DNA of 64,000 nt, taken from Lysobacterales bacterium. Lineage in GTDB: Bacteria > Pseudomonadota > Gammaproteobacteria > Xanthomonadales > SZUA-5. The notes under the pieces were generated by a model. The model saw only the letters and a list, made by a program, of their open reading frames with translations, made no database searches and was not told the origin of the DNA. The stretch is from contig JALHMG010000025.1 in NCBI GenBank assembly GCA_022844135.1, positions 1 to 64,000 on the forward strand. Reading direction: 5' to 3'. Below are positions 1 to 64,000 of this stretch, one piece after another (positions within the stretch are counted from its first letter, which is position 1; every line of letters starts with the position of its first letter). The translations under genes were made by a program, and so were the position numbers.

Positions 1-41
1 GTGAGGCGGGATTTTGCGCCGCATGCGGCGCGCCGCCGAAC

Positions 42-63
42 GCCAGCGCATGGATGCGCTGGC
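42..63. repeat. Palindrome at left edge (REP-like hairpin)
   Basis: A perfect 9-bp inverted repeat (GCCAGCGCA / TGCGCTGGC) encloses a TGGA loop. It lies in the 280-bp gene-free stretch at the left edge of the window. I see no credible coding frame in positions 1-280. Short GC palindromes with a GCATGGATGC-type centre fit dispersed intergenic repeats, but only one copy is visible here, so the class is uncertain. Confidence 0.4.
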
Positions 64-280
64 CGGAGGAGCGAAGCAGGAAGCGCAGCCGTGTTAGCGA
101 GGAAATGGCAGCGAACACTTTGTCAGTACGACCAACTCGATGATTTCCGGGCTGTAACAACGAAACTAAGCCATTTCATCGCGACCTCATGAAATATGCG
201 GGTTAGGCTTGCAGCGCACGCCTCCCACAGAAGCGATACCGCGCGCATCAGAGTTTTCTGACAAACGCCGTTGGTTCAAT

Positions 281-1534
281 TCAACTGCTCCAGAGCGAAC
301 TGACCGGCGTGGCCCACATCCGTTCGCCCATGGGCAGGGTCTGCGTGCCGTCGTACAGGACTATCCCCGCAATAAAGCTCTGGCCGACGGCTTTTGCCAG
401 TTTGCGTAAACCCGCAAAGTCGTTGCCGCCGACACTCGCCGCCGCTTTAACTTCAACGCCGACGACATCGAGGGCGGCATTTTCGATAACGAAATCCACT
501 TCAGACTGATCTTTGTCTCGATAACTCGACAAACGAAAGCGCTCATCGGACCACGTCGAGAGCTTGAGCAACTCGCCGTACACGAAGCTCTCCAGCAATG
601 GCCCGAAGCTGTGACGATCGCGCTCGATCTGCGGGCGGCGAATGCCGCGCAGTTCGGCCAGCAAGGCAGCATCCGGGAACTGTAATTTCGGCGATTTAAC
701 CAGACGCGACAGCGCATTACGCGAATACGGCTGAACCCGATGCACCAGGTGCAGCAACTCCAGCGCTGCGACATATTTGCTGGTGGTTTTGTCGTCCAGG
801 CCAATGGCGCCGCCCAGTTGCGTCATGTTGCTCAGTTGGCCGGCGGTTTGTGCGAGACATTCCAAAAGGCGCGGCAGTACATGGCGTTTTTCGATATGCG
901 CAACATCGCTCACATCGCGGGCGAGCAACGCATCGATGTACGACCGGAGCCACGCGTTTCGACGCCCTTCGCTGCGCTTGACGCACTCCGGATAACCGCC
1001 AGCCAATACCCGCTGGACCAACGCCGCTCCGGTTTCGCTGCCGGTCAGTTCCGCCGGGGTGGCGTCGAATACCTGGGATAGCCATCGCCCCGGTGCGGCA
1101 GCGATTTCTGCCCCAGACAACGGGAACATTTGGAAGCGCTCCATGCGCCCCGCTAATGACTCGGCAATGGTCGGCAACTGCATCAGATTGGCCGACCCGG
1201 TGAGCAAGAATCGCCCCGGCATGCGGTTCTCGTCGATAGACTGCTTGATCGCGATCAACAACTGTGGCGCGCGCTGGACCTCGTCGATGGTGACGATGTT
1301 CAGATTGCGAACGAATCCTGTCGGATCCGCGCGCGCCGACGCCAGTGTCGTGGCGTCATCGAGCGTCAGATAGCGACGATTGGCAAAACGCCGGCAAAAA
1401 GTGGTTTTCCCGGACTGTCGCGGGCCATCGATCAACACCGCTGGCGTGTCGGCCAAGGCTTCATCGACTCGCGGCTTCAGGTATCGGGCAATCCAGTGAG
1501 TTGCTCCAGGAACGCTTGGCGTACTCGGGTCCAC
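281..1534 (-). CDS. DUF4143-type AAA ATPase (AAA_14)
   Basis: This 417-residue P-loop ATPase belongs to the widespread AAA_14/DUF4143 family. Near the N-terminus is the family signature GPRQSGKTTF (Walker A). It is followed by the Walker B region VTIDEVQRAP and the sensor-like LLTGSANLMQLP and ESLAGRMERF motifs. The C-terminal third holds the DUF4143 region with an archaeal-Holliday-junction-resolvase-like patch (SEVDFVIEN followed by GVEVKAAASV), a degenerate PD-(D/E)xK-like arrangement. The start is GTG at 1534; family members usually begin close to the RYLKPRVDEAL segment, so the true start may lie a few residues downstream. It is a single gene with no evident operon partner. The cellular role of these ATPases is unresolved; mobile-element or defence links have been suggested for some. 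Confidence 0.85.
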   Translation of the reverse strand: MDPSTPSVPGATHWIARYLKPRVDEALADTPAVLIDGPRQSGKTTFCRRFANRRYLTLDDATTLASARADPTGFVRNLNIVTIDEVQRAPQLLIAIKQSIDENRMPGRFLLTGSANLMQLPTIAESLAGRMERFQMFPLSGAEIAAAPGRWLSQVFDATPAELTGSETGAALVQRVLAGGYPECVKRSEGRRNAWLRSYIDALLARDVSDVAHIEKRHVLPRLLECLAQTAGQLSNMTQLGGAIGLDDKTTSKYVAALELLHLVHRVQPYSRNALSRLVKSPKLQFPDAALLAELRGIRRPQIERDRHSFGPLLESFVYGELLKLSTWSDERFRLSSYRDKDQSEVDFVIENAALDVVGVEVKAAASVGGNDFAGLRKLAKAVGQSFIAGIVLYDGTQTLPMGERMWATPVSSLWSS

Positions 1535-1556
1535 GACTTGGCCAATCCGGATTGTT

Positions 1557-1622
1557 AGTTCGTCCGATCCGGATCATACGCTCGTCCAACTCGGATCCAT
1601 CGCTCGTTCAACTCGGAAAGCC
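1557..1622. repeat. Three imperfect 22-bp tandem repeats
   Basis: Three consecutive 22-bp units (1557-1578, 1579-1600, 1601-1622) share the pattern YGYTCGTYCRAYYCGGATCMT, with the last unit diverged at its end. They lie between the start of the DUF4143 ATPase gene and the end of the regulator gene, both on the minus strand. The array could therefore act as an upstream control region for the ATPase gene or simply be spacer. Confidence 0.55.
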
Positions 1623-1685
1623 GTCACGGCTGATTCGGAAGTTCTTGCGCCCGATTGGCAACCCGGCACTCAATCGCATACCGCA

Positions 1686-2435
1686 TTACCTTCGAGTTGG
1701 CGAATCCGTTCGCTTGAATTGGACCTGCTCTTGCGCCAAGGTCTCATCGCTCGTCGGCAGCGGACCAAGCTGCGGGAAGGATTGCAAAGATGCGTCAGAT
1801 GGCGCCTCGATGGTCGTGCTGAGCATGACTTGATGCGTCCCGACGATTCCCAGAAGCGCACCGGCGGCCATCGCGAGGGCGAGTCGAAGGCGCGGATTGG
1901 GTTTGGGCAGACGTTGCGACGTCGCAACGACTGCGGCTTTGGGGCTTGGGATCGCGATCTGAGGTTCGCGATTGGCTATCGGCGCTTCGCCTTCTGCTGA
2001 TGGTGTTGTATGCGCGATTGGCGACTCAGTGGCGTGCGCAAATGGTGCAACAGCCGGCTCCGACACACGCTCCGAATTGACCATGCCGGGCTCCAGCGCT
2101 CTGAAGGCTGGCATTTCCGATCCGCTCAGTTCGACGACCTCAGCGGCCCAGTGGTAGCCCACGCCCATCACCGTGCGGATCATGCATTGGCAGTTGCCAT
2201 CGTCGCCCAGCGCCTGACGCGCGGCGCGGATGACTTGGGCCATTTGATGGTCCGAGACGTTGTCGCGGCCCCAGACCTTGCGAATCAGCTCGTCGCGCTT
2301 GATGACGCGCTCGCGGTGCTCGATGAGGTACGTCAGACATGCATAGACCCGCCGCGGCACCGTGAGCTGAGCGCCTTTGTGCATCAGCATTATGAGCATC
2401 GGGTCGAAAACGTAGTCACCAAATGCGTAGCGCAT
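1686..2435 (-). CDS. CadC-like membrane-anchored winged-helix regulator
   Basis: This 249-residue protein has an N-terminal OmpR/PhoB-type winged-helix DNA-binding domain (about residues 1-95). Typical features are FDPMLIMLM..GAQLTVPRRVYACLTYLIEHRERVIKRDELIRKVWGR and the C-terminal GVGYHW hairpin. A low-complexity Ala/Pro/Glu linker follows, then one transmembrane helix at about residues 183-205 (LALAMAAGALLGIVG) and a short periplasmic tail. That order (cytoplasmic wHTH, helix, periplasm) is the CadC/ToxR plan, but no large sensory domain follows the helix, so sensing may depend on another protein. It starts with ATG at 2435. The divergently transcribed secreted beta-helix gene at 2728 is a possible target (inference). 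Confidence 0.8.
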   Translation of the reverse strand: MRYAFGDYVFDPMLIMLMHKGAQLTVPRRVYACLTYLIEHRERVIKRDELIRKVWGRDNVSDHQMAQVIRAARQALGDDGNCQCMIRTVMGVGYHWAAEVVELSGSEMPAFRALEPGMVNSERVSEPAVAPFAHATESPIAHTTPSAEGEAPIANREPQIAIPSPKAAVVATSQRLPKPNPRLRLALAMAAGALLGIVGTHQVMLSTTIEAPSDASLQSFPQLGPLPTSDETLAQEQVQFKRTDSPTRR

Positions 2436-2727
2436 GACTTGCTCCCTCGCTTGACGACCTCAGGCTAACAAGCGCGATGACGCCGGGCGATTGCAAAAGG
2501 CGCTTGTTCCGGCGTAGCCGGTCGCATTCCAGGAAATTCCAGCGACGTTCCAGCGCCGATCGTGTGCCGATCGCTGGTTAATGTCGCGTGCTTAGCAAAA
2601 CGCCAGTTCGGCGCGGCCCTAGCCGGTCCGCTTTCGAACCGCCGGTAACGCTGAGCGATTTCCCTTTGGCCCGGTTTGGGCCGTCTTCGCGTAGTCGCTA
2701 TGCACTGGACTATCGAAGGGCGGCACC

Positions 2728-5061
2728 GTGATTCGCTTACTGATCCTGTTGAGCCTTGCGCTGTCGCTGCCGCTGCAGGCGGCAAACCGCTGCGCGGCGA
2801 CGAATGCGGAACTGGAGGCGGCCATTACCGCTGGCGGCGATGCGGCGGACGACGATATTCGCGTTGTCGCCGGCACCTACCAGTTGCAGGATCGGCGCTC
2901 AGAGGTGCGCGGCGCGTTCCGGTTGAGCGGCGGTTGGAATGCCGACTGCACCTTGCGCGCCGCGGGCGCCGTCTCGACGCTCAATGGCCCCGGCGGCACC
3001 GCAGACTTCAAAATCGATGGCAATTTCGGCGGCATGCGCCTGGAGCGGCTGAACTTCAGCAACTGGGATGAGATCGCCAGTAGAGAACGCGTTCAGGGTG
3101 CAGGCCCGGGAGGCGTTATTGGCCTGTCGCGCGTACGCATTTCTAACGTGCGGCGCGTGACGATTGTTCCGATCACCAACGATGTGGTGGTCGAAAACTC
3201 GATCTTCGATGGGCATACCGATCGCGGCCTGTTTATCTTGAGCTCAAGTCAGGGCGATGTCCCCGATGTGACCGTTCAATTCAACAGCTTTGTCCGCCCC
3301 GGCCCCGGCGTCAACGATGGCCTGGTGATCAACGCCGTCAACAGCCCTTTCGGCGCGGTGCGCGTGTACAACAATCTGATCAACGGCCATCCGCGCGATC
3401 TATGGATCGTCGCCCAAGCGATGCAGGTCAATAACAACCACTACAACACCATTGAGTTCGATATCGGCGGCGCATTGGCGCCGGGCTCTGGCGACAACCT
3501 CACCGGCGACCCGCTGTTCAGTTCGACGGCGCCGTTTCGACCGACCGAGCCTGGATCGCCGCTGATCAACGCCGGCCGGCTGCTCGGCCCATCCAACCCA
3601 ACCAGCGACTACACCGGCGCTGTTCGAACGGTGGGCACGCGCCCCGATATTGGCGCAGTGGAAAGCACCGTCGAGAACGGCACGACCATCAGTGTGACCA
3701 ATACTGCGGACAGCGGTTTGGGGAGCCTGCGCTCGGCGATCCTGGCGGCGAATGGCTCCACGGGATTGAAGACCATTCGCTTCGACTTGCCGGGCGGCTG
3801 CCCGCGCGTGATCAGCCCGATCACAGCGTTGCCAGCGCTCACGGAGCCCGTATTCATCAATGGGTACACGCAGAACGGCGCGGTCGAGAATCAGCAAGAT
3901 CAGTTTTTCGATGGCACGCTGTGCGTGGCCCTGGCGGGCGGCAACAACATTGCCGCCGGCCTGCACCTGGTCACGCAAAGCAACGAGTTCTTCCGCGTTC
4001 GCGGCTTGATGTTCTACGGCTTCACCAGCGAAGGGCTGCGCGTCACCGGCTCCGGGCGTGCCAACATCGAGGGCAACCTCTTTGGGACGGGCGCCAATCT
4101 TCCGAGCCAGGTGTTCGCCGATACCGCGATCCGAATTCAGAGTGCGCCTGGGAGCGTTGTTGGCGGCGCCAGTGCTGCAAACATGAATGTGATCGGCCGC
4201 GCGCAGCAGTTCGGTGTGCGCCTGGAGACTGCACTTGGCGCGCGCCTCGTGGTTGGCAATTTGATCGGCGTCGATCGCGACGGACTGAGTGCATTGCCCA
4301 ATCAGGTGGGCGTGTTCGTGGAGGGCGCGAGTGGCGATGCCATCGAGGGCAATGCGATTACCGACAGTCTCGCCCAGGGCGTGCTGTTCTCATCGGCGAC
4401 GCCGCCGGCGAATGTCATTGTGCGCGACAACCTCATCGGTGCGCGACCGCTCAACCCCAGCCTTGGCGGCAACGCCACCAACGCGGTGCGCGTTTTCGGC
4501 AACGGCCATCGCATCAGCCGCAACCTGATCTACAACAACGGCACCGATGGCATGGCCTTGATCACGCCTGGGCGGCGCGTCGAGATCACGCAGAATCGGT
4601 TCCGCAACAACGCGCAACTGGCCATCGATCTGTCGCCGGATGGCCCCAATCCCATCGATCTTGATGTTGGTCAGATGGGCGCCAACGACCAGCAAAACAA
4701 ACCCCTGTTGACGTCCGCCGGTGGCACGCGCGTTTCAGGCACGGTGCGTGGCAACTTGAGCAGCGCCAATGGGACGTATGCCGTCGATTTTTACTTGAGC
4801 GATCAGTGCGCCAGCCCCTCAGGTGGCGAAGCGCAGCAGGTGCTGGCGCGGCTATCGCCGTTGGTGCTGAGTTGCGCGACGGTGGGAAGCAATTGCGTAT
4901 TGCCGTTCCAGGTCAACGTCACGGATGTGCTCTTGGACGATGTAGTGCTGGGAGGTTTTGTCACCGCGATCGCCACCGACGAAGAAGGCAATTCGAGCGA
5001 ACTGTCCGATTGCGAGCCTTGGGTGTTGAACAACAGCATTTTTGCATCTGGATTCGAGTGA
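2728..5061 (+). CDS. Secreted right-handed parallel beta-helix protein ending in IFASGFE
   Basis: This 777-residue protein starts at GTG 2728 with a clear signal peptide (IRLLILLSLALSLPLQA, then AANRC). The body shows polymorphic beta-helix repeats: short hydrophobic and Asn-rich rungs such as VVVENSIFDGH, VRVYNNLINGH, VVGNLIGVDRDG and IVRDNLIGARP. A CSLREA-like segment (ISVTNTADSGLGSLRSAILAANGS) begins the second half, as in many large secreted bacterial beta-helix proteins. The C-terminus ends in NNSIFASGFE, resembling a short tail seen on many exported Lysobacterales proteins. It is likely extracellular or surface-located; substrate unknown, with carbohydrate binding or lyase activity being only a family-level possibility. 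It is preceded by a 290-bp non-coding region shared with the divergent CadC-like regulator. Confidence 0.85.
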   Translation: MIRLLILLSLALSLPLQAANRCAATNAELEAAITAGGDAADDDIRVVAGTYQLQDRRSEVRGAFRLSGGWNADCTLRAAGAVSTLNGPGGTADFKIDGNFGGMRLERLNFSNWDEIASRERVQGAGPGGVIGLSRVRISNVRRVTIVPITNDVVVENSIFDGHTDRGLFILSSSQGDVPDVTVQFNSFVRPGPGVNDGLVINAVNSPFGAVRVYNNLINGHPRDLWIVAQAMQVNNNHYNTIEFDIGGALAPGSGDNLTGDPLFSSTAPFRPTEPGSPLINAGRLLGPSNPTSDYTGAVRTVGTRPDIGAVESTVENGTTISVTNTADSGLGSLRSAILAANGSTGLKTIRFDLPGGCPRVISPITALPALTEPVFINGYTQNGAVENQQDQFFDGTLCVALAGGNNIAAGLHLVTQSNEFFRVRGLMFYGFTSEGLRVTGSGRANIEGNLFGTGANLPSQVFADTAIRIQSAPGSVVGGASAANMNVIGRAQQFGVRLETALGARLVVGNLIGVDRDGLSALPNQVGVFVEGASGDAIEGNAITDSLAQGVLFSSATPPANVIVRDNLIGARPLNPSLGGNATNAVRVFGNGHRISRNLIYNNGTDGMALITPGRRVEITQNRFRNNAQLAIDLSPDGPNPIDLDVGQMGANDQQNKPLLTSAGGTRVSGTVRGNLSSANGTYAVDFYLSDQCASPSGGEAQQVLARLSPLVLSCATVGSNCVLPFQVNVTDVLLDDVVLGGFVTAIATDEEGNSSELSDCEPWVLNNSIFASGFE

Positions 5062-5103
5062 GTTGGCACGGTCATGCGAGCGCGGCACAAGCATCACACG
5101 CAG

Positions 5104-5189
5104 ACACGAAGCCACGAAGGACCAACGATCTGCCGACACCTCTGAGGACTTACCGCCCCTCGTGCGTTGAGTCCTCGTGCCTTCGTGTG
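5104..5189. repeat. Long-armed imperfect inverted repeat of ACACGAAG-type octamers
   Basis: The left arm at 5104-5122 (ACACGAAGCCACGAAGGAC) is largely the reverse complement of the right arm at 5171-5189 (GTCCTCGTGCCTTCGTGTG), with about 48 nt between. The arms are built from CACGAAG-like octamers. It lies between two convergent genes (beta-helix protein and rsgA) and could serve as a bidirectional transcription end or be a repeat element. A short relative (TCACGAAGACCCGAAG) is seen at about 22319. Confidence 0.5.
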
Positions 5190-5205
5190 AACAAACGCGG
5201 TGTGG

Positions 5206-6252
5206 TCAGCGCTTGCGCCGCGTCACATCGCGCATCGCGCGGCTCATTTCGGCGGCGTAGGCTTTGCGCGCCTGACGGGCGAGCACGGTTTCGCCCGCGC
5301 GCGCGACTTCCGCAGAGAGCTTCTGGTAACTCTGGAATCGTGCGTTATCGAGTTCGCCAGCGTCGAGCGCTTTGCGCACGGCGCAATCCGGTTCGCGCTC
5401 GTGCTGGCAGTCGCGGAACCGACACGCAGCGGCGAGTGCCGCTATGTCGTCGAAACTGTCGGCGACGTCTTCATCGCCAGTGAGTTTGATCTCGCGCAAA
5501 CCTGGGGTGTCGATCAAACACGCGCCGCCGGGCAATGGCAGCAAGGCGCGCGACACCGTGGTGTGGCGGCCTCGGCCATCGGCTTCACGTACCGACCCTG
5601 TCGCTTGCGATGCAGCGCCGAGCAAGGTGTTAGTCAGCGTCGATTTGCCGGCACCCGAAGAACCCACCAACACAGCGGTCTCGCCAGGCAACAGTTGTGC
5701 GGCGAGTGCGGCGCAACTGTCGGCCGATTTGGCGTTCACCAGATGCAGCGTCACGCCGGGCGCGATAGCGGCGACTTCGTCGCGCAATGCGGCGGCGGCG
5801 AGTTCTTTATCGGCCTTGGTGAGCACCAGCGTCGGACGCACGCCGCTGCCGCTGACCAGTGTCAGATAGCGCTCAATGCGACGCACGTTGAAATCGCGAT
5901 CGAGGCCGGTGACGATCAGTACATGGTCGATGTTGGCGGCCAGCGCCTGCCGGGCTTGGGTTTCCCCAGCAGCGCCGCGCACCAGCGTCGAAAAGCGCGG
6001 CAGGATGCGCTCGATGATGAGCTCGCAGCCGCGCTCCGCGACCAGGCACCAATCGCCGACGCACGGCCGCTCGCTGGCGTCGCCGACATGATGACGAAGC
6101 TTGGGCAACGCTTTCGCGGCGCGCGTGTTTTTGCCGTCGTGCACCACATAGCCGGAGCGGTGTTGCTCGACGATGCGCATGAGCGCGCCTTGCGCATCGC
6201 TGGGCAGCGGTGTGCGCTGGGCAACGTAACCGATTCGCGCCAGCTCGTTCAT
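5206..6252 (-). CDS. rsgA: Ribosome small-subunit-dependent GTPase A
   Basis: RsgA is a circularly permuted GTPase that acts late in 30S subunit maturation. The motifs appear in permuted order: G4 TKAD (about residues 145-148), G1 GSSGAGKST (197-205), G3 DTPG (248-251). The zinc-binding C-terminal motif follows as C277, C282, H284 and C290 (CRFRDCQHEREPDC). The N-terminal OB-fold region (about 25-95) includes GDWCLV. Length (348 residues) is normal and the C-terminus is basic (VTRRKR). It starts at ATG 6252, which overlaps the stop of the upstream membrane protein gene by 4 bp, so the two are probably translationally coupled. Confidence 0.95.
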   Translation of the reverse strand: MNELARIGYVAQRTPLPSDAQGALMRIVEQHRSGYVVHDGKNTRAAKALPKLRHHVGDASERPCVGDWCLVAERGCELIIERILPRFSTLVRGAAGETQARQALAANIDHVLIVTGLDRDFNVRRIERYLTLVSGSGVRPTLVLTKADKELAAAALRDEVAAIAPGVTLHLVNAKSADSCAALAAQLLPGETAVLVGSSGAGKSTLTNTLLGAASQATGSVREADGRGRHTTVSRALLPLPGGACLIDTPGLREIKLTGDEDVADSFDDIAALAAACRFRDCQHEREPDCAVRKALDAGELDNARFQSYQKLSAEVARAGETVLARQARKAYAAEMSRAMRDVTRRKR

Positions 6253-6962
6253 CGCTGGCGCTGCGGCATCCGGCGCGCAATCTGGCGCGACAGCGAGAAG
6301 CGCCCGCTGACGTCGGCATAGAACTTGAGCGCTATCAACAAGTACACCACGGCACTCTGACCCAATGCGATGAGCAGGTAACCGCCGAACACCAAGGCGA
6401 CATGGAGGATGACGACGCGATCGTAGGCGGCGAACATATATGCCATGCGCGGCACATCGCTCGGGGCGCTGCGACGAAAACGCAGCACGTCGATGACACC
6501 GAACGCGACGATCAAGGCGATGGCGATACCGCCCCCGAGCGTAGCGAACTCGCTCGCCCAGCCATCGAACATCAGCGCGACAAACGTCAGATGGGCGGCG
6601 CAGAACATCCCGTAATGCAGCACGAAGATCGCAGGCGCGAAAAAGTGCAGGCAGCCGGCGGCGGCCTGCGCCTGCGCCTGCTTCTGCGACTCATCGGCGC
6701 CGCTCCGTTCGAGCGCACGGCGCAGATCGTCGCCGATCAGCGTGCCTTTGAGATTGAGCATCTTGGCGACATGAAATGCGCCGTTGAACAGGTTCTCCAA
6801 CCAGAAGAACCCGAACACCGCTGCGGGCGGCCAATCGAAGACGATCAGGCCCACGAGCAGCACAGCGGCGCTAAGGCCAGCCTCCCACCATGTGCGTTGC
6901 TGCGGCGATAGCGCCGCCAGGCGCTCGGCCAGCTCCACGCGGGAGAGTTGCGGACTCAGCAT
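6249..6962 (-). CDS. DUF6498-like multi-pass membrane protein
   Basis: This integral membrane protein of about 237 residues has several hydrophobic helices: LSAAVLLVGLIVF, FAPAIFVLHYGMFCAAHLTFVALMF, GGIAIALIVAFGVIDVL, and VVILHVALVFGGYLLIALGQSAVVYLLIALK. The segment AVFGFFWLENLFNGAFHVAKML is typical of the DUF6498 family, whose function is unknown. I chose ATG 6962, which has a GGTGGG stretch upstream; an in-frame ATG at 6980 is an alternative. Its stop overlaps the rsgA start by 4 bp. Confidence 0.7.
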   Translation of the reverse strand: MLSPQLSRVELAERLAALSPQQRTWWEAGLSAAVLLVGLIVFDWPPAAVFGFFWLENLFNGAFHVAKMLNLKGTLIGDDLRRALERSGADESQKQAQAQAAAGCLHFFAPAIFVLHYGMFCAAHLTFVALMFDGWASEFATLGGGIAIALIVAFGVIDVLRFRRSAPSDVPRMAYMFAAYDRVVILHVALVFGGYLLIALGQSAVVYLLIALKFYADVSGRFSLSRQIARRMPQRQR

Positions 6963-7128
6963 TGCGAGCCCACCGTCCATCCGGCGTCGCTGTTCGTCGG
7001 CGATGCCAAGGTTTTGCCATCGCTGCGATAGCGGGGAACCAGAGACTTAGCTGCGGACGGCCGGTTCACCGCACAGCCGCCGGCTCGCGTCCGCGGCATT
7101 GACGAGCTGCCAGTCGCGGTTTTTGGAT

Positions 7129-9387
7129 TCACGTCGGATCTTTCGTTTCGGCGCTCTTCAATCGCCGCTCGAACCACGCCACGATCGCATTGAACACATG
7201 CTTGCGCGTCGGCGTGCCGGCGAGACCATGTTTGCCTCCCGGATAGGTCATCAGGTCGAACGCGGTGCCGCGATTCTGCAAATCGGCCATCAGCATCGTC
7301 GAGTGGGTGAACAGCACATTGTCGTCGGCCATGCCGTGGATCAGAAACAGCGGCGAGCGCAGGCCCGCAGTGTGGGTCAGCACGCTGGCGGCCTGGTAGG
7401 CATCGGCATGCTGCGCCGGGTGGTCCATATAGCGCTCGGTATAGTGCGTGTCGTAAAGCTTCCAGTCGCTGACCGGCGCCACCGATACGCCCGCAGCGAT
7501 CTCATCGGAGTGCTTGGCGAGCATCATCAGCGTCATGTAGCCGCCATAGCTCCAGCCGAAGACACCGATGCGTTTGGCATCGACGAAGTCCTGACCTGCG
7601 AGCCAGCGCACACCCACCATTTGATCGTCGACTTCGACACTGCCCATGCGGCGAAAGAGCGGCGACTCGAAGGCCACGCCGCGGCGCGCGCTACCGCGGT
7701 TGTCGAGCGAAAACACCACAAATCCGCGTTGTGCGAGCACCTGATCGAACAGGCCCCAGCGCTCGTCCCAGCGGCGTTGCACGTACTGCACATGCGGGCC
7801 ACCGTAAACGCGCACGACCACCGGATACTTCTTGGACGGGTCGAAGTCGAGCGGTTTGATCAGCCGATAGTGCAAGGTCTGGCCATCCTCCGCTTCGAGC
7901 GTTCCGAACTCCGGCTGCCGGTGCGCTTGCTTGAACGGATGATACGGATGGCCTTCCTTCAACTCGTTGGCGAACAGCGTCGCCAGTGTTTTGCCTTCGG
8001 CATCGTACAGACGCACTTGCGGCGGCAGGTTCGGGGTGGAAAACGCCGCGACGAACACCCGCGCGTCGCGGCTGAAGGTGGCATCGTACCAACCATCGAC
8101 CGCAGTCAGACGACGCACAGAGCCGGGATCGGCGGTATCGAGAGAGGTCACGAATACGTGCGCGTCTCGTACCTCGCCAGCGTTGGCCGAGAAGAACACG
8201 CGACGGCGCCTGGTATCGAGGGCGAGCACCTTGTCGACGACCCACGGGCCGCGGGTCAGCGGCCGGATCAACGCGCCATCCATGCTGCGCAGTTCCAGAT
8301 GCGCATAGCCGTCGCGCTCGCTGGACCAAATGAAGCCTTTGCCATCCGGCAGAACGTTGAGATCGTCGTGCAGGTTGACCCAGGTGTCGCTGGTCTCGCT
8401 GAGCAGCACGCTGGTGCTGCCATCGCTGGCTTGCGCCTTCAACAAATCCAGGGTGCGCTGATCGCGACTCTGGCGTTGCACCAGCAGCGTGTCTTTGTCT
8501 GCCCAATCGACGCGCGCGAGGTAGAAATCGCTGTTCGTGCCAAGATCGACTTTGACCGGTTCATCGCCGGCCAAGGGAGCAACATACAACTCCACCAGCG
8601 CATTGGCTTTGCCGGCCGCCGGATAGCGTTGCTCAATGACTTCCGTGCGGTCGGCGTAAATCTCAAAGCGCCGCTCGACAGCGACGGGCGCCTCATCGAC
8701 GCGCGCGTAGGCGATCGCCGAATCGTCCGGCGCCCACCAATAGCCTGTGAGTCGACTCATCTCTTCCTGGGCGACGAACTCGGCCATTCCAAAGCTCACG
8801 GTTGCAGTGGCTTCCGGGCTCACGCGCCGCGCATCGCCGCCGGCGACCGGCACCACGAACAACGCGCGATCGCGAACAAAGCTGACGTAGCCGCTTTTGG
8901 GCGAGAACTTCGGATCGGTCGCGAAGCCGTCGCTGGCGCGCGTCAACTCGCGCACAGCGGTGTCGGCGGGCGCCTTCAGGTCGTAGACGTATAGCGAGCC
9001 TGCCAGCGGGAACAGCAGCTTCTGGCCATCGTCGGAAAAGTGGTAATCGACGATGCCGCTGATGCCGGCGATGCGCAGCCGCTCGCGGCGCGCTTTTTCC
9101 TCATCGCTCAACACCTCTTCAACGCCGCCAGTGATGGTCTTGGCGTCGACCAGCAGCCGCGTCTGACCACTCGGGACATGGTACTCCCACAAATCGAGCG
9201 CGTTCTGATCGTCTTCTTTGGCGCGCAGGAAGGTTACGCGCTGCCCGTCGGGCGACACTTTGAGAGAACGCGGGGGCGTGCCGGACAAGGTGGGTTCCTC
9301 ATACAAACGATCGATGGTCAGGGTGGGCACTTGGGCAGTAAGCAGCATCGGCGACAACAGCAATAGGGCGAGCAGAGTGCGCAGCAC
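7129..9387 (-). CDS. S9 family peptidase, dipeptidyl peptidase IV type
   Basis: This is a secreted or periplasmic serine exopeptidase releasing N-terminal dipeptides (typically Xaa-Pro). The N-terminal part is an eight-bladed beta-propeller (DPPIV_N) containing the substrate-anchoring double Glu (FVAQEEMSRLTGYWW). The C-terminal alpha/beta-hydrolase carries the nucleophile GWSYGG (Ser at about residue 613), the acid in HGMADDNV and the catalytic His in GGKHGL. I prefer GTG 9387 as the start because it places a signal peptide (LRTLLALLLLSPMLLTAQ) at the N-terminus. An in-frame ATG at 9462 would add a basic, non-signal leader and run into the start region of the divergent lipoprotein gene. With the GTG start the length is about 752 residues, normal for bacterial DPP4. 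Confidence 0.9.
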   Translation of the reverse strand: MLRTLLALLLLSPMLLTAQVPTLTIDRLYEEPTLSGTPPRSLKVSPDGQRVTFLRAKEDDQNALDLWEYHVPSGQTRLLVDAKTITGGVEEVLSDEEKARRERLRIAGISGIVDYHFSDDGQKLLFPLAGSLYVYDLKAPADTAVRELTRASDGFATDPKFSPKSGYVSFVRDRALFVVPVAGGDARRVSPEATATVSFGMAEFVAQEEMSRLTGYWWAPDDSAIAYARVDEAPVAVERRFEIYADRTEVIEQRYPAAGKANALVELYVAPLAGDEPVKVDLGTNSDFYLARVDWADKDTLLVQRQSRDQRTLDLLKAQASDGSTSVLLSETSDTWVNLHDDLNVLPDGKGFIWSSERDGYAHLELRSMDGALIRPLTRGPWVVDKVLALDTRRRRVFFSANAGEVRDAHVFVTSLDTADPGSVRRLTAVDGWYDATFSRDARVFVAAFSTPNLPPQVRLYDAEGKTLATLFANELKEGHPYHPFKQAHRQPEFGTLEAEDGQTLHYRLIKPLDFDPSKKYPVVVRVYGGPHVQYVQRRWDERWGLFDQVLAQRGFVVFSLDNRGSARRGVAFESPLFRRMGSVEVDDQMVGVRWLAGQDFVDAKRIGVFGWSYGGYMTLMMLAKHSDEIAAGVSVAPVSDWKLYDTHYTERYMDHPAQHADAYQAASVLTHTAGLRSPLFLIHGMADDNVLFTHSTMLMADLQNRGTAFDLMTYPGGKHGLAGTPTRKHVFNAIVAWFERRLKSAETKDPT

Positions 9388-9465
9388 GGGATCGATCCCA
9401 GGCAATGGCAAGAGCCGCGATTCTATCGGTGTACACTGGCGCCGTCGTTGCCTGGAGATCAATCG

Positions 9466-9660
9466 ATGCGAGTTTCGATCATGCTGTGCCTGCTTCTGCT
9501 CGCTGCCTGCAGTAGCGAGGCGCCACCGCCGGCCGAGCCCGCGCCGCGTACGCCAACCGTGTTCGACGATCAGTTGCAGGCGATGGAGAAGGCCAAGGCC
9601 GTGGAGGACATGGACAAGAAGCGCCTGGAGGAGATGGACAAGCAGGTGGATGGCGAGTAG
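9466..9660 (+). CDS. Small lipoprotein with charged helical tail
   Basis: This 64-residue protein has a lipoprotein signal peptide: MRVSIMLCLLLLAAC with lipobox L-A-A-C at residues 12-15. A Pro/Ala-rich linker follows, then a highly charged helix-forming tail (LQAMEKAKAVEDMDKKRLEEMDKQ). ATG 9466 is preceded by a GGAG ribosome-binding site about 9 nt upstream. It is divergent from the DPP4 gene, with TACACT at 9432-9437 as a weak -10 candidate. Function unknown; similar small lipoproteins are common in Lysobacterales. Confidence 0.7.
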   Translation: MRVSIMLCLLLLAACSSEAPPPAEPAPRTPTVFDDQLQAMEKAKAVEDMDKKRLEEMDKQVDGE

Positions 9661-9781
9661 TTGCCGGAGCCGGAGGATTCAAGATCAGAGGCTGCACACA
9701 TTCGCCGTGTGACTTTCGTCTCCCGCACTTTGGCCCTCGCTGCAACCAGCTCGCCATTGGGCAATCAAATAGAGCCGCTAA

Positions 9782-11041
9782 TCAGCGCGCCCGAAGCGAA
9801 TCCTTGGCCTGCAACCACCAATACGTTGCCTGCGCGCCCAGGTAGCCGAACGGACGATGCGTCGATGGCAGCCCAAACGGTGCATAGCGCCGATAGCTGT
9901 CGTCGCCAGAAGCAATCGCTGCGGCGATCGCTTCTCCCGCGGCGGTAGTCGTGGCAACGCCGTGGCCGCCGAAGGCCTGCGCGAACCATAGGCCGGCTGC
10001 GAGCCGACCGATCTGCGGCATTTCGTGGCGCGCGTAGCTCATCAAGCCGCTCCACGCGAAGTCGACGCGGATCTCCGCGAGTTGCGGATAAACGCGCAGC
10101 AGATCGCGCTTGAGCAGTCGCGCCACGGCCCCAGGTGCGCGGTCGAGGACCGAGATGCGTCCGCCCCACAAGATGCGCGTGTCCGGCAGCGCGCGGTAAT
10201 AGTCGAAGGCAAAGCGCGTGTCGTAAACGGCAGCAGGTGTGGCGATGCAGTCCTGTAAGCGCGCGCCTAACGGCTCGGTTGCGATGACGTAGGTGGCGAT
10301 CGGCAACAGCGCCCGGGCAAGCTGCGGAACGAGCCGGCCGAGATAACCGCCGCCGCAGACGACGACGTGCTCGGCGTTGATGCTGTGTGCGCCGACGTGC
10401 ACGCGCCAGGCGCTACCGTTCGCTGCGATCCCCGTTGCGCGCGCGCCCTCGGCCATGCGCACACCGAGCGTCGTCGCCGCGCGCGCCAGGCCTAGCGCCA
10501 GGTTCAGCGGATGGACGTGATAGGCATCGGGCTCGAACAGCGCCCCGCTGTAGCGCTCGGTGCGCAGTTGTGCGCGCAACTCATCGCGCGAGACGTTGGG
10601 CCATTGCACGCCATAACGCTCGGCCAGCAGGCGTTGGCGCGCCTGCAATACGCGCGGATCGTCGAACCAGTTGGCCCAGAGTACGCCGCCGTCGATGGGA
10701 TCGCAGGCAATTGCGTATGTGTCGATGCGCTCGCGAATTGTCCGCATCGCGCGTCGCGTGGCCTCGTACAACCAGCGCGCATCGTCGCTGCCAACGCGTT
10801 CGAGCAGCGACGCTTCGCCGAGCGAGTAACCTGCGAACACAAAACCGCCGTTGCGCCCGGAGGCGCCATGGCCGATGGTCTGCGCCTCCAGCAGCAGCAC
10901 ACCCGTCTCTCCGCGCTCGGCGAGTCCCAGCGCGGTGGCGAGACCCGCGTAGCCCCCGCCAATGACCACTACGCGCGCGCGTTGCGGCAGCTCAGAGCCT
11001 GCGAACGATTCGCGGCGGGTACTGGCGTAGTAGGTAGTCAT
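9782..11041 (-). CDS. FAD-dependent amine oxidoreductase (DAO family, PuuB-like)
   Basis: This 419-residue flavoprotein has an N-terminal dinucleotide-binding motif, VVVIGGGYAGLATALGLAERG (GxGxxG within about residues 24-44). It is followed by LLEAQTIGHGASGRNGGFVFAG, a pattern characteristic of gamma-glutamylputrescine and related amine oxidases. The C-terminal flavin motif is WFAQAFGGHGVATTTAAGEAIA. It probably oxidises a secondary amine or amino-acid derivative to an imine; the exact substrate cannot be read from sequence, and no other polyamine-pathway genes adjoin. It is the last gene of a minus-strand run starting at 13512, 29 nt behind the DUF4286 gene. Confidence 0.8.
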   Translation of the reverse strand: MTTYYASTRRESFAGSELPQRARVVVIGGGYAGLATALGLAERGETGVLLLEAQTIGHGASGRNGGFVFAGYSLGEASLLERVGSDDARWLYEATRRAMRTIRERIDTYAIACDPIDGGVLWANWFDDPRVLQARQRLLAERYGVQWPNVSRDELRAQLRTERYSGALFEPDAYHVHPLNLALGLARAATTLGVRMAEGARATGIAANGSAWRVHVGAHSINAEHVVVCGGGYLGRLVPQLARALLPIATYVIATEPLGARLQDCIATPAAVYDTRFAFDYYRALPDTRILWGGRISVLDRAPGAVARLLKRDLLRVYPQLAEIRVDFAWSGLMSYARHEMPQIGRLAAGLWFAQAFGGHGVATTTAAGEAIAAAIASGDDSYRRYAPFGLPSTHRPFGYLGAQATYWWLQAKDSLRAR

Positions 11042-11070
11042 CAGCGGCGCGGTCGCTTCAGGTCGCGAAC

Positions 11071-11394
11071 CTATTCCGCCCGCAGCATTTCCACCAACGG
11101 CGCCAATACGCGGCGTTGAATCTCGAACTGCCCGGCGAATCGCTCCAGCGCTTTAGCACGCATCGCGGGCGCGAACTCACGCAGATATCGCGTCAGGCAG
11201 TTGTGGCTTTCGAGCCGATAAGCGACAACCATTTGCTGGTGCTCGGCATCGTCCTGCTCGGGTTCGACCACGAACACCTCGGCGCTCAAGAATCCGGGCA
11301 AGGTCAACAGCTCGCGCACGTGGTCGCCGAGCCAGGCGCGATACGCTTCGGCGACGGCATTGCGAACGGTAATGTTGACTTCATAAACAAGCAT
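11071..11394 (-). CDS. DUF4286 family protein
   Basis: This small 107-residue cytosolic protein matches the DUF4286 pattern: MLVYEVNITVRNAVAEAYRAWLGDHVREL, then PGFLSAEVFVVEPEQ, with Y..Y....L..YL and a C-terminal RRVLAPL. A dimeric alpha/beta-barrel (ferredoxin-like) fold is expected from the alternating pattern. Function unknown. It lies 13 nt downstream of the DUF3667 gene and 29 nt upstream of the FAD oxidoreductase gene, so it is probably co-transcribed with both. Confidence 0.8.
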   Translation of the reverse strand: MLVYEVNITVRNAVAEAYRAWLGDHVRELLTLPGFLSAEVFVVEPEQDDAEHQQMVVAYRLESHNCLTRYLREFAPAMRAKALERFAGQFEIQRRVLAPLVEMLRAE

Positions 11395-11407
11395 CGGCGG
11401 AGCTTCC

Positions 11408-12535
11408 TCAAAGATTGGCCAGGCTCATGACCAGCGCGCCGAGCATAGTGAAGGTGACCAGAAACATGTAGGCGATGCCGACGATGCTAAACGCGAACAG
11501 CGCACCTAACCAAGTCTGTCGGTACACGCGTTTTTGCGTGAGGAACAGGTTGAGCGGAATCCAGGCGCAAGTCAGTCCCAGCATCCAGTAAGGTATCCAC
11601 TCGTACGTCGGCCCGACTTTCTCGGCGAACATGTTCAATCCGATGATGGCCAGTATCGCCATGTAAATGAACGTGTGGCTATGGATCGCCACCATCAGAT
11701 GTTCCATGTACAAACGCCGCTTGAAGATCAGCACGCCCTTCAGGAGCAGCGCAAACAGCGGCAAGAGCACAAAGAGCGACTGCGGCAACACGCGCAGGAA
11801 CGTAGCGCCCAGTCGCTTGGGGTCTTCGCGTGCCAATTCCAGGTTGTGCTGCAAGAGACCAATGAAAAGATTGATGCGCACGTTCATGGCATCAGGCAAC
11901 GCAGCTATCGAGACCGGGTTGTCGGTTGGATGCCAAGGTTGATCGTTGAAGGTGAACTTGATTGGCTTGCGCTCAGCAGGCTTTTTTGAACCATCGGAAC
12001 CGGCTGCTTCGGGAGGCGATGGCGCCTCCTCCGGGCCCGTCTCCTGCGACGGGACAGGCTCGGCGGGCTGAACTGGCGCCGGCTCAGTCGAATCGTCGGG
12101 AGCCGCCGAAGGTGGGTTCAACTCGGTGTCGCCAACACGGGCCTTCACAGGTCCGAACTGGACCTCGCCATTCTCCGCAACATTCATCCCGATATCAGCC
12201 ATGGAGCTGATGACCACAAACAGAATTGCGCTGGTGACCAGATAAATCCGCAGCGGTCGTACGAAGCTCATCCGCTTCCCGGCCAGATAGCCCTGCGTCA
12301 ACCGCCCTGGTCGAAAAAACAAGTCGCGCAAGGTGCGCCAAAGCCGCGCGTCGACATCGAACAAATAGTCGAAGGCATCCGTGCCCAAAGACACCACGTC
12401 GCGGATCGGCGTCTTCTCCGGCTGCCCGCAGACGTGGCAGAACGGGCCTTGCAGCGGCGCATCGCAATTGGCGCAAAGCTTGCCCTGCCAGGCATTGGCT
12501 TTGCGCTCGCGACGGGAAAGCTTCGCCTCGCTCAT
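11408..12535 (-). CDS. DUF3667 membrane protein with N-terminal zinc ribbon
   Basis: This 375-residue protein begins with a zinc-ribbon signature, CANCDAPLQGPFCHVCGQ (two CxxC pairs), then SLGTDAFDYLFDVDARLWRTLRDLFFRPG and the family motif YLAGKRMSFVRPLRIYLVTS, all typical of DUF3667. Transmembrane helices occur at about residues 90-110 and in the last third (FVLLPLFALLLKGVLIF, FIYMAILAIIGLNMF, and two more). A long Pro/Glu-rich periplasmic or cytoplasmic loop lies between. ATG 12535 overlaps the TGA of the upstream epimerase gene, so translation is probably coupled. Function unknown. Confidence 0.85.
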   Translation of the reverse strand: MSEAKLSRRERKANAWQGKLCANCDAPLQGPFCHVCGQPEKTPIRDVVSLGTDAFDYLFDVDARLWRTLRDLFFRPGRLTQGYLAGKRMSFVRPLRIYLVTSAILFVVISSMADIGMNVAENGEVQFGPVKARVGDTELNPPSAAPDDSTEPAPVQPAEPVPSQETGPEEAPSPPEAAGSDGSKKPAERKPIKFTFNDQPWHPTDNPVSIAALPDAMNVRINLFIGLLQHNLELAREDPKRLGATFLRVLPQSLFVLLPLFALLLKGVLIFKRRLYMEHLMVAIHSHTFIYMAILAIIGLNMFAEKVGPTYEWIPYWMLGLTCAWIPLNLFLTQKRVYRQTWLGALFAFSIVGIAYMFLVTFTMLGALVMSLANL

Positions 12536-13512
12536 AGGCTCAACAGACGTTGCTGGCGCATCCACGCGATGGTGTCGCCAAGCAGGCGATCGAGCGGCGT
12601 TGTTTGCAGGCCCAGTTCGGTTTGCGCTTTGCGGCAGTCGCAGCGCATGTGGTGGCACACAAAGGCCACCGATTCGGGCGTGAGGTCTGGCTCCTTACCC
12701 GTGATGCGCGACCATGCGTCGACCGCGCGCGCGTAGCCGCGCAGCGCCAGCGCCGGCACGGCGCGTTTTGGCGCCGGCTTGCCGAGCATCGCGCCGATAC
12801 GCTGCACGAGGTCCAGGAACGTGGCCTCTTCGCCGCCGAGCAAGAAACTCTCGCCCGAACGCGCCTGCTCGGCGGCGGTAACTTGGGCCCTTGCCACTTG
12901 GCGGACATCGACGAATGCGCCGCTGCCGGGCGGCACGCCAGGCAATTTGCGTTGATCGACGAGCAGGATCAAGCGGCCCCAGCTCTGGGTATCGCCTGGG
13001 CCCAAGATGTGCGTTGGGTTGACGATCACCACGTCCAGTCCTTTGGCCAATCCCTCGCGCGCTTTGGCCTCACCCAGCGCCTTGGTGCGCGAGTAGTTGA
13101 CCCAGGATTGCAGCCCCAGATGCGGCGAACGCTCGCTGATGTAGTCGTCGGTGAAACCATAAACTGCCACGCTGCTGGTGTGGATCAGGCGCTTGACCCT
13201 GGCGGCCAGCGCTGCAGCGACTACGTTCTCGGTACCGCCGACATTGATCGCCGTTTGCTCGGCGAACTTCGGTTTCCACGAGGCGGTACTCGCGGCCACA
13301 TGGAACACCCAGTCGACGCCCTGCATCGCATGTTCCAGCGAGCTGCGATCGAGCACATCGCCACGGACTGTCTCGATGTCGTATTCGCCAATCGCCGCGA
13401 GCGTCGACGGTGAGCGATACAGCGCGCGCACCTGATGGCCGCGTTCGAGCAACTCGTTAACGAGGTGCCCGCCGAGAAATCCAGTGGCGCCAGTGACGAG
13501 TGCGAGGGCCAT
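12532..13512 (-). CDS. NAD(P)-dependent epimerase/dehydratase (extended SDR, DFR-like)
   Basis: This 326-residue Rossmann enzyme has the N-terminal GATGFLGGH nucleotide motif (residues 8-16) and the extended-SDR catalytic Tyr-Lys in NYSRTK, preceded by the Ser of HTSSVAVYG. The arrangement VFHVAASTASW and NPTHILGPGDTQSW resembles dihydroflavonol-4-reductase / HpnA-like NAD-dependent epimerases. The physiological substrate is not evident. It heads the minus-strand cluster with DUF3667, DUF4286 and the FAD oxidoreductase. Its upstream region contains the 7-bp-period repeats at 13544-13714. Confidence 0.8.
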   Translation of the reverse strand: MALALVTGATGFLGGHLVNELLERGHQVRALYRSPSTLAAIGEYDIETVRGDVLDRSSLEHAMQGVDWVFHVAASTASWKPKFAEQTAINVGGTENVVAAALAARVKRLIHTSSVAVYGFTDDYISERSPHLGLQSWVNYSRTKALGEAKAREGLAKGLDVVIVNPTHILGPGDTQSWGRLILLVDQRKLPGVPPGSGAFVDVRQVARAQVTAAEQARSGESFLLGGEEATFLDLVQRIGAMLGKPAPKRAVPALALRGYARAVDAWSRITGKEPDLTPESVAFVCHHMRCDCRKAQTELGLQTTPLDRLLGDTIAWMRQQRLLSL

Positions 13513-13543
13513 GGGTGTCTCCGGTTGGGTTTTTGTTGAAAAG

Positions 13544-13714
13544 TGAATGGTGAATAGTCAATCGTCAATGGAAAAGCAATCGACCGCAGCAACGAGCTTT
13601 CCCATTGACCATTCACTATTGACCATTGACCAGTCCCGCATCGCGCCACGGCGCATTCGATCGTCAGCGAAGAACTGTCCCATTGACCATTTACGATTCA
13701 CCGTTGACTATCGA
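13544..13714. repeat. Inverted blocks of 7-bp-periodic repeats (CCATTGA-type)
   Basis: Three blocks of degenerate heptamers are visible. Block 1 (13544-13571) reads TGAATGG, TGAATAG, TCAATCG, TCAATGG. Block 2 (13602-13636) reads CCATTGA, CCATTCA, CTATTGA, CCATTGA, CCAGTCC. Block 3 (13680-13714) reads CCATTGA, CCATTTA, CGATTCA, CCGTTGA, CTATCGA. Block 1 is the reverse complement type of blocks 2 and 3, so a long imperfect hairpin can form. The region separates the divergent epimerase and MATE genes. Confidence 0.75.
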
Positions 13715-13741
13715 ACACCGCCCGCCTCCCGGAGCCCGCGC

Positions 13742-15094
13742 CTGACCCTCACCACCACTCACGACCTTCGCGAGACGCTCAAACTAGCGGTGCCGCTGAT
13801 CATCGCGCAGCTGTCATCGATGGGCATGAACGTCGTCGACAGCCTGATCGCCGGACGTCTAGGCGCTGCGCCGCTGGGCGGCGTTGCGGTGGGCGCAGCT
13901 GTGTACAGCTTTGCGCTCTTGCTGTGCATCGGTACGTTAGGTGCGGTCACGCCGACGGTGGCGCAGCTCTATGGCGCACGGCGTTTCGATGAGATCGCGC
14001 CACGGGTGCGACAGGCGTGGTGGATCGCCCTAGGGTTGGGCTTGATCGTCATGGCGATCTGCTGGTCGGGGAGCCTCGTGCTGAAGGCGATCGGCGTCGA
14101 TTCCAAACTTTATCCGCACGCGCGCGATTTTCTGTTCGGCGTGGGCTTCGGCGGTCCGGCGTTAGCAGGCTTTTTTGCGCTGCGCGGCTATTGCGACGGG
14201 ATGGGCCGCACCAAGCCTGGCATGGTCGCGGCGTTCTCCGGCTTGCTGGCGCTGATCCCGCTTGCCAGCGCCTTCGCCTTTGGCTGGGGGCCGCTGCCAC
14301 GCATGGGCACCTTCGGCCTGGGGCTGGCGACGGCACTGTCGTTGTGGCTGCAGGTGATCGGGCTGGCACTGTATGTCGCGCACGCCGAGTACTTCAATCG
14401 TCATGGCAGTGTGTTCGCCATCGATCGGCCGCAGCGCGAGCCTATCGCGGCGCTGCTGAAGCTCGGGCTGCCGATGGCGTTTGCGTGGCAGATGGAAGGC
14501 GGATTGTTCATCGTCGTCGCGCTGCTGATGGGCCGCATCGGCGGCGATTGGGCGGCGGCGCACCAGATCGCAATCAATGTCGCCTCGCTCGCGTTCATGA
14601 TTCCGCTGGGCCTCGCGCAGGCGGTCACGGTGCGTGTAGGGCATGCGCGCGGCGCCGAAGATCGCGCTGGCGTGCGGCGCGCTGCGGTATCTGGGCTGAC
14701 GCTCGCGTTCGGCACACAGCTCGTGTCGGCCACCGTGATGTTCGTGTTCGCCGCGCAAATCACGCTGCTATATGCGCCGGAGGCGCCAGAGCTGATCCCG
14801 CTGGTTGTGCAACTGATGTTTCTCGCCGGGATCTTCCAGATGTCCGACGGCATCCAGGTGGTCGCTGCGGGTGCCCTGCGCGGCCTCAAAGACACCACCG
14901 TGCCGATGTTCGTCACCGCCTTCGCGTACTGGGGCGTGGGCTTTCCGCTGGCGTGGTATCTGGGCTTCGCCACTGGCCTTGGCGGCCCCGGGTTGTGGAT
15001 CGGTTTTATCGCGGGATTGACCGTGGCGGCAGTGCTCTTGAACTGGCGGTTTGCGGTGTTGTCCGCGCGGTGGGTGATGCCGAAGAAGATGTAG
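13742..15094 (+). CDS. MATE family multidrug efflux transporter
   Basis: This protein of about 450 residues has twelve hydrophobic segments typical of MATE (NorM-like) Na+ or H+ antiporters exporting cationic drugs. The first helix LAVPLIIAQLSSMGMNVVDSLIAGRLG and the later GLPMAFAWQMEGGLFIVVALLMGRIGG mark the two homologous halves. The start is unusual. The reading frame is open back to ATG 13547, but that would translate the heptamer repeat blocks. A CTG at 13742 has GGAG seven nt upstream and gives the family's normal length and N-terminus (TLTTTHDLRETLKLAVPL). I use the CTG; ATG 13547 or 13568 remain possible if N-terminal extension is tolerated. Confidence 0.88.
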   Translation: MTLTTTHDLRETLKLAVPLIIAQLSSMGMNVVDSLIAGRLGAAPLGGVAVGAAVYSFALLLCIGTLGAVTPTVAQLYGARRFDEIAPRVRQAWWIALGLGLIVMAICWSGSLVLKAIGVDSKLYPHARDFLFGVGFGGPALAGFFALRGYCDGMGRTKPGMVAAFSGLLALIPLASAFAFGWGPLPRMGTFGLGLATALSLWLQVIGLALYVAHAEYFNRHGSVFAIDRPQREPIAALLKLGLPMAFAWQMEGGLFIVVALLMGRIGGDWAAAHQIAINVASLAFMIPLGLAQAVTVRVGHARGAEDRAGVRRAAVSGLTLAFGTQLVSATVMFVFAAQITLLYAPEAPELIPLVVQLMFLAGIFQMSDGIQVVAAGALRGLKDTTVPMFVTAFAYWGVGFPLAWYLGFATGLGGPGLWIGFIAGLTVAAVLLNWRFAVLSARWVMPKKM

Positions 15095-15284
15095 CTACGA
15101 CTTGCGCGAAGAACTGCGCTCCGCGTCACATCGTGTCCGTGCCTAAATCATCTCTCTTCCTTTGATTAACTAAGAACACGTCCGTCGTTGACGTTTCGGC
15201 ACAACAGCTCCGCAATGTATTGCGCACGGCGAATCGGTCATGTATGGTTCTTGCTGTGAATATCCACGCTGAAGAAAGTGTTTC

Positions 15285-15371
15285 ATGAAATACTCTTTAT
15301 TCTTCACTTTGCTTTTGCTATGCGGGACTTTGAGCGCCGCCGATGTTTATTCTGATGCGCGTGCCAGGTGA
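15285..15371 (+). other. Orphan signal-peptide frame (28 codons) abutting the next gene in another frame
   Basis: ATG 15285 opens a 28-codon frame encoding a textbook signal peptide (MKYSLFFTLLLLCGTLSAAD, then VYSDARAR) and ends at TGA 15369-15371. The following cysteine-rich open frame begins at GTG 15368, which overlaps this end in a different frame. A single-base change would fuse the two into one secreted protein. This looks like a frameshifted start of the next gene, or a base error in the assembly, rather than an independent gene. Confidence 0.5.
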
Positions 15372-15943
15372 TCGGCGAGGTCGTGTCGGATACGTCCGAA
15401 CAGGCATCGGTTCGGAACGCGGATATCAAATGCAAGATATCGGTTTGTCCGGAGCCCCCTCGCTACTCAGGGCATTTCTCGATCAATGGTAAAACCGCTG
15501 AGTACGTTGCAGGGAATGGGCTAATCCACTGGAAAGGAACGAACTCGGCGGGCTCGTTTCGAACGATCGACGCCAAGGCTCTCATTGCTGCGGCTGAGCA
15601 AGGCGAGAATAAGAACGCTGGTGCAATTGTGGGTGCTATTGGACTTGCCATCCTCGGAAGCCAACTCGCATGTTCGGCAACCGAAGGGGCAACTGCGTTC
15701 TATTGTCGCACACTCTGCAATGAATGCCGGGTCCGCTCCGTTGAAAGTACGTGTTTCATGGGCTACAGGAGCACGCGGTGCGACTGCGACTGTCGCAACG
15801 CTCCCCTCATTCCGCGCCCAGTTTTCGGTCCGTTCCCTTGGGGACCGAATGGCGCAGCTCCGTTTCTGCCTACTACAACAAGATTGACGGGGCCATGGCA
15901 AGCAACCCCAGGTGGCGGCGGCAACGGTTGGATTGGTTACTGA
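15368..15943 (+). CDS. Cysteine-rich protein, probably secreted (signal peptide in adjacent frame)
   Basis: I do not recognise this 191-residue protein. It has a hydrophilic N-terminal half and a central glycine-rich hydrophobic helix (AGAIVGAIGLAILGSQLAC). A dense cysteine cluster follows (FYCRTLCNECRVRS ... CFMGYRSTRCDCDC), then a Pro/Gly-rich tail ending GGGGNGWIGY. As written it starts at GTG 15368 without a signal peptide, but a perfect one lies immediately upstream in another frame (15285-15371). The many cysteines suggest disulphides and export. Base composition is noticeably more AT-rich than the neighbours. The next gene, a CPBP protease, starts one base after its stop, implying a two-gene cassette. 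Confidence 0.5.
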   Translation: MIGEVVSDTSEQASVRNADIKCKISVCPEPPRYSGHFSINGKTAEYVAGNGLIHWKGTNSAGSFRTIDAKALIAAAEQGENKNAGAIVGAIGLAILGSQLACSATEGATAFYCRTLCNECRVRSVESTCFMGYRSTRCDCDCRNAPLIPRPVFGPFPWGPNGAAPFLPTTTRLTGPWQATPGGGGNGWIGY

Positions 15944-15944
15944 A

Positions 15945-16820
15945 ATGACGTTGGACGTTAGGGCGTTTCTGCAACTCGCTGCACTTTATGGCCGATATGT
16001 GTTGGAGTTCAGCGCCCTTGCGTTCATCGCGATACTTTTCCTATGCGCATTAAACCATCGAGAGCTGCTGATCTTGGAAGAATCGGTGGTGCTGGATGGC
16101 TGCGCCCGGTCAGAAACTGCTGAACAGCTACGCGGCGTTAGTGATGAGTTTTCGGTACGAGAGAGTGACGGTAAGTGCACTGTTTATTTGAAAGGGCCGG
16201 TTCCTTTTGGAGCGCAGTCCCTTTGGCTCCGAGCGCTGAAAGAACGCCCCGTTTCAATCCAAGTTCTGTCGGTTCGCGCTGAGACAAGGCTCAACCCAAC
16301 GATCATCGGCAAAATTCCGTTGGCTCTTTCGATCGCAATGGGACTCTTGGCGGTCATCGGCCGACGCCGAGTCCACGCAGTAATCAGCGGTCTTAGGACA
16401 ATTCCGAAGGTCTCGGTCGTTGCATGGTCGGCTTTGCTGCTCGGAGGTTTGATCCTTTCGCAATTGGCGCTGGCGCATCTTTGGCCGGCTTGGCGCTTGT
16501 TCTTGAACGAAACGCAACAGACCTCGTTGAGCGTGGTCGTCATCGTGCTCGTAATCCCCATTTGTGAAGAGCTGTGGTTCAGAGGCACGATGTTTCGCGC
16601 GATGTTGGAGCAAAACGCCGCGGCGTTCGGAGCCTTTGCCTCGGCAGCCATGTTCGCCAGTCTGCATGGCGTGGATCCGGCAAATCCGTGGTCGTTGATT
16701 CGACTCTTGTTCCTCTTTCTTCTTGGCCTGCTGCTCGCTTGGTCCTATTGGAGGACACGATCTCTGCTGCTACCGATAGCGATTCACAGCACAAACAATG
16801 CCATTGCGATCTTGAGCTAG
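15945..16820 (+). CDS. CPBP family intramembrane metalloprotease
   Basis: This 291-residue polytopic membrane protein carries the CPBP (CAAX protease / bacteriocin-processing) signature in its C-terminal domain. The elements are EELWFRG (EExxxR), MFASLHG (FxxxH) and HSTNN (HxxxN/B). These supply the Glu and His metal ligands of a glutamic or metallo intramembrane protease. Helices include [46 protein letters not shown] and [18 protein letters not shown] 15945 follows the upstream stop by one base. CPBP proteins can act as bacteriocin immunity or maturation proteins, which would fit the neighbouring cysteine-rich secreted protein (inference). It converges on tmk with a 4-bp overlap. Confidence 0.85.
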
Positions 16821-17491
16821 CTGAAAGCACTGCCTCGTCGGTTTGTGGCTAGGTGCTTCGCATTCTTGAGTTCCGACAATACCGTCGACACCAACGCGCT
16901 ACCGACCCGATCGGCATCTTGCGTCGCATCGACACGCCGCGCGAACGGCAGGTCGAGCATCGCCAGGAAACTGGCGCGGCAGCGTTCTAGAGTATCGGTG
17001 GCCTCAAAGGCATTCGGCCGCTCGCCGCGCGCGGCGATGCGCTTGAGGCCTTCTTCCACGGGTAGATCGAAGATCACCAGCAGATCAGGCCTGGGTGCGA
17101 AGGCTTCGTTGTCGCGACGAATAACGTCTGAATCCAAGCCGGCTGCGCCCTGGTAGGCCATGCTGGAGAAGTAATAGCGATCGAGCACGACCACCGCGCC
17201 GCGCTCCAGCGCGGGGCGAATCAGGGTGTCGACGTGTTCGCGCCGATCGAGCAGCAGCAGGCGGTGTTCCTCTGCGGCCGTGAGTCGCCCGCTCGCCGCG
17301 CTGTCGCGCAACTGTTTGCCGTGCTGGCCGTAGGTCGGCTCGCGACTGACAACGACTTCATGGCCCAACGCGCGCAGAACGTCTGCGAGCGCGCGGATTT
17401 GCGTCGATTTGCCAGCGCCGTCGATACCTTCGACGGCGATGAGGAAGCCGGTGCTGGTGGGCGTGCTGGCCAGTCGCGTGGTCGCCGTCAT
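16817..17491 (-). CDS. tmk: Thymidylate kinase
   Basis: Thymidylate kinase phosphorylates dTMP to dTDP for DNA synthesis. The N-terminal P-loop is [10 protein letters not shown], followed by the DR(Y/F) base-binding motif ([16 protein letters not shown]) and the lid region ([14 protein letters not shown]). The length of 224 residues is normal. ATG 17491 gives the usual short leader ([25 protein letters not shown]). An upstream in-frame ATG at 17515 would extend translation through a REP palindrome and is unlikely. A REP inverted pair (17497-17555) occupies the gap to the upstream gene. Confidence 0.93.
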
Positions 17492-17496
17492 GGTAT

Positions 17497-17555
17497 GCGG
17501 ACCCATGGTCCGCATCTGTGGGTTGAAGTGCTGGGAATGCGGACTATGGGTCCGC
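17497..17555. repeat. Inverted pair of REP palindromes (same family as the 44.7-46.2 kb arrays)
   Basis: Palindrome 1 at 17497-17513 reads GCGGACCCATGGTCCGC. Palindrome 2 at 17539-17555 reads GCGGACTATGGGTCCGC, the opposite orientation. The 25-nt linker bears no resemblance to the linkers of the arrays flanking the RAYT gene. This is the classical arrangement of a dispersed bacterial interspersed mosaic element: two inverted REPs in an intergenic gap, here between the substrate-binding/OmpA gene and tmk. Confidence 0.8.
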
Positions 17556-17569
17556 GTGCCAGAAGCGCG

Positions 17570-19309
17570 CTACTGGCTCTCCAACGGATACACCTTCACC
17601 TCCACGCGCCGGTTCTTGGCGTGGTTGTCGGCATCGCTGACATCGGCCGGTCGCGCCCAGCCCATGCCTTGGGCAGAGAACTGGTTCGGGTCCATCGACG
17701 GGAACTTGCGCAGCAGTTCCTGCTTGACCGCATTGGCGCGATTGGCCGACAGCTCGCGCACCGCCGAGTCCGGCACCTGGCCGCGCATCGAGCCGTCGGT
17801 GTGTCCCTCGATCACGATGCGCGCCGCGCCGTAAGAGCCGGCGAGCTTGGCGATCTCTTCGAGCACAAAATCGACGTTCGGGTCATAAAGCTCTTCGACG
17901 CTTTTGCCGTTCTTGTCCTTGACCACTTTCTTGAATAAATCCCAGGAGTTCGGGAAGAAGTGCACGACCACGGTCTTGGTCAGGATTTCCGGGCTCTCGC
18001 TCTGGATGGCGCTGGCGCTCATCGGCGCGAAGTTGATGCCGTAATTGCTGGTCTGGTTGGCGTATTTGGGCTCGTTCTGCAGCTTCTGCAGGATCGAGAA
18101 ATCGACGATTTGATCGAAGCCGACGCGCGAAGTCACCGCGCCGATCTTGCGGTACATCACGTAGGCCGTATTGAAGGTCCGCTCGAAGTTCGTCGGGTTG
18201 TTGCGGTTCAAGAAAAACTCGCGGTTGTCGGCGAAATTCGTCGAGTACGCGTCTGGCAACATCGCCAGCGCGTCAGCCGGCGGCAAGGAAAAACCTTCGG
18301 CGAGCATCGTCGCCACCTGTTGCTTGGCTTCCTGCGCCTCCAGCGCCGCCATGGCATCGAAGATGCCGCGCACCAGACCTTCCATGATGTCGCGGTTGTC
18401 TTTGGCGAAGTCGGCGCGCGCGAACCATACATCCGCGATCAGCTTGTTCGCGGTGGCTGTCGACACCAGCAGTTTGTTGCCTTTGACGTCCGAGAGGTTG
18501 TAGATGTCCGGCGCCCACGACACCACGCCAGCGATTTTCTTGTCGGCGTTGAACGCGGCAGCGGCTTCGAACGCCGTGTTAGTGAAGCGGAAATCCACTT
18601 CCGCCGGTTCCACGCCCGAGTTGATCAAAGTGTTCAGCGCGAAAAAGTGCGAGGGCGAGTTTTGCGCCAGCACCACGGTTTTGCCGCGCAGATCCGAGGC
18701 CGTCTTGATCGCGTCGCGCACCACAATGCCGTCGCCGCCATTCGACCAGTCGATCTGTTGGAACACGCGCGGCATCACGCGCGAGTCTTTTTGCAGCGAT
18801 TCCAGCAACAGCGGCAGCATGTCAACCGTGGCCCAGCCGATATGCACATCGCCCGCTGCGTACGCATCGCGCATCGCCACCGGATCGTCGATCAGCACCA
18901 GTTCCACCTTGAACGGCTGGCCGCCCGGCGCCGTCCAGGTTTTGTTCGCCTTGAAGCCGCCGTTGGCGTAAACGATTGGCGCCCAGCCGGCCCAGACATT
19001 GATCGCAAAGCGCACCGTGCGCTCTTGCATCGGCGTGTAGTTCGAAACGCCCTTGACGTCCGGGAGTTTTTGGCTCGGGACGTAGGCGTATTCCTTGACC
19101 GTGGTAATGCCGGCGCTATCGGGCGCCTCGGCGCCGCCGTCCGCCGGTGTTGCCGGTTCAGAGTCGCCCTGATCGGCCGGCTGACTGACCGCCAGCGCAT
19201 CGCCGCTATCGCCCGACGGCGCTTTGAGCCGATACATGGCGTAGCCGATCAGCCCTAAGATGACAAGCAGGACGACGAAGTAAAAGCCTGGTTTGGGTTG
19301 TCCGTTCAT
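17570..19309 (-). CDS. Substrate-binding-protein / OmpA peptidoglycan-binding fusion
   Basis: This 579-residue envelope protein has three parts. An N-terminal membrane anchor spans about residues 9-27 (FYFVVLLVILGLIGYAMY). A low-complexity linker leads to an ABC-type periplasmic substrate-binding (NMT1/SsuA-like) domain at about 80-410 (RFAINVWAGWAPIVYANGG, DDPVAMRDAYAAGDVHIGWATVDM). A C-terminal OmpA-like peptidoglycan-binding domain covers about 440-575 (IVIEGHTDGS ... LSANRANAVKQELLRK). No ABC permease or ATPase genes adjoin, so it is more likely a ligand sensor or envelope-linking protein than a transporter component. It lies downstream of a PspA-like gene, with a BrnT/BrnA pair between them. 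Confidence 0.85.
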   Translation of the reverse strand: MNGQPKPGFYFVVLLVILGLIGYAMYRLKAPSGDSGDALAVSQPADQGDSEPATPADGGAEAPDSAGITTVKEYAYVPSQKLPDVKGVSNYTPMQERTVRFAINVWAGWAPIVYANGGFKANKTWTAPGGQPFKVELVLIDDPVAMRDAYAAGDVHIGWATVDMLPLLLESLQKDSRVMPRVFQQIDWSNGGDGIVVRDAIKTASDLRGKTVVLAQNSPSHFFALNTLINSGVEPAEVDFRFTNTAFEAAAAFNADKKIAGVVSWAPDIYNLSDVKGNKLLVSTATANKLIADVWFARADFAKDNRDIMEGLVRGIFDAMAALEAQEAKQQVATMLAEGFSLPPADALAMLPDAYSTNFADNREFFLNRNNPTNFERTFNTAYVMYRKIGAVTSRVGFDQIVDFSILQKLQNEPKYANQTSNYGINFAPMSASAIQSESPEILTKTVVVHFFPNSWDLFKKVVKDKNGKSVEELYDPNVDFVLEEIAKLAGSYGAARIVIEGHTDGSMRGQVPDSAVRELSANRANAVKQELLRKFPSMDPNQFSAQGMGWARPADVSDADNHAKNRRVEVKVYPLESQ

Positions 19310-19340
19310 TCGCTCTGGCTTCCGTTTCTCAAAGGGGTTT

Positions 19341-19553
19341 TCAGATCACCGCGTCGACGAGCGCCATATCTTTCTTCAATAGCTCGTTGACAAAATCGTT
19401 CACCGCTACACCCTTGGCTTGTGCACGTGCATTCACCCACTGCTGCACTTCGGTTTCCAAGTAGACCGGCAGGATGACCTCGGCGTTCGGACGATAGAAT
19501 TTTCCGCGCTCGGCGCCGCTGAAATCGTATTGTTCTCGCATGTCGTTGCTCAC
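19341..19553 (-). CDS. brnA: BrnA-like / CopG-type antitoxin
   Basis: This 70-residue DNA-binding antitoxin ends in a ribbon-helix-helix-like domain (ILPVYLETEVQQWVNARAQAKGVAVNDFVNELLKKDM). The N-terminal DFSGAERGKFYRPN segment is the toxin-contacting region typical of BrnA-type partners. It starts at GTG 19553 (ATG at residue 5 is an alternative), one base after the stop of the BrnT gene, giving the canonical toxin-first order. It is expected to neutralise BrnT and autorepress the pair. Confidence 0.75.
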   Translation of the reverse strand: MSNDMREQYDFSGAERGKFYRPNAEVILPVYLETEVQQWVNARAQAKGVAVNDFVNELLKKDMALVDAVI

Positions 19554-19554
19554 T

Positions 19555-19854
19555 TCAATTCAGGTATTGGTCGCGTTCTTGGGAGGTCGGTCGACGCGCC
19601 GAAATGATTCTCACCAAGTACTCATTCGGGTCGATTTCAACTACTGTATGCACCACCACGAGCAGTTGCTGATCGCTGGATAGTCCAATAGTGACCCACC
19701 TGTCCTCAGACCCGCCATGGTCGTCATCGTAGCGAGTTGCAGCGAATGGGTCCAGGAACACAGTTGAGGCGCTTTCGAAAGCGACGCCGTGTTTGCGCTC
19801 ATTGCTGAGCGCCTTAACGACATCCCAATCGTATCGAAGCTTCGGCCCGGTCAA
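19555..19854 (-). CDS. brnT: BrnT family ribonuclease toxin
   Basis: This 99-residue protein matches BrnT closely: YDWDVVKALSNERKHGVAFESASTVFLDP, then EDRWVTIGLSSDQQLLVVVHT and VRIISARRPTSQERDQY. BrnT is a RelE-like mRNase of type II toxin-antitoxin systems. Key family residues (the WD.vK...N..KHGV motif and the RIISAR strand) are intact, so the toxin should be functional. It lies 12 nt after the pspA-like gene in the same orientation. Confidence 0.88.
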   Translation of the reverse strand: MTGPKLRYDWDVVKALSNERKHGVAFESASTVFLDPFAATRYDDDHGGSEDRWVTIGLSSDQQLLVVVHTVVEIDPNEYLVRIISARRPTSQERDQYLN

Positions 19855-19866
19855 GCGAAACGAGCC

Positions 19867-20598
19867 CTACTGCGCCGGCCCCAATTCCTTCTGCGCCGGC
19901 GCCGGCTGCGCGGTCTCGGGCGTGACCATGCCCAAGCTCATCTCCATTCTCTTCAGCGCGTCATCGGCCATCTGCGATTCCATGGCTTCTTCGGCCTTGA
20001 TATCGGCGATGCCGCGCTCGGACAAGTCCGCCGCTACGCGCACCGCGCCGCGATTCTTGTCGATGCGGTCTTGCACCACTTGCTCTAACTGACCGAAGTC
20101 GGTGGTGACGTTGAAATTGAAGCTTTCGGAGAGCTTGGCGACCTCGGCCTCGGCCTCGCTCATCTTGATCTCGGCGTCGTAGCGCTGAATCTTCTGGCGC
20201 ACCTCGCCGAGCTTCTTGGTGGCGTGCTGGATCTTTTTCAGATTGTTGTTGTAGCTCTCCTCGTGCATCGCCAACTGCTCGTTGTTGGCTTCGAGATCCT
20301 TCTTCGCTTTTTCCATTTCCAGCGCGAACTTCGCGGCCGTGGCGCGATCGCCCGCTTTCAGGTACGCCTTGGCCTGCGCTTCGAGTTGCGCAACGTGGCG
20401 CTGGCCTTCCTTTACCTGGCGCGACACGCGCTCGACCAGCGCCCGGTACTGCTCCAGGCCCACACGTCCCTGTTTCAGCTCTTCGACCGACTTATCGTAC
20501 TCGTATTGCATTTGCGCAATCGGGTCGGCTTCCCAGAAAAAATTCGCCAGTTTGTTGAGCTGCGCGCGAAACGACGACCACAGTTTTTGAAAGATCAT
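19867..20598 (-). CDS. PspA/IM30 family membrane-stress protein
   Basis: This 243-residue protein is predicted to be almost entirely coiled-coil, in the PspA/IM30 (ESCRT-III-like) family that binds and stabilises the inner membrane. An N-terminal amphipathic helix (MIFQKLWSSFRAQLNKLANFF) is followed by PIAQMQYEYDKSVEELKQGRVGLEQYRALVERV. A Pro/Ala-rich tail ends the protein. I chose ATG 20598, which has GGGAA just upstream; an earlier in-frame start at 20661 adds a leader unlike the family. It heads the operon brnT-brnA-SBP/OmpA. It lacks pspF or pspBC neighbours, so regulation differs from the classical Psp system. Confidence 0.8.
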   Translation of the reverse strand: MIFQKLWSSFRAQLNKLANFFWEADPIAQMQYEYDKSVEELKQGRVGLEQYRALVERVSRQVKEGQRHVAQLEAQAKAYLKAGDRATAAKFALEMEKAKKDLEANNEQLAMHEESYNNNLKKIQHATKKLGEVRQKIQRYDAEIKMSEAEAEVAKLSESFNFNVTTDFGQLEQVVQDRIDKNRGAVRVAADLSERGIADIKAEEAMESQMADDALKRMEMSLGMVTPETAQPAPAQKELGPAQ

Positions 20599-20949
20599 GG
20601 GCGATTCCCAGTGAAAGCCGCGATGGTAAGCAACTATCGGGGCGCGCGCGGCCAGGTGCAAGGGTGACGTTCGGGAGGCAGCCGTGATCGGCGCGGCAGC
20701 GGGCTGCGAATCCAGGAAAAGAGCAGGCAGCGGGGGACGCAGAAGATGATTCGCCTCGACGGTTCTTCAAGCGACACGTTCGTATGCCGGGGGCTTTGTT
20801 TCGATGGATTCCGTGAAGGCCAAGGCAACGCCCCACCACTTTGCAGTCGCAACAATCGCCGCCCGCGCCTATCGCATGACGTTCGCGCTTGCTTGTTAAC
20901 CGCATGGTCGAGCTAGAATCAAATTCCGATGTCAAGCAGGGCGGAAATC
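20599..20949. other. Divergent intergenic region between pspA-like gene and response regulator
   Basis: This 351-bp stretch has no credible gene. Toward the plus-strand regulator it contains a weak promoter candidate, TTGTTA (20893-20898) and TAGAAT (20914-20919), but the spacer is only 15 nt. No repeats or strong terminators are seen here. Confidence 0.4.
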
Positions 20950-21321
20950 ATGGCCAAAGTACTGATCGTCGACGATTCGCCGTCGCAGCTTCTGGTGCTC
21001 AAGCGCATCGTCGAAGGTTTGGGCCATTCTGTGGTCACTGCAGAGGATGGCAATCAAGGGGTTGCGATGGCCAAGCAACATCTGCCGGATCTGATCCTGA
21101 TGGACGTGGTGATGCCGAACTTGAACGGCTTTCAGGCCACGCGCACCATTGCGCGCGAGAAAACCACCAGCCACATCCCGGTGATTCTGGTGACAACCAA
21201 GGATCAGGAGACTGACCGGGTGTGGGGTTTGCGCCAGGGCGCCAAGGGTTACATCACCAAGCCGGTGAACGAGAGCCAGCTGATCAAGGCGATCCAGGAA
21301 TTCATGCCTGCGGGGCGATAG
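20950..21321 (+). CDS. Single-domain response regulator, PilH-like
   Basis: This 123-residue stand-alone CheY-type receiver domain has the acidic pocket in LIVDDSPSQ, the phospho-acceptor Asp in LILMDVVMPNLNGFQATR, the conserved Thr in VILVTTKDQETDRVWG and the Lys in YITKPV. Sequence style (AKVLIVDDSPSQLLVLKRIVE, GLRQGAKGYITKPV) matches PilH/PilG of twitching-motility chemosensory systems. No other pil-chp genes are nearby, so its kinase partner must be elsewhere. ATG 20950 is chosen over 20929 because the protein then begins directly with the first strand. A terminator-like hairpin follows the stop. Confidence 0.85.
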   Translation: MAKVLIVDDSPSQLLVLKRIVEGLGHSVVTAEDGNQGVAMAKQHLPDLILMDVVMPNLNGFQATRTIAREKTTSHIPVILVTTKDQETDRVWGLRQGAKGYITKPVNESQLIKAIQEFMPAGR

Positions 21322-21345
21322 CCCGGCGATCGTCGGCTGTTTTTT
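21322..21345 (+). terminator. Probable rho-independent terminator of the response regulator gene
   Basis: Immediately after the TAG stop, CCGGCGATCGTCGG can form a short GC stem with a small loop. It is followed by CTGTTTTTT (six T). The stem is short, so strength is uncertain. Confidence 0.5.
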
Positions 21346-21423
21346 GCTGACGGGCTGCCCGTCATCGCGATGTAGCGCTGGCATTGCTATCGTCTGCGGC
21401 CTTCTGATCGTTTACTCGGGCCC

Positions 21424-21930
21424 ATGTTCGCGCTGCAATCCGCCACTTTCGACACCAAAGCCGATTTTTACGAAGATCTCGTCCAGCAGGCCACGCACTT
21501 GCTGGCGGGCGAGCCTGATCGCATCGCCAATGCGGCGAATTTCTCCTCGCTCATCTACCACGCTCTAAGCGAGGTCAATTGGGCAGGCTTTTACTTCTTC
21601 GATGGCAAAGAGCTGGTGGTGGGGCCGTTCCAGGGCAAGCCCGCGTGCGTGCGCATTGCGCTTGAGCGTGGCGTGTGCGGCGCGGCGGCGCGCACGCGGC
21701 AAACCCAGCGGGTCGCCGATGTGCATGCTTTCCCTGGACACATCGCCTGCGACGCCGCGTCGCGCTCGGAGATCGTGATACCGTTGCTGCTGGGCGAGGA
21801 GCTGTTGGGCGTGCTCGACATCGACAGTCCCATCCCCAACCGATTCGATGCCGACGACGAAGCCGGCCTGACGCGTCTGGCCGCCGTTTTCGTCGACGCC
21901 TGCCGAGGAGCTGCCAATGGCCGCCAGTGA
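21424..21930 (+). CDS. msrC: Free methionine-(R)-sulfoxide reductase (GAF domain)
   Basis: This 168-residue single GAF-domain enzyme reduces free L-methionine-(R)-sulfoxide with thioredoxin. The three conserved cysteines of fRMsr are present at residues 75 (GKPACVRI), 85 (ERGVCGAAA) and 109 (GHIACDAASRSEIV), along with NWAGFYFF and the substrate-pocket DIDSP. The frame ends overlapping the start of the TfoX-C gene by 14 bp, implying co-transcription. Family assignment is firm. Confidence 0.9.
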   Translation: MFALQSATFDTKADFYEDLVQQATHLLAGEPDRIANAANFSSLIYHALSEVNWAGFYFFDGKELVVGPFQGKPACVRIALERGVCGAAARTRQTQRVADVHAFPGHIACDAASRSEIVIPLLLGEELLGVLDIDSPIPNRFDADDEAGLTRLAAVFVDACRGAANGRQ

Positions 21931-22306
21931 GAAAATCCGCAATGTCGGTCCGAAGAGTGCGGCATGGCTGCGCCAGGTGGGCATCCGCACCGAGGCCGAT
22001 TTGCGCGCGATTGGGGCGGTAGCGGCTTATCGCAAAGTCAAAGTCGCCGGATTCAAGCCGACGTTGAACCTGCTGTACTCGATGGCCGGTGCGGAAGACG
22101 ACTGCCATTGGACGCAACTGGCCGAAGAGCGCAAAGCGGCCCTGCTCGCCGCTGCCGAGGCGATCGATCAGGAAATGGCGGCGCGCAAAACCGCCAGACG
22201 CCTCGGGCAAACCAACGTTGGCCAATCGATCGTCGATAAGGCGCTGAATTTTGCCGAGCCGGTCGACACCAGCGCGCCGGCGGGCGGCGGCGGGGACGAG
22301 GATTAG
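21917..22306 (+). CDS. TfoX C-terminal-domain (helix-hairpin) protein
   Basis: This 129-residue protein consists of the TfoX/Sxy C-terminal domain only: IRNVGPKSAAWLRQVGIRTEADLRAIGAVAAYRKVK, then LNLLYSMAGAEDDCHWTQL. The N-terminal half of full-length TfoX is absent, so it is probably not a competence activator in the E. coli sense. An Ala-rich helix and a Gly/acidic tail follow. It overlaps msrC by 14 bp. Confidence 0.85.
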   Translation: MAASEKIRNVGPKSAAWLRQVGIRTEADLRAIGAVAAYRKVKVAGFKPTLNLLYSMAGAEDDCHWTQLAEERKAALLAAAEAIDQEMAARKTARRLGQTNVGQSIVDKALNFAEPVDTSAPAGGGGDED

Positions 22307-22432
22307 GGCTTCTTGCGTCACGAAGACCCGAAGAAAATTGGCCAGGTTGCTTTGCGCTGAGTTATCGACGTTCGCTGTTGCGGCGCGGACTCGGCTTCGC
22401 TATTCAGCTGTTTTGGCCCGCGTTATTCGCCC

Positions 22433-24094
22433 ATGCTAGGCATCGACCTTGGCACCACCAACTCACTGGCAGCGATTTTTGTCGACGGCCAGACACAGCT
22501 GATTCCTAACGCGCTTGGGCATGTCATGACCCCGTCGGCGGTGAGCGTCGAGCCTGCCGGCACGGTGCTCGTAGGCCTCGCCGCGCGCGAGCGGCATGCC
22601 ACCGCCCCGCAAGACACTGCGCTGGCGTTCAAGCGCTTCATGGGCACCGACCACATCGTCAAATTGCGCGGCCAGAAGTTTCGCGCCGAAGAGTTGTCGG
22701 CGCTGGTGCTGCGTTCGCTCAAGGCCGATGCCGAGGCGCACCTCGGGCACGCCATCGACGAGGCGGTGATCACGGTGCCGGCTTATTTCAATCAATTGCA
22801 GCGTAAGGCCACGCAGACGGCGGCCACATTGGCCGGATTGAGGGTCGCGCGGCTGCTCAATGAGCCGACGGCCGCTGGTCTTGCCTATGGTCTGCAAGAG
22901 CGCGCCGATCACACCACCTTCCTGGTGTTCGATCTGGGCGGCGGTACCTTCGATGTGTCGGTGCTCGAATACTTCGACGGCGTGGTGCAGGTGCGAGCCA
23001 GCGCTGGCGATACGCGGCTGGGCGGCGAGGATTGGGTGCGGGCGCTGCTCGATGGCGCCATGGCCGCGCTGAACTTGAGCGCATCGCAAAGGGAACAGCT
23101 GCGCGGCAATGGCCTGGCGCTGCGCGCGGCGGAGCAAGCGAAGCGCGACCTGAGCGAGCGCGCGCAGACCACGCTGCAGCTGCCCGGCTTTGCGGCGCAG
23201 CCGCTCAGCCGGGACGCCTTCGAGAGCGCATCGAGCGAGCTGATGCTGCGTTTGCGCCGGCCCATCGAACGCGCGCTTGGCGATGCGCGGCTGAACTCTG
23301 GTGAGCTCGGTGAGGTGGTACTCGTGGGCGGCGCAACGCGCATGCCGATGATTCGCCATGCGGTGGCGCGCCTGTTCGGCAAGTTGCCGCTGCGCACCAT
23401 CAATCCCGATGAGACCATCGCCCGCGGCGCGGCGATCCAGGCGGCGCTCCTGGCCCGCGATGCCGCGCTAGAGGAGGTGGTGCTGACCGATGTGATGCCC
23501 TATTCGCTGGGCCTGGGCATCGTCGACGATCGTTTCTCGCCCATTATCGAACGTAACATGCCGGTGCCGGTATCGCGCATCGGGCGCTATCACACGGTTC
23601 GCGACTACCAGACCAAGCTCGATCTGGACATTTGCCAGGGCGAATCGCCGATCGCGAGCGAGAACCTGCAGTTGCAGCGGGTCAGCGTCAACGTGCCGCC
23701 ATTGCCCAAAGGCGAGGCGATGGTCGATGTGCGTTTCTCCTACGATGCCAATGGTTTGCTGGTGGTGGACATCGCCGATGTGCACACTGGGGAAATCACT
23801 AACGTTGTTATCCAGCAGCGCGAGCACGAACTCGTCGGCGAGGCACTGGCAGAGGCGCTGAAGGCGCTCGATCGCATCAAGATCCATCCGCGCGAGCACC
23901 AGCAAAACGCCGTGCTGCTGGAACGCTGCAAGCGCCTGTATGAAGATCGTCTCGGTGCCGAGCGCATGCAAATCCAGGAGGCGCTGGTCGCCTTTCAAAA
24001 CGCGCTCGATGGTCAGGACCCAGAAGTGATCGCACGCGTCCGCGGACAAGTGCAGAGCTTTCTCGATGAGATCGACCGAGGCTTCGTGTTGTGA
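22433..24094 (+). CDS. hscC: Hsp70 family chaperone HscC
   Basis: This 553-residue Hsp70 has the complete actin-like ATPase domain (GIDLGTTNS at the N-terminus, VPAYFNQLQRKAT, LLNEPTAAGLAYG, FDLGGGTFDVS, VLVGGATRMP) and a shortened substrate-binding domain. Overall length and the immediate linkage to a J-like protein match HscC rather than DnaK. Its C-terminus lacks the DnaK lid/EEVD-like tail. It overlaps the next gene in a GTGA junction. HscC is implicated in modulating sigma-70 or stress responses in E. coli; here the role is inferred only. Confidence 0.9.
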   Translation: MLGIDLGTTNSLAAIFVDGQTQLIPNALGHVMTPSAVSVEPAGTVLVGLAARERHATAPQDTALAFKRFMGTDHIVKLRGQKFRAEELSALVLRSLKADAEAHLGHAIDEAVITVPAYFNQLQRKATQTAATLAGLRVARLLNEPTAAGLAYGLQERADHTTFLVFDLGGGTFDVSVLEYFDGVVQVRASAGDTRLGGEDWVRALLDGAMAALNLSASQREQLRGNGLALRAAEQAKRDLSERAQTTLQLPGFAAQPLSRDAFESASSELMLRLRRPIERALGDARLNSGELGEVVLVGGATRMPMIRHAVARLFGKLPLRTINPDETIARGAAIQAALLARDAALEEVVLTDVMPYSLGLGIVDDRFSPIIERNMPVPVSRIGRYHTVRDYQTKLDLDICQGESPIASENLQLQRVSVNVPPLPKGEAMVDVRFSYDANGLLVVDIADVHTGEITNVVIQQREHELVGEALAEALKALDRIKIHPREHQQNAVLLERCKRLYEDRLGAERMQIQEALVAFQNALDGQDPEVIARVRGQVQSFLDEIDRGFVL

Positions 24095-25824
24095 GCGATT
24101 GGCCGTGGGTTGTCCTCGGCATTGAGCCAGCGTCAGACGCGCTGGCGATCAAACGCGCTTACGCGAAGAAGCTCAAAGTCACCCGGCCCGACGATGATCC
24201 CGACGGCTATCAGCACTTGCGCCACGCGTATGAAGTGGCGCTCGATTGGGCGCAACGAGTGGCAGCCGAGCAGGCGCTGGCAGCACACACTGAGCCAATG
24301 GGAGAGACCGTCGGCGACGTGCCGGCAACGAGCACCGAGCGTGTGGCAGCCATGGCGCCGATCGAGGCGGCGGAGACCGCCGCCGACGCATCACCGATCG
24401 CAGCGCCCAGCGACACTGACGGCAGCGAACAACCGCGCTCAGCGCCGGACGCTCGCGCTGCCACAACGCAGGCGCCAGTCCACGCGGATACGGACGAATT
24501 GCCCCACCTGGTCGCGCGGATTCGGCGCACGCTTTCGGATGTGGATATCACTGCGCCGAGCGACTTGCCGGCGTGGTGGAAACGCCTCGGACGCGACTTT
24601 GCGCTGGTGCCACTCGCGCATCGGAATGTGCTGTCCAGGCAAATGGCACAGTTCGTTGCAGAGCGACCGGGTTTTCCGGACTGGTTGGTTGAACGGATTG
24701 CCGATCTCTTCGAATGGGAGTCCGACTTTCGTCGAGGCAGCGAGATTCAGGACACGTTGGGCACCCGACTTGCCGCGATGCGGCGAGCCCGCGGCGAGTT
24801 GGTCGAGCGCCAATGGCGCCTGCTGTCGGTGTTCGACGCGCTGGCGCGGCCTGGCTCGCGGGTCGTCGGCGCGGGACTCATGGCGATGTTTGCACCCCGG
24901 TTGATCGAGCATTACGACGAGTTGCGTGCTTCTGGGGCGCTTGGCCGATTACGCGATGGTTTGCGCTTCGAATTTGAAGGACTGGCACGCCAGCAGTGGT
25001 TCCTCCGATTGCTGCTCTTCAAGGTGATCGTGCTGCTGCCGTTTGTTTGGACAGGAATAACGAGTGATGTTTGGAACTGGCCGCCGGTACTGGCTTGGCT
25101 GGGAGTTGTGGCTTCGGGGCAAATCTACCTGTGCTTCGATGCGGTGTATCGGCAATGGAAACCCTTGCATGGGGCCCGCAACCTGCGCGTGTCGATGGCC
25201 GCAGGCCTGGGGCTCGGTGCGCTGTGGCTTGGGACGGTCGGCTCAGCGCCCGTGCAAGCCCATGCGTGTGCATTTGCGGCACTGTTCCTGGCGCACAACG
25301 CCGGCCGCTGGCGTTCCATCCATGTGGCCTTTTGGCTCGCTCCGAGTATCGCGTTCTGGAGTCTTGGGCTGCCCGCACCCAGTTGGCTGACCGGCGCCAT
25401 GGCGTTGAGTGTTTTGTTGAGCTTGACGTTGCTCGATCGGATGCCTGAGCGGGTGTTAGCGGCGTTTCGTGTCAACCTCAGCGAGGTGCCTTACGGCTGG
25501 GCCGGCTGGATTGCGCTGGTGTTTTTGTTGCGTGCCGCAGGTCCGGCATTGACGATCGCAACGGCACTGGTCATGCCCCTCGTAGTTTCGGTGCACGCAC
25601 GCAGTTTCGGCCGCTGGTTCGCGCTCAACAACGTCGCTACGGCGACGGCGCTGACGGTGATGTTGGCCACGCCCGAAACGGTTCTTGCTGCGTGGCTCGC
25701 CGCACTGGTTGTGATGTGTCTGGCCACCGTGCTTTGGGCGCGCCTGCTAGAGCGTCGTGCTGTCAAGATCATCCAACGTAACGGATTCACCGCGCACTGG
25801 CCACCGCGCGCATACGATTCATAG
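24091..25824 (+). CDS. J-domain-like membrane protein, presumed HscC partner
   Basis: This 577-residue protein begins with a J-domain-like segment (WPWVVLGIEPASDALAIKRAYAKKLKVTRPDDDPDGYQHLRHAYEVAL). The universal HPD tripeptide is replaced by RPD, so classical DnaK stimulation is doubtful, although J-like partners of HscC commonly deviate here. A long Ala/Thr-rich linker and a helical middle domain follow. The C-terminal 250 residues hold about seven to eight hydrophobic helices (LLLFKVIVLLPFVW, VLAWLGVVASGQIYL, AAGLGLGALWLGTVG, and more). It starts with GTG 24091, overlapping the hscC stop. It probably recruits HscC to the membrane. Confidence 0.8.
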   Translation: MSDWPWVVLGIEPASDALAIKRAYAKKLKVTRPDDDPDGYQHLRHAYEVALDWAQRVAAEQALAAHTEPMGETVGDVPATSTERVAAMAPIEAAETAADASPIAAPSDTDGSEQPRSAPDARAATTQAPVHADTDELPHLVARIRRTLSDVDITAPSDLPAWWKRLGRDFALVPLAHRNVLSRQMAQFVAERPGFPDWLVERIADLFEWESDFRRGSEIQDTLGTRLAAMRRARGELVERQWRLLSVFDALARPGSRVVGAGLMAMFAPRLIEHYDELRASGALGRLRDGLRFEFEGLARQQWFLRLLLFKVIVLLPFVWTGITSDVWNWPPVLAWLGVVASGQIYLCFDAVYRQWKPLHGARNLRVSMAAGLGLGALWLGTVGSAPVQAHACAFAALFLAHNAGRWRSIHVAFWLAPSIAFWSLGLPAPSWLTGAMALSVLLSLTLLDRMPERVLAAFRVNLSEVPYGWAGWIALVFLLRAAGPALTIATALVMPLVVSVHARSFGRWFALNNVATATALTVMLATPETVLAAWLAALVVMCLATVLWARLLERRAVKIIQRNGFTAHWPPRAYDS

Positions 25825-25880
25825 CTCCGCCAGCCCGCTTTGGGCATGCTTCACAGCGTCTCTCAAAGGAGGACTGTTCA

Positions 25881-26561
25881 ATGCCTATCGAACCTCGTTA
25901 TTTGCTGCTCGCGCTGCTGCTGGCGCTGCCCTTCGCCGTAACTGCTGGCGTAAAAGAGGAGAAGCGCGCGCAAGCGGCGGTCGCGGTGCTCCGCGAGGTG
26001 CAATCGGTGCCGGATATCGAGATTCCGGAATCGTTGCTGTCCAAGGCTTATGCGATCGCGGTGATTCCCGATGTCGTCAAGGTCGGTCTCGTGGTCGGCG
26101 GGCGTCGCGGCAAAGGCTTGATCTCGGTGCGCCAGATGGACGGGACCTGGTCGAACCCGGCGTATATCTCGATCACCGGCGGCAGTTTTGGTTTCCAGGC
26201 CGGCGTGCAATCGGCGGACATCATTCTTGTGTTCCGTACGCAGCGTGGCGTCGATAACCTCGTCTCCGGCAAGTTCACACTCGGCGCCGATGCGTCCGTG
26301 GCGGCAGGGCCCGTGGGTCGCCAGGCTTCGGCGGCAACCGACATCGAGCTGAAAGCGGAGATTCTGGCTTACGCGCGCACCCGCGGATTGTTCGCCGGCA
26401 TCGCGCTCGATGGCTCGGCGCTGGCGATCGATTACGATGCGATCGAACGCGTCTATGGTCGCGGCACCAGCCCACGCGCACTGTTCGAGGGTCGCGTCAA
26501 AGGCGCACCAACGTTTATCGTCGACTTCCGGGACCAGTTGGAAGAGCAGACGTCGCGCTGA
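25881..26561 (+). CDS. SYLF (YSC84/DUF500) lipid-binding domain protein
   Basis: This 226-residue exported protein has a signal peptide (RYLLLALLLALPFAVTAG) followed by a SYLF domain. The characteristic elements are ESLLSKAYAIAVIPDVVKVGLVVGGRRGKGLISVR, SITGGSFGFQAGVQSADIILVFRT, KFTLGADASVAAGPVGR and GLFAGIALDGSAL. SYLF domains bind phosphoinositides in eukaryotes; bacterial homologues are periplasmic proteins of uncertain function. A good RBS (AAAGGAGG) lies about 9 nt upstream of ATG 25881. A REP-like pair follows the stop. Confidence 0.88.
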   Translation: MPIEPRYLLLALLLALPFAVTAGVKEEKRAQAAVAVLREVQSVPDIEIPESLLSKAYAIAVIPDVVKVGLVVGGRRGKGLISVRQMDGTWSNPAYISITGGSFGFQAGVQSADIILVFRTQRGVDNLVSGKFTLGADASVAAGPVGRQASAATDIELKAEILAYARTRGLFAGIALDGSALAIDYDAIERVYGRGTSPRALFEGRVKGAPTFIVDFRDQLEEQTSR

Positions 26562-26565
26562 AGCC

Positions 26566-26620
26566 TGGGAGCGCCGGCGTCCTCGCCGGCTCGTGCGCCG
26601 ACGAGGACGTCGGCGCTCCC
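26566..26620. repeat. Second REP-like family: inverted pair of 7-bp-stem palindromes
   Basis: Two palindromes face each other. GCCGGCG-TCCT-CGCCGGC lies at about 26573-26590, preceded by GGGAGC. GCCGACG-AGGA-CGTCGGC lies at 26597-26614, followed by GCTCCC. The loops TCCT and AGGA are complementary, so the second unit is an inverted copy of the first. The whole element lies just downstream of the SYLF gene. It is unrelated in sequence to the GCGGACC family at 17.5 and 44.7-46.2 kb. Confidence 0.75.
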
Positions 26621-26639
26621 GGCTCGCCCGTGCGCTATT

Positions 26640-26674
26640 GGAACAAGAACCAGGAACTAAGAACCAAGAACCAT
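26640..26674. repeat. Five 7-bp-periodic repeats (GAACCAA-type) running into the tyrS start codon
   Basis: Consecutive heptamers GGAACAA, GAACCAG, GAACTAA, GAACCAA, GAACCAT occupy 26640-26674. The last unit contains the first two bases of the tyrS ATG. The array therefore fills the position where a ribosome-binding site would be expected; no good Shine-Dalgarno sequence is visible. This is one of four 7-bp-period arrays in the window. Confidence 0.7.
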
Positions 26675-27947
26675 GCATCACCTCATAGACGATCTCCAAT
26701 GGCGCGGGCTGCTCGCCGACTGCACCGATATCAAAGCCTTGCGCGAGCGCATGGAGCAGGGGCCGATTACGCTTTACTGCGGCTTCGATCCGACCGGCGA
26801 TTCGCTGCACGTGGGCCATCTGATGGGGCAGTTGATGCTGCGCCGCTTCCAGCGCGCGGGCCACACGCCGATCGCGCTTGCGGGCGGCGCGACGGGCATG
26901 ATTGGCGATCCGTCAGGCAAATCGGCCGAGCGCAATCTGTTGTCGCGCGAGCAATTGCAGCACAACGTCGCTTGCATCAAGGCACAGCTGGCGCGGCTGC
27001 TCGATTTCGAGGCGCCGTTCAATCCTGCGCAACTGGTCGACAACTACGACTGGACGGCGCCGATCACGGTGCTCGAGTTCCTGCGCGATGTCGGCAAACA
27101 TTTTTCGCTGACGGCGATGTTGGCGAAGGATTCGGTGCGCTCGCGGATGGAGGCCGAGAGCGGCATCAGCTACACCGAATTCAGCTACCAGCTTCTTCAG
27201 AGCTACGACTTCTATCACCTGCGCGCCGCACATCACTGCGAGCTGCAGATCGGCGGGTCGGATCAGTGGGGCAATATCACGGCGGGAGTGGATTTCACGC
27301 GCCGCAAACTCGGCGCCACGGTGTACGGCTGGACCTTCCCGCTGATCACCAAGGCCGATGGCAGCAAGTTCGGCAAGACCGAATCGGGCGCCGTGTGGCT
27401 GGATCCTGCCAAGACCAGCCCGTATCGGTTCTATCAGTTCTTTTTGAACACCGAAGACGCCAAGATCGGCGAGTACCTGCGCAAATTCACCTTTTTACCG
27501 CGCGAAGAAATCGAAGCGCTCGAAGCGCAGCAGTTGGCCAATCCAGGCGCACGCGAGGCGCAGCGCGCGTTGGCGCGCGAGGTAACGACGCTGGTGCACG
27601 GCGCCGCGGCCGTGGAGGCCGCGCAGCGCGCCAGTTCGATCTTGTTCGGCGCAGAACTGGGCGATGTCGATGCCGCGACGTTCCTCGACGTGGTCGGCGA
27701 AGTGCCCACCTATTCGCTCGCACGCAGCGCGCTCGATGCCGGCGCTTCGTTGATCGATCTGCTGATCGAGGCCAAACTCGCACCATCCAAATCTCAGGCG
27801 CGCAAAGACATCGAGAGCGGCGGCGTGTACCTCAACAACCAACGCGCCGACGCGACACGCGCGGTCAGCACGAGCGACCTGCTGTTCGCACGCTATCTGT
27901 TGCTGCGCAAAGGCAAAAAGAGCTACGCGGTGCTCGACGTGCTGTAA
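26673..27947 (+). CDS. tyrS: Tyrosine--tRNA ligase
   Basis: TyrRS is a class I synthetase charging tRNA-Tyr. The ATP-binding HIGH-type motif appears as DSLHVGHL and the KMSKS-type loop as KFGKTE. YCGFDPTGDSLHVGHLM and QIGGSDQWGNI form the tyrosine and ATP pocket as in the E. coli-type enzyme. A C-terminal S4 RNA-binding domain (KSQARKDIESGGVYLNNQRA) is present. The length of 424 residues is normal. The start codon lies inside a 7-bp-period repeat with no clear RBS, which may affect translation. Confidence 0.96.
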   Translation: MHHLIDDLQWRGLLADCTDIKALRERMEQGPITLYCGFDPTGDSLHVGHLMGQLMLRRFQRAGHTPIALAGGATGMIGDPSGKSAERNLLSREQLQHNVACIKAQLARLLDFEAPFNPAQLVDNYDWTAPITVLEFLRDVGKHFSLTAMLAKDSVRSRMEAESGISYTEFSYQLLQSYDFYHLRAAHHCELQIGGSDQWGNITAGVDFTRRKLGATVYGWTFPLITKADGSKFGKTESGAVWLDPAKTSPYRFYQFFLNTEDAKIGEYLRKFTFLPREEIEALEAQQLANPGAREAQRALAREVTTLVHGAAAVEAAQRASSILFGAELGDVDAATFLDVVGEVPTYSLARSALDAGASLIDLLIEAKLAPSKSQARKDIESGGVYLNNQRADATRAVSTSDLLFARYLLLRKGKKSYAVLDVL

Positions 27948-28001
27948 GGCCGCCCTTGGCGGATACTGCCAAGTCACTACTGGTCGCCAGGCTGAAATCT
28001 C

Positions 28002-29339
28002 GTGAGCTACAAAGCACCCGAAAACCTGATCGAAGTGCTCCAGCGAATCAATTTCGAGGAGGCGCTCGATCCAGACGACCCACGGTATGTCGACACCGAA
28101 AAGGCGCGAGGTAGTCAGCAGGTTTTTGCGAGTCTGGCAAAGACGCTTGGCTGGGATCCCAGGACCAACGCTACCTTCCCGCCAGCCTCCAAACACGTAC
28201 TGTTTTTTGGCCATGTGGGCAGTGGCAAGACCACAGAGTTGCGCCGCTACGGCAAAGCACTGAACGACTCGAACCGTTTCCTGGTGATCCAAGTCGACTT
28301 GCTTACGTTACTCGACCGCAACAACTTGAGCTACAGCGAAGTGCTACTGGCAATGGCAGATCGCCTCGTTTTCGAGATCAAGCGGCAATCCATTGAATTG
28401 GACAGAGATGCAATCAAACCTATCGTCGACTGGTTTGCTGCGTCGACGCGGCTTACAGAGAGCTACCGCGAGAGCGAAGGTGCGGTGCAGGTGGGCAGTG
28501 AAGCCAGCTTCGGCATCCCGTTCGTAGCAAAGCTCCTGGGTATCGTGACCGCTGGCGTTAAGGTCGGTTCTACAATAAAAGACGAATGGCGTAGTGAGGC
28601 TAGAAAACGATTCACAGCACTTGCGGCTGCATTCAACGGTCTGGTTCGGCAAACTGAACAGAAGATTCGCAACTCAGATGTGACCCGTCGGGTACTCTTT
28701 GTTGCCGACGGCACGGACAAACTTAGCGGTGAAGATACGACGCGCTTCTTTGTTGAAGACGTGGAGCAGCTTCTGGCAATCGAGGCACTCGCGATCTACA
28801 CGGCGCCGCTGCAATTGAAATTCAGTGGACGACTTACCGGGAAACTTGATGCGTCGCTCATGCTTCCCATGATAAAGCTGCGGGAGCGTGACGACAGCCC
28901 GTGTCTTGAAGGCCGTAAAGCGCTGCGAGAAATGGTCTTGAAGCGTGCTTCAGCAAAGCTGTTCGCAAATCCCACTCAGGTCGAAATTGATCAGTTGGTC
29001 GATCTGAGCGGCGGACACCCGCGTGAGCTACTCAGGTTGTTGAAGCAATGCTGCTTGATTGCCGAAGATGTCATCAACGGGACGATCGTAGGACTCGCCG
29101 CCGACAAGCTGGCCAGCGAGTATCGATACTGGTTGAAGGAAGCCGACTATGAACGCTTGGTTGCAATCGACAGCGCGAAGACCGCACTCGGTAACGAAGA
29201 TATTGATCAAGAGCTTATCCATCGGTTGGCGCTGATGCAGTACAACGAAGGCTCTTGGCGCGCAAGCCATCCGGTGATTCGCCGTCTCGACGGCTATGTT
29301 GCCGCGAGGGAGCGAAGCGCGAATCGAATCGATGGTTGA
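28002..29339 (+). CDS. STAND-like P-loop NTPase of a putative conflict module
   Basis: This 445-residue protein has a Walker A at about residues 70-78 (GHVGSGKTT), a Walker B-like strand at 231-240 (VLFVADGTDK) and a later GGHPRELLRLLK motif at 337-346. The latter resembles the GxP-containing winged-helix entry of STAND/archaeal-type AAA ATPases. The rest is mostly helical, with no transmembrane segment. I cannot assign a characterised family. It starts with GTG 28002. The next gene, encoding a TPR protein with an apparently degenerate NTPase-like N-terminus, begins within about 10 nt of its stop. A NTPase/TPR pair suggests a sensing module, possibly anti-phage. Codon usage is less GC-biased than the neighbours. 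Confidence 0.65.
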   Translation: MSYKAPENLIEVLQRINFEEALDPDDPRYVDTEKARGSQQVFASLAKTLGWDPRTNATFPPASKHVLFFGHVGSGKTTELRRYGKALNDSNRFLVIQVDLLTLLDRNNLSYSEVLLAMADRLVFEIKRQSIELDRDAIKPIVDWFAASTRLTESYRESEGAVQVGSEASFGIPFVAKLLGIVTAGVKVGSTIKDEWRSEARKRFTALAAAFNGLVRQTEQKIRNSDVTRRVLFVADGTDKLSGEDTTRFFVEDVEQLLAIEALAIYTAPLQLKFSGRLTGKLDASLMLPMIKLRERDDSPCLEGRKALREMVLKRASAKLFANPTQVEIDQLVDLSGGHPRELLRLLKQCCLIAEDVINGTIVGLAADKLASEYRYWLKEADYERLVAIDSAKTALGNEDIDQELIHRLALMQYNEGSWRASHPVIRRLDGYVAARERSANRIDG

Positions 29340-29347
29340 ACGCAAAC

Positions 29348-30877
29348 GTGGATGAAATTGCCAACCGGGCAATTGCCACACTTCCGACCGAATGGCATGC
29401 CGAGTTCCGCCGACTTGCCCGTGCGTTGGTTCATGGAAATGACTCGCAGCGATTGCTGATCGACGCTAGGGATCAGCGATATCGAGACGACTTGGCTGCG
29501 GCTTTGAGTCGAGTTTGTTTGGACGCTGGTCTTCGCGAAGCGCACCTGTCCATCGATTCGTCAGTGCCGGATGTCGCCGACTTGGAAGCCAAGATGCTTG
29601 AAGTTGCGGATCGGGCGGATGTTGTCCATCTGGATTTCGCGCCAGGTTGGCTGACTGCAAGTCGATGGCAAGCACTCAACATTCGTCGCGAACGGCTTTC
29701 GGAAGCGCGCGCTCGCTGGTTGCATTGGCTTAGCGCGGATGAGTTGGAGATGGCCGCGAGACATGCGCAAGATTGGTGGGCTTGGCGTGATGGCGTATTC
29801 GCGTTCGTCGCGCCGACAGAAGTCGATTTGGGCATTCCAGCAGCGTTCGATTTTAGCGAACGTGCGCCGTCGCTTTCTTCGGCTTCAACGCCGATAGAAC
29901 GAATCGTCCGGATCGATGAGTTGGCGGCTTGGCTGTCTGCGAATGCATCTGCTGACAAGCGGCTGCAGGCGAACGTCGTTGACGAGCTGATACTCTTACT
30001 TTTTGCCGACTATCGCTTCGCCGAAGCTGTTCCCTACCTGAAGCGTGCGGTCACCCTTTATAGATCGCTCGGAGAGCGCGACAGGGCGGCGATGTGCAAG
30101 GTTGCTTACGGCGATGTCCTGCGAACGCTCGGTGAGACAGATCGCGCGTTACGGATCTACGAGACTCAGGCGCGGCGCTTGTCGGAACTAAAGGCGACGA
30201 TACTGTGGGCACAGACTCGTTTCCGGGTTGTTTCTATCTGGCTGCAGAAGCGGCGACTGGGAAAAGCTCGCGACGAACTAGCGAACCGCTTGCTGCCACT
30301 CGCGGAGAGACTTGGCGACACCGGAATGATGGCCGTAGGACTCGGCCTACTGGCCGATCTAGAGCGATTTTCCGGGCGAACCCGCGAAGCCCTTGAGATC
30401 GAGCAGCGAGTCTTATCCATAGCTTTGGCGTCGGGTCGGCAAAGGATGGCGGGAATTGCGTTGGCAAAAATCGGACACATGTTGGCGACAGAAGGTCGCT
30501 TCGATGAGGCTCGCGCGCAGTTCAACAGAGCGTTGACTACTTTCCAGGGCGAAGGCTCAACGGCGGACATCGCGGCTGTCCTCGGTAGATTGGCAGCGGT
30601 CGATGCGGCGAATGGAAATTTCGATTCAGCGCTTTCAATTCATCGGGAGCAGGTGCTGCCTCTTCTCCAGAAAGATTACGACCTAACCAGATTGATCATG
30701 ACGCACAGGACGATCGGGCGCCTGCTACAAAACCAACATAAGCCCAGTGACGCACTGACTGAATTCCATTTCGCAGGTGAGTTGGCGCGGCGCGCTGGCA
30801 ACAAAACGTTGATGGAGGCGGTTGAACAGGATATCGCCGGGCTCCGATCTCAATCACAACCCGAGATCGTCGCGTGA
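29348..30877 (+). CDS. TPR protein with putative inactive-STAND N-terminal domain
   Basis: This protein of about 509 residues has two halves. The N-terminal part (about residues 1-160) carries RLLIDARDQRYRDDLAAAL, ADVVHLDFAPGWLTASRWQALNIRRERL, WLHWLSADELEMAARHAQDWWAWRDGVFAF. This pattern recurs ahead of TPR repeats in predicted conflict proteins and looks like a P-loop domain without catalytic motifs. The C-terminal part has six or more tetratricopeptide repeats, e.g. AMCKVAYGDVLRTLGETDRALRIYE, GIALAKIGHMLATEGRFDEARAQF, AVLGRLAAVDAANGNFDSAL. The start is uncertain: GTG 29348 is used, TTG 29336 overlaps the upstream TGA, and the frame is open to ATG 29255. Its stop overlaps the ElaA gene in a GTGA junction. 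Confidence 0.65.
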   Translation: MDEIANRAIATLPTEWHAEFRRLARALVHGNDSQRLLIDARDQRYRDDLAAALSRVCLDAGLREAHLSIDSSVPDVADLEAKMLEVADRADVVHLDFAPGWLTASRWQALNIRRERLSEARARWLHWLSADELEMAARHAQDWWAWRDGVFAFVAPTEVDLGIPAAFDFSERAPSLSSASTPIERIVRIDELAAWLSANASADKRLQANVVDELILLLFADYRFAEAVPYLKRAVTLYRSLGERDRAAMCKVAYGDVLRTLGETDRALRIYETQARRLSELKATILWAQTRFRVVSIWLQKRRLGKARDELANRLLPLAERLGDTGMMAVGLGLLADLERFSGRTREALEIEQRVLSIALASGRQRMAGIALAKIGHMLATEGRFDEARAQFNRALTTFQGEGSTADIAAVLGRLAAVDAANGNFDSALSIHREQVLPLLQKDYDLTRLIMTHRTIGRLLQNQHKPSDALTEFHFAGELARRAGNKTLMEAVEQDIAGLRSQSQPEIVA

Positions 30878-31326
30878 AACCAAGGGCTCCGCTTTTCTTT
30901 GCGCTAAACGCCTTCGCCGATCTGCCGATCGAGCGCTGGTATGCGATCAGCCAGGCGCGCACGGCGGTGTTTATCGTCGAGCAGAATTGTCCGTATCAGG
31001 ATCTCGATGGCAAAGATGCGAAGTGCCTGCATCTGGCTGGCTGGGACGGCGAGACGCTCGCTGCGTACTTGCGCATCGTGCCACCGGGCGTGTCGTACGA
31101 GGAAGCCTCATTGGGCCGCGTGCTGACCACTAGCGCGTATCGGCGCGGCGGCTTCGGGCGCCAACTCCTGGCCGAAGGCATCGCTCGCTGCACGGCGTTG
31201 CACGCCGGTCCAATCCGCATCGGTGCGCAGCGTTATCTGGAAGCGTTCTACGCGAGTTTCGGTTTTCGCACGGTGTCTCAGCCTTACGACGAGGACGGCA
31301 TCGAGCATGTGCTGATGCTGCGCTGA
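30874..31326 (+). CDS. elaA: GNAT acetyltransferase, ElaA family
   Basis: This 150-residue N-acetyltransferase has the ElaA hallmark [17 protein letters not shown] near residues 31-47 and a GNAT acetyl-CoA loop ([24 protein letters not shown]). The C-terminal [23 protein letters not shown] follows. The acceptor is unknown. It starts with GTG 30874, overlapping the stop of the TPR gene, so it is probably co-transcribed with the putative STAND/TPR pair, though it is a common housekeeping gene and the link may be incidental. Confidence 0.85.
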
Positions 31327-31414
31327 GGCCGCGCTGCAGGGCATTTCGCTTGTACCGCGCCGCTCACGCCAAAGTTGGCATACTGCCGCTCAACCTCGAA
31401 TGCGGAGTAGCCCC

Positions 31415-32041
31415 ATGTCCCACGACGTTCGCGCACTGAACCTCGTACCTATCGTCGTCGAACAAAGCGCTCGCGGCGAGCGCGCGTACGATATCTATTC
31501 GCGCCTGCTCAAAGAGCGCGTGATCTTTTGCGTCGGCCCCATCGACGATTACATGGCCAATGTCATCGTCGCGCAGTTGTTGTTCCTGGAGTCGGAAAAC
31601 CCCGACAAGGACATCAACCTGTACATCAACAGCCCGGGCGGCCACGTCACGGCGGGTATGGCGATCTACGACACCATGCAGTTCATCAAACCGGCCGTCA
31701 GCACCATGTGCATCGGCCAGGCGGCGAGCATGGGCGCGGTGTTGCTCGCGGCCGGCGCTGCCGGCAAGCGCTATTGCCTGCCGAATTCGCGTGTGATGAT
31801 CCACCAGCCGCTCGGCGGCTTTTCCGGCCAGGCCTCGGATATCGACATACACGCGCGCGAAATCCTGCTGATCCGCGAGCGCCTGAACCGAATCCTTGCG
31901 CACCACACCGGCCAGCCGATTGAAACCATCGCCAACGACACTGATCGCGATAAGTTCCTCAGTGCCGAAGATGCCAAGGCTTATGGACTGATCGATGCGG
32001 TCATGGATCGACGCGCAGAGCAATCGGTCAAGCCCGTGTAA
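31415..32041 (+). CDS. clpP: ATP-dependent Clp protease proteolytic subunit
   Basis: This 208-residue ClpP has the serine-protease triad in its usual motifs: Ser in [12 protein letters not shown], His in [13 protein letters not shown], Asp in [11 protein letters not shown]. The N-terminal axial loop ([32 protein letters not shown]) is complete. It forms double heptameric rings with ClpX or ClpA. ATG 31415 has GGAG about 8 nt upstream. The usual tig-clpP-clpX-lon order is absent: the neighbours are elaA and a Calx-beta protein, so this copy has been relocated or is a paralogue. Confidence 0.95.
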
Positions 32042-32084
32042 ATGGGAGCGCGCCCCGCGCTTGCGATGCCGGCGAGCGTGGGGT

Positions 32085-32276
32085 GTGCTGTTGCTGTGTG
32101 TATGGGCCGCGTTTCGCGTCGAGGTGCGTGCGCTCAGTGTGTTGTCGTTGTTTCTGGCGTTGTACGCCATTCACGGCATGCCCTCGGAACTGCGCGTGAT
32201 TGCGATCGCCAACACCGTTGGGTTGCCGTTTTTGGCCATCGTGCTTTGGCAAGCCTGCGGTGCTCGGACTGCGTAG
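32085..32276 (+). CDS. Possible small membrane protein
   Basis: A frame of about 63 codons starting at GTG 32085 would encode two hydrophobic helices (LSVLSLFLALYAIHG and VIAIANTVGLPFLAIVLWQACG). It follows clpP by about 40 nt in the same orientation. There is no strong ribosome-binding site and no recognisable family, so it may be fortuitous. The remainder of the 365-bp gap to the next gene (32277-32406) holds nothing I can identify. Confidence 0.35.
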   Translation: MLLLCVWAAFRVEVRALSVLSLFLALYAIHGMPSELRVIAIANTVGLPFLAIVLWQACGARTA

Positions 32277-32406
32277 CCTTGTTTGCCGTCGTCGTTCCAC
32301 ACGTCGAAGTGCGGCATAGCGGAATTTTCGTTTTCTCCCATGGCCGTGGGATGCCAGCGCTTGCGCTCAGTACTACTGTGCTGCCATCCCACCACAGGAG
32401 TCCGCC

Positions 32407-33561
32407 ATGCGCATGCGCAGTTCGTTCCCTGGTCTTTTGCTGCTCCTCGGTTCCGCATCGGCCTTCGCGGCATTGAACCAACCGCCGCTGCTGGTTCCCG
32501 GCGGCGTGATCGAGGGCGATAGCGGCTCGCGCTCCTTGTCGTTTGGCATTCGCTGGATGGCGCTGCCCGGTGCGCCCGGTCCGTACCAGGTGCAATGGCG
32601 CACGGTCGATGGCGCGGCACTTGCCGGTAGCGACTATGTGGCGGCCAGTGGAACCGTCTCTTTGTCGCCGCAGCAGTCGTTCGCGCCGCTGTCTGTGATG
32701 GTGCTCGGCGACAGCGAAATCGAACCGAACGAAGACATCCGTCTGGAGTACGACGTCATCGGGTCAGCTTTCAGCGGCAGCGGCTCGCTATGGATCAGCG
32801 ACGATGACGGCGCACAGCCGCCGCCGCCACCGCCCATCGTGCTCATTCAGGCGCTCGATGTTGGTGCCGTCGAGCCGTCGAGCGGCGAAACCAACGTTGG
32901 CGTGATGCTGTTGCGCCTGGGGCCGACCGCAGCCGCGGTCGATGTCGACTTTGCCGTCGACCCGATCAGCACGGCAACGCATGGCAGCGACTGGACCGGC
33001 GCTACGGTCGGGCGACTGAGCTTTGCGCCTGGGCAAACGGTGCGGCGCATCGATTTGGCGGTTCGGGCCGACAGCGAGATCGAAGGCGTCGAGACTATTC
33101 GCTTCTCGTTGAGCGCCGGGCCGGGCGTGGTGCTGCCACGCCAGCATGCGGTTGTCAGCCTGCGCGACGCAGGCGCCGCTACTGGCGCGGCCGGCGTCAT
33201 CGCCTGCCGTCGCGCAGTGATGGAGCACGACGGCCCGGCGCGCTTTGTGGTTCGCCGGCACGGCGATAGCAGCATGGCACTCAGTGTGAACTACGCCACT
33301 GCCGATGGCAGCGCCCGCGCGGGTGCGGACTACACGGCGAGCGCCGGAACTCTGTCCTGGGCTGCGGGCGATGCCACGCCGCGGGTGATCGACGTCGCCT
33401 TGGCCACCGATAGTCAGGTCGAACCGCCCGAGTCATTCGCGATGGTGCTCTCCAATCCGCAACCGGCATCGCCTTTGGGCCCCGCCAGTGCAGCGGTGGT
33501 CATTCTCGACGCCCACGATCAGATTCTGGTCGACGACTTCGCACCGGGTTGCGACGATTGA
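32407..33561 (+). CDS. Secreted Calx-beta domain protein
   Basis: This 384-residue exported protein has a signal peptide (SSFPGLLLLLGSASAFAA) and three Calx-beta-like Greek-key domains. They are recognisable by WRTVDGAALAGSDYVAASGTVSL / DSEIEPNEDIRLEY, HGSDWTGATVGRLSFAPGQ / DSEIEGVETIRFSLS, and NYATADGSARAGADYTASAGTLSW / DSQVEPPESFAMVLSNP. A Pro-rich hinge separates domains 1 and 2. Calx-beta domains bind Ca2+ through the conserved acidic loops (DSEIEP..E). The C-terminus (ILVDDFAPGCDD) resembles short tails on other exported Lysobacterales proteins. ATG 32407 is preceded by an AGGAG site. Confidence 0.88.
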   Translation: MRMRSSFPGLLLLLGSASAFAALNQPPLLVPGGVIEGDSGSRSLSFGIRWMALPGAPGPYQVQWRTVDGAALAGSDYVAASGTVSLSPQQSFAPLSVMVLGDSEIEPNEDIRLEYDVIGSAFSGSGSLWISDDDGAQPPPPPPIVLIQALDVGAVEPSSGETNVGVMLLRLGPTAAAVDVDFAVDPISTATHGSDWTGATVGRLSFAPGQTVRRIDLAVRADSEIEGVETIRFSLSAGPGVVLPRQHAVVSLRDAGAATGAAGVIACRRAVMEHDGPARFVVRRHGDSSMALSVNYATADGSARAGADYTASAGTLSWAAGDATPRVIDVALATDSQVEPPESFAMVLSNPQPASPLGPASAAVVILDAHDQILVDDFAPGCDD

Positions 33562-33611
33562 TGCCAGGACGCTGCGGCGAATCGCAAGCCGATTCGCCGC
33601 AGCGTGTGCCC

Positions 33612-34046
33612 TCACGCCCCGCGCGTCGGAACGCTGGGCGGCGTCACTTTGGGTTCGATATCGCGCACAACTTTGGCCAGATACTCTTCCGCATCGTGGC
33701 GCTCGGCGAGCCAGGCGTTCACCAATCGCCCGTAGCGCGCGATCATCGCCATGTTGAAGAAATGCATACCGCCGAGCACCAGCACCGAGAGGCCGACGGC
33801 TGAGCCGACAGCAGGCACCAGCGCATCGTCGATCAGAGCGGGGCTTTTCAGTCGCAAACAGATAAAACCGATATTGACGAGATAAAAGCCGATCACCAAC
33901 AGGCGATTGGTCGACCGCGCCAATTCCTCGTCCTGGCCAAAACAACGCACCAAAAACGTTTCGCCACTCGACGACAATACGCGCGCCACCCAGATGGTCA
34001 TTCCAATCGAGATGATCAGATACAGGGCATAGGCCAATTCGAACAT
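33612..34046 (-). CDS. Small integral membrane protein
   Basis: This 144-residue protein has three probable transmembrane helices: ELAYALYLIISIGMTIWVARVL, RLLVIGFYLVNIGFICL and AVGSAVGLSVLVLGGMHFFNMAMIA. A charged cytoplasmic tail follows (WLAERHDAEEYLAKVVRDIEPKV). ATG 34046 has a GGAG site 8 nt upstream and is preferred over 34067. I do not recognise a characterised family. It lies about 120 bp downstream of the membrane AraC regulator gene on the same strand, which may control it (inference). Confidence 0.7.
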   Translation of the reverse strand: MFELAYALYLIISIGMTIWVARVLSSSGETFLVRCFGQDEELARSTNRLLVIGFYLVNIGFICLRLKSPALIDDALVPAVGSAVGLSVLVLGGMHFFNMAMIARYGRLVNAWLAERHDAEEYLAKVVRDIEPKVTPPSVPTRGA

Positions 34047-34169
34047 GAGGTATCTCCGCAAGAGCACCGGACATCCCGGTGTCGCCAGCCTGTTCGAGCG
34101 GCCCAGTGCAGGGCGTCCAGATCGATCATTTCGGACCAGATCTTGTCTGGCGCCTGTTAAATCAGATGG

Positions 34170-35177
34170 TTATGCGTCTCCAGGATGATCATTGCGGAAC
34201 TGACTGGGCACTGTCCCAGTCAGTTCTTTGAACGCCGCGTAGAAATTCGAGTTGGAGTTGAACCCCACGGCCATGCCAACGCTCAGCACCGAGGCACGGC
34301 GTTCGGCAAGCAACATGCGTTTGGCAGCCTCGATCCGGTAATGGCGCAACAAACGCGAGAAACTGAGATCGAGGTGAGTGTTGATCAACTCTGAGGTCTG
34401 GTGCGGCGTGAGATCGATCATCTCCGAAAGCGCTGCGAGATTCAGATTCTCGTTGCGGTAAACATGCTGATCCTCGAACAGCGATTTGATTTTCTCCATC
34501 GCCGCCAGGCGATCGACGTTGCTCAGAGTCGATACCGCATACGAGGTGCGAACAGCCTCTTCGGTCTTGCGGGTCAGATCGGGGAAGTGCAACAACAGCA
34601 ACAGCACCAGCGCGAAGCCGAGCGCCAGCAAGACCGCATAAACGGAGAAGAACAGCGACCAACCGAGCCACGGATACGCTAAGCCCAGCAGCGCAATGAC
34701 CGCGCCCGTCGCTGCGAATAACGCCAGCACCTTGCGCTCGAGCGCGAACCAGCGGCGCACCGCGCCAAGCCGCGATACCAACAGGCCCAGATGCACCGCG
34801 CCAGCTGTGCCATAGCCCATTGCCAACACCACCGCCCAGGTGGGGGGAACCCACCACAGCACGATGAACGCAATCGGCGGCACGAACCACTCCCAGCGCC
34901 GCCATAGCTGCGGCGGTCGCAAAATGCCCAGGAATAGCCAGTAAAAACCGCTCGATTGCGCCCACAGCGAAACGATGTATCCACGCGGCGGTTCATTCAA
35001 TGCTTGCCAGTGCCAGCACTGCGTTGTGATCAAAGCCGCGAGCATGACGTGACCGGCGATGCGCGATTGCCACGGCATCGCCATGTCCCGATACGTGGTG
35101 GCGAACGCCATCGTCAACAACATCGCAGCGCCAACAGAAAAACCCACGGCTGCGGCGACTAAATCGGCCATCGCCAT
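34170..35177 (-). CDS. AraC-type regulator with multi-pass membrane sensor
   Basis: This 335-residue regulator has about six to seven N-terminal transmembrane helices (LVAAAVGFSVGAAMLLTMAF, FVPPIAFIVLWWVPPTW, AVVLAMGYGTAGAVHLGLLVS, KVLALFAATGAVIALLGLAYPWLGWSLFFSVYAVLLALGFALVLLLLLH in total). A linker leads to a C-terminal AraC/XylS double helix-turn-helix domain (LNLAALSEMIDLTPHQTSELINTHL, then SVLSVGMAVGFNSNSNFYAAFKELTGTVPSQFR). This design senses at the membrane and binds DNA directly. It starts 3 nt after the stop of the kinase-SUMF1 gene, so the two are probably one operon. Confidence 0.88.
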   Translation of the reverse strand: MAMADLVAAAVGFSVGAAMLLTMAFATTYRDMAMPWQSRIAGHVMLAALITTQCWHWQALNEPPRGYIVSLWAQSSGFYWLFLGILRPPQLWRRWEWFVPPIAFIVLWWVPPTWAVVLAMGYGTAGAVHLGLLVSRLGAVRRWFALERKVLALFAATGAVIALLGLAYPWLGWSLFFSVYAVLLALGFALVLLLLLHFPDLTRKTEEAVRTSYAVSTLSNVDRLAAMEKIKSLFEDQHVYRNENLNLAALSEMIDLTPHQTSELINTHLDLSFSRLLRHYRIEAAKRMLLAERRASVLSVGMAVGFNSNSNFYAAFKELTGTVPSQFRNDHPGDA

Positions 35178-35180
35178 CGC

Positions 35181-37256
35181 TCAACGAATCTCTCGGATCA
35201 GCCGAAAGCCACGATCGACGGCGGCGCTGTCGTCGTCTTCGCTGGTTGCGCCGCGATCGAGGTTCGCATCGCGCCAGCCGCTGCCGGCGACGTACCGGCC
35301 AACGCACACGCGCCCGGTTTTATCGCGCTCTTTGCCCTGCAGGAGTCGGCCGAAATTGGCGATGGTACGGCGCACGGCACCGATTTCCTTGAACTCGCAA
35401 GTGCTGGTCCATTCGCGCACATTGCCCGCCAGATCCTGCGGCATGCCCTCGTTCGCGGCGAAAGAGCCGGCGGCGGCTGTGGCGCGATAGCGGTCGTTGC
35501 AGGCGGCGTTCTCGCCCTGCAGGTTGGCGCACGTCGAGTTTCGCGCAGCGGCATCGATCGCGCGCCATTCGGCGAGACTCGGCAAGCGATACGTGCGCCC
35601 GCTCTGGCGTGTCATCCAGGCCGCATAGGCAAGCGCATCGTTATAGCTGACGCATACCAGCGGCTCGTTGGCTTGCTGCGCGAAACCCGGATCGCGCCAA
35701 TCGTAAGTTTTGCCGCCGTCTCGGCAGCGCGCGGGCGTGTGTTGGGTGGCGGCGACGAAACGCGCGAAGTCCTGGCGTCGGATTTCGAACCGGGTGACGG
35801 CAAAGGGTTGCGCAAAGCCGCTGATGCGGCCGCCGGGAATCAGCATCAACGGCGGCCCATCGCCATCGGCAAAGGGCTCGCCGGAAGCCGGAAAGCGTGC
35901 GACGAGATCGCGCAACTGTGCGAAGGCTTCACTGGGCGCCGGCACGGCCTTGGCCAGGTCCAGAGCAACTCCAGCGAGCTTGCGATCGCGCGCGTCGCGC
36001 GCGGCCTGCAGCGGCGGCGTCAGACGCGTTTCGAGTGCCGCGACCAGATCGCGAACCGGCGGCGTCTGTTCGGCTTTGGCGGCCGCAACGAAAGCGGCCA
36101 GATGCGGCAAACGCTGCGCCAGCGTGGCGTCATCGGCGGCGGCGAGATTGGGCGCAACCCGGGCCAGTAACTGATCGCGTTGATCGAGCGCGCTGGCGGC
36201 GACCGGCTCGAACGCGAATGCGGCGGCCAGCAAGGCGTCGGCGTCGTTCGGATCGCCGTTGAACCAGCGCCCGGCAGCAATCGCTTCGGCGATCGCGTCC
36301 GGCGTCTGCGCCTGCGCAACATCGGCAGCCGTTGTGGCGTCTGGCGTTCGTATAAACCACCAAGCGATCGCTACAACCGCCAGCAGCGCCACAGCGACTA
36401 GCAGCCACCATTTCGGCAGCGCTGCCCGGATGCGCCTGGGGCGCGCGGAATGCTCACTGCCGACAGACGCGAGCGCGTGCGCCATCGCGTCGGCGTCGAC
36501 GAAACGATCCTCCGGACGTTTGGCCAGCGCGGTGTCGATAAAGCCCTGCCAATGCTTGAGAGAGGGCGGCAACCGCGGCACTGGATCCTGCTGATGCTTG
36601 AGTGCTACCGCGAGGAACTCGTCGCCATCGAACGGTGGTGCGCCAGTGAGCAGCTCGAAAGCCACACAGCCGACGCTGTAAAGATCGCTGCGGCCATCGA
36701 CCGTGTCGCCACGCGCCTGTTCCGGGCTCATCGTTTGCGACGAACCCACGGTGCGTCCGAAACTGGTCAGTCGGCGCCGGCTTTCCTGCTTGAGCGCCAC
36801 GCCGAAGTCCGCCAGCAGGGGCGTGTTGCGCGCATCGAACAGCACGTTCTCCGGTTTCACATCGCGATGTACTACGCCGGCGCGATGCGCGTGGCCCAGT
36901 GCGGCCAGCAGCGCTGCCAAGACGCGCTTGATCTCCAGCTCGCCCATCGGTTTGGGGCGATCCGCCAGATCGCCATGCGCGAGCAGCGGCATCACGTAAC
37001 AAGGCTCGCCCGCCGCCGTGCGCATGACCTCGAAAATCTGCACGATGTTGGGGTGATCCAGCGCCGCGATCAACTTGGCTTCTTGCTCAAAACGCTGCGC
37101 CAGTTCCTCCGCGTCGCGGCCGATGCCGCGCAAGACTTTGATGGCGACGAGACGATCCAACGTCAACTGCCGCGCGCGATACACCGTGGCCATGCCGCCC
37201 GAACCGAGCTGCGCCTCCACCGTATATCCCGAGATTTGCGGGAACTCCTCGTTCAT
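35181..37256 (-). CDS. Hanks-type Ser/Thr kinase fused to a SUMF1 (formylglycine-generating-enzyme-like) domain
   Basis: This protein of about 691 residues has three parts. Its N-terminal eukaryote-like kinase domain has the glycine loop GSGGMATVY (about 18-26), the VAIK lysine, the catalytic HRDVKPENVL, DFGVA, and an APE-like SPEQA. One transmembrane helix follows (WWLLVAVALLAVVAIAWWF). The periplasmic part holds an Ala-rich region and a C-terminal SUMF1/FGE-sulfatase domain (TRFEIRRQDFARFV, YRLPSLAEWRAIDAAA, AGNVREWTSTC, DRGFRLIREI). Such fusions lack the sulfatase-activating cysteines more often than not and probably bind ligand. ATG 37256 removes an upstream leader not seen in kinases. 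It is followed by the membrane AraC regulator in the same operon. Confidence 0.9.
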   Translation of the reverse strand: MNEEFPQISGYTVEAQLGSGGMATVYRARQLTLDRLVAIKVLRGIGRDAEELAQRFEQEAKLIAALDHPNIVQIFEVMRTAAGEPCYVMPLLAHGDLADRPKPMGELEIKRVLAALLAALGHAHRAGVVHRDVKPENVLFDARNTPLLADFGVALKQESRRRLTSFGRTVGSSQTMSPEQARGDTVDGRSDLYSVGCVAFELLTGAPPFDGDEFLAVALKHQQDPVPRLPPSLKHWQGFIDTALAKRPEDRFVDADAMAHALASVGSEHSARPRRIRAALPKWWLLVAVALLAVVAIAWWFIRTPDATTAADVAQAQTPDAIAEAIAAGRWFNGDPNDADALLAAAFAFEPVAASALDQRDQLLARVAPNLAAADDATLAQRLPHLAAFVAAAKAEQTPPVRDLVAALETRLTPPLQAARDARDRKLAGVALDLAKAVPAPSEAFAQLRDLVARFPASGEPFADGDGPPLMLIPGGRISGFAQPFAVTRFEIRRQDFARFVAATQHTPARCRDGGKTYDWRDPGFAQQANEPLVCVSYNDALAYAAWMTRQSGRTYRLPSLAEWRAIDAAARNSTCANLQGENAACNDRYRATAAAGSFAANEGMPQDLAGNVREWTSTCEFKEIGAVRRTIANFGRLLQGKERDKTGRVCVGRYVAGSGWRDANLDRGATSEDDDSAAVDRGFRLIREIR

Positions 37257-37451
37257 GCGCGGCAGTATGCATTGGGAAGTTTGCCCTGCGTGCACCGGAA
37301 CGCTCCATTCCATGTAAACCAGTCATGGCGCACATCGGCGCGTCATCGCGACCGATTGCCCGCGTGTCGGCAGCAACCGTCAGCGCGCCCGGTAGACACC
37401 GTTAGCGACATTGGTCAGGATCGCCGCTCTGACGGTTTTCGACGGCGCGCA

Positions 37452-39491
37452 ATGCCACTACGGATGAAATTGCTGCTGATAGCGCTCGTGGCGGCGGTGT
37501 TCCCGCTGGCTGGCTGGCGCTTCGTGGTGCAGATGGAAACCACCTTGCGCCAGAGCCTGGAACGCTCGCTGCTCGCCAGCGCGCGCACACTGGCCAGTGC
37601 CATGCCGGCGATCGATCCGGCGCTGCATCAAGCGCTGGCGAGCCCGAGCCTGCATGCGCGGCCGATGCAAGTGGATGTTGCCGTCGATGGTTTCGACGAT
37701 GACTGGGGAACCTGGCATACGGCGCCAGAGACGCTGAGCACCGCGCGCGACGGTTTGCCCGCACGGCTGATGGTGGGACTCGGTCCAAGCGCGGTCAACG
37801 TCTGGATTGCCGTCGATGACCTCAGTCCCGTGTATGCCGCTGCAGACGGCAGCCTGAGCGAGGGGGCCGATCGCATCGTCATTCGAGTCAGCGATCGATT
37901 CGGTCAGCGCCAGTGGCTGCTGCCGCGCAACGCTGGCGGCGATTTGAGCGCCGAACCGATGGCCGGCAGCGATGGCCGCCAGCCGAGTTTCCCGTTGCCT
38001 GCGGCAATGCGCAGCAGCGCCGAGGGCTACACCGTCGAGCTGCGTTTGCCGCTGGCCGATCCAGCGATGCAGTTGGCGATCGATGTCGTCGATATGCCCC
38101 AGCGCGGTGCCGATTTGCCGCGCGCACTGGCCAGTACCGGTCCGAGCGGCAGCTACCGCTCGTTGACGCGGCTATGGCAGGAAACACCGCTGATTCGCAG
38201 CCTCGTGCCGGCGGGTACGCGCCTTCGCGTACTCGATGCGTCGGCCTATGCGCTGGCGCGCTCTGGCAGCTTGCGCCCCGGCAGCGACAGCCCGGACGAC
38301 GACGAGTTGAGCGTGCTGCGCTGGCTGCGCGCGGTGGTTTATCGGCGCTTGATGGCGCCGCCGCTAGCCAGCTCCAGCGGCTACGGATTCAACGAGTTGC
38401 AGTTGAAAGTGCCGCAAATCGATGCGGCGCTCACCGGCACGCCGAGCACGCAATGGCGGCCCGCCGCCAGCGAAGCCAGCGTGATTCTCTCGGCTGCGGC
38501 TCCGATCCTGCTCGATGGCGATGTGGTTGGCGCGGTGTTGCTGGAGCAAACTTCCGACGCGCTTTTGCTCTGGACCAATCGCGCGCTCGGGAGCCTGCTG
38601 CTCGGCGGCCTGCTGACGATGATCGTCGCCGCCGCGATTCTGTTCGGCTATGCCGGCTATCTGTCGTTCCGGATTCGCAAATTACGCAACGCTACCGAGG
38701 CTGCCTTGAGCGCCGAAGGTCGCCTGCTCGGCAACTTCCCGCGGTCCAGTGCCGTCGATGAGATTGGCGATTTGTCGCGTAGCTTTGCCAAACTGCTCGA
38801 ACAGGTGGGTGCGTATACCGATTACTTGCGCACGCTCGGCAGCAAGCTCTCGCACGAGTTGGCGACGCCGCTCGCCGTGGTCAAGTCCTCGCTCGAGAAC
38901 CTGGAGCAAGAGCAGCTTCCGGAGTCAGCGCGGGTGTACGCCGAACGTGCGCGATCGGGCGCCGAACGTCTCGGCGTGCTGCTGCGCAATCTGAGTCAGG
39001 CGTCGCGGATCGAAAGTGCGATCGCCTCCGCGGAAGCCGAGGATTTCGATCTGCGCCAGGCGTTGATCGGCGCCGCCGCCGGCTATCGCGACCTCGTCAG
39101 CGATCGGCGTCTGGATCTGGACGTGCCCGACTCGCCGGTGCGCCTGCACGGCGCGCCCGAACTGATCCACCAGGCGCTCGACAAGCTGGTCGATAACGCG
39201 CTCGGGTTCACGCCGCCCGGCGGCTGGATCAAGCTCGGCCTGTACGTGACGCCAAACGCCATCGAACTGGCGGTGTCCAACAACGGCCCGCCGCTGCCCT
39301 CGCGCATGCAGGACAAACTTTTCGATTCGCTGATCTCAGTGCGCGACGGCCGCGTGTCCACCTCGCCGCACCTGGGCCTGGGCCTGTACATCGTGCGCCT
39401 CGTCGCTGAACTGCACCAGGGCGAGGCGGTGGCCAGCAACATCGCCGACGGCGTCGAGTTTCGGATGCGCATGCGCGGGATGGCGCGGTGA
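37452..39491 (+). CDS. Orphan sensor histidine kinase resembling the proteobacterial dedicated sortase (PDS) kinase
   Basis: This 679-residue membrane kinase begins with a helix (MKLLLIALVAAVFPLAGW). A large periplasmic region with a CBM9-like motif (VDVAVDGFDDDWGTWH) comes next. A second helix (LGSLLLGGLLTMIVAAAILFGYAGYL), a HAMP-like linker, and the dimerisation box SHELATPLAVVKSSLENL carrying the phospho-His follow. The ATPase region has VDNALGFTPPGGW (N box) and GLGLYIVRLVAEL (G box). The periplasmic part and N-terminus are most like kinases of PDS systems, but no sortase, response regulator or target gene adjoins. ATG 37452 is the natural start. A long hairpin follows the stop. Confidence 0.8.
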   Translation: MPLRMKLLLIALVAAVFPLAGWRFVVQMETTLRQSLERSLLASARTLASAMPAIDPALHQALASPSLHARPMQVDVAVDGFDDDWGTWHTAPETLSTARDGLPARLMVGLGPSAVNVWIAVDDLSPVYAAADGSLSEGADRIVIRVSDRFGQRQWLLPRNAGGDLSAEPMAGSDGRQPSFPLPAAMRSSAEGYTVELRLPLADPAMQLAIDVVDMPQRGADLPRALASTGPSGSYRSLTRLWQETPLIRSLVPAGTRLRVLDASAYALARSGSLRPGSDSPDDDELSVLRWLRAVVYRRLMAPPLASSSGYGFNELQLKVPQIDAALTGTPSTQWRPAASEASVILSAAAPILLDGDVVGAVLLEQTSDALLLWTNRALGSLLLGGLLTMIVAAAILFGYAGYLSFRIRKLRNATEAALSAEGRLLGNFPRSSAVDEIGDLSRSFAKLLEQVGAYTDYLRTLGSKLSHELATPLAVVKSSLENLEQEQLPESARVYAERARSGAERLGVLLRNLSQASRIESAIASAEAEDFDLRQALIGAAAGYRDLVSDRRLDLDVPDSPVRLHGAPELIHQALDKLVDNALGFTPPGGWIKLGLYVTPNAIELAVSNNGPPLPSRMQDKLFDSLISVRDGRVSTSPHLGLGLYIVRLVAELHQGEAVASNIADGVEFRMRMRGMAR

Positions 39492-39502
39492 TCGCTCGTG
39501 CA

Positions 39503-39523
39503 AAAGTTTCCTGCGGAAACTTT
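39503..39523 (+). terminator. Strong hairpin downstream of the sensor kinase gene
   Basis: A perfect 9-bp stem AAAGTTTCC / GGAAACTTT with a TGC loop begins 11 nt after the kinase stop. It is followed by TTGGCCCGGTTTT rather than a clean T-run, so it may terminate transcription or stabilise the mRNA end. Confidence 0.5.
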
Positions 39524-39629
39524 GGCCCGGTTTTCAAGCAGGCTTGGCCCTCGCAGCGAAAACGTGGTTCTCGCTGCGCGACTCGCTTGCCGCTCTAACC
39601 CAACGGCGTTTCGAGGTTCTTGATTACCG

Positions 39630-39731
39630 CCAACAACCAACAACCAACAACCAACAACCAACAACCAACAACCAACAACCAACAACCAACAACCAACAAC
39701 CAACAACCAACAACCAACAACCAACAACCAA
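39630..39731. repeat. Perfect 7-bp tandem array (CCAACAA x14)
   Basis: Fourteen identical CCAACAA units run from 39630 to 39727, with a partial unit (CCAA) ending at 39731. The array lies in the 326-bp gap between the sensor kinase and cysG genes, about 90 bp upstream of the cysG start. Its purity suggests recent expansion or contraction, so copy number is likely to vary between strains. The rest of the gap holds only the hairpin at 39503-39523. Confidence 0.95.
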
Positions 39732-39817
39732 TCGGCATACCCGCCAAGCGCCGCGGCATTTCCCATGATGGCGCCGGCCGATCACGATGGTCGCGTCGTG
39801 ATTGTAGGTCGCTGGTT

Positions 39818-41215
39818 ATGCGCTATTACCCTGTTGGACTCGATCTCGTCGATCAGCCAGTGTTGCTGGTGGGCGCAGGTAACGTTGCGGCGCGCAAGCT
39901 GTTGCGCTTGATTAGCGCCAAAGCGAAAGTGACCATCGTCGCACCCGCGATCGGCGACGCCGTACGTGAGCTGGCGACGCGCGCGGCGCTTGCGGTTTAT
40001 GAGCGCGCGTTCGTTCCGAGCGATGTCGACGGCGTGCGTTTGATCGTCGCTGCCACGGGCCAGCGCGACGTCAACCGCGAGATCGCGCTGGCGGCACGGC
40101 AGCGCTCGATTCCGGTCAACGTGGTCGACGATCCTGGCTTGTCGAGCGCGGTGTTGCCGGCCGTCATCGAACGCGGACTTCTGCAGATTGCCATCGCCAC
40201 CAGCGGCGTGGCGCCGGCGCTTGCCAGCTGGCTACGTGCACGCATCGAAGCCTGGCTCGATCCGGCGCTCGACAAATTGCTCGCCCTGCTCGACCGCCGC
40301 CGCGATGCGATTCGAAATACACAGCCCGACCCCCGCGCACGCCGCGCCGTGTATCACGCGGCGGCCGGCGGCGACGTTATGGCCGCTCTTCGCCGTGGCG
40401 ATGAGCACGCTGCGCACGATGCGCTCGACGCCTTGCTCGCAGGCTCCGCGCGACGCGGTCGCGTGACCTTGGTTGGGGCTGGCCCAGGCGATCCAGATCT
40501 GCTGACGCTCGCCGCCCTGCGTTCGCTCGGCGATGCCGATGTGGTGTTCCACGATCGCCTTGTCGGCGAAGGCGTGCTGAAACTCGCGCGAGCCGATGCC
40601 GAGATTGTCGATGTCGGCAAACGCTGCGGGCAGCCCAGCGCCAGCCAGCCAAAAATCATCGAGCAGTTGATCGCCGCCGCTCGCGCCGGCCATCAGGTGG
40701 TGCGGCTGAAAGGCGGCGATGCGCTGACCTTCGCGCGCGGTGGCGAAGAGTTGCTTGCACTGCGCGCGGCCGGTATCGACGTCGAGGTGATTCCCGGCAT
40801 CAGTGCTGCCTTCGCCTGCGCCGCCGCGGCCGGCATCCCGCTCACGCATCGGCGCCTGGCGCGCAGCGTGCGCTTCGTGACTGCGCACAGCGAGACCGGA
40901 TTGACGCCGTTCGAGTTATTGCAAATGCGCCGCGACGAAACCCTCGCCGTCTACATGGGCAGCCAGCGCGCCGCAGAGCTGGCCGCAGCGTTCTCGCGCG
41001 CCGGTGTATCCGCCGCAACGCCGATCGCGCTCATCGAGAATGCGAGCCTGCCCGGCCAGCGCGTACACCGAGGCACGCTGGCGCAACTGGTGACGCTGTG
41101 CGAACAGTCGAGCCGCGCACCGGCGCTGCTGCTCGTCGGCGCAGTATGCGCGCTGTCGGGCGAGGCGCTGCAGCCGCAATCGGCGACGCCCGATAAGCTG
41201 GCACTGAGCGCTTAG
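39818..41215 (+). CDS. cysG: Siroheme synthase
   Basis: This 465-residue trifunctional enzyme makes siroheme from uroporphyrinogen III. The N-terminal precorrin-2 dehydrogenase/ferrochelatase half has the NAD motif LLVGAGNVAARK and VDDPGLSSAVLPAVIERG. The C-terminal SAM-dependent uroporphyrinogen-III C-methyltransferase half has LVGAGPGDPDLLTLAAL, DVVFHDRLV, VRLKGGDALTFARGGEE and PLTHRRLARSVRFVTAH. I chose ATG 39818 (MRYYPVGLDL), the family's usual beginning; longer frames would translate the 7-bp repeat. Siroheme is needed for sulfite and nitrite reductases. Confidence 0.94.
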   Translation: MRYYPVGLDLVDQPVLLVGAGNVAARKLLRLISAKAKVTIVAPAIGDAVRELATRAALAVYERAFVPSDVDGVRLIVAATGQRDVNREIALAARQRSIPVNVVDDPGLSSAVLPAVIERGLLQIAIATSGVAPALASWLRARIEAWLDPALDKLLALLDRRRDAIRNTQPDPRARRAVYHAAAGGDVMAALRRGDEHAAHDALDALLAGSARRGRVTLVGAGPGDPDLLTLAALRSLGDADVVFHDRLVGEGVLKLARADAEIVDVGKRCGQPSASQPKIIEQLIAAARAGHQVVRLKGGDALTFARGGEELLALRAAGIDVEVIPGISAAFACAAAAGIPLTHRRLARSVRFVTAHSETGLTPFELLQMRRDETLAVYMGSQRAAELAAAFSRAGVSAATPIALIENASLPGQRVHRGTLAQLVTLCEQSSRAPALLLVGAVCALSGEALQPQSATPDKLALSA

Positions 41216-41262
41216 TTCCTTGATCGCCGTGCGTACTTCGACCAGGGCAATTGGGCTTCAAT

Positions 41263-41982
41263 TCAAGCGTTTAACCACTCGAATAGTTCGCGAAACGGCG
41301 ATTCGTTTTTGCCAGGACCGTCCAGGAAAAAGCTGGACACATCGGGCTGCAGAGCGTTCTGACGCCAGTCGCTCATACGCTGCAGAACTTCGACCTTATC
41401 GATTTGCCCCGACTGCGCCCTCGCCAGCGTATCGGCAGCCGACGTCTTGAGTTGTTTCATTTGCGAGCGCCGACGCGCGGCTACATCGTCGCGTCCGAGT
41501 TTCACCACCTGTAGCGTCGACAATGCGCGACGATCGAGCGCGCCCGTCGCGACGTCGAAACGGGCGGTCAGCAGTCCAACATCGTCGATGTAAAAGAAAT
41601 CCCAAACGGGTTCGTCGACGGGGTTGATGAGTTGCTCGGCGCCATCGGGAAACTGGTCTTTCTTGTAGGTCGAGTTGCAAATCGAGCACGCCCAAAGGTA
41701 GTTCTCCCAGGCCATAGACAACTGTGGGAACGTCGACTTCGGCCGGTAGTGTTCGACATGGGAGGACTCGTTGCTGCTGCACCACATACAGTTGCCGCCA
41801 GAGCCAGCCATCGCGCGCAGCGCGTCGACGACAACCTTGAACCACTGAGCGCTTCTCGCGTTCTCGAACTGACGTTTGGCTTCAGCTTTAGCGTCGGCGC
41901 TCTCCGATATCTCAAGCGTCTTGTCCGCCAGCATCTGAGCAGTGCGCGCTGGCAGGGCAGGTCTGGGGCCGCAAGGTCGCAC
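41263..41982 (-). CDS. ptuB: HNH endonuclease, PtuB-like (Septu defence)
   Basis: This 239-residue nuclease has the metal-binding HNH core of the PtuB/TIGR02646 type: CMWCSSNESSHVEHYRPKS, then NYLWACSICNSTYKKDQFP. It supplies two CxxC zinc pairs, the catalytic His of VEHYRP and the downstream Asn/His-type residues. It starts at GTG 41982, four nt after the stop of the ATPase gene, so the two are clearly a pair. Two-gene ATPase + HNH modules correspond to Septu (PtuA/PtuB) or retron-borne effectors; no reverse transcriptase is present, favouring stand-alone Septu. Confidence 0.75.
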   Translation of the reverse strand: MRPCGPRPALPARTAQMLADKTLEISESADAKAEAKRQFENARSAQWFKVVVDALRAMAGSGGNCMWCSSNESSHVEHYRPKSTFPQLSMAWENYLWACSICNSTYKKDQFPDGAEQLINPVDEPVWDFFYIDDVGLLTARFDVATGALDRRALSTLQVVKLGRDDVAARRRSQMKQLKTSAADTLARAQSGQIDKVEVLQRMSDWRQNALQPDVSSFFLDGPGKNESPFRELFEWLNA

Positions 41983-41986
41983 CGTT

Positions 41987-43336
41987 TCAGCCTTGCGCTT
42001 TCGAGTCTTCGAAATCGAACTGGTGGCCGATCATCGACTTCAGCTCTGCGTAATCGGTGGCTTCCACCTCGCTCAAGGCGACGGCGCGGCGCTTCGCATC
42101 CAAAAACTGGTAGCGCTCGATGCGCTCAACCGCCGGAATCGAGCGTGTGGTTCCGAGTCCGAACGCAGCGCCAAGCAAAGTCGATTCGGCTTTGCCCATG
42201 CGTATCTGCTCGACTTCCTCGCGGCTCAGTTTGCGCGGCACATTGGGCACTTCATCGGGCATCGGCAAAACGAACAGACCGTCGATGTCCGCGTTCTGCG
42301 CAATCAGCGGGCTATGCGTTGTGACGATGAACTGCAATCTCGGAAAGTGCTTGGTCAGCCAGACGGGAAGCTCGCGTTGCCAGGTGGGATGCAGGTGCGC
42401 TTCGATCTCGTCGATCAGCACAACGCCGGGGCGTGTCACAATCGGGGTGTCGGAGTTTGGGTCGAAGAGCTCGGGTCCGTAACAGTCTTTCAAGTGGCGC
42501 AATATATCGAGCACGAGCGCGAGTACGCTGCGGCAGCCATCACTGACGTCGCGCAACGGCAAACGCAAACCTTCGCGCTTGACAAAAACTTGGTCGGATG
42601 TGATGTCATCCATCTCAAAACCGGCGGGTAACAGCCCGTGACTGAGAAGGGATTTGACTTGACCCAGAAACGCACTGGCGCGTGACCTGGGCCCCTGCTC
42701 AAACACTTCGAACTGGCGCTTGCGCAGCCATTCCTCTGCTTCAGACAACGACGCATCTTCACGAAACAACGTGACGTGGCGACGAAGTGCACCGGGTCCG
42801 ACAGCGTCCCGCGCGGCATCAGACGAGCTTCCGCTCAAGCGCCTCCATGGGCCATAGCCACAACAAAACCAACCAAGGGCGTTAGGGTTCCACGGTCCTC
42901 CACGCACGCGAGGTTTCACTCTCTGCAACCAGTCGGGAGGCTGCGAAATCCAAGGCGAGAAAGAATCCAATTCAGCGAAAACAGGTAGTGATTCGTCAGC
43001 TTGACGAAGCCATTGGATACCCATCGAAAAAAACGAAGCCGCTCTTGGAATCTTGAAGAAGAAATCCTCGTCAACGTCGACGGAAACTTCGACTCCTACT
43101 CGGCCAAGTAGCTCCCCGTTGCGGATCCAGCCTGTCGGATTGCGGAGCGCAACGGCCCCCTGCACTGGGCCCATTAGAGCCAAGGCGATCAGCTTCAGAA
43201 CCGTCGACTTACCCGACGCGTTTCCGCCAACAAGAACGGTCCAGCCTGCCAGACCGTTCTTGTCGTCCTGCCGAAAATCGAACTCGGCCTCCCTGAAGCC
43301 CTTGATGTTCTCGATTCGCAGGCGCCGAACGTACAC
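41987..43336 (-). CDS. ptuA: AAA ATPase, PtuA-like (Septu defence)
   Basis: This 449-residue ABC/SMC-like ATPase (AAA_21 type) starts MYVRRLRIENIKGF. It has Walker A GGNASGKST (37-45), the family patch CCGYGPWRRLSG, the signature-like SDGCRSVLALVLDI, Walker B GVVLIDEIEAHLHP and the H-switch TTHSPLI. In Septu, PtuA oligomerises and controls the PtuB nuclease during phage attack. It starts at GTG 43336, only 8 nt after the icd stop on the same strand, so it probably depends at least partly on icd transcription. Base composition is lower in GC than icd, consistent with acquisition. Confidence 0.8.
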   Translation of the reverse strand: MYVRRLRIENIKGFREAEFDFRQDDKNGLAGWTVLVGGNASGKSTVLKLIALALMGPVQGAVALRNPTGWIRNGELLGRVGVEVSVDVDEDFFFKIPRAASFFSMGIQWLRQADESLPVFAELDSFSPWISQPPDWLQRVKPRVRGGPWNPNALGWFCCGYGPWRRLSGSSSDAARDAVGPGALRRHVTLFREDASLSEAEEWLRKRQFEVFEQGPRSRASAFLGQVKSLLSHGLLPAGFEMDDITSDQVFVKREGLRLPLRDVSDGCRSVLALVLDILRHLKDCYGPELFDPNSDTPIVTRPGVVLIDEIEAHLHPTWQRELPVWLTKHFPRLQFIVTTHSPLIAQNADIDGLFVLPMPDEVPNVPRKLSREEVEQIRMGKAESTLLGAAFGLGTTRSIPAVERIERYQFLDAKRRAVALSEVEATDYAELKSMIGHQFDFEDSKAQG

Positions 43337-43344
43337 GGCCTATC

Positions 43345-44646
<1,302 letters not shown>

Positions 44647-44728
44647 CGCTCGTCTCCTTGGCCTTAGTCTGAGGCGCAAGACTATAGCGCGACGCGGCGT
44701 ACTGCTTTTGCTCCTGCAGTTCACCAAT

Positions 44729-45046
44729 CCATGCTCCGCCGCTTTGGCTTCTAAGGTACGCGGACCCATGGTCCGCAGCTTTGGCTTCTAAGGTACGCGG
44801 ACCCATGCTCCGCAGCTTTGGCATCCAAGGTACGCGAACCCATGGTCCGCAGCTTTGGCTTCTAAGGTACGCGGACCCATGGTCCGCAGCTTTGGCTTCT
44901 AAGGTACGCGGACCCATGGTCCGCAGCTTTGGCTTCTAAGGTACGCGGACCCATGGTCCGCAGCTTTGGCATCCAAGGTACGCGAACCCATGGTCCGCAG
45001 CTTTGGCTTCTAAGGTACGCGGACCCATGGTCCGCAGCTTTGGCTC
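44729..45046. repeat. Left REP array: eight 37-bp tandem units
   Basis: Eight units start at 44755, 44792, 44829, 44866, 44903, 44940, 44977 and 45014 (period exactly 37 bp), preceded by a degenerate half-unit from 44729. Each contains the palindrome GCGGACCCATGGTCCGC (7-bp stem, 3-nt loop) and a conserved 20-nt linker including AGCTTTGGCTTCTAAGGTAC. Units 2-3 and 6-7 share the same variant bases (a GCATCCAA linker followed by GCGAACC), indicating duplication of a four-unit block. The array lies between icd and the RAYT gene. Confidence 0.95.
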
Positions 45047-45070
45047 ACTAACACAACTATCCTCGCACAC

Positions 45071-45724
45071 ATGATCGTCGCCGACGACAACGCCGAAACG
45101 ACGGCAGCGGACGAAGGGTCCGCACGTCAAGAGTATCCACACCGCGGCTGGCATTCGCGCGGCTACCATCCACATTTCGACTCGCCCGAAAAGCTCCAGA
45201 GCATCACCTTTCGACTGCATGACAGCGTGCCCTTGGCGCTCATTGAACGCTGGCGCGACGAGATCGTCGAACTCGATCCCGCCAGATCCCGGCAGGATCA
45301 GCTGATGGCGCAGATCGCCGACTACGAAGATGCGGGCATCGGCGATTGTTGGCTAAAGGACCCAAGGATCGGCGCTATCGTCGAACGTGTGTTGCTGCAC
45401 TTTGATGGTCAGCAATATCGTTTGCTCGAATGGTGCGTGATGCCCAATCACGTCCATGTGCTCGTCGAAGTGCTGCTCGGGTATCGCTTAGCCGCGATCG
45501 TCCAGGGCTGGAAATCGCACTCGGCCCGGCGCGCGAACCGCGTCTTGAACCGCACTGGCGCTTTCTGGATGCAGGATTACTTCGATCGCTACGTGCGCAA
45601 CGAGGCACACCTAACGCTGGTGCGCGAATACATTCGCATGAATCCAGTGAAGGCGAAACTCTGTGAACGACCAGAGCAATGGCGCTGGAGCAGCGCCAGT
45701 AAAGCCGAAAGCAGACCGGCCTAA
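45071..45724 (+). CDS. REP-associated tyrosine transposase (RAYT)
   Basis: This 217-residue Y1/HUH single-strand transposase of the IS200-related RAYT class has the metal-binding HUH motif in MPNHVHVLVE and the catalytic-helix Tyr region ..FDRYVRNEAHLTLVREYIRMNPVKAKL. The N-terminal WHSRGYHPHFDSPEKLQSITFRLHDSVP is typical of RAYTs. RAYTs nick and rejoin REP hairpins. This gene is flanked on both sides by arrays of one palindromic family (44729-45046 and 45741-46206), the expected substrate. Key motifs are intact, so it may be active. Confidence 0.93.
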   Translation: MIVADDNAETTAADEGSARQEYPHRGWHSRGYHPHFDSPEKLQSITFRLHDSVPLALIERWRDEIVELDPARSRQDQLMAQIADYEDAGIGDCWLKDPRIGAIVERVLLHFDGQQYRLLEWCVMPNHVHVLVEVLLGYRLAAIVQGWKSHSARRANRVLNRTGAFWMQDYFDRYVRNEAHLTLVREYIRMNPVKAKLCERPEQWRWSSASKAESRPA

Positions 45725-45740
45725 TCGCGGCGCTTTGGGG

Positions 45741-46206
45741 GCGGACCCACGGTTCGCAGCTTCCGCGTACCTTAGAAGCCAAAGCTGCGGACCGTGGGTC
45801 CGCGTACCTTAGGAGCAAAAGCTGCGGACCGTGGGTCCGCGTACCTTAGGAGCAAAAGCTGCGGACCGTGGGTCCGCGTACCTTAGGAGCAAAAGCTGCG
45901 GACCATGGGTTCGCGTACCTTAGAAGCCAAAGCTGCGGACCGTGGGTCCGCGTACCAGGATGCGCAAAGCAAAAGCTGCGGACCATGGGTTCGCGTACCT
46001 TAGAAGCCAAAGCTGCGGACCGTGGGTCCGCGTACCAGGATGCGCAAAGCAAAAGCTGCGGACCGTGGGTCCGCGTACCTTAGAAGCCAAAGCTGCGGAC
46101 CGTGGGTCCGCGTACCTTAGAAGCAAAAGCTGCAGACCGTGGGTCCGCGTACCTTAGAAGCCAAAGCTGCGGACCATGGGTCCGCGTACCCAAAAGCCAT
46201 AAGCTG
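45741..46206. repeat. Right REP array: twelve units, mostly inverted relative to the left array
   Basis: Eleven palindromes of the type GCGGACCGTGGGTCCGC start at 45787, 45824, 45861, 45898, 45935, 45978, 46015, 46058, 46095, 46132 and 46169, in the reverse orientation of the left array. One unit at 45741 has the left-array orientation. Spacing is 37 bp except two 43-bp steps (45935-45978 and 46015-46058) with an extra GGATGCGCAAAGC-type insert, forming an 80-bp duplicated block. Loop variants (CGT/CAT and GGTTCGC) occur. The array ends in the vestige GCTGCGGC just before the next gene's stop. Confidence 0.95.
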
Positions 46207-46214
46207 CGGCGGCG

Positions 46215-47093
46215 CTATTCCGTCAGCATCTTCGGCGCCGCCATCTCTGGGCTGGACAGCCCGGTGATCGCGTTCAAATCGCGGATCGCGAGTTCGGCGT
46301 GGGTCATGCTCTCGGCGACCGAGTCGACTTGCGTGCTGATGAAGTCCGGGTTCTGGTTGTTCACGCTCATCTCGCTCAAGGCAAGTATTTTCGATTCGAT
46401 TCGCTCCAGCTCCAGGCCGACGAATTCGCTATTGGATTCGGCGCTCTTGAGATTATCGAGACGCATCGTGGTGGTGGCGATGGCATCCGTGAGCGAGCGC
46501 TTGATGCGCTCGTCCGTGCTATCGGCCATGGCTGCTCGGCGCGCTTCCAGATCCTTGAGCTGCTTCTCCAGGCCGCCGCGATCGGTGTGCTCCAGGAACT
46601 TCCACAGGCTCTGCTGCGCGTACAGCAGGCGCAGGAATACCCACAGCAACTTGTCGAGCCCACCGCCGCGCAAGTCGTCGGCCTCTGGCGTCTCGGCCTG
46701 TCCGGCCGCGGCACCGCGCGCTATGCGCCGCAGATTCAGGCAGCGCTGCCGCAGTTTCATGAACCGCTCGCGTGGACCCGGCGCCAGCTCGGCCAGGATC
46801 CTGGTCAGCAGGCTTTGAGAATCTTCCGCGCGCTCGGTCCACTCGGGGTCGACGCCAATCAGTTTCCGATCCACGTAGCTGCGGAATTTCGGGATCGAGA
46901 TCAATCCGCCCAGGTAGGCCAACTCGGCGGCAATAACCAGCGGTACCAGCGCGCCGGGATTCGGCGAAAGCATCGCAAACACGGTGCCGGCGCCCAGCGC
47001 GAGCAGATTCCAGCGCCAGCGAAATGCTTCGCGCAGGTAATCCCCAAGGCCTGGCAGTTTTTTGCTTGATGGTGTGGGAGGTATCGGTCGCAT
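46215..47093 (-). CDS. Membrane protein with long helical cytoplasmic domain
   Basis: This 292-residue protein of unknown function has a short Pro-rich N-terminus and two close transmembrane helices (NLLALGAGTVFAMLS and GALVPLVIAAELAYLGGLISI). A long largely helical, probably coiled-coil region follows (LRLLYAQQSLWKFLEHTDRGGLEKQLKDLEARRAAM, IKRSLTDAIATTTMRLDNLKS, ELERIESKILALSEM). ATG 47093 gives the start MRPIPPTPSSKKL; an upstream frame exists to 47165 but lacks support. The stop lies 9 nt beyond the right REP array. Confidence 0.7.
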   Translation of the reverse strand: MRPIPPTPSSKKLPGLGDYLREAFRWRWNLLALGAGTVFAMLSPNPGALVPLVIAAELAYLGGLISIPKFRSYVDRKLIGVDPEWTERAEDSQSLLTRILAELAPGPRERFMKLRQRCLNLRRIARGAAAGQAETPEADDLRGGGLDKLLWVFLRLLYAQQSLWKFLEHTDRGGLEKQLKDLEARRAAMADSTDERIKRSLTDAIATTTMRLDNLKSAESNSEFVGLELERIESKILALSEMSVNNQNPDFISTQVDSVAESMTHAELAIRDLNAITGLSSPEMAAPKMLTE

Positions 47094-47218
47094 GCGCGGA
47101 AGTATGCCTCGTGCCGCGATGCTTGTTCGATCTTGCGATTTGCAGACCGGCACGAACGCGTCCACCGTGGACCGGTCAGCTCGCGGCGCGCCCGGCGCAT
47201 ATGCGAACTCGCGCAGGT

Positions 47219-47287
47219 CGGGCTAGCCAGGGCCAGCCCGCTTCTTGCCTGTCGCGCTTCAAGCTCTGCGGGCCGGGTTTCCCCGGC
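47219..47287 (-). terminator. Two hairpins downstream of the sigma/HEAT operon
   Basis: Read on the minus strand, GCCGGG-GAAA-CCCGGC (47272-47287) forms a 6-bp stem with a GNRA-type tetraloop six nt after the last gene's stop. A second stem CGGGCT...AGCCCG lies at 47219-47240. There is no T-run, so these may be stabilising or rho-dependent end structures. Confidence 0.45.
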
Positions 47288-47293
47288 AGCAAC

Positions 47294-48040
47294 TCAGTTC
47301 AAGATCGTTGCGATCGCCTCTTGCGCCCGTGGATGGTCGCTTTGGCCGAGCCAGAACAGCGCACGTTTGCGCGTCTCAAGGTCCTGGGATGCGCTCTTGA
47401 GTACGCGGAGCAGAGCATCCGTGCCGCGGTCCCCGGGCAGTTGCGATAACGCGAATATCAGTTCCTCCGGGTCGTCGTTGGCGCCGTCGAGTGCGCGCAG
47501 CAATACCGCTTCGGCGCTTGGGCGCGCCAGTTGGCCGATCCAGAACCATGCTTGCTGTCGCTCCTCGCCGCGACTGCGGACTGCTCGCGCCTCCAGTTCA
47601 GCGGCGGCCACATCGTTGCCGTGGGCTACGAGCGCTGGATACAGCCTCTCGTGGTCGATGTCGGCGGTGGCGATGAATCGCGCACTGGCATCGGTGTCGC
47701 GCAACCCAAGGTCGACAACGGCTTGACGGCTCTTGACCGGGCAGGCGTCGGCGTAGACGCGCACATCGCGCAGCACGCCGCCCTCCAGACGCACATACAC
47801 TCGCGCCGCGCCGTCCGTCCCGAAATCGGTGAAGCTCAGCGAGCGTCGATCGAGATCGCATTGTCGGCCTTTGCCGCGCCAATCCTCGCCTTCGATGCAG
47901 CACCAGGTGCGCGTGCCCGATGGCAGATCGATCTGCCAGCTCGACCAGCCGTCCCCAGGTTCGATGCGACCGCTGGCGAGCGCATTCAGCGAGACGAACA
48001 GCACCGCGCCGATGATAAAACTGAGGTCGGCAATGCTCAT
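47294..48040 (-). CDS. Exported HEAT-repeat-like protein (operon gene 4)
   Basis: This 248-residue protein has an N-terminal hydrophobic segment (DLSFIIGAVLFVSLNALASG) that could be a signal peptide or anchor. A beta-rich region with four Cys follows (WCCIEGEDWRGKGRQCDLDRRS, YADACPVKS). Short helical HEAT-like repeats end it (ARSRGEERQQAWFWIGQLARPSAEAVLLRAL, DDPEELIFALSQLPGDRGTDALLRVL, ETRKRALFWLGQSDHPRAQEAI). ATG 48040 overlaps the stop of the upstream HEAT gene. Function unknown; it is the last gene of the sigma-factor operon. Confidence 0.75.
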   Translation of the reverse strand: MSIADLSFIIGAVLFVSLNALASGRIEPGDGWSSWQIDLPSGTRTWCCIEGEDWRGKGRQCDLDRRSLSFTDFGTDGAARVYVRLEGGVLRDVRVYADACPVKSRQAVVDLGLRDTDASARFIATADIDHERLYPALVAHGNDVAAAELEARAVRSRGEERQQAWFWIGQLARPSAEAVLLRALDGANDDPEELIFALSQLPGDRGTDALLRVLKSASQDLETRKRALFWLGQSDHPRAQEAIATILN

Positions 48041-49131
48041 GGCGCATTCCCCAGAGCCGCGTCGATGGCCTCGATGGCGGCATCGCCGCCGAGCATCGTC
48101 AGTGTGCGCAGAATCTGCTTTTTCTCGGCCGGCGATTTAGCGCTGCGGTACAGGGACATCAGGCCTTTCTCATCGCCCGCGATCATCAAACCCTGCAGTG
48201 CGGCCTCCTTGATCTCCGCATCGCTGCTGGATTGATAGATCGAACTGAGGGCCGCGGACGCGCCGGTGCCGGCAATGCCGATGTTACGCACGGCTTCGAG
48301 CTGGATGTTGCGATCCTTTGCGGTTCGCGCCAGATTCTCCAGGCTCTTGACATCGCCCGATATCGCAAACGCCTGCACCAGCGCCTCAGAGTGCTTGCCT
48401 GCGTCGCCCAGCTTGCGAAGCTCATCGACGGCGCCCATCGCGCCGAGCGTGCGCACGATGGCGGCCAGATCTTCCCCCTTCGAGTTCTGCGCCAGCGACA
48501 GCAACGCGTCTTTGCGACCGGCGATCAGGTAAGCGCCCAAAATTTCCTCGCGCAGCGCCGGTTCGCTGGCGTACATCGATTGCAGCGCAGCCAGCGCCTC
48601 GGGACGACCGCCGATGCCGATCATGCGCACCGCTTCGCCACGCAGCGGCAAGGAGCCGCGCTTGGCGACATCCAGCAGTATCGATTGCGCCTCAGTGCCG
48701 TCGAACTGACTCAGCACGAATAGCGCACGCGCCTTGACCAGATCGGATTTCTGTCCGCCAAGCACGCGCTTCAAAAGCGGCAGCGCGCGCTCTGGCGGCG
48801 CCGCCATCAATCCCTCCAGCGCAGCGATCGCCAGCGCCTCCTCCTCGCTCGGCGCACGCGCCGACAGTTCACCCGCCCCAAGCGGATCCAGTGGCATCAA
48901 TGCCCCGTGCTGCCCGGCAGCTCTCTGCTCCAGTTGCGCCTGGGCGCGCTTCTGGTCGGCGCGTGCTCGCGCGTCATCCGCCTTGGCGCGCGCCTCATCC
49001 AGTTCGGCCTTGGCGCGCGCCTGGGCCGCCTGGACTTGAGTTTGCTCCGACAATTGCCGTCCGTCAGGCCCTAGTTGCGCCAGCGCCGGCCCCGACAATG
49101 CAAGCAGCACGGCCATCGTTAAGGATTTCAT
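48037..49131 (-). CDS. Exported HEAT-repeat protein (operon gene 3)
   Basis: This 364-residue protein has a signal peptide (MKSLTMAVLLALSGPALAQ). A charged coiled-coil made of RAKAELDEARAKADDARARADQ-type repeats follows. About eight HEAT/PBS-lyase-like repeats end it (KARALFVLSQFDGTEAQSILLDVAKRG, LRGEAVRMIGIGGRPEALAALQSMY, IQLEAVRNIGIAGTGASAALSSIY, and more). I chose ATG 49131, preceded by GGAGAG. An ATG at 49158 that overlaps the anti-sigma stop is an equally possible coupled start and adds nine basic residues. It probably scaffolds proteins in the periplasm; partner unknown. Confidence 0.8.
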   Translation of the reverse strand: MKSLTMAVLLALSGPALAQLGPDGRQLSEQTQVQAAQARAKAELDEARAKADDARARADQKRAQAQLEQRAAGQHGALMPLDPLGAGELSARAPSEEEALAIAALEGLMAAPPERALPLLKRVLGGQKSDLVKARALFVLSQFDGTEAQSILLDVAKRGSLPLRGEAVRMIGIGGRPEALAALQSMYASEPALREEILGAYLIAGRKDALLSLAQNSKGEDLAAIVRTLGAMGAVDELRKLGDAGKHSEALVQAFAISGDVKSLENLARTAKDRNIQLEAVRNIGIAGTGASAALSSIYQSSSDAEIKEAALQGLMIAGDEKGLMSLYRSAKSPAEKKQILRTLTMLGGDAAIEAIDAALGNAP

Positions 49132-49154
49132 TTCCACTCTCCGTATGCGCGCCT

Positions 49155-49808
49155 TCATAGGCGCTGTACTGCATTCGACGGCGCGGCGCGCAGTTTGGTT
49201 TGCATCGTGCGCGCTTCGAAATCGAGTTGCGCGCGCACGCCGGCATCGGTGTCGGCATCGAGGCTCGCCAATTGCAGGAGCACCGGCTCGAAGGCGCGCA
49301 ACACACGCGCCAGCTGCACGTCGCCCGCGCGCTCGGCGGCCAGCGCGTGCAATCGGTTATCGGCGATGATGGCCTCGATGCGCGCGGTACGGTCCTCGGC
49401 CCCCGGCAGTGCAGCCAGCGCACGGCGCGTCGCCGCCAGATGCAGCAACGCGCCAGCGTTGTCGGGACCGGCGGCCACGATCGGGATCGGCGCCGTCTGG
49501 TCGGGCGCAATCCAGCGTCCGACACCGATGCCGAGCAGCAACAGCGCAGCGGCCGCCAGCGCGATCGGCGCAAAGCGCCGCGTCGGTCGCGCACGCTTCA
49601 TCGCAACGGCGCCATGCAAAGCTGCGCGCCAACGCTGCATGCTCGCCGCGGGAGCCGGCACCGGCACCGCGCGCAACGCGTCCAGATCGGCGCGCAGCGC
49701 CGCATCGCGCGCACGCAACGCGGAATCGCCCTCCAGCGCGCGGCGAATGGCATCCGGCGCCGGGTGCTCGCCTAGTCGATAAAGCAGCAACTCGTCGTCA
49801 TCGATCAT
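49155..49808 (-). CDS. Putative anti-sigma factor (single-pass membrane protein)
   Basis: This 217-residue protein is encoded directly behind an ECF sigma factor, with ATG 49808 overlapping its stop. The N-terminal cytoplasmic part (LLLYRLGEHPAPDAIRRALEGDSALRARDAALRADLDALRA) is helical, like anti-sigma domains, but lacks the zinc-binding HxxxCxxC motif. One transmembrane helix follows at about residues 81-97 (APIALAAAALLLLGIGVG), then a periplasmic helical domain with many charged residues. Assignment rests on position and topology. Confidence 0.7.
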   Translation of the reverse strand: MIDDDELLLYRLGEHPAPDAIRRALEGDSALRARDAALRADLDALRAVPVPAPAASMQRWRAALHGAVAMKRARPTRRFAPIALAAAALLLLGIGVGRWIAPDQTAPIPIVAAGPDNAGALLHLAATRRALAALPGAEDRTARIEAIIADNRLHALAAERAGDVQLARVLRAFEPVLLQLASLDADTDAGVRAQLDFEARTMQTKLRAAPSNAVQRL

Positions 49809-50311
49809 GATTCACCTCGCCAATCGGCCAGCGCGCCGCGCAGTTTGCGCACGCCGCGGAACAGCCCTTGTTTGACGCTATCCACGCTGCATCCCAGATG
49901 GTCGGCGATCTCGGCAAGCGACCACTCCTCGTGGTGTTTGAGCACGAACATCGTGCGCTCCAGCGCGGTCAAGCGCGTCAGCGCCGCGTCGAGGTCGCGT
50001 TTGAGATCGCCTGCCCGATGTGCGCCGTCGTGCGCCGCGTCGAAGCTCTCATCCAATGTCTCGCCGCGCTCGCGGCGCATCAGATCGATCGCAGTATTGA
50101 TCGCGATCCGGTGCACCCAGGTATCGACCTCCGCCTCGCCGCGGAAGCTCGCTCTCTGGCGCCACGCTTTGAGCAGCGCTTCCTGGACCGCCTCTTCGGC
50201 GAGCGCCGCCCGACCGGTGATGCGCAGGCACGCGCCATACCAGCGCGCGCTACGCTGCGCGATCAGCGCATCGAAGCTATGAACAGGGTCGGGGCGGAAG
50301 AAGTGCAGCAT
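49805..50311 (-). CDS. RNA polymerase ECF sigma factor
   Basis: This 168-residue sigma-70 family regulator contains region 2 (ALAEEAVQEALLKAWRQRASFRGEAEVDTWVHRIAINTAIDLMRR) and region 4 with its HTH (LTALERTMFVLKHHEEWSLAEIADHLGCSVDSVKQGLFRGVRKLRG). ATG 50311 gives the natural start MLHFFRPDPVHSF. It heads a four-gene operon (sigma, membrane anti-sigma, two exported HEAT proteins) with 4-bp overlaps at two junctions. It is probably autoregulated through its own promoter in the 100-bp gap upstream. Confidence 0.93.
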   Translation of the reverse strand: MLHFFRPDPVHSFDALIAQRSARWYGACLRITGRAALAEEAVQEALLKAWRQRASFRGEAEVDTWVHRIAINTAIDLMRRERGETLDESFDAAHDGAHRAGDLKRDLDAALTRLTALERTMFVLKHHEEWSLAEIADHLGCSVDSVKQGLFRGVRKLRGALADWRGES

Positions 50312-50412
50312 GCGAAGCTTGGACGCTGCAGCCCGAGAAAAAGTTAGCGAACGCGTCTGAGTTTTTTCGACCAGCCGCCGGGCCGTTGCGCGTGCAGCCC
50401 GGCTGAACACAT

Positions 50413-51150
50413 TCAATCGTCGTAGCCTTGCTCGGCGGCGATGCGCCGACGCTGCTGACTCACCCAATACCCGAGCCACCACTGAACGATATTCAACAGG
50501 AAAAAGACCAGTCCTGGCGCGGCTGCAAGAACCGGCGAAACGCCTGCCGGCAGCAACAGGCACACCAGTAACGACAGGCACGAGACCAACACGACTGCCG
50601 TCCAGCCCCAAAGCGATGCGCTGGTGATGACGCGCTCGATCGGAGTGAGCGCCAGGATGTCGGCCTGGCGCGCGGCATGCCGCGTCAATAACATCAAGAT
50701 CGTGCCCATGCCGGCCATGGCCACCGCGAAGCTGCCGAAGTACCAGCGCACATCGCTCAAGCTGATCAGCCTCACCTCCGACGGAAAGAAGCCGCCGCTG
50801 ATCAAGGCAAAAAAGCCGCTGAAAATCATCCGCAGCGGATAAACGAAGATCAGCACCAGGAACACCAGCAACACGCTCAGATTGCTGCTGTAGGCATCGT
50901 CTATACCGTAGCGTCGGCTCCACTCGTCGTGCCCGCGCCAGAACACCATGATCAAGGCGAAGCTGGCGGCAAAGGCCGGAATCAGCTTCAGCGCCTCTTT
51001 GAGCTCAGCGATGGTTTCCGGCACGTCCCCAACGCTGATGACCAGCATCGACACCGCAAAGGCAAATGCGGCGTCGACAAAGGTCTCCAGTCGCGTGACC
51101 CGATCGCCACGCTCGCGAAAACCATCCTGTCGCAGCCTGGTGTCGCTCAC
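50413..51150 (-). CDS. TMEM175/DUF1211-like potassium channel
   Basis: This 245-residue polytopic membrane protein has six hydrophobic helices. The first carries the TMEM175-type motif (RLETFVDAAFAFAVSMLVISVGD), where family members have (R/K)hxxhxDxxFAhxhT. Further helices include LIPAFAASFALIMVFWRGHDEW, SVLLVFLVLIFVYPLRMIFSG, FGSFAVAMAGMGTILMLLT and AVVLVSCLSLLVCLLLPAG. Bacterial TMEM175 forms K+-selective channels. It overlaps the upstream DUF1993 gene in an ATGA-type junction. Confidence 0.8.
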   Translation of the reverse strand: MSDTRLRQDGFRERGDRVTRLETFVDAAFAFAVSMLVISVGDVPETIAELKEALKLIPAFAASFALIMVFWRGHDEWSRRYGIDDAYSSNLSVLLVFLVLIFVYPLRMIFSGFFALISGGFFPSEVRLISLSDVRWYFGSFAVAMAGMGTILMLLTRHAARQADILALTPIERVITSASLWGWTAVVLVSCLSLLVCLLLPAGVSPVLAAAPGLVFFLLNIVQWWLGYWVSQQRRRIAAEQGYDD

Positions 51151-51659
51151 AGCGTCGGCAGGCTCCCCAGAAAGTCCTTCTTGCCGAGCGGAACGCCATT
51201 GGCGCGCAAGATCGCGTATGCGGAGGTCAGGTGGAAGTAGAAGTTCGGCAGCCCGTAATGCACCAGATAATCGCTGCCCTTGAAGCGACGTTCGTTGGGC
51301 GTGCCCGGACGCAGCACGATCACCCGCTCCTCGCCGGCCTCGATGGCTGCCGGATCGATACTCTTGGCGAAGCCGATCGACACCTCGATCAACTGCTTCA
51401 ACTCGGCGATCGATTGCTGGGTGTCGGGCTGGCTCAGGACATCGATGCCTGCGAGCCGCGCCGGCACGCCACGCGCAAAATCGCAGGCGATCTGCACTTG
51501 CCGCTGCAGCGGGAACATGTCGACGATCAGACGTTGGCCCAGGAGTTGGTCGGCCTCGTAACCGATCGCAGTCGCATGGGTCGCGGCTTTATCGAGCATC
51601 GCGCTCAAGTTGTTCAAGGCGTGCGCGATCGGCGGCACTGTGGCGGTGTAGAGGTTCAT
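51147..51659 (-). CDS. DUF1993 family protein
   Basis: This 170-residue cytosolic protein of the DUF1993 family has the expected DinB-like helical pattern: YTATVPPIAHALNNLSAMLDKAATHA, LIVDMFPLQRQVQIACDFARGVPARLAG, and the C-terminal HYGLPNFYFHLTSAYAILRANGVPLGKKDFLG. Function unknown. ATG 51659 has an AAGGAA site; a longer frame to 51785 would translate the heptamer repeats. It is probably co-transcribed with the TMEM175-like channel gene downstream. Confidence 0.85.
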   Translation of the reverse strand: MNLYTATVPPIAHALNNLSAMLDKAATHATAIGYEADQLLGQRLIVDMFPLQRQVQIACDFARGVPARLAGIDVLSQPDTQQSIAELKQLIEVSIGFAKSIDPAAIEAGEERVIVLRPGTPNERRFKGSDYLVHYGLPNFYFHLTSAYAILRANGVPLGKKDFLGSLPTL

Positions 51660-51686
51660 GGCTGTGTTCCTTGTCGGTGATATTTC

Positions 51687-51754
51687 GGTTGCTGGCGGTT
51701 GGTCGTTGGTCGCGCCGCTGTTGTTGCCAACAACCGCGAACCAACAACCTACAA
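51687..51754. repeat. Inverted pair of 7-bp-periodic repeat blocks (CCAACAA-type)
   Basis: The left block at 51687-51714 has heptamers GGTTGCT, GGCGGTT, GGTCGTT, GGTCGCG. The right block at 51727-51754 has CCAACAA, CCGCGAA, CCAACAA, CCTACAA. The two blocks are broadly reverse-complementary, so a hairpin with a 12-nt loop region can form. It lies between the gcvT stop and the DUF1993 start, both minus strand, with its right end 5 bp from the gcvT stop. Confidence 0.7.
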
Positions 51755-51759
51755 TCGCT

Positions 51760-52839
51760 TCACACGGCTTTGCCCTCGCGCACAAAGCTCGCCCCGCAGA
51801 TGCGCACCGGCATCAGTTTGCCGCGGATGTCGACTTGCGCCTCGCCGCTGGCGCCTGCAGGCACGCGCGCCAAGGCGATCGCTTTGCTCAAGGTGGGCGA
51901 GAAGGTTCCGGACAGGATTTCGCCGATACCTTTGTCGGTGTGCACGACCTGGCCATGCCGAAGCACTCCCTTTTCGTCCATGATCAGGCCCACCATGACG
52001 CGCTCGACGCCGCGCGCCTTCTGCGCTTCCAGTGCACCGCGCCCGATGAAATCGCGATCGGGCGGATCGAGCGCAACGGTCCAGGCAAGATTGGCCTCAA
52101 ACGGCGTTACGTTTTCGTCCATGTCCTGTCCATACAGATTCAGGCCGGCCTCCAGGCGCAGCGTGTCGCGGGCGCCAAGGCCACAGGGTTTCACGCCGGC
52201 GGCATGCAGGCGCGCCCAGAAATCGGCGGCAGCGGTTGCTGGCAGCACGATCTCGAAGCCGTCCTCGCCGGTGTAACCGGTGCGCGCGACGAACAGGTCG
52301 CCGGCCTGCAGCGCCGCAAATCGACCCAGCGCGAGAGCGGCCGCATTCTGCTCGCCGAGCAAGCTCGCCACCGTCGAGCGCGCGTTCGGGCCTTGCACGG
52401 CAATCATCGCCAGGTCTTCGCGCTCTTTCACGTCGATACCGAAGGCGCCGGCCTGGGCGCGAATCCATGCGAGGTCTTTCTCGCGTGTGGCGGCGTTGAC
52501 CACGAGACGGAAGAAATCCTCGCGCATGAAGTACACGATCAAGTCGTCGATCACGCCGCCGCGTTCGTTCAACATGCAGGTGTAGAGCGCCTTGCCGGCG
52601 GTCTTGAGCTTGTCGACGTTGTTGGCGACGAGTGTTTTCAAGAACGCCCGGCAACGCTCGCCGGTGAGATCGACCACGGTCATATGCGAGACATCGAACA
52701 TGCCCTGATCGCGCCGCACCTGATGGTGCTCTTCGATCTGCGAGCCATAGTGCAGCGGCATTTCCCAGCCGCCGAAATCCACCAGCTTGGCGTTGTGCGC
52801 GCGGTGCGCGGCATTCAGCGGCGTTTGCTTCAGCGACAT
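51760..52839 (-). CDS. gcvT: Aminomethyltransferase (glycine cleavage T-protein)
   Basis: The T-protein transfers the methylene of aminomethyl-lipoyl-H to tetrahydrofolate. This 359-residue protein has the usual features: N-terminal [48 protein letters not shown], and the C-terminal [22 protein letters not shown] with the catalytic Asp. The barrel domain ends with [21 protein letters not shown] 52839 is the normal start; a longer frame to 52932 would overlap the divergent DUF456 gene. GcvH and gcvP are not in the window. Confidence 0.95.
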
Positions 52840-52924
52840 GGGCAGCGGCTCCGGCAAGAACAGGCAGCGGATCATAGACGTTCGGCACGGTGCGCTTGAC
52901 GTTTGCGTCGGTAACATCCGCGAT

Positions 52925-53404
52925 ATGGACATCGCACTTTACGTACTTGCCGCGTTGCTCGTTCTGATCGGGCTGGCCGGCACCATTCTTCCCGCACTGC
53001 CTGGCTTGCCGGTGGTTTTCGCTGGACTGCTGCTCGCGGCTTGGGTCGATGACTTCGTGCGCATCGGCTGGTTTACGTTGCTGATTCTCGGGCTGCTGAC
53101 AGCGCTGGCGCTGGTCGTGGACTTTGTGGCCACGCTGCTCGGCACCAAAAAGGTCGGCGCCAGCAAGCTTGCGGTGGCCGGCGCAGCCGTCGGCACACTG
53201 CTGGGTCTGTTTTTCGGATTCATCGGCCTGCTCGTCGGCCCCTTCGTGGGCGCGTTGGCGGGCGAACTGATCGCCGGCAAACAGTTGCAGCAGGCGGCCA
53301 AAGCTGGCGTAGGCGCGTGGCTGGGTTTTTTGATCGGTTCGGTGGCGAAGATCGGCTTAGCCTTCACAATGCTTGGGGTATTCGCGCTGAGCTGGTGGAT
53401 TTGA
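52925..53404 (+). CDS. DUF456 membrane protein
   Basis: This 159-residue multi-pass membrane protein has DUF456 features: [36 protein letters not shown] at the start. The family's two Gly-rich tandem halves follow ([66 protein letters not shown]). Function unknown. ATG 52925 lies 85 bp from the divergent gcvT start, so the two share a short promoter region. Confidence 0.85.
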
Positions 53405-53460
53405 CGCGGCTTAACGCCGAATTTCGTAATCTCCTTTCAATGACGGGCCGGAGAGATTCG

Positions 53461-53715
53461 ATGAAGCTCCTTTGGATTGCGGCGCTCGGCGCCGCGCAGA
53501 GCGTGGCAGCAGCCGACGCGACCATCGCCGTCGACACGCAGCCACTGGCAACGCGTGTCGACAAAACCCATCGTGTCGCCAGCATCCAGCGCCCTGAAGC
53601 CGTGCATGCGGTGCGCGCTACGCTGGGGAGCGATGGTCGCATCAGCTACAACTGCGCAGCGGCGACCGGAGCGGATTTGCGCTTCACCAAACCCAGCGTA
53701 CAAAGGGAGCGGTGA
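53461..53715 (+). CDS. Small exported protein preceding the metalloprotease
   Basis: This 84-residue protein has a signal peptide (MKLLWIAALGAAQSVAAAD) and a short mature region with a single Cys (ISYNCAAATGADLRF). A GGAGAG site precedes ATG 53461. Its TGA lies one base before the start of the metalloprotease gene, so the two are co-transcribed and probably work together, for example as inhibitor or accessory peptide (inference). No characterised family recognised. Confidence 0.65.
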   Translation: MKLLWIAALGAAQSVAAADATIAVDTQPLATRVDKTHRVASIQRPEAVHAVRATLGSDGRISYNCAAATGADLRFTKPSVQRER

Positions 53716-53716
53716 G

Positions 53717-55984
53717 ATGCGTGTTCTGATCGCTGGCTTTTTGCTGCTGATGGCCGCCAACGCTGCGGCGCAAACCGCTGGCCTGACGCTTGGGCAGCGT
53801 ACGACGTTCGCGTTGCCGGCGAACGCCTACACGACCGGGCTGCATGTCGATATCCCGCCGGGCACAACCAAGATCAAGGTCGAGCTGGACAACGATTCGG
53901 GCGATGAGGACCTCGATTTGTTCTTGCGCTTCGGCTCGCGCTTTACGCCGCTGAACGCTTACGGCCAGCCGATGTCGCTCGATGAGCTCAGCGAGCAGGC
54001 GCACTATTACGCGATCAGCGGCGGCGACGAAGAGGCGATCACGGTTGGCCGCAGCAACAAGCAGCCGGCTCGGGGTGGCCGCTGGTATCTGGCGGTCGTC
54101 AGTTTTGCGCCGCGGCAGATCAATGCGCGCATCAAGGTCGAAGCAACCACCGAGGCGCCCAAACCCGTCGAATTCCAGGTGCGTTTCGATTTGCCGGCGA
54201 GCGACTGCGATATCGCGCCGTGGAACGACCCAACACCGGTGACGCCGGTGGGCGGCAATCCTGGCACCACGCGCGGCGAGCAACGGCGCAACGCGATGAT
54301 CGAATCGCTGCGCCAGCTGGCAGCGGGATTCGACAGCGAAACGCCGATCATCGTTCGCGGCTGCTGGGATAACTTGAATGCCGAGGCCACGGGCGCGACG
54401 TTGGCGGCGGCATCGCCGGATAACTTCCTGCTCGACGACAACACGCTGGTGTTCAGCAGCGGCGGCTCGCTACCCGCCGCCCCGTACTTGCCCTCGAAGT
54501 ACGCGTTCTACTCCAGCGCCCCGGCCTCGCGCCTGGGCGGCACGCGCGCCTGCGCCCTGCAGGGCGGCAGTTGCGCCTCGGTCACCGACATGACCATCAC
54601 CTACAACAAGCGCATCGGCGAGCCAGGTGTGCTGGGCGGTGCGCAGTACTACCTGGGCTATAACGCGGTGCCTCCCGGCAGCGTCGACTTCGTCGGTGTG
54701 TCGGTGCACGAGCTGGGTCACGGGCTGGGGTTCATCAGCCTGGTACGACTCACCGCGAACAACAACGGACCGGTCGGCTCGTTGCCGTTCGATCGCGACG
54801 ACATCTTTGCCCGGCAAATGGTCGACAACCGGGTGTTTCCGAATCCGCAGTTCACGCGCCTGACCAACGCGCAGCGCGCGGATGTGATGGTCGGCATCAC
54901 CGGCTTGTCGTGGATCGACGATCGCGCCGCAAACTCGCCACAGAACACACCTTCTGGTTATCCAGGCGTGCTGATGTTCACTCCCAACCCCATTCGCCCA
55001 GGTTCGTCGGTGTCGCATCTGAGCGAGTTTTACATCGGCCAGTTGATGACGCCCTCGCTGGGCCTGGCACGCGGCAATCGCCAACTGGGCCTGGGTGTGC
55101 CGATGCTGTATGCGGCAGGTTGGGATCCGGCGCCGACATCGCCGCCGACGTACGCAGCTCCGTATTCGGGCCTGTGGTACGACCGCGATCGCGATGGGCA
55201 TGGATTCGACTTCCAACGCGTGCGTACCGATGCCAACGGCTACGACGTATACACGCTCGCGTTTTACACCTACGACGCGCAAGGCCGTCCCGAATGGTAT
55301 CTGGCCCTGGGTTCGCTGATCGATGGCGTGTTCCAGGCCGGGCTCACGGCGGGTGGGCAATCGCTGTTGCGCTATCGCTATGTGGCGCCAGGTTCGCCCT
55401 CGCAGGTGGTTGCCGATCAGTCCGGGACGGTGCGCCTGGACTTCAATCAAGCTGCCGACTCGCCGGCCTGTCGCGATGGCACTAGTCGCGCTGGCGTCGG
55501 CACCTTGGGGTCGCTCCGCTTCACGCTTGGCGGGCAAACGGCGGCGTGGTGTATCGAGGAATTGGTTCCGCGCTCGCAGCGTCCCGGCAGCGATCTGACC
55601 GGCACCTGGTATGCCGGCGAGGCAGACGCGGGCTGGGGTGCGAGTGTGGCCACGGTGGCGCGCGCCGGGGGCGGTCGCTTCCTGTTCAAAGCCCTGTACT
55701 TCCCGGACGCGACCAACGCCGGGCGCTGGGCTTACGGTTCGGCCGACAACTACACGCCTGGGCAGACCATTCCAGTGTTCGAGCGCCGCGGTTACTGCCG
55801 CTCCTGCCCGGTGTCTCTGACCGACACGCAAATCGGCACGATGACGGTGAATCTGACCCAACCCATCCAAGGCCCATCGCCTGCCAACCGCGTGAGCTTC
55901 GACGTCACCTACACTGGCCCCGAAGGTGGTCGCTTCACGCGCAGCAACTCGCCCTACGAGCTGCTGACGGCGCCGAACCAGTGA
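53717..55984 (+). CDS. Secreted zinc metalloprotease with C-terminal beta repeats
   Basis: This 755-residue exported protein has a signal peptide (MRVLIAGFLLLMAANAAAQ). A jelly-roll-like pre-peptidase region follows at about 30-150 (KIKVELDNDSGDEDLDLFLRFG, a PPC-type domain). A protease domain contains VSVHELGHGLGF, with the zinc-binding HExxH at about residues 331-335 but no obvious third histidine of the metzincin type nearby; a later His (SVSHLSEF) may serve. The C-terminal 230 residues contain two similar beta-rich units (YSGLWYDRDRDGHGFDFQRV... and LTGTWYAGEADAGWGASVATV...). Such WY..ds.GwG units recur in Lysobacterales and Burkholderiales secreted proteins. It probably digests extracellular protein. 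Confidence 0.82.
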   Translation: MRVLIAGFLLLMAANAAAQTAGLTLGQRTTFALPANAYTTGLHVDIPPGTTKIKVELDNDSGDEDLDLFLRFGSRFTPLNAYGQPMSLDELSEQAHYYAISGGDEEAITVGRSNKQPARGGRWYLAVVSFAPRQINARIKVEATTEAPKPVEFQVRFDLPASDCDIAPWNDPTPVTPVGGNPGTTRGEQRRNAMIESLRQLAAGFDSETPIIVRGCWDNLNAEATGATLAAASPDNFLLDDNTLVFSSGGSLPAAPYLPSKYAFYSSAPASRLGGTRACALQGGSCASVTDMTITYNKRIGEPGVLGGAQYYLGYNAVPPGSVDFVGVSVHELGHGLGFISLVRLTANNNGPVGSLPFDRDDIFARQMVDNRVFPNPQFTRLTNAQRADVMVGITGLSWIDDRAANSPQNTPSGYPGVLMFTPNPIRPGSSVSHLSEFYIGQLMTPSLGLARGNRQLGLGVPMLYAAGWDPAPTSPPTYAAPYSGLWYDRDRDGHGFDFQRVRTDANGYDVYTLAFYTYDAQGRPEWYLALGSLIDGVFQAGLTAGGQSLLRYRYVAPGSPSQVVADQSGTVRLDFNQAADSPACRDGTSRAGVGTLGSLRFTLGGQTAAWCIEELVPRSQRPGSDLTGTWYAGEADAGWGASVATVARAGGGRFLFKALYFPDATNAGRWAYGSADNYTPGQTIPVFERRGYCRSCPVSLTDTQIGTMTVNLTQPIQGPSPANRVSFDVTYTGPEGGRFTRSNSPYELLTAPNQ

Positions 55985-56012
55985 TGCGCTGCAAGAGCGA
56001 ACGGATAGCGAG

Positions 56013-56708
56013 CTATTCCCGCTCAAAAACATAGGGGCGTGTGGGCGGGACGCGGAACGCATAAGCGCCGGTTTCCAGGCGCCCCGATTCTTGGTAGTGC
56101 AAGGCGTTGCCGCTGCGTTCGATGCGGGCGTCGATGCCCATTTTGCGGCCCGATTGGGCGGTCAGCGTGCACTCGCTTGCTGTGATCTCGCCGCGCCACC
56201 CGGTGTCGGTGGGCATGAAGCGCAAGGCGCAGGCGGGGCCGTAGCCGCGGAGCTGGGTCGTGTTCAGGGTTTCGAACGCCGAGGGATCGTTGCTCCTGCC
56301 GGCGTACGGCGCGCCGTCGACGAAGGCGTAGAAGTCCATGCGCAGCTCGCCATCGCGCTGGTGAAAGCTCCAGATACGTTGACGGGTGATGTCGCCGCCA
56401 GCGTTGGCTTTGCGCCATTCCAGATACAGCACGGTGTCGCCGAGAGCCGGCGCGACGACCCTCGCAAAACGGGCGTGTTGCAGATCGAGCCAGTCGCCGT
56501 CTACCGAGGGCGGTACTTTGAGGGTGGGGCTCGCCGCACTGTATTGCCTGGCGTTGCTCCAAATGCCGCCGAGATCGTGCGCGATGCGCTCAGCGGTCAC
56601 CAACGCCGAGTCATCTGCCGGTGCCAACGCAGTTGACGACGGCTTTGGCGCAACGCTGACGCAGGCGGCGAGGATGGCGGTGAGCAGGGCGAGAATCGTG
56701 GTGCGCAT
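56013..56708 (-). CDS. CpcT/CpeT-like lipoprotein
   Basis: This 231-residue protein has a lipoprotein signal (MRTTILALLTAILAAC, lipobox LAAC). A CpcT/CpeT (DUF1001) beta-barrel-like domain follows (IAHDLGGIWSNARQYSA, VVAPALGDTVLYLEWRKANAG, RQRIWSFHQRDGELRMDFYAFVDG, LRGYGPACALRFMPTDTGWRGEITASECTL). In cyanobacteria the family attaches bilins to phycobiliproteins; non-photosynthetic homologues have unknown ligands. ATG 56708 places the lipobox correctly. Confidence 0.82.
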   Translation of the reverse strand: MRTTILALLTAILAACVSVAPKPSSTALAPADDSALVTAERIAHDLGGIWSNARQYSAASPTLKVPPSVDGDWLDLQHARFARVVAPALGDTVLYLEWRKANAGGDITRQRIWSFHQRDGELRMDFYAFVDGAPYAGRSNDPSAFETLNTTQLRGYGPACALRFMPTDTGWRGEITASECTLTAQSGRKMGIDARIERSGNALHYQESGRLETGAYAFRVPPTRPYVFERE

Positions 56709-56807
56709 TGAACTGCTGGCCTCCGGCGGCGGGGATATGTGACGTATTCGTTCGTGACCAGCGCCTGTCGAGGACGATGCTCGCCGGCTCACCAGCTCGC
56801 CAGACAG

Positions 56808-57371
56808 CTAACGCGCCGAGGCAAAAATCTGCTCGACGGCTGCGCGGTCGCGGTTGAAGTAGTGTTCCTCTGGCGCGGTGAACAGCAGCAGCGAGAGCGT
56901 GTCGTCGGCGCTTTCGGCCAGCAACAGCGCGCGATAGCGCAGGCCGCTGGGACGGGCCAGCGTGAGTTCGGCCCGCAATGCAGGTTTGCCGCCGAGGGTG
57001 GCCGGCTCCGTGCTGACGGTCTCGACGTTGTCCCAGCCGGCGGCTCTAAGGCCTTCGACGAGCAACTCCAGCGTGGCCACGCGCGAGAGCCCCTTGGCGA
57101 AGCGTACGCCCTCGACACCGACGCGGCGTTCGGTGCCGAAGAGCGGCCGGCCGGGTTCGAGATCCGCGATGATCCGCAGCGTGTTGAGTGGCGAGCCATC
57201 GCGCGTCCAGACGCGCTCGCCTTTGCTGCCGAAGCTGGTCCAGGTCAGCGGCGAGTCGAGCGCAATGCCATCGACGCTTTGCGGGCCGGTCTTTACCAGT
57301 TGTGTCGCACAGCCGCTGAGCAGCAAGGCAAGTGCGCATAGCGCGGCGCGGGTTCGGGTTTGGCGGATCAT
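56808..57371 (-). CDS. Lipoprotein of unknown function
   Basis: This 187-residue lipoprotein has the signal MIRQTRTRAALCALALLLSGC, lipobox LSGC. The mature part has alternating strands (GIALDSPLTWTSFGSKGERVWTRDG, LNTLRIIADLEPGRPL, GGKPALRAELTLARPSGLRYRALLLAE). No characterised family recognised. It lies 64 nt downstream of recB on the same strand, and may be read through from it, but no functional link to recombination is apparent. ATG 57371 gives the lipobox; a longer frame would extend into the recB end. Confidence 0.7.
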   Translation of the reverse strand: MIRQTRTRAALCALALLLSGCATQLVKTGPQSVDGIALDSPLTWTSFGSKGERVWTRDGSPLNTLRIIADLEPGRPLFGTERRVGVEGVRFAKGLSRVATLELLVEGLRAAGWDNVETVSTEPATLGGKPALRAELTLARPSGLRYRALLLAESADDTLSLLLFTAPEEHYFNRDRAAVEQIFASAR

Positions 57372-57435
57372 GTTGAGCGGCTCCGTGCGAATTCCGGACG
57401 CGGTACGCCGTGTATACATCAGCGCGCCTTCACCA

Positions 57436-60400
57436 TCACGCGCTGCCCTCCAGCAATTGATCGGCAGCGAGCACCCGCGCGATATCGATCGGTCGGCGCC
57501 AGACGCCGGCACCGGGTGCCAGATCCAGCCCGCGGACGAACAGGTAAATGCTGTCGCCCAGATAGCGCTGTGGCGTGTAGTCGTCGAGCCGATAGCCCAA
57601 GTAGCGGTGCAGGGCCACGCCGTAGATCAGTGCTTGCAGATCGTATTGATGCGCCTGCATGGCGCGATCCAGCGATGTGCCCTGGTAGTCGTCCAAGGTC
57701 AGCCCCAACGCATTGCTCTTGTAGTCGATCAGGTGATAGCGACCTTGCCAACGCGCGACCACATCGATGAAGCCCACCATCGCGCCCTTGAGCGACTCGT
57801 CTGCGCCGCGGCGACCGACCAGTGCGAACAAGTCCTGGGCGCGACCTGCGCGCACACGAAACTGAAAACCGAGTTCGGCGCGCTGCTCGGCGCTGGGCAG
57901 ATCGCGCAGGCGCCAACCGCCGCCCAGATCGGCGTCGAGCGTCCGGGTGAGCAGTTGGGCGACTTGTGCCGCGGCGCCGCGCGGCTGGCCTTCTTCCTCC
58001 AGCGCATCGCCGATGTCGCCAATGCGATCGAGCGGCGTGCGATCTTCTAGCAGCCGATGCAGCGCATTGCCAAATCGTGGACCGCGCAGGCGGTCGATCT
58101 CAAGCAACGCTGGATGGGCATCGGCGATCGCCTCCACAGCATTGGTCTGAAGTTCTGCGGACTCATCGCCAGCGCGCGGTGCTGCGTCGAGGTGCCGCGT
58201 GAGTGCGCTGAAGCTGAGCTGCGCGATGCGCGCCGGCAGTGCTGGCAATGCGCGAGCTGGTATGGGGCTTATCGCCGCGCTCGCTGGCGCATGCCAGCGC
58301 GCCGGGCCGGCGCGATCGACAACGGTACTGTCCTCAACCCCGTCGGCTTCGATGGCCGCTGCATCGACCAGCGCCGCCAGCTCGCCGCGGCGCTTATCGC
58401 CGGCGATTGCGTCGGTGTAGATATACAACCGATGCGCAGCGCGGGTGAGCGCCACGTACAAACGCCGGCCGTTTTCCTGTTCGTCTTCGCGCAAGTGCTG
58501 TTCCTTGCGCTCGTCGTGTTTCGGGCTGCCCAAGTCGTAAATGCGCACGCCATTTTCGGCGACACGCAGCATCGCCGGGGCCTTGTCGCGCGGTGGGCGC
58601 CAGGCCATCGGTACAAACACGCAAGGAAACTCAAGCCCTTTGGCCTTGTGCACGGTGAGCAGCTGCACACGTTGCCCGTCGCTGGCAATGCGCAGCAGGC
58701 GCTCGCGCCCGGACTCGCTATCGAGCCCGTCGTGGGCTTCGGCGCGCTGCGACTGCCACCATTCGAATTGCTCCGGCACCGTCCCAGCTGCGGCCGCGCT
58801 CAATTCCAGCAAGTGCCGAACGTCGGTCGCGATGCGCTCGCCAATGTCGAGCTGGCGCCACTGCGATCCCACGTCGCGCTGCAGAGCGGCGAGCACGGCA
58901 GCGATGCCGCCGGAATCGAAAGCGCGGCGCCAGTCGACCAGGCGCTGCGACCAGCGCCCTTGTAGCGCCGGATCGCCATCCAGGCGGTGGATGGCCAGCG
59001 CATCCAGGCCCAGCAATGGCGTAGCGAGCGCCGCGCGCCGCGCGCTGTCGCGCCCGAGATGCATGAGCGCATGTAACAGCAGCTGCACGTCGGATGCAGT
59101 ACGACTGGCGAATACGCTTTCGTTGCTGCTGGCCGCCACCGGCACCCCGCGGTATTCCAGCAGCGCACGCAGGTCCTTGACTTGATCGTTGGTGGACAAA
59201 AGCACCGCGATGTCGCCGGGACTCAGGGCGCGCTCCGCGATGCGCGGCGCGGCGTTCAGCAGCTCGACGATGTCGTTGGCGCATGCAGTCAGCGCGGCCT
59301 CGTCGCGCGCCTGGAGCGGCGCACCTTCGCTGCGGAAGCGCCGAATCCTGAGCGGCTCCTGGCGGTCGTTCAAGCCCGGCGGGCGCGCCGGTTCTCCCGG
59401 CAGCAGCGGCACATAGTCGATGCCAGCGCCGAAGAACGGGTCGCAATCCGCGTTCGCATATAGGGCATTCAATGCTTGCAACAATCGGGGGTCGCTGCGG
59501 AAGTTGTATGCGAGCCGGTATTGCCGTTCCTGAGGAATGCTTGCTTTCGCGGCCAGATAGGTCAGCAAGTCGCCGCCGCGGAAACGGTAGATCGCTTGTT
59601 TGGGATCGCCAATCAACAGCAGCGTGCGCGATCCGAACAGGCGCTCGAAAATGCGCCACTGGCGCGGATCGGTGTCCTGAAATTCGTCGATCAATGCAGC
59701 GCTGTAGTGCTGCTGGAGCCGCCTCGCCAAGGCCTCGCCGGTGGGCGCCTCCAGCGCCCGCAACACACCATCGATGAGCGCATCGAACGTGTGCGTGTCG
59801 CTGGCGTCGAGTCGCCGTTCGACGTCCAGCTTCACGGCATCCAGCGCCTCGCGCGCCAGCGCTGCGCTGACCACGCTTGCGGGTTGCGCGTGCGCATAAG
59901 CGAAGCGCTGCAAATCGGCAAACCACGCCACCGAGGCCAATGCACCTGGCGCGGCTTCCTGCTGGCGCAGATTGGCCAGCGTGAAGTTTTTCGCGGCCTG
60001 TTGGCACCACTTTTGATCGGGCATTTCGCCTTGCTCGAGCGCAGCGCAAAGCTCGCGCAGGCGCGCGCTCACCTGGCGCCTGCCGGCGGCGATTCGGCGC
60101 GTGTCGCCCGCAACCGCCCGCATCACGGCAATCGCCTTGGATGTGCGCAATTTCTCCGGCAACTCGAAATCGCTGAAGGTGGGCGCCTCGACGCGCGCAT
60201 CGCCCGCCGCCAGCAGCTCGCGCACGTTGCGCTTGAGTCTGCCGAGGTCGGCGTGGACCAGGCGCGGATCGGGATCGGGCAGGACGCGGCGACGCCAGAA
60301 ATCTTCCACACACTCATCCACCAGCGCGCTTCCAGAGACGGCCTGGCCGAGCGTCAGGCCGCGCGCTGTGTCCTCCGGAAAATCGCGCAGCACGCGTCGA

Positions 60401-60756
60401 CAAAAACTGTGGATCGTGCCGATCGGCGCGCGCTCGATCTGGCTCAATGCCAACTGCAGCCGCATGCGCGTGCGCGCCGGATCGAGCGTGGCCAGATAGG
60501 CGTCGAGCGCCGCATCGCCGCTGTTTCCATCGAGCGCAGCCAGCGCTTGCTTGAGTCGCGCGGCGATGCGCTCGGTCAGTTCGCTGGCGGCCAGTTCCGT
60601 GAACGTCGATACCAGAACCGAGTTTGTCGGCGCGTCGCGCTCGCAGATCAGGCGCAGGTACAAAAGCGCAATCGTGTACGTTTTGCCGGTGCCGGCGCTG
60701 GCTTCGATCAAGGCCGGTGCGTCGAGGGCGATGGTGCGCCAATCGAAGGCGTTCAT
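57436..60756 (-). CDS. recB: Exodeoxyribonuclease V subunit RecB
   Basis: This 1106-residue subunit combines an SF1A helicase and a nuclease. The helicase Walker A is EASAGTGKTYT (residues 18-28), with further UvrD-like motifs including ALIDEFQDTDPRQWRIF and LLIGDPKQAIYRFRGGD, and later VHKAKGLEFPCVF. The C-terminal RecB-type nuclease core is intact (GNALHRLLED, GFIDVVARW, YHLIDYKSN, YDLQALIYGVALHRYL). ATG 60756 overlaps the recC stop by 4 bp. The usual third gene recD is not found downstream; a lipoprotein gene follows instead. Confidence 0.95.
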   Translation of the reverse strand: MNAFDWRTIALDAPALIEASAGTGKTYTIALLYLRLICERDAPTNSVLVSTFTELAASELTERIAARLKQALAALDGNSGDAALDAYLATLDPARTRMRLQLALSQIERAPIGTIHSFCRRVLRDFPEDTARGLTLGQAVSGSALVDECVEDFWRRRVLPDPDPRLVHADLGRLKRNVRELLAAGDARVEAPTFSDFELPEKLRTSKAIAVMRAVAGDTRRIAAGRRQVSARLRELCAALEQGEMPDQKWCQQAAKNFTLANLRQQEAAPGALASVAWFADLQRFAYAHAQPASVVSAALAREALDAVKLDVERRLDASDTHTFDALIDGVLRALEAPTGEALARRLQQHYSAALIDEFQDTDPRQWRIFERLFGSRTLLLIGDPKQAIYRFRGGDLLTYLAAKASIPQERQYRLAYNFRSDPRLLQALNALYANADCDPFFGAGIDYVPLLPGEPARPPGLNDRQEPLRIRRFRSEGAPLQARDEAALTACANDIVELLNAAPRIAERALSPGDIAVLLSTNDQVKDLRALLEYRGVPVAASSNESVFASRTASDVQLLLHALMHLGRDSARRAALATPLLGLDALAIHRLDGDPALQGRWSQRLVDWRRAFDSGGIAAVLAALQRDVGSQWRQLDIGERIATDVRHLLELSAAAAGTVPEQFEWWQSQRAEAHDGLDSESGRERLLRIASDGQRVQLLTVHKAKGLEFPCVFVPMAWRPPRDKAPAMLRVAENGVRIYDLGSPKHDERKEQHLREDEQENGRRLYVALTRAAHRLYIYTDAIAGDKRRGELAALVDAAAIEADGVEDSTVVDRAGPARWHAPASAAISPIPARALPALPARIAQLSFSALTRHLDAAPRAGDESAELQTNAVEAIADAHPALLEIDRLRGPRFGNALHRLLEDRTPLDRIGDIGDALEEEGQPRGAAAQVAQLLTRTLDADLGGGWRLRDLPSAEQRAELGFQFRVRAGRAQDLFALVGRRGADESLKGAMVGFIDVVARWQGRYHLIDYKSNALGLTLDDYQGTSLDRAMQAHQYDLQALIYGVALHRYLGYRLDDYTPQRYLGDSIYLFVRGLDLAPGAGVWRRPIDIARVLAADQLLEGSA

Positions 60757-63700
60757 GGCCCTTTCCCCTCGATCACCGCCAGCGCACGCAGCGCAAAGCG
60801 CTCGAAGCGTTCGGCAGCGGGCGTGCCGGGTGCGAGGAGCTCAGGAGAAATCAGTCTGGCAGCGTACGGATCGAACTTCAGCTCCGACTCGAACGTCGAT
60901 TGCGCGCCACGCCAGCCTTTGGTGGCGAAGGCGTAGCTGGTCTTCGGCAAGAAATGAGCGGCGAGCGCGTCCGGCGTGCCGGCGTGCGCCAGCAGCCACC
61001 AGAGGCGCCGCTCGCGCGCCGGCCTGGTGCGCGGCAAAAGCTCAAGCTGCGGATGCGAAACCAGATCGTTCTGCGGCCGTTCGTAGAACAACACCGGCGC
61101 CGCCTTGCCGCGCAATTCGGCATGCAGCTTCCACTCGATCAGCAGCGGCAGCCAATGCCCGAAGTGCGCCGCTCGTGTGGCGAACGCCAGGAAGAACTCG
61201 CGGCCTTGATTCTCGTGCAGATATCGCATACGCCCGCGCACGCGCGCTCCGCGCAAGCCAAGATCGATGTCGAGCGGAATCCGTGCAACCCGGCCGCGCA
61301 GCAACGGCTCGGTGCGCAGCTGCCGTAAATCCTGGTCGACACGCTCGCGGCGCTTGGCGAGCAGACGCTCGCCCGCCGGGCCTGGCGGCAGGTGGCCGTC
61401 GCGCCACTGCGGCGGGACGACGCTGACATCGCCGCCGCTCGCCAGCGCCATACCGATCCACTCGCCTGCAGCGAAGCGTTCGGCCTGGGGCAGAGTGTCG
61501 AGCGGATCGTCGTCGCCCTCCTCGTCGCTGTCGAGGGCGCGCAAATCGATGCGCAGCTCGGTTTGCAGGTAATGTCGGGCGGGCCGACGATAGAACTCGC
61601 GCAAGGCGGCAAGATCGAAGTCGCCAGAGGTCTCCGTCATGGTCGGTACGGTGCCGATCGAGAATCGCCGCCGCGCTGCCGACGCATCCAGCGCGGCGAA
61701 AGTGGGATAACGCGGATCGCTGCCATAGCGCCCATCCACCGCCGAGGCGTGCTCGACGCGCCACTCGCCGCTGGTGGGAAGAAAATCGAGCAGCGCTTGC
61801 AGCGGTTGCGCCGGGTTTCGCATGCTGCCGCTGCCGGCGTCGATGCCGAGGTAACTCAGATGCAGCATCTGGCGCGCGCTCATCAGCGCTTCGAGCATCA
61901 GGTATTTGTCGTCTAGCGTCGGCAAACGATCGCCGATGCGCGGTCGCGCTTCGATCAAATCCAGCGCTGCGGAACGTACGCGCGGAAACTCGCCGTCGTT
62001 GAGACCGAGGATCGCAACCACGCGATACGGCACCGAACGCTGCGGCACCAGCCCGCAGAAACGCACGCCGCCGTTGAACCAGGGTGGATCGCTGGCGTGC
62101 TCGTCCAGCGCGCTTTGCAGTGCGCTGCGGACTGCCGCGAAGGCCACCGGTCCAGTGTGCGCGGCATCGCGCGCTTCACGCTCCAGGTCGGCGATGCAAC
62201 GGGCGACCACTGCTTGCGCCGACTGCTCGTCGGTGTCGAAAGAATCGATGGCAAGTACGCTTTCGCAGATTGCCTCCAGTGCGCGCGCCCACTCGCGCAA
62301 AGGGCGCGCGTGTTTGGCGTAGGCGCGCCAGTCGGCCAGAAGTTTAAGCAACTCCGTGAGTGCGCCCAGTTCCGAAGCCCCCGGCCCTTCGATCGGCGCT
62401 GCAGGCCGTACGCCCTCGATCAGCGCGTCGACATCGCCGAGCGCCCAGCCGGCGAACATGCGCTCGATGCCGAACGCCCAGGTGTTCTGCGTCTCCGTGC
62501 CAGCGCCCAATTCGTCGCGCATGGTGGCGTCCAGCGCGAAGTGCACGCCAGCGCGATCGATCCAGTGTTCGAGCGCTGCAGTGTCGCGCAGGCTGAATCG
62601 TCTCGCGCACGGCGGCAGCCGCAAGAAATCCAGCACCTCCGAACGTGCGAAGCGCCGCAGCGGCCAGTCGAGCAGCGCAGCGAAGGCGGTGAGGTACGGC
62701 TGCTCGGCGGGCGGTGCGTCGGCGATGTGATACGGCAGCGCAGCCAGTCCCGACGGACCAAGCAGCGCCCGCAGCAGCGGGGCGTATTCGTGCATCGACG
62801 GCGCCATCACCACGATGTCCGCCGGGTTGAGCGTGGGGTCGCGCGCCAGCGCATCGAGCAGCGCGTCGCGCAGCGCCTCAAGCTCGCGCAGGCGGGTCGC
62901 GCAGACGTGCACGCGCAAACTGGCATCGCCGATATCGCAGCTCCCGGCGAGAGGCGTGAGCGTGCGCACCGAGTTTTGCACGCGGGCGAGCAGGGTGCTG
63001 GAAGCATCGAGCTCGCGCGCATCGCGCGCGTCGTCGATTGCGCCCATCTCGTTCAACGCCAACGCAAAGTGCTGGCCGAGCCGACCCCACGCGCTCAAGA
63101 GGGGATGGCCGGTCTGCCAATAGTCCACGCCGTCCAACTCGCTCGCCAGTGGCGCGCGCCCGGTCGGCAGCAACGGCCATAGCTCGCGGCACGGATCGCA
63201 AAAGTAAATCGCAACATCGGCGTTCCTGGCGTAGGCCGAGACGATCGCCAGCACGTCCGGCGGCAAGTGCGACAGGCCGAAAAACTCCACCGCTTCTGTG
63301 GGCCCGCTATCGAGCGCGCGCAGCAACGCGTGCGTCTGATCGAGGCGATGGCCATCGCCCAGGCCCATCCGCAGTTCGCGCCACAGCGCGCCTTGCCAGG
63401 ACAACAGATCGCCATCCTGGCCGCGCTGCCAGCGCTCGATGACGTCGCCGCGATAGATCAGATACTGCGTGTACAGCGCCGCGAGGCGATCGGCCAGCGC
63501 GAAGCGTTTGCGCGCATCGCCGCCGGCCAGGAACGCTGCGAGCGCCGCTGGCGGCTCGCGCTGCAACACTGCATCGATGCGCCAACGCAGCGCCGCGCGG
63601 CGATACCCAGGGCCGCCGCCCGCGATCTGGCGGCTGCGCGCCACACGCTCCACCCATTCGCCCGGCAGCAGTACATCGATGTTCGCCGCGATCGCCGGTA

Positions 63701-63872
63701 ATCCCGGCAAGGGATGATTCGCCAGCCACGCCAGCAACCAGCGCCGCATACCCGGGTGACCAACCACCACCGTCTGTGGCGCCAACGCATTCGCCGGCCG
63801 CGAGCGATACAGGCGGGCGCTCAGGCGTTCGGCCAGATGTTCCAAGCGGCTGGAGCGGTAAATGTGGAGCAT
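60753..63872 (-). CDS. recC: Exodeoxyribonuclease V subunit RecC
   Basis: This 1039-residue subunit holds RecBCD together and scans for Chi. It begins MLHIYRSSRLEHLAERL, as family members do. The inactive helicase-like parts (VVVGHPGMRRWLLAWLA, RVVAILGLNDGEFPR, LPTLDDKYLMLEALMSARQMLHLSYLG) and the C-terminal nuclease-like region (QSTFESELKFDPYAARLI) are recognisable. The end overlaps recB by 4 bp. It starts at ATG 63872. Confidence 0.95.
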   Translation of the reverse strand: MLHIYRSSRLEHLAERLSARLYRSRPANALAPQTVVVGHPGMRRWLLAWLANHPLPGLPAIAANIDVLLPGEWVERVARSRQIAGGGPGYRRAALRWRIDAVLQREPPAALAAFLAGGDARKRFALADRLAALYTQYLIYRGDVIERWQRGQDGDLLSWQGALWRELRMGLGDGHRLDQTHALLRALDSGPTEAVEFFGLSHLPPDVLAIVSAYARNADVAIYFCDPCRELWPLLPTGRAPLASELDGVDYWQTGHPLLSAWGRLGQHFALALNEMGAIDDARDARELDASSTLLARVQNSVRTLTPLAGSCDIGDASLRVHVCATRLRELEALRDALLDALARDPTLNPADIVVMAPSMHEYAPLLRALLGPSGLAALPYHIADAPPAEQPYLTAFAALLDWPLRRFARSEVLDFLRLPPCARRFSLRDTAALEHWIDRAGVHFALDATMRDELGAGTETQNTWAFGIERMFAGWALGDVDALIEGVRPAAPIEGPGASELGALTELLKLLADWRAYAKHARPLREWARALEAICESVLAIDSFDTDEQSAQAVVARCIADLEREARDAAHTGPVAFAAVRSALQSALDEHASDPPWFNGGVRFCGLVPQRSVPYRVVAILGLNDGEFPRVRSAALDLIEARPRIGDRLPTLDDKYLMLEALMSARQMLHLSYLGIDAGSGSMRNPAQPLQALLDFLPTSGEWRVEHASAVDGRYGSDPRYPTFAALDASAARRRFSIGTVPTMTETSGDFDLAALREFYRRPARHYLQTELRIDLRALDSDEEGDDDPLDTLPQAERFAAGEWIGMALASGGDVSVVPPQWRDGHLPPGPAGERLLAKRRERVDQDLRQLRTEPLLRGRVARIPLDIDLGLRGARVRGRMRYLHENQGREFFLAFATRAAHFGHWLPLLIEWKLHAELRGKAAPVLFYERPQNDLVSHPQLELLPRTRPARERRLWWLLAHAGTPDALAAHFLPKTSYAFATKGWRGAQSTFESELKFDPYAARLISPELLAPGTPAAERFERFALRALAVIEGKGP

Positions 63873-63943
63873 GAAAGTCGATTGTGCAGCGGCAATGGCG
63901 TATCGGACTGAAGGCCAGTCTCACCCACTGCGACGATGCCCGA

Positions 63944-64000
63944 TCAGCGCGGTTTTTGCAGGCGCATTCGCAGTTTATCGAACGGCATCGCGTTCATGTC
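63944..64000 (-). CDS. Possible 3' end of a minus-strand gene cut by the window edge
   Basis: On the minus strand a frame entering from the right edge ends at TGA 63944-63946, and its last residues read MNAMPFDKLRMRLQKPR. The basic, regular C-terminus and position 70 bp upstream of recC look like a real gene end, but only 18 codons are visible. The family cannot be judged. Confidence 0.3.
   Translation of the reverse strand, partial: DMNAMPFDKLRMRLQKPR

Follow-up and report, generated by a model that had tools for sequence, protein, structure and literature searches.

Two overlapping genes, A and B, lie between tyrS (26673–27947) and an ElaA-like GNAT acetyltransferase gene (30874–31326) in the window, by which we mean the whole 64,000-nucleotide stretch of DNA analysed, and they raise the question of whether they form a unit and, if so, whether that unit serves in biological conflict. 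A first-pass annotation had proposed a two-gene module of a STAND-like NTPase and a TPR protein, and both of its open reading frames are present where it had placed them.

Locus organisation and acquisition

The two genes and the segment that contains them are as follows.

28002–29339, + strand, gene A: predicted stand-alone STAND/AAA+ NTPase (GTG start, TGA stop, 445 aa)
29336–30877, + strand, gene B: predicted alpha/beta N-terminal domain, then TPR array (513 aa from TTG 29336)
27948–30873, no strand, inserted segment: missing at the same tyrS–GNAT position in a congener

The first in-frame start of B is the TTG at 29336, which overlaps the stop of A; the alternative is a GTG at 29348, which gives a spacing of about 10 nt between the genes and accounts for the spacing of that size reported earlier. 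The GNAT gene overlaps the stop of B and had been missed in the first-pass annotation. It is part of the host locus and lies outside the A/B module, and it is excluded as an operon member because in the congener it adjoins tyrS in the absence of A and B.

Both genes depart from their surroundings in base composition. The GC content is 0.546 for A and 0.571 for B compared with 0.628 for the window, and their GC3 values (0.617 and 0.593; tyrS 0.805, clpP 0.794) are the lowest two of 19 genes measured, the other 17 falling between 0.71 and 0.82, in agreement with the earlier observation that codon usage is less GC-rich here than in tyrS and clpP. The congener that lacks A and B at this site has a tyrS 91–92% identical to that of the window, and its GNAT gene starts at about the tyrS stop. 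In 101 surveyed genomes, almost all from the same order, A was confined to its own genome and a distant relative (29% identity) in this congener. Because the site is empty in the congener and the distribution is patchy, we conclude that A and B were acquired and are not a housekeeping pair conserved at this locus; the low GC content agrees with this, the suggestion of acquisition made at first pass is upheld, and patchy, horizontal spread is supported.

Two more copies of the pair, both very divergent (22% identity in A), lie on other contigs of the same genome (C3 and C68), and the three copies therefore represent a family with several members per genome. The C3 copy has a relative in the congener (60% identity in A and 33% in B) in a different gene context. 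The A tree departs from close agreement with taxonomy and places the A protein of the window, on a long branch, in a mostly betaproteobacterial clade (support 100/97, 21 rows) that also holds cyanobacterial and actinobacterial bins, to which bin contamination can contribute.

A and B form a dedicated pair

An alignment of A was scanned against about 85,000 species genomes and yielded 80 named loci (of 82 relatives) in Pseudomonadota, Cyanobacteriota, Nitrospirota, Acidobacteriota, Spirochaetota, Bacteroidota and others. Degenerate-pattern scans of genome and viral contigs with A alone found no relatives, and a diverse A alignment was unsuitable for pattern search; an alignment of nearest relatives worked for genomes. 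Homology confined to the TPRs draws in unrelated TPR proteins and was not used to define family membership. In at least 75 of the 80 loci the gene directly downstream of A, in the same orientation, has the B N-terminal domain, with the recognisable domain of B starting within about 250 nt of the A stop. Two more (L128 and L129) have A with a more divergent TPR partner; of the remaining three, L100 has a truncated A, L116 is a fusion and L130 is interrupted by unknown bases. A gene order repeated in at least 75 of 80 homologous loci far exceeds what chance would give.

The two genes also come and go together. Among 274 genomes of the class, full-length A is present in seven and the B domain in the same seven, and every B-domain match adjoins an A gene (hypergeometric 5e-14, a value to be read with the non-independence of the genomes and a B profile built from A-adjacent genes in mind). 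Pairwise distances in A and in the B N-terminal domain are correlated (r=0.86, with 0 of 2000 permutations as high). No conserved third gene accompanies A and B in 36 well-flanked loci, and a third module gene is excluded, the downstream genes being unrelated (for example Rrf2, rhodanese, SCP2 and MOFRL kinase). The two-gene module proposed at first pass is supported by adjacency, co-occurrence and correlated divergence, which mark A and B as a dedicated and almost obligate pair.

Protein A is a predicted STAND-type NTPase

Four conserved motifs of A were located.

28209–28235, + strand, Walker A motif, GHVGSGKTT (residues 70–78; sequence and alignment)
28695–28718, + strand, Walker B motif, LFVADGTD (residues 232–239; sequence, with a model strand at 230–236)
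29010–29030, + strand, GGHPREL motif (residues 337–343; sequence and alignment)
29268–29273, + strand, HP dipeptide (residues 423–424) in the winged-helix-like part (alignment)

In an alignment of 64 homologues the Walker A residues G70, H71, G73, G75, K76 and T78 are invariant, and D236, G237 and D239 of Walker B are nearly so. The segment SGGHPREL is nearly invariant (G337, G338, P340 and R341 within the motif proper) and lies at the place expected for a GxP-like motif after the NTPase core, which we take to be the position of the STAND GxP motif. P424 of the HP dipeptide is invariant and H423 nearly invariant, and by position this dipeptide is a possible counterpart of the NLR MHD motif or STAND winged-helix histidine. 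R36–G37 are also conserved.

The AlphaFold model of A (pLDDT 88.9, with the 64 homologues as input) has an AAA+ core followed by a helical part and a C-terminal winged-helix-like part. Top Foldseek matches are archaeal Cdc6/Orc1, archaeal STAND ATPases and TnsC, and the list also includes a plant resistosome and the defence ring RdrA. A second structure aligner gave Z scores of 15.4 for the archaeal STAND protein 2qen (5.2 A, 297 aligned), 14.8 for TnsC, 13.1 for CED-4 (5.2 A, 300 aligned) and 12.0 for the plant NLR resistosome 6j5t (5.1 A, 278 aligned). The motifs and the predicted fold together support assignment of A as a STAND-type NTPase and bear out the P-loop NTPase with a STAND-like motif recognised in the first-pass annotation.

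No sensor or effector domain was found in A in Pfam, NCBIfam and PADLOC scans. The A protein of the window falls below the cut-off for all Pfam STAND families (NACHT, NB-ARC, nSTAND1-6, KAP and ATPase_2), and the best E-values in the scan of 64 A members are only 3.7e-8 (ATPase_2) and 8.7e-7 (NACHT). PADLOC returned partial P-loop or TPR matches for A and B of the window, with no full-length match to a system model, and neither protein is covered by a Pfam, NCBIfam or PADLOC family at a score above cut-off, consistent with the earlier statement that no named system could be recognised. DS41_1 antiphage and Sll1717 were rejected as identities for A, the matches spanning only about 35–50 residues around GGHPREL.

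Protein B has a conserved N-terminal domain and a TPR array

The AlphaFold model of B (pLDDT 91.1) has a domain of about 158 residues followed by TPR helices to the C-terminus.

29336–29809, + strand, N-terminal domain (residues ~1–158; AlphaFold model; no Pfam family)
29678–29806, + strand, N-terminal domain signature N115..R118...W131...D146.W148.W150-R151...F157 (90 sequences)
29891–30853, + strand, TPR array of helical repeats (residues ~186–506; TPR_12 and model)

In the model, strands at residues 39–43, 68–73, 96–101, 127–132 and 153–156 of the N-terminal domain alternate with helices. The signature residues are strongly conserved among 90 sequences (N 99%, R118 99%, W131 93%, D 99% and WxWR ~91–93%), and the two segments singled out at first pass, RWQALNIRRERL and WAWRDGVFAF, correspond to residues ~111–122 and 148–157. 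Judged by element order alone, the modelled domain fits a minimal P-loop-type fold that lacks the P-loop, and R151 would sit where AAA+ arginine fingers sit, before the last strand. Profile comparison of this domain with A found no relation, and a recognisable paralogue of A is not supported. A PDB sequence search with the domain gave weak matches to designed P-loop-fold proteins (E 0.011), which we take as no evidence, and because the matches in a fold search with full-length B were filled by TPR structures, nothing is concluded from it about the fold of the N-terminal domain.

The TPRs noted earlier are clearly present (Pfam TPR_12, E=8.9e-20). This part of B matches AfsR- and MalT-type TPR models and resembles by fold the peptide-sensing Rap/NprR TPR proteins. 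No effector domain was found in B of the window in Pfam, NCBIfam and PADLOC scans, and in a scan of 66 B proteins TPR families predominate among the 25 most frequent, none of which is GT4 or HEPN. Cyanobacterial B proteins can carry nSTAND1 and WD40 repeats, the repeat part there being WD40 in some cases, and B of one Acidobacteria bin (L120) carries NB-ARC plus TPR.

The TPR arrays evolve rapidly

Many B genes contain tandem units of 123 or 126 bp that match at up to 99% and are present in up to 14 copies. With recent repeats defined as successive units that share at least 85% identity across 60 or more residues, near-identical units of 41–42 aa are present in 28 of 53 complete B proteins compared with 1 of 11 other TPR proteins taken from related genomes (Fisher p 0.009). 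The TPR arrays are the fastest-evolving part of the pair: across 14 close pairs, identity averages 0.87 in A, 0.84 in the B N-terminal domain and 0.75 in the TPR part, and a Sphaerotilus and a Leptothrix locus (L066 and L124) share 99%, 92% and 68% identity, respectively, in these segments. Two bins (L095 and L096) encode an identical A together with about 9 and about 13 repeats in B, a length difference to which assembly collapse may contribute. The repeat units in B arrays are mosaic. B of the window itself shows no recent tandem expansion (TRF reports no array and the best internal identity is 0.25), its repeats being divergent and old. For most arrays dN/dS stays under 1, and where it reaches or exceeds 1, in three arrays, few changes underlie it; the value of 21 in one of the arrays (L118) is rejected as proof of positive selection because it derives from about six variable codons.

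Links to conflict systems and genomic neighbours

Several relatives of A are joined to domains associated with conflict. In L116, A is fused to an ATPase that matches PDC-M38A, a candidate defence family in PADLOC (E 9e-124), and the fusion gene is immediately followed by a PDC-M38B/DUF3226 gene. A second A copy on a Calothrix plasmid is fused to a TIR domain (E 1.5e-33), and on a Nostoc plasmid (L020) a vWA-like protein (RefSeq SAV_2336; vWA assigned by eye) ends in a C-terminal A-type domain, and its gene adjoins MoxR-like AAA and VMAP-C/VMAP-M1 genes. Those fusions that look most immune-like belong mostly to distant relatives of A. Together with the fast evolution of the TPR arrays, the fusions to TIR and to the PDC-M38A-like ATPase and the association with the VMAP system point towards a conflict role.

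The surroundings of the pair are mostly ordinary. Neighbours in the 36 well-flanked loci are mostly housekeeping genes, with few PADLOC matches, several of them generic, and no effector gene lies near A and B in most loci. Defence-island co-occurrence was not found, there being no enrichment around these loci, and membership of A and B in defence islands is unsupported. The first-pass annotation is upheld for the STAND NTPase, the two-gene module, its acquisition and its lack of a name, and its conflict role and the NTPase-like nature it suggested for the B N-terminal domain are both still putative. No homologues were found in phage records or viral contigs, even with the nearest-relative alignment. 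Some copies of the pair are on cyanobacterial plasmids, with chromosomal copies predominating among the loci found.

A possible split receptor and its alternatives

We consider it about an even chance that A and B constitute a split NLR-like receptor with a role in biological conflict, in which A is the switch and B the sensor; the pairing and the predicted fold of A are much surer than this reading, and the predicted role in defence is plausible but unproven. A would act as a nucleotide switch consisting of a NOD core (P-loop NTPase, helical and winged-helix-like parts) that itself lacks both sensor and effector. The N-terminal alpha/beta domain of B would dock on A, and the TPR array would be the ligand-recognition surface. 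B may hold nucleotide-bound A in an off state until a foreign or altered protein binds the array, a step suggested by how the arrays evolve. The conserved face of B might then release A or complete its ATP site, with W-x-W-R perhaps in an arginine-finger-like position before the last strand, although this step is speculative. A would oligomerise and signal, as its fold suggests, with the output possibly provided by a separately encoded effector. This mechanism, and a conflict role such as phage defence, are what we infer from the features described above.

The pair could instead be a non-immune STAND signalling module that senses a metabolite, peptide or stress and controls transcription or an enzyme, as MalT- or AfsR-type regulators do, with the winged-helix-like part of A contacting DNA. 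The TPR part of B, with its AfsR/MalT-type and Rap/NprR resemblances, the likeness of A to the DNA-binding AAA+ proteins ORC/Cdc6 and TnsC, and the ordinary neighbour genes all agree with such a module, but a conserved regulator would not be expected to show patchy distribution, horizontal spread and fast array turnover, and no regulated neighbour gene is conserved. We regard this alternative as unlikely, though a genuine contender.

Two other proposals seem to us considerably weaker. A's best Foldseek matches, Cdc6/Orc1 and TnsC, would suit an ORC/TnsC-like AAA+ machine with a TPR adaptor acting on DNA in replication, repair or transposition targeting, and another copy of the pair in the same genome lies 59 bp behind a long ORF that by eye resembles a DnaE2-type polymerase. 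However, because A scores similarly against CED-4 and plant resistosomes its fold does not discriminate between ORC and NLR, and no transposase or repair gene is conserved beside the pair, leaving a DNA-acting machine quite improbable. It is likewise only a slim prospect that A and B are a selfish or addiction module, a toxin–antitoxin-like or plasmid-stabilising pair spreading horizontally without benefit to the host. The compact two-gene unit, the lack of a fixed genomic site and the cyanobacterial plasmid copies are in keeping with this, but both proteins are large, combine several domains and contain none that is toxin-like, the copies found are mostly chromosomal, and both genes have been kept together for long times.

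If the split-receptor reading is correct, colocalisation screens would miss A and B because they lie outside defence islands. Since some natural pairs share nearly the same switch and differ in their arrays, diversification of recognition by bacterial STAND proteins would then be directly testable with them. A broader proposal, which we hold to be doubtful though well short of far-fetched, is that A and B represent an undescribed, phylum-spanning class of non-self receptors in which two distinct proteins provide the STAND switch and the hypervariable TPR or WD40 sensor, a new alpha/beta adaptor acts in trans, and the arrays diversify by expansion and shuffling as in fungal allorecognition NLRs.

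Comparison with described systems

No published description of the A/B pair was found in the literature searched, which is not complete. Of the arrangements described so far, the nSTAND2 operon of Kaur et al. 2021 (PMC8195603) comes nearest. It is a mobile bacterial two-gene operon in which an active STAND NTPase is accompanied by a partner described as an inactive STAND with variable modules, fused to GT4 or HEPN effectors, with a hetero-ring predicted. A and B are similarly a mobile two-gene unit, with intact STAND motifs in A, but they differ from it as described: B carries TPR or WD40 repeats without a GT4 or HEPN effector, and profile comparison of its N-terminal domain with A found no relation. 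With nSTAND2 compared by description only, A and B may nevertheless belong to that family. The MoxR-vWA ternary conflict systems with VMAP and iSTAND (Kaur et al. 2020, PMC7159879) recall the Nostoc plasmid layout of A-type domain, MoxR and VMAP genes, but this is confined to that locus, and the window and the other loci examined lack MoxR, vWA and VMAP. STAND–TPR regulators of the MalT/AfsR type also join a STAND ATPase to a TPR sensor, and their TPR models match B, but they are single polypeptides with a DNA-binding output, whereas A and B are two proteins without a dedicated output domain.

NLR/AP-ATPases, NACHT proteins, fungal NLRs and bacterial NACHT/Avs proteins have a STAND switch and a repeat sensor, as proposed here for A and B, and fungal NLRs combine STAND with internally conserved TPR/WD repeats and length polymorphism (PMC4986451). 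The fast-evolving, internally conserved repeats and the CED-4- and resistosome-like predicted fold of A strengthen the likeness, but the switch and putative sensor are on two polypeptides without an effector domain, and an extra conserved alpha/beta domain precedes the repeats of B. A STAND switch is here coupled to a repeat protein, the presumptive sensor, as an operon pair rather than a fusion, and if the pair is a receptor it would be a bacterial analogue of NLRs with its sensor apart from its switch and with hypervariable repeats like those of fungal allorecognition NLRs.

Copies of the pair and neighbouring genes

The genome that contains the window carries two further copies of the pair formed by the STAND/AAA+ NTPase (A) and its partner B, which joins an alpha/beta N-terminal domain (N-domain) to a TPR array.

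L050 (G000:C3:100000-116000), A 7469-8755, minus strand; B 6136-7488, minus strand: second, divergent copy
L046 (G000:C68:6000-22000), 6512-10394, plus strand: third, very divergent copy

The L050 pair begins 59 bp downstream of an ORF of ~1030 aa that resembles, as judged by eye, an error-prone DnaE2-type polymerase, and the L046 B protein (~860 aa) has numerous TPRs. At loci L095 and L096, A and the B N-domains are identical, the bins are assigned to two different phyla, and the TPR copy number differs (about 9 and 13, respectively); this pattern could have arisen by transfer, by mis-binning or by collapse of repeats.

Two other regions of the window are of note.

22433-26561: Hsp70-like gene, then DnaJ-like gene
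32407-33561: gene downstream of clpP whose product has three Calx-beta stretches

The DnaJ match of the DnaJ-like gene (E 0.012) is below the cut-off, and its product shares only 39% identity with that of the congener, whereas its neighbours share 88-95%.

Fusions and plasmid arrangements

A-type NTPases also occur in other architectures.

L116, 7046-10290: A-type NTPase naturally fused to a PDC-M38A/AriA-like ATPase
L019, 4929-11206: tandem A genes (two), Calothrix plasmid
L020, 970-6140: VMAP, MoxR and a vWA-like protein, Nostoc plasmid

The L116 fusion is followed by a PDC-M38B (DUF3226) gene, and together they may represent a new defence architecture. In the Calothrix plasmid a TIR is fused to the second A gene, and a B-type protein with two consecutive N-domains is encoded downstream of the tandem. 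The Nostoc vWA-like protein has an A-type NTPase at its C-terminus, such that the usual effector position of ternary systems is here occupied by an A-type STAND.
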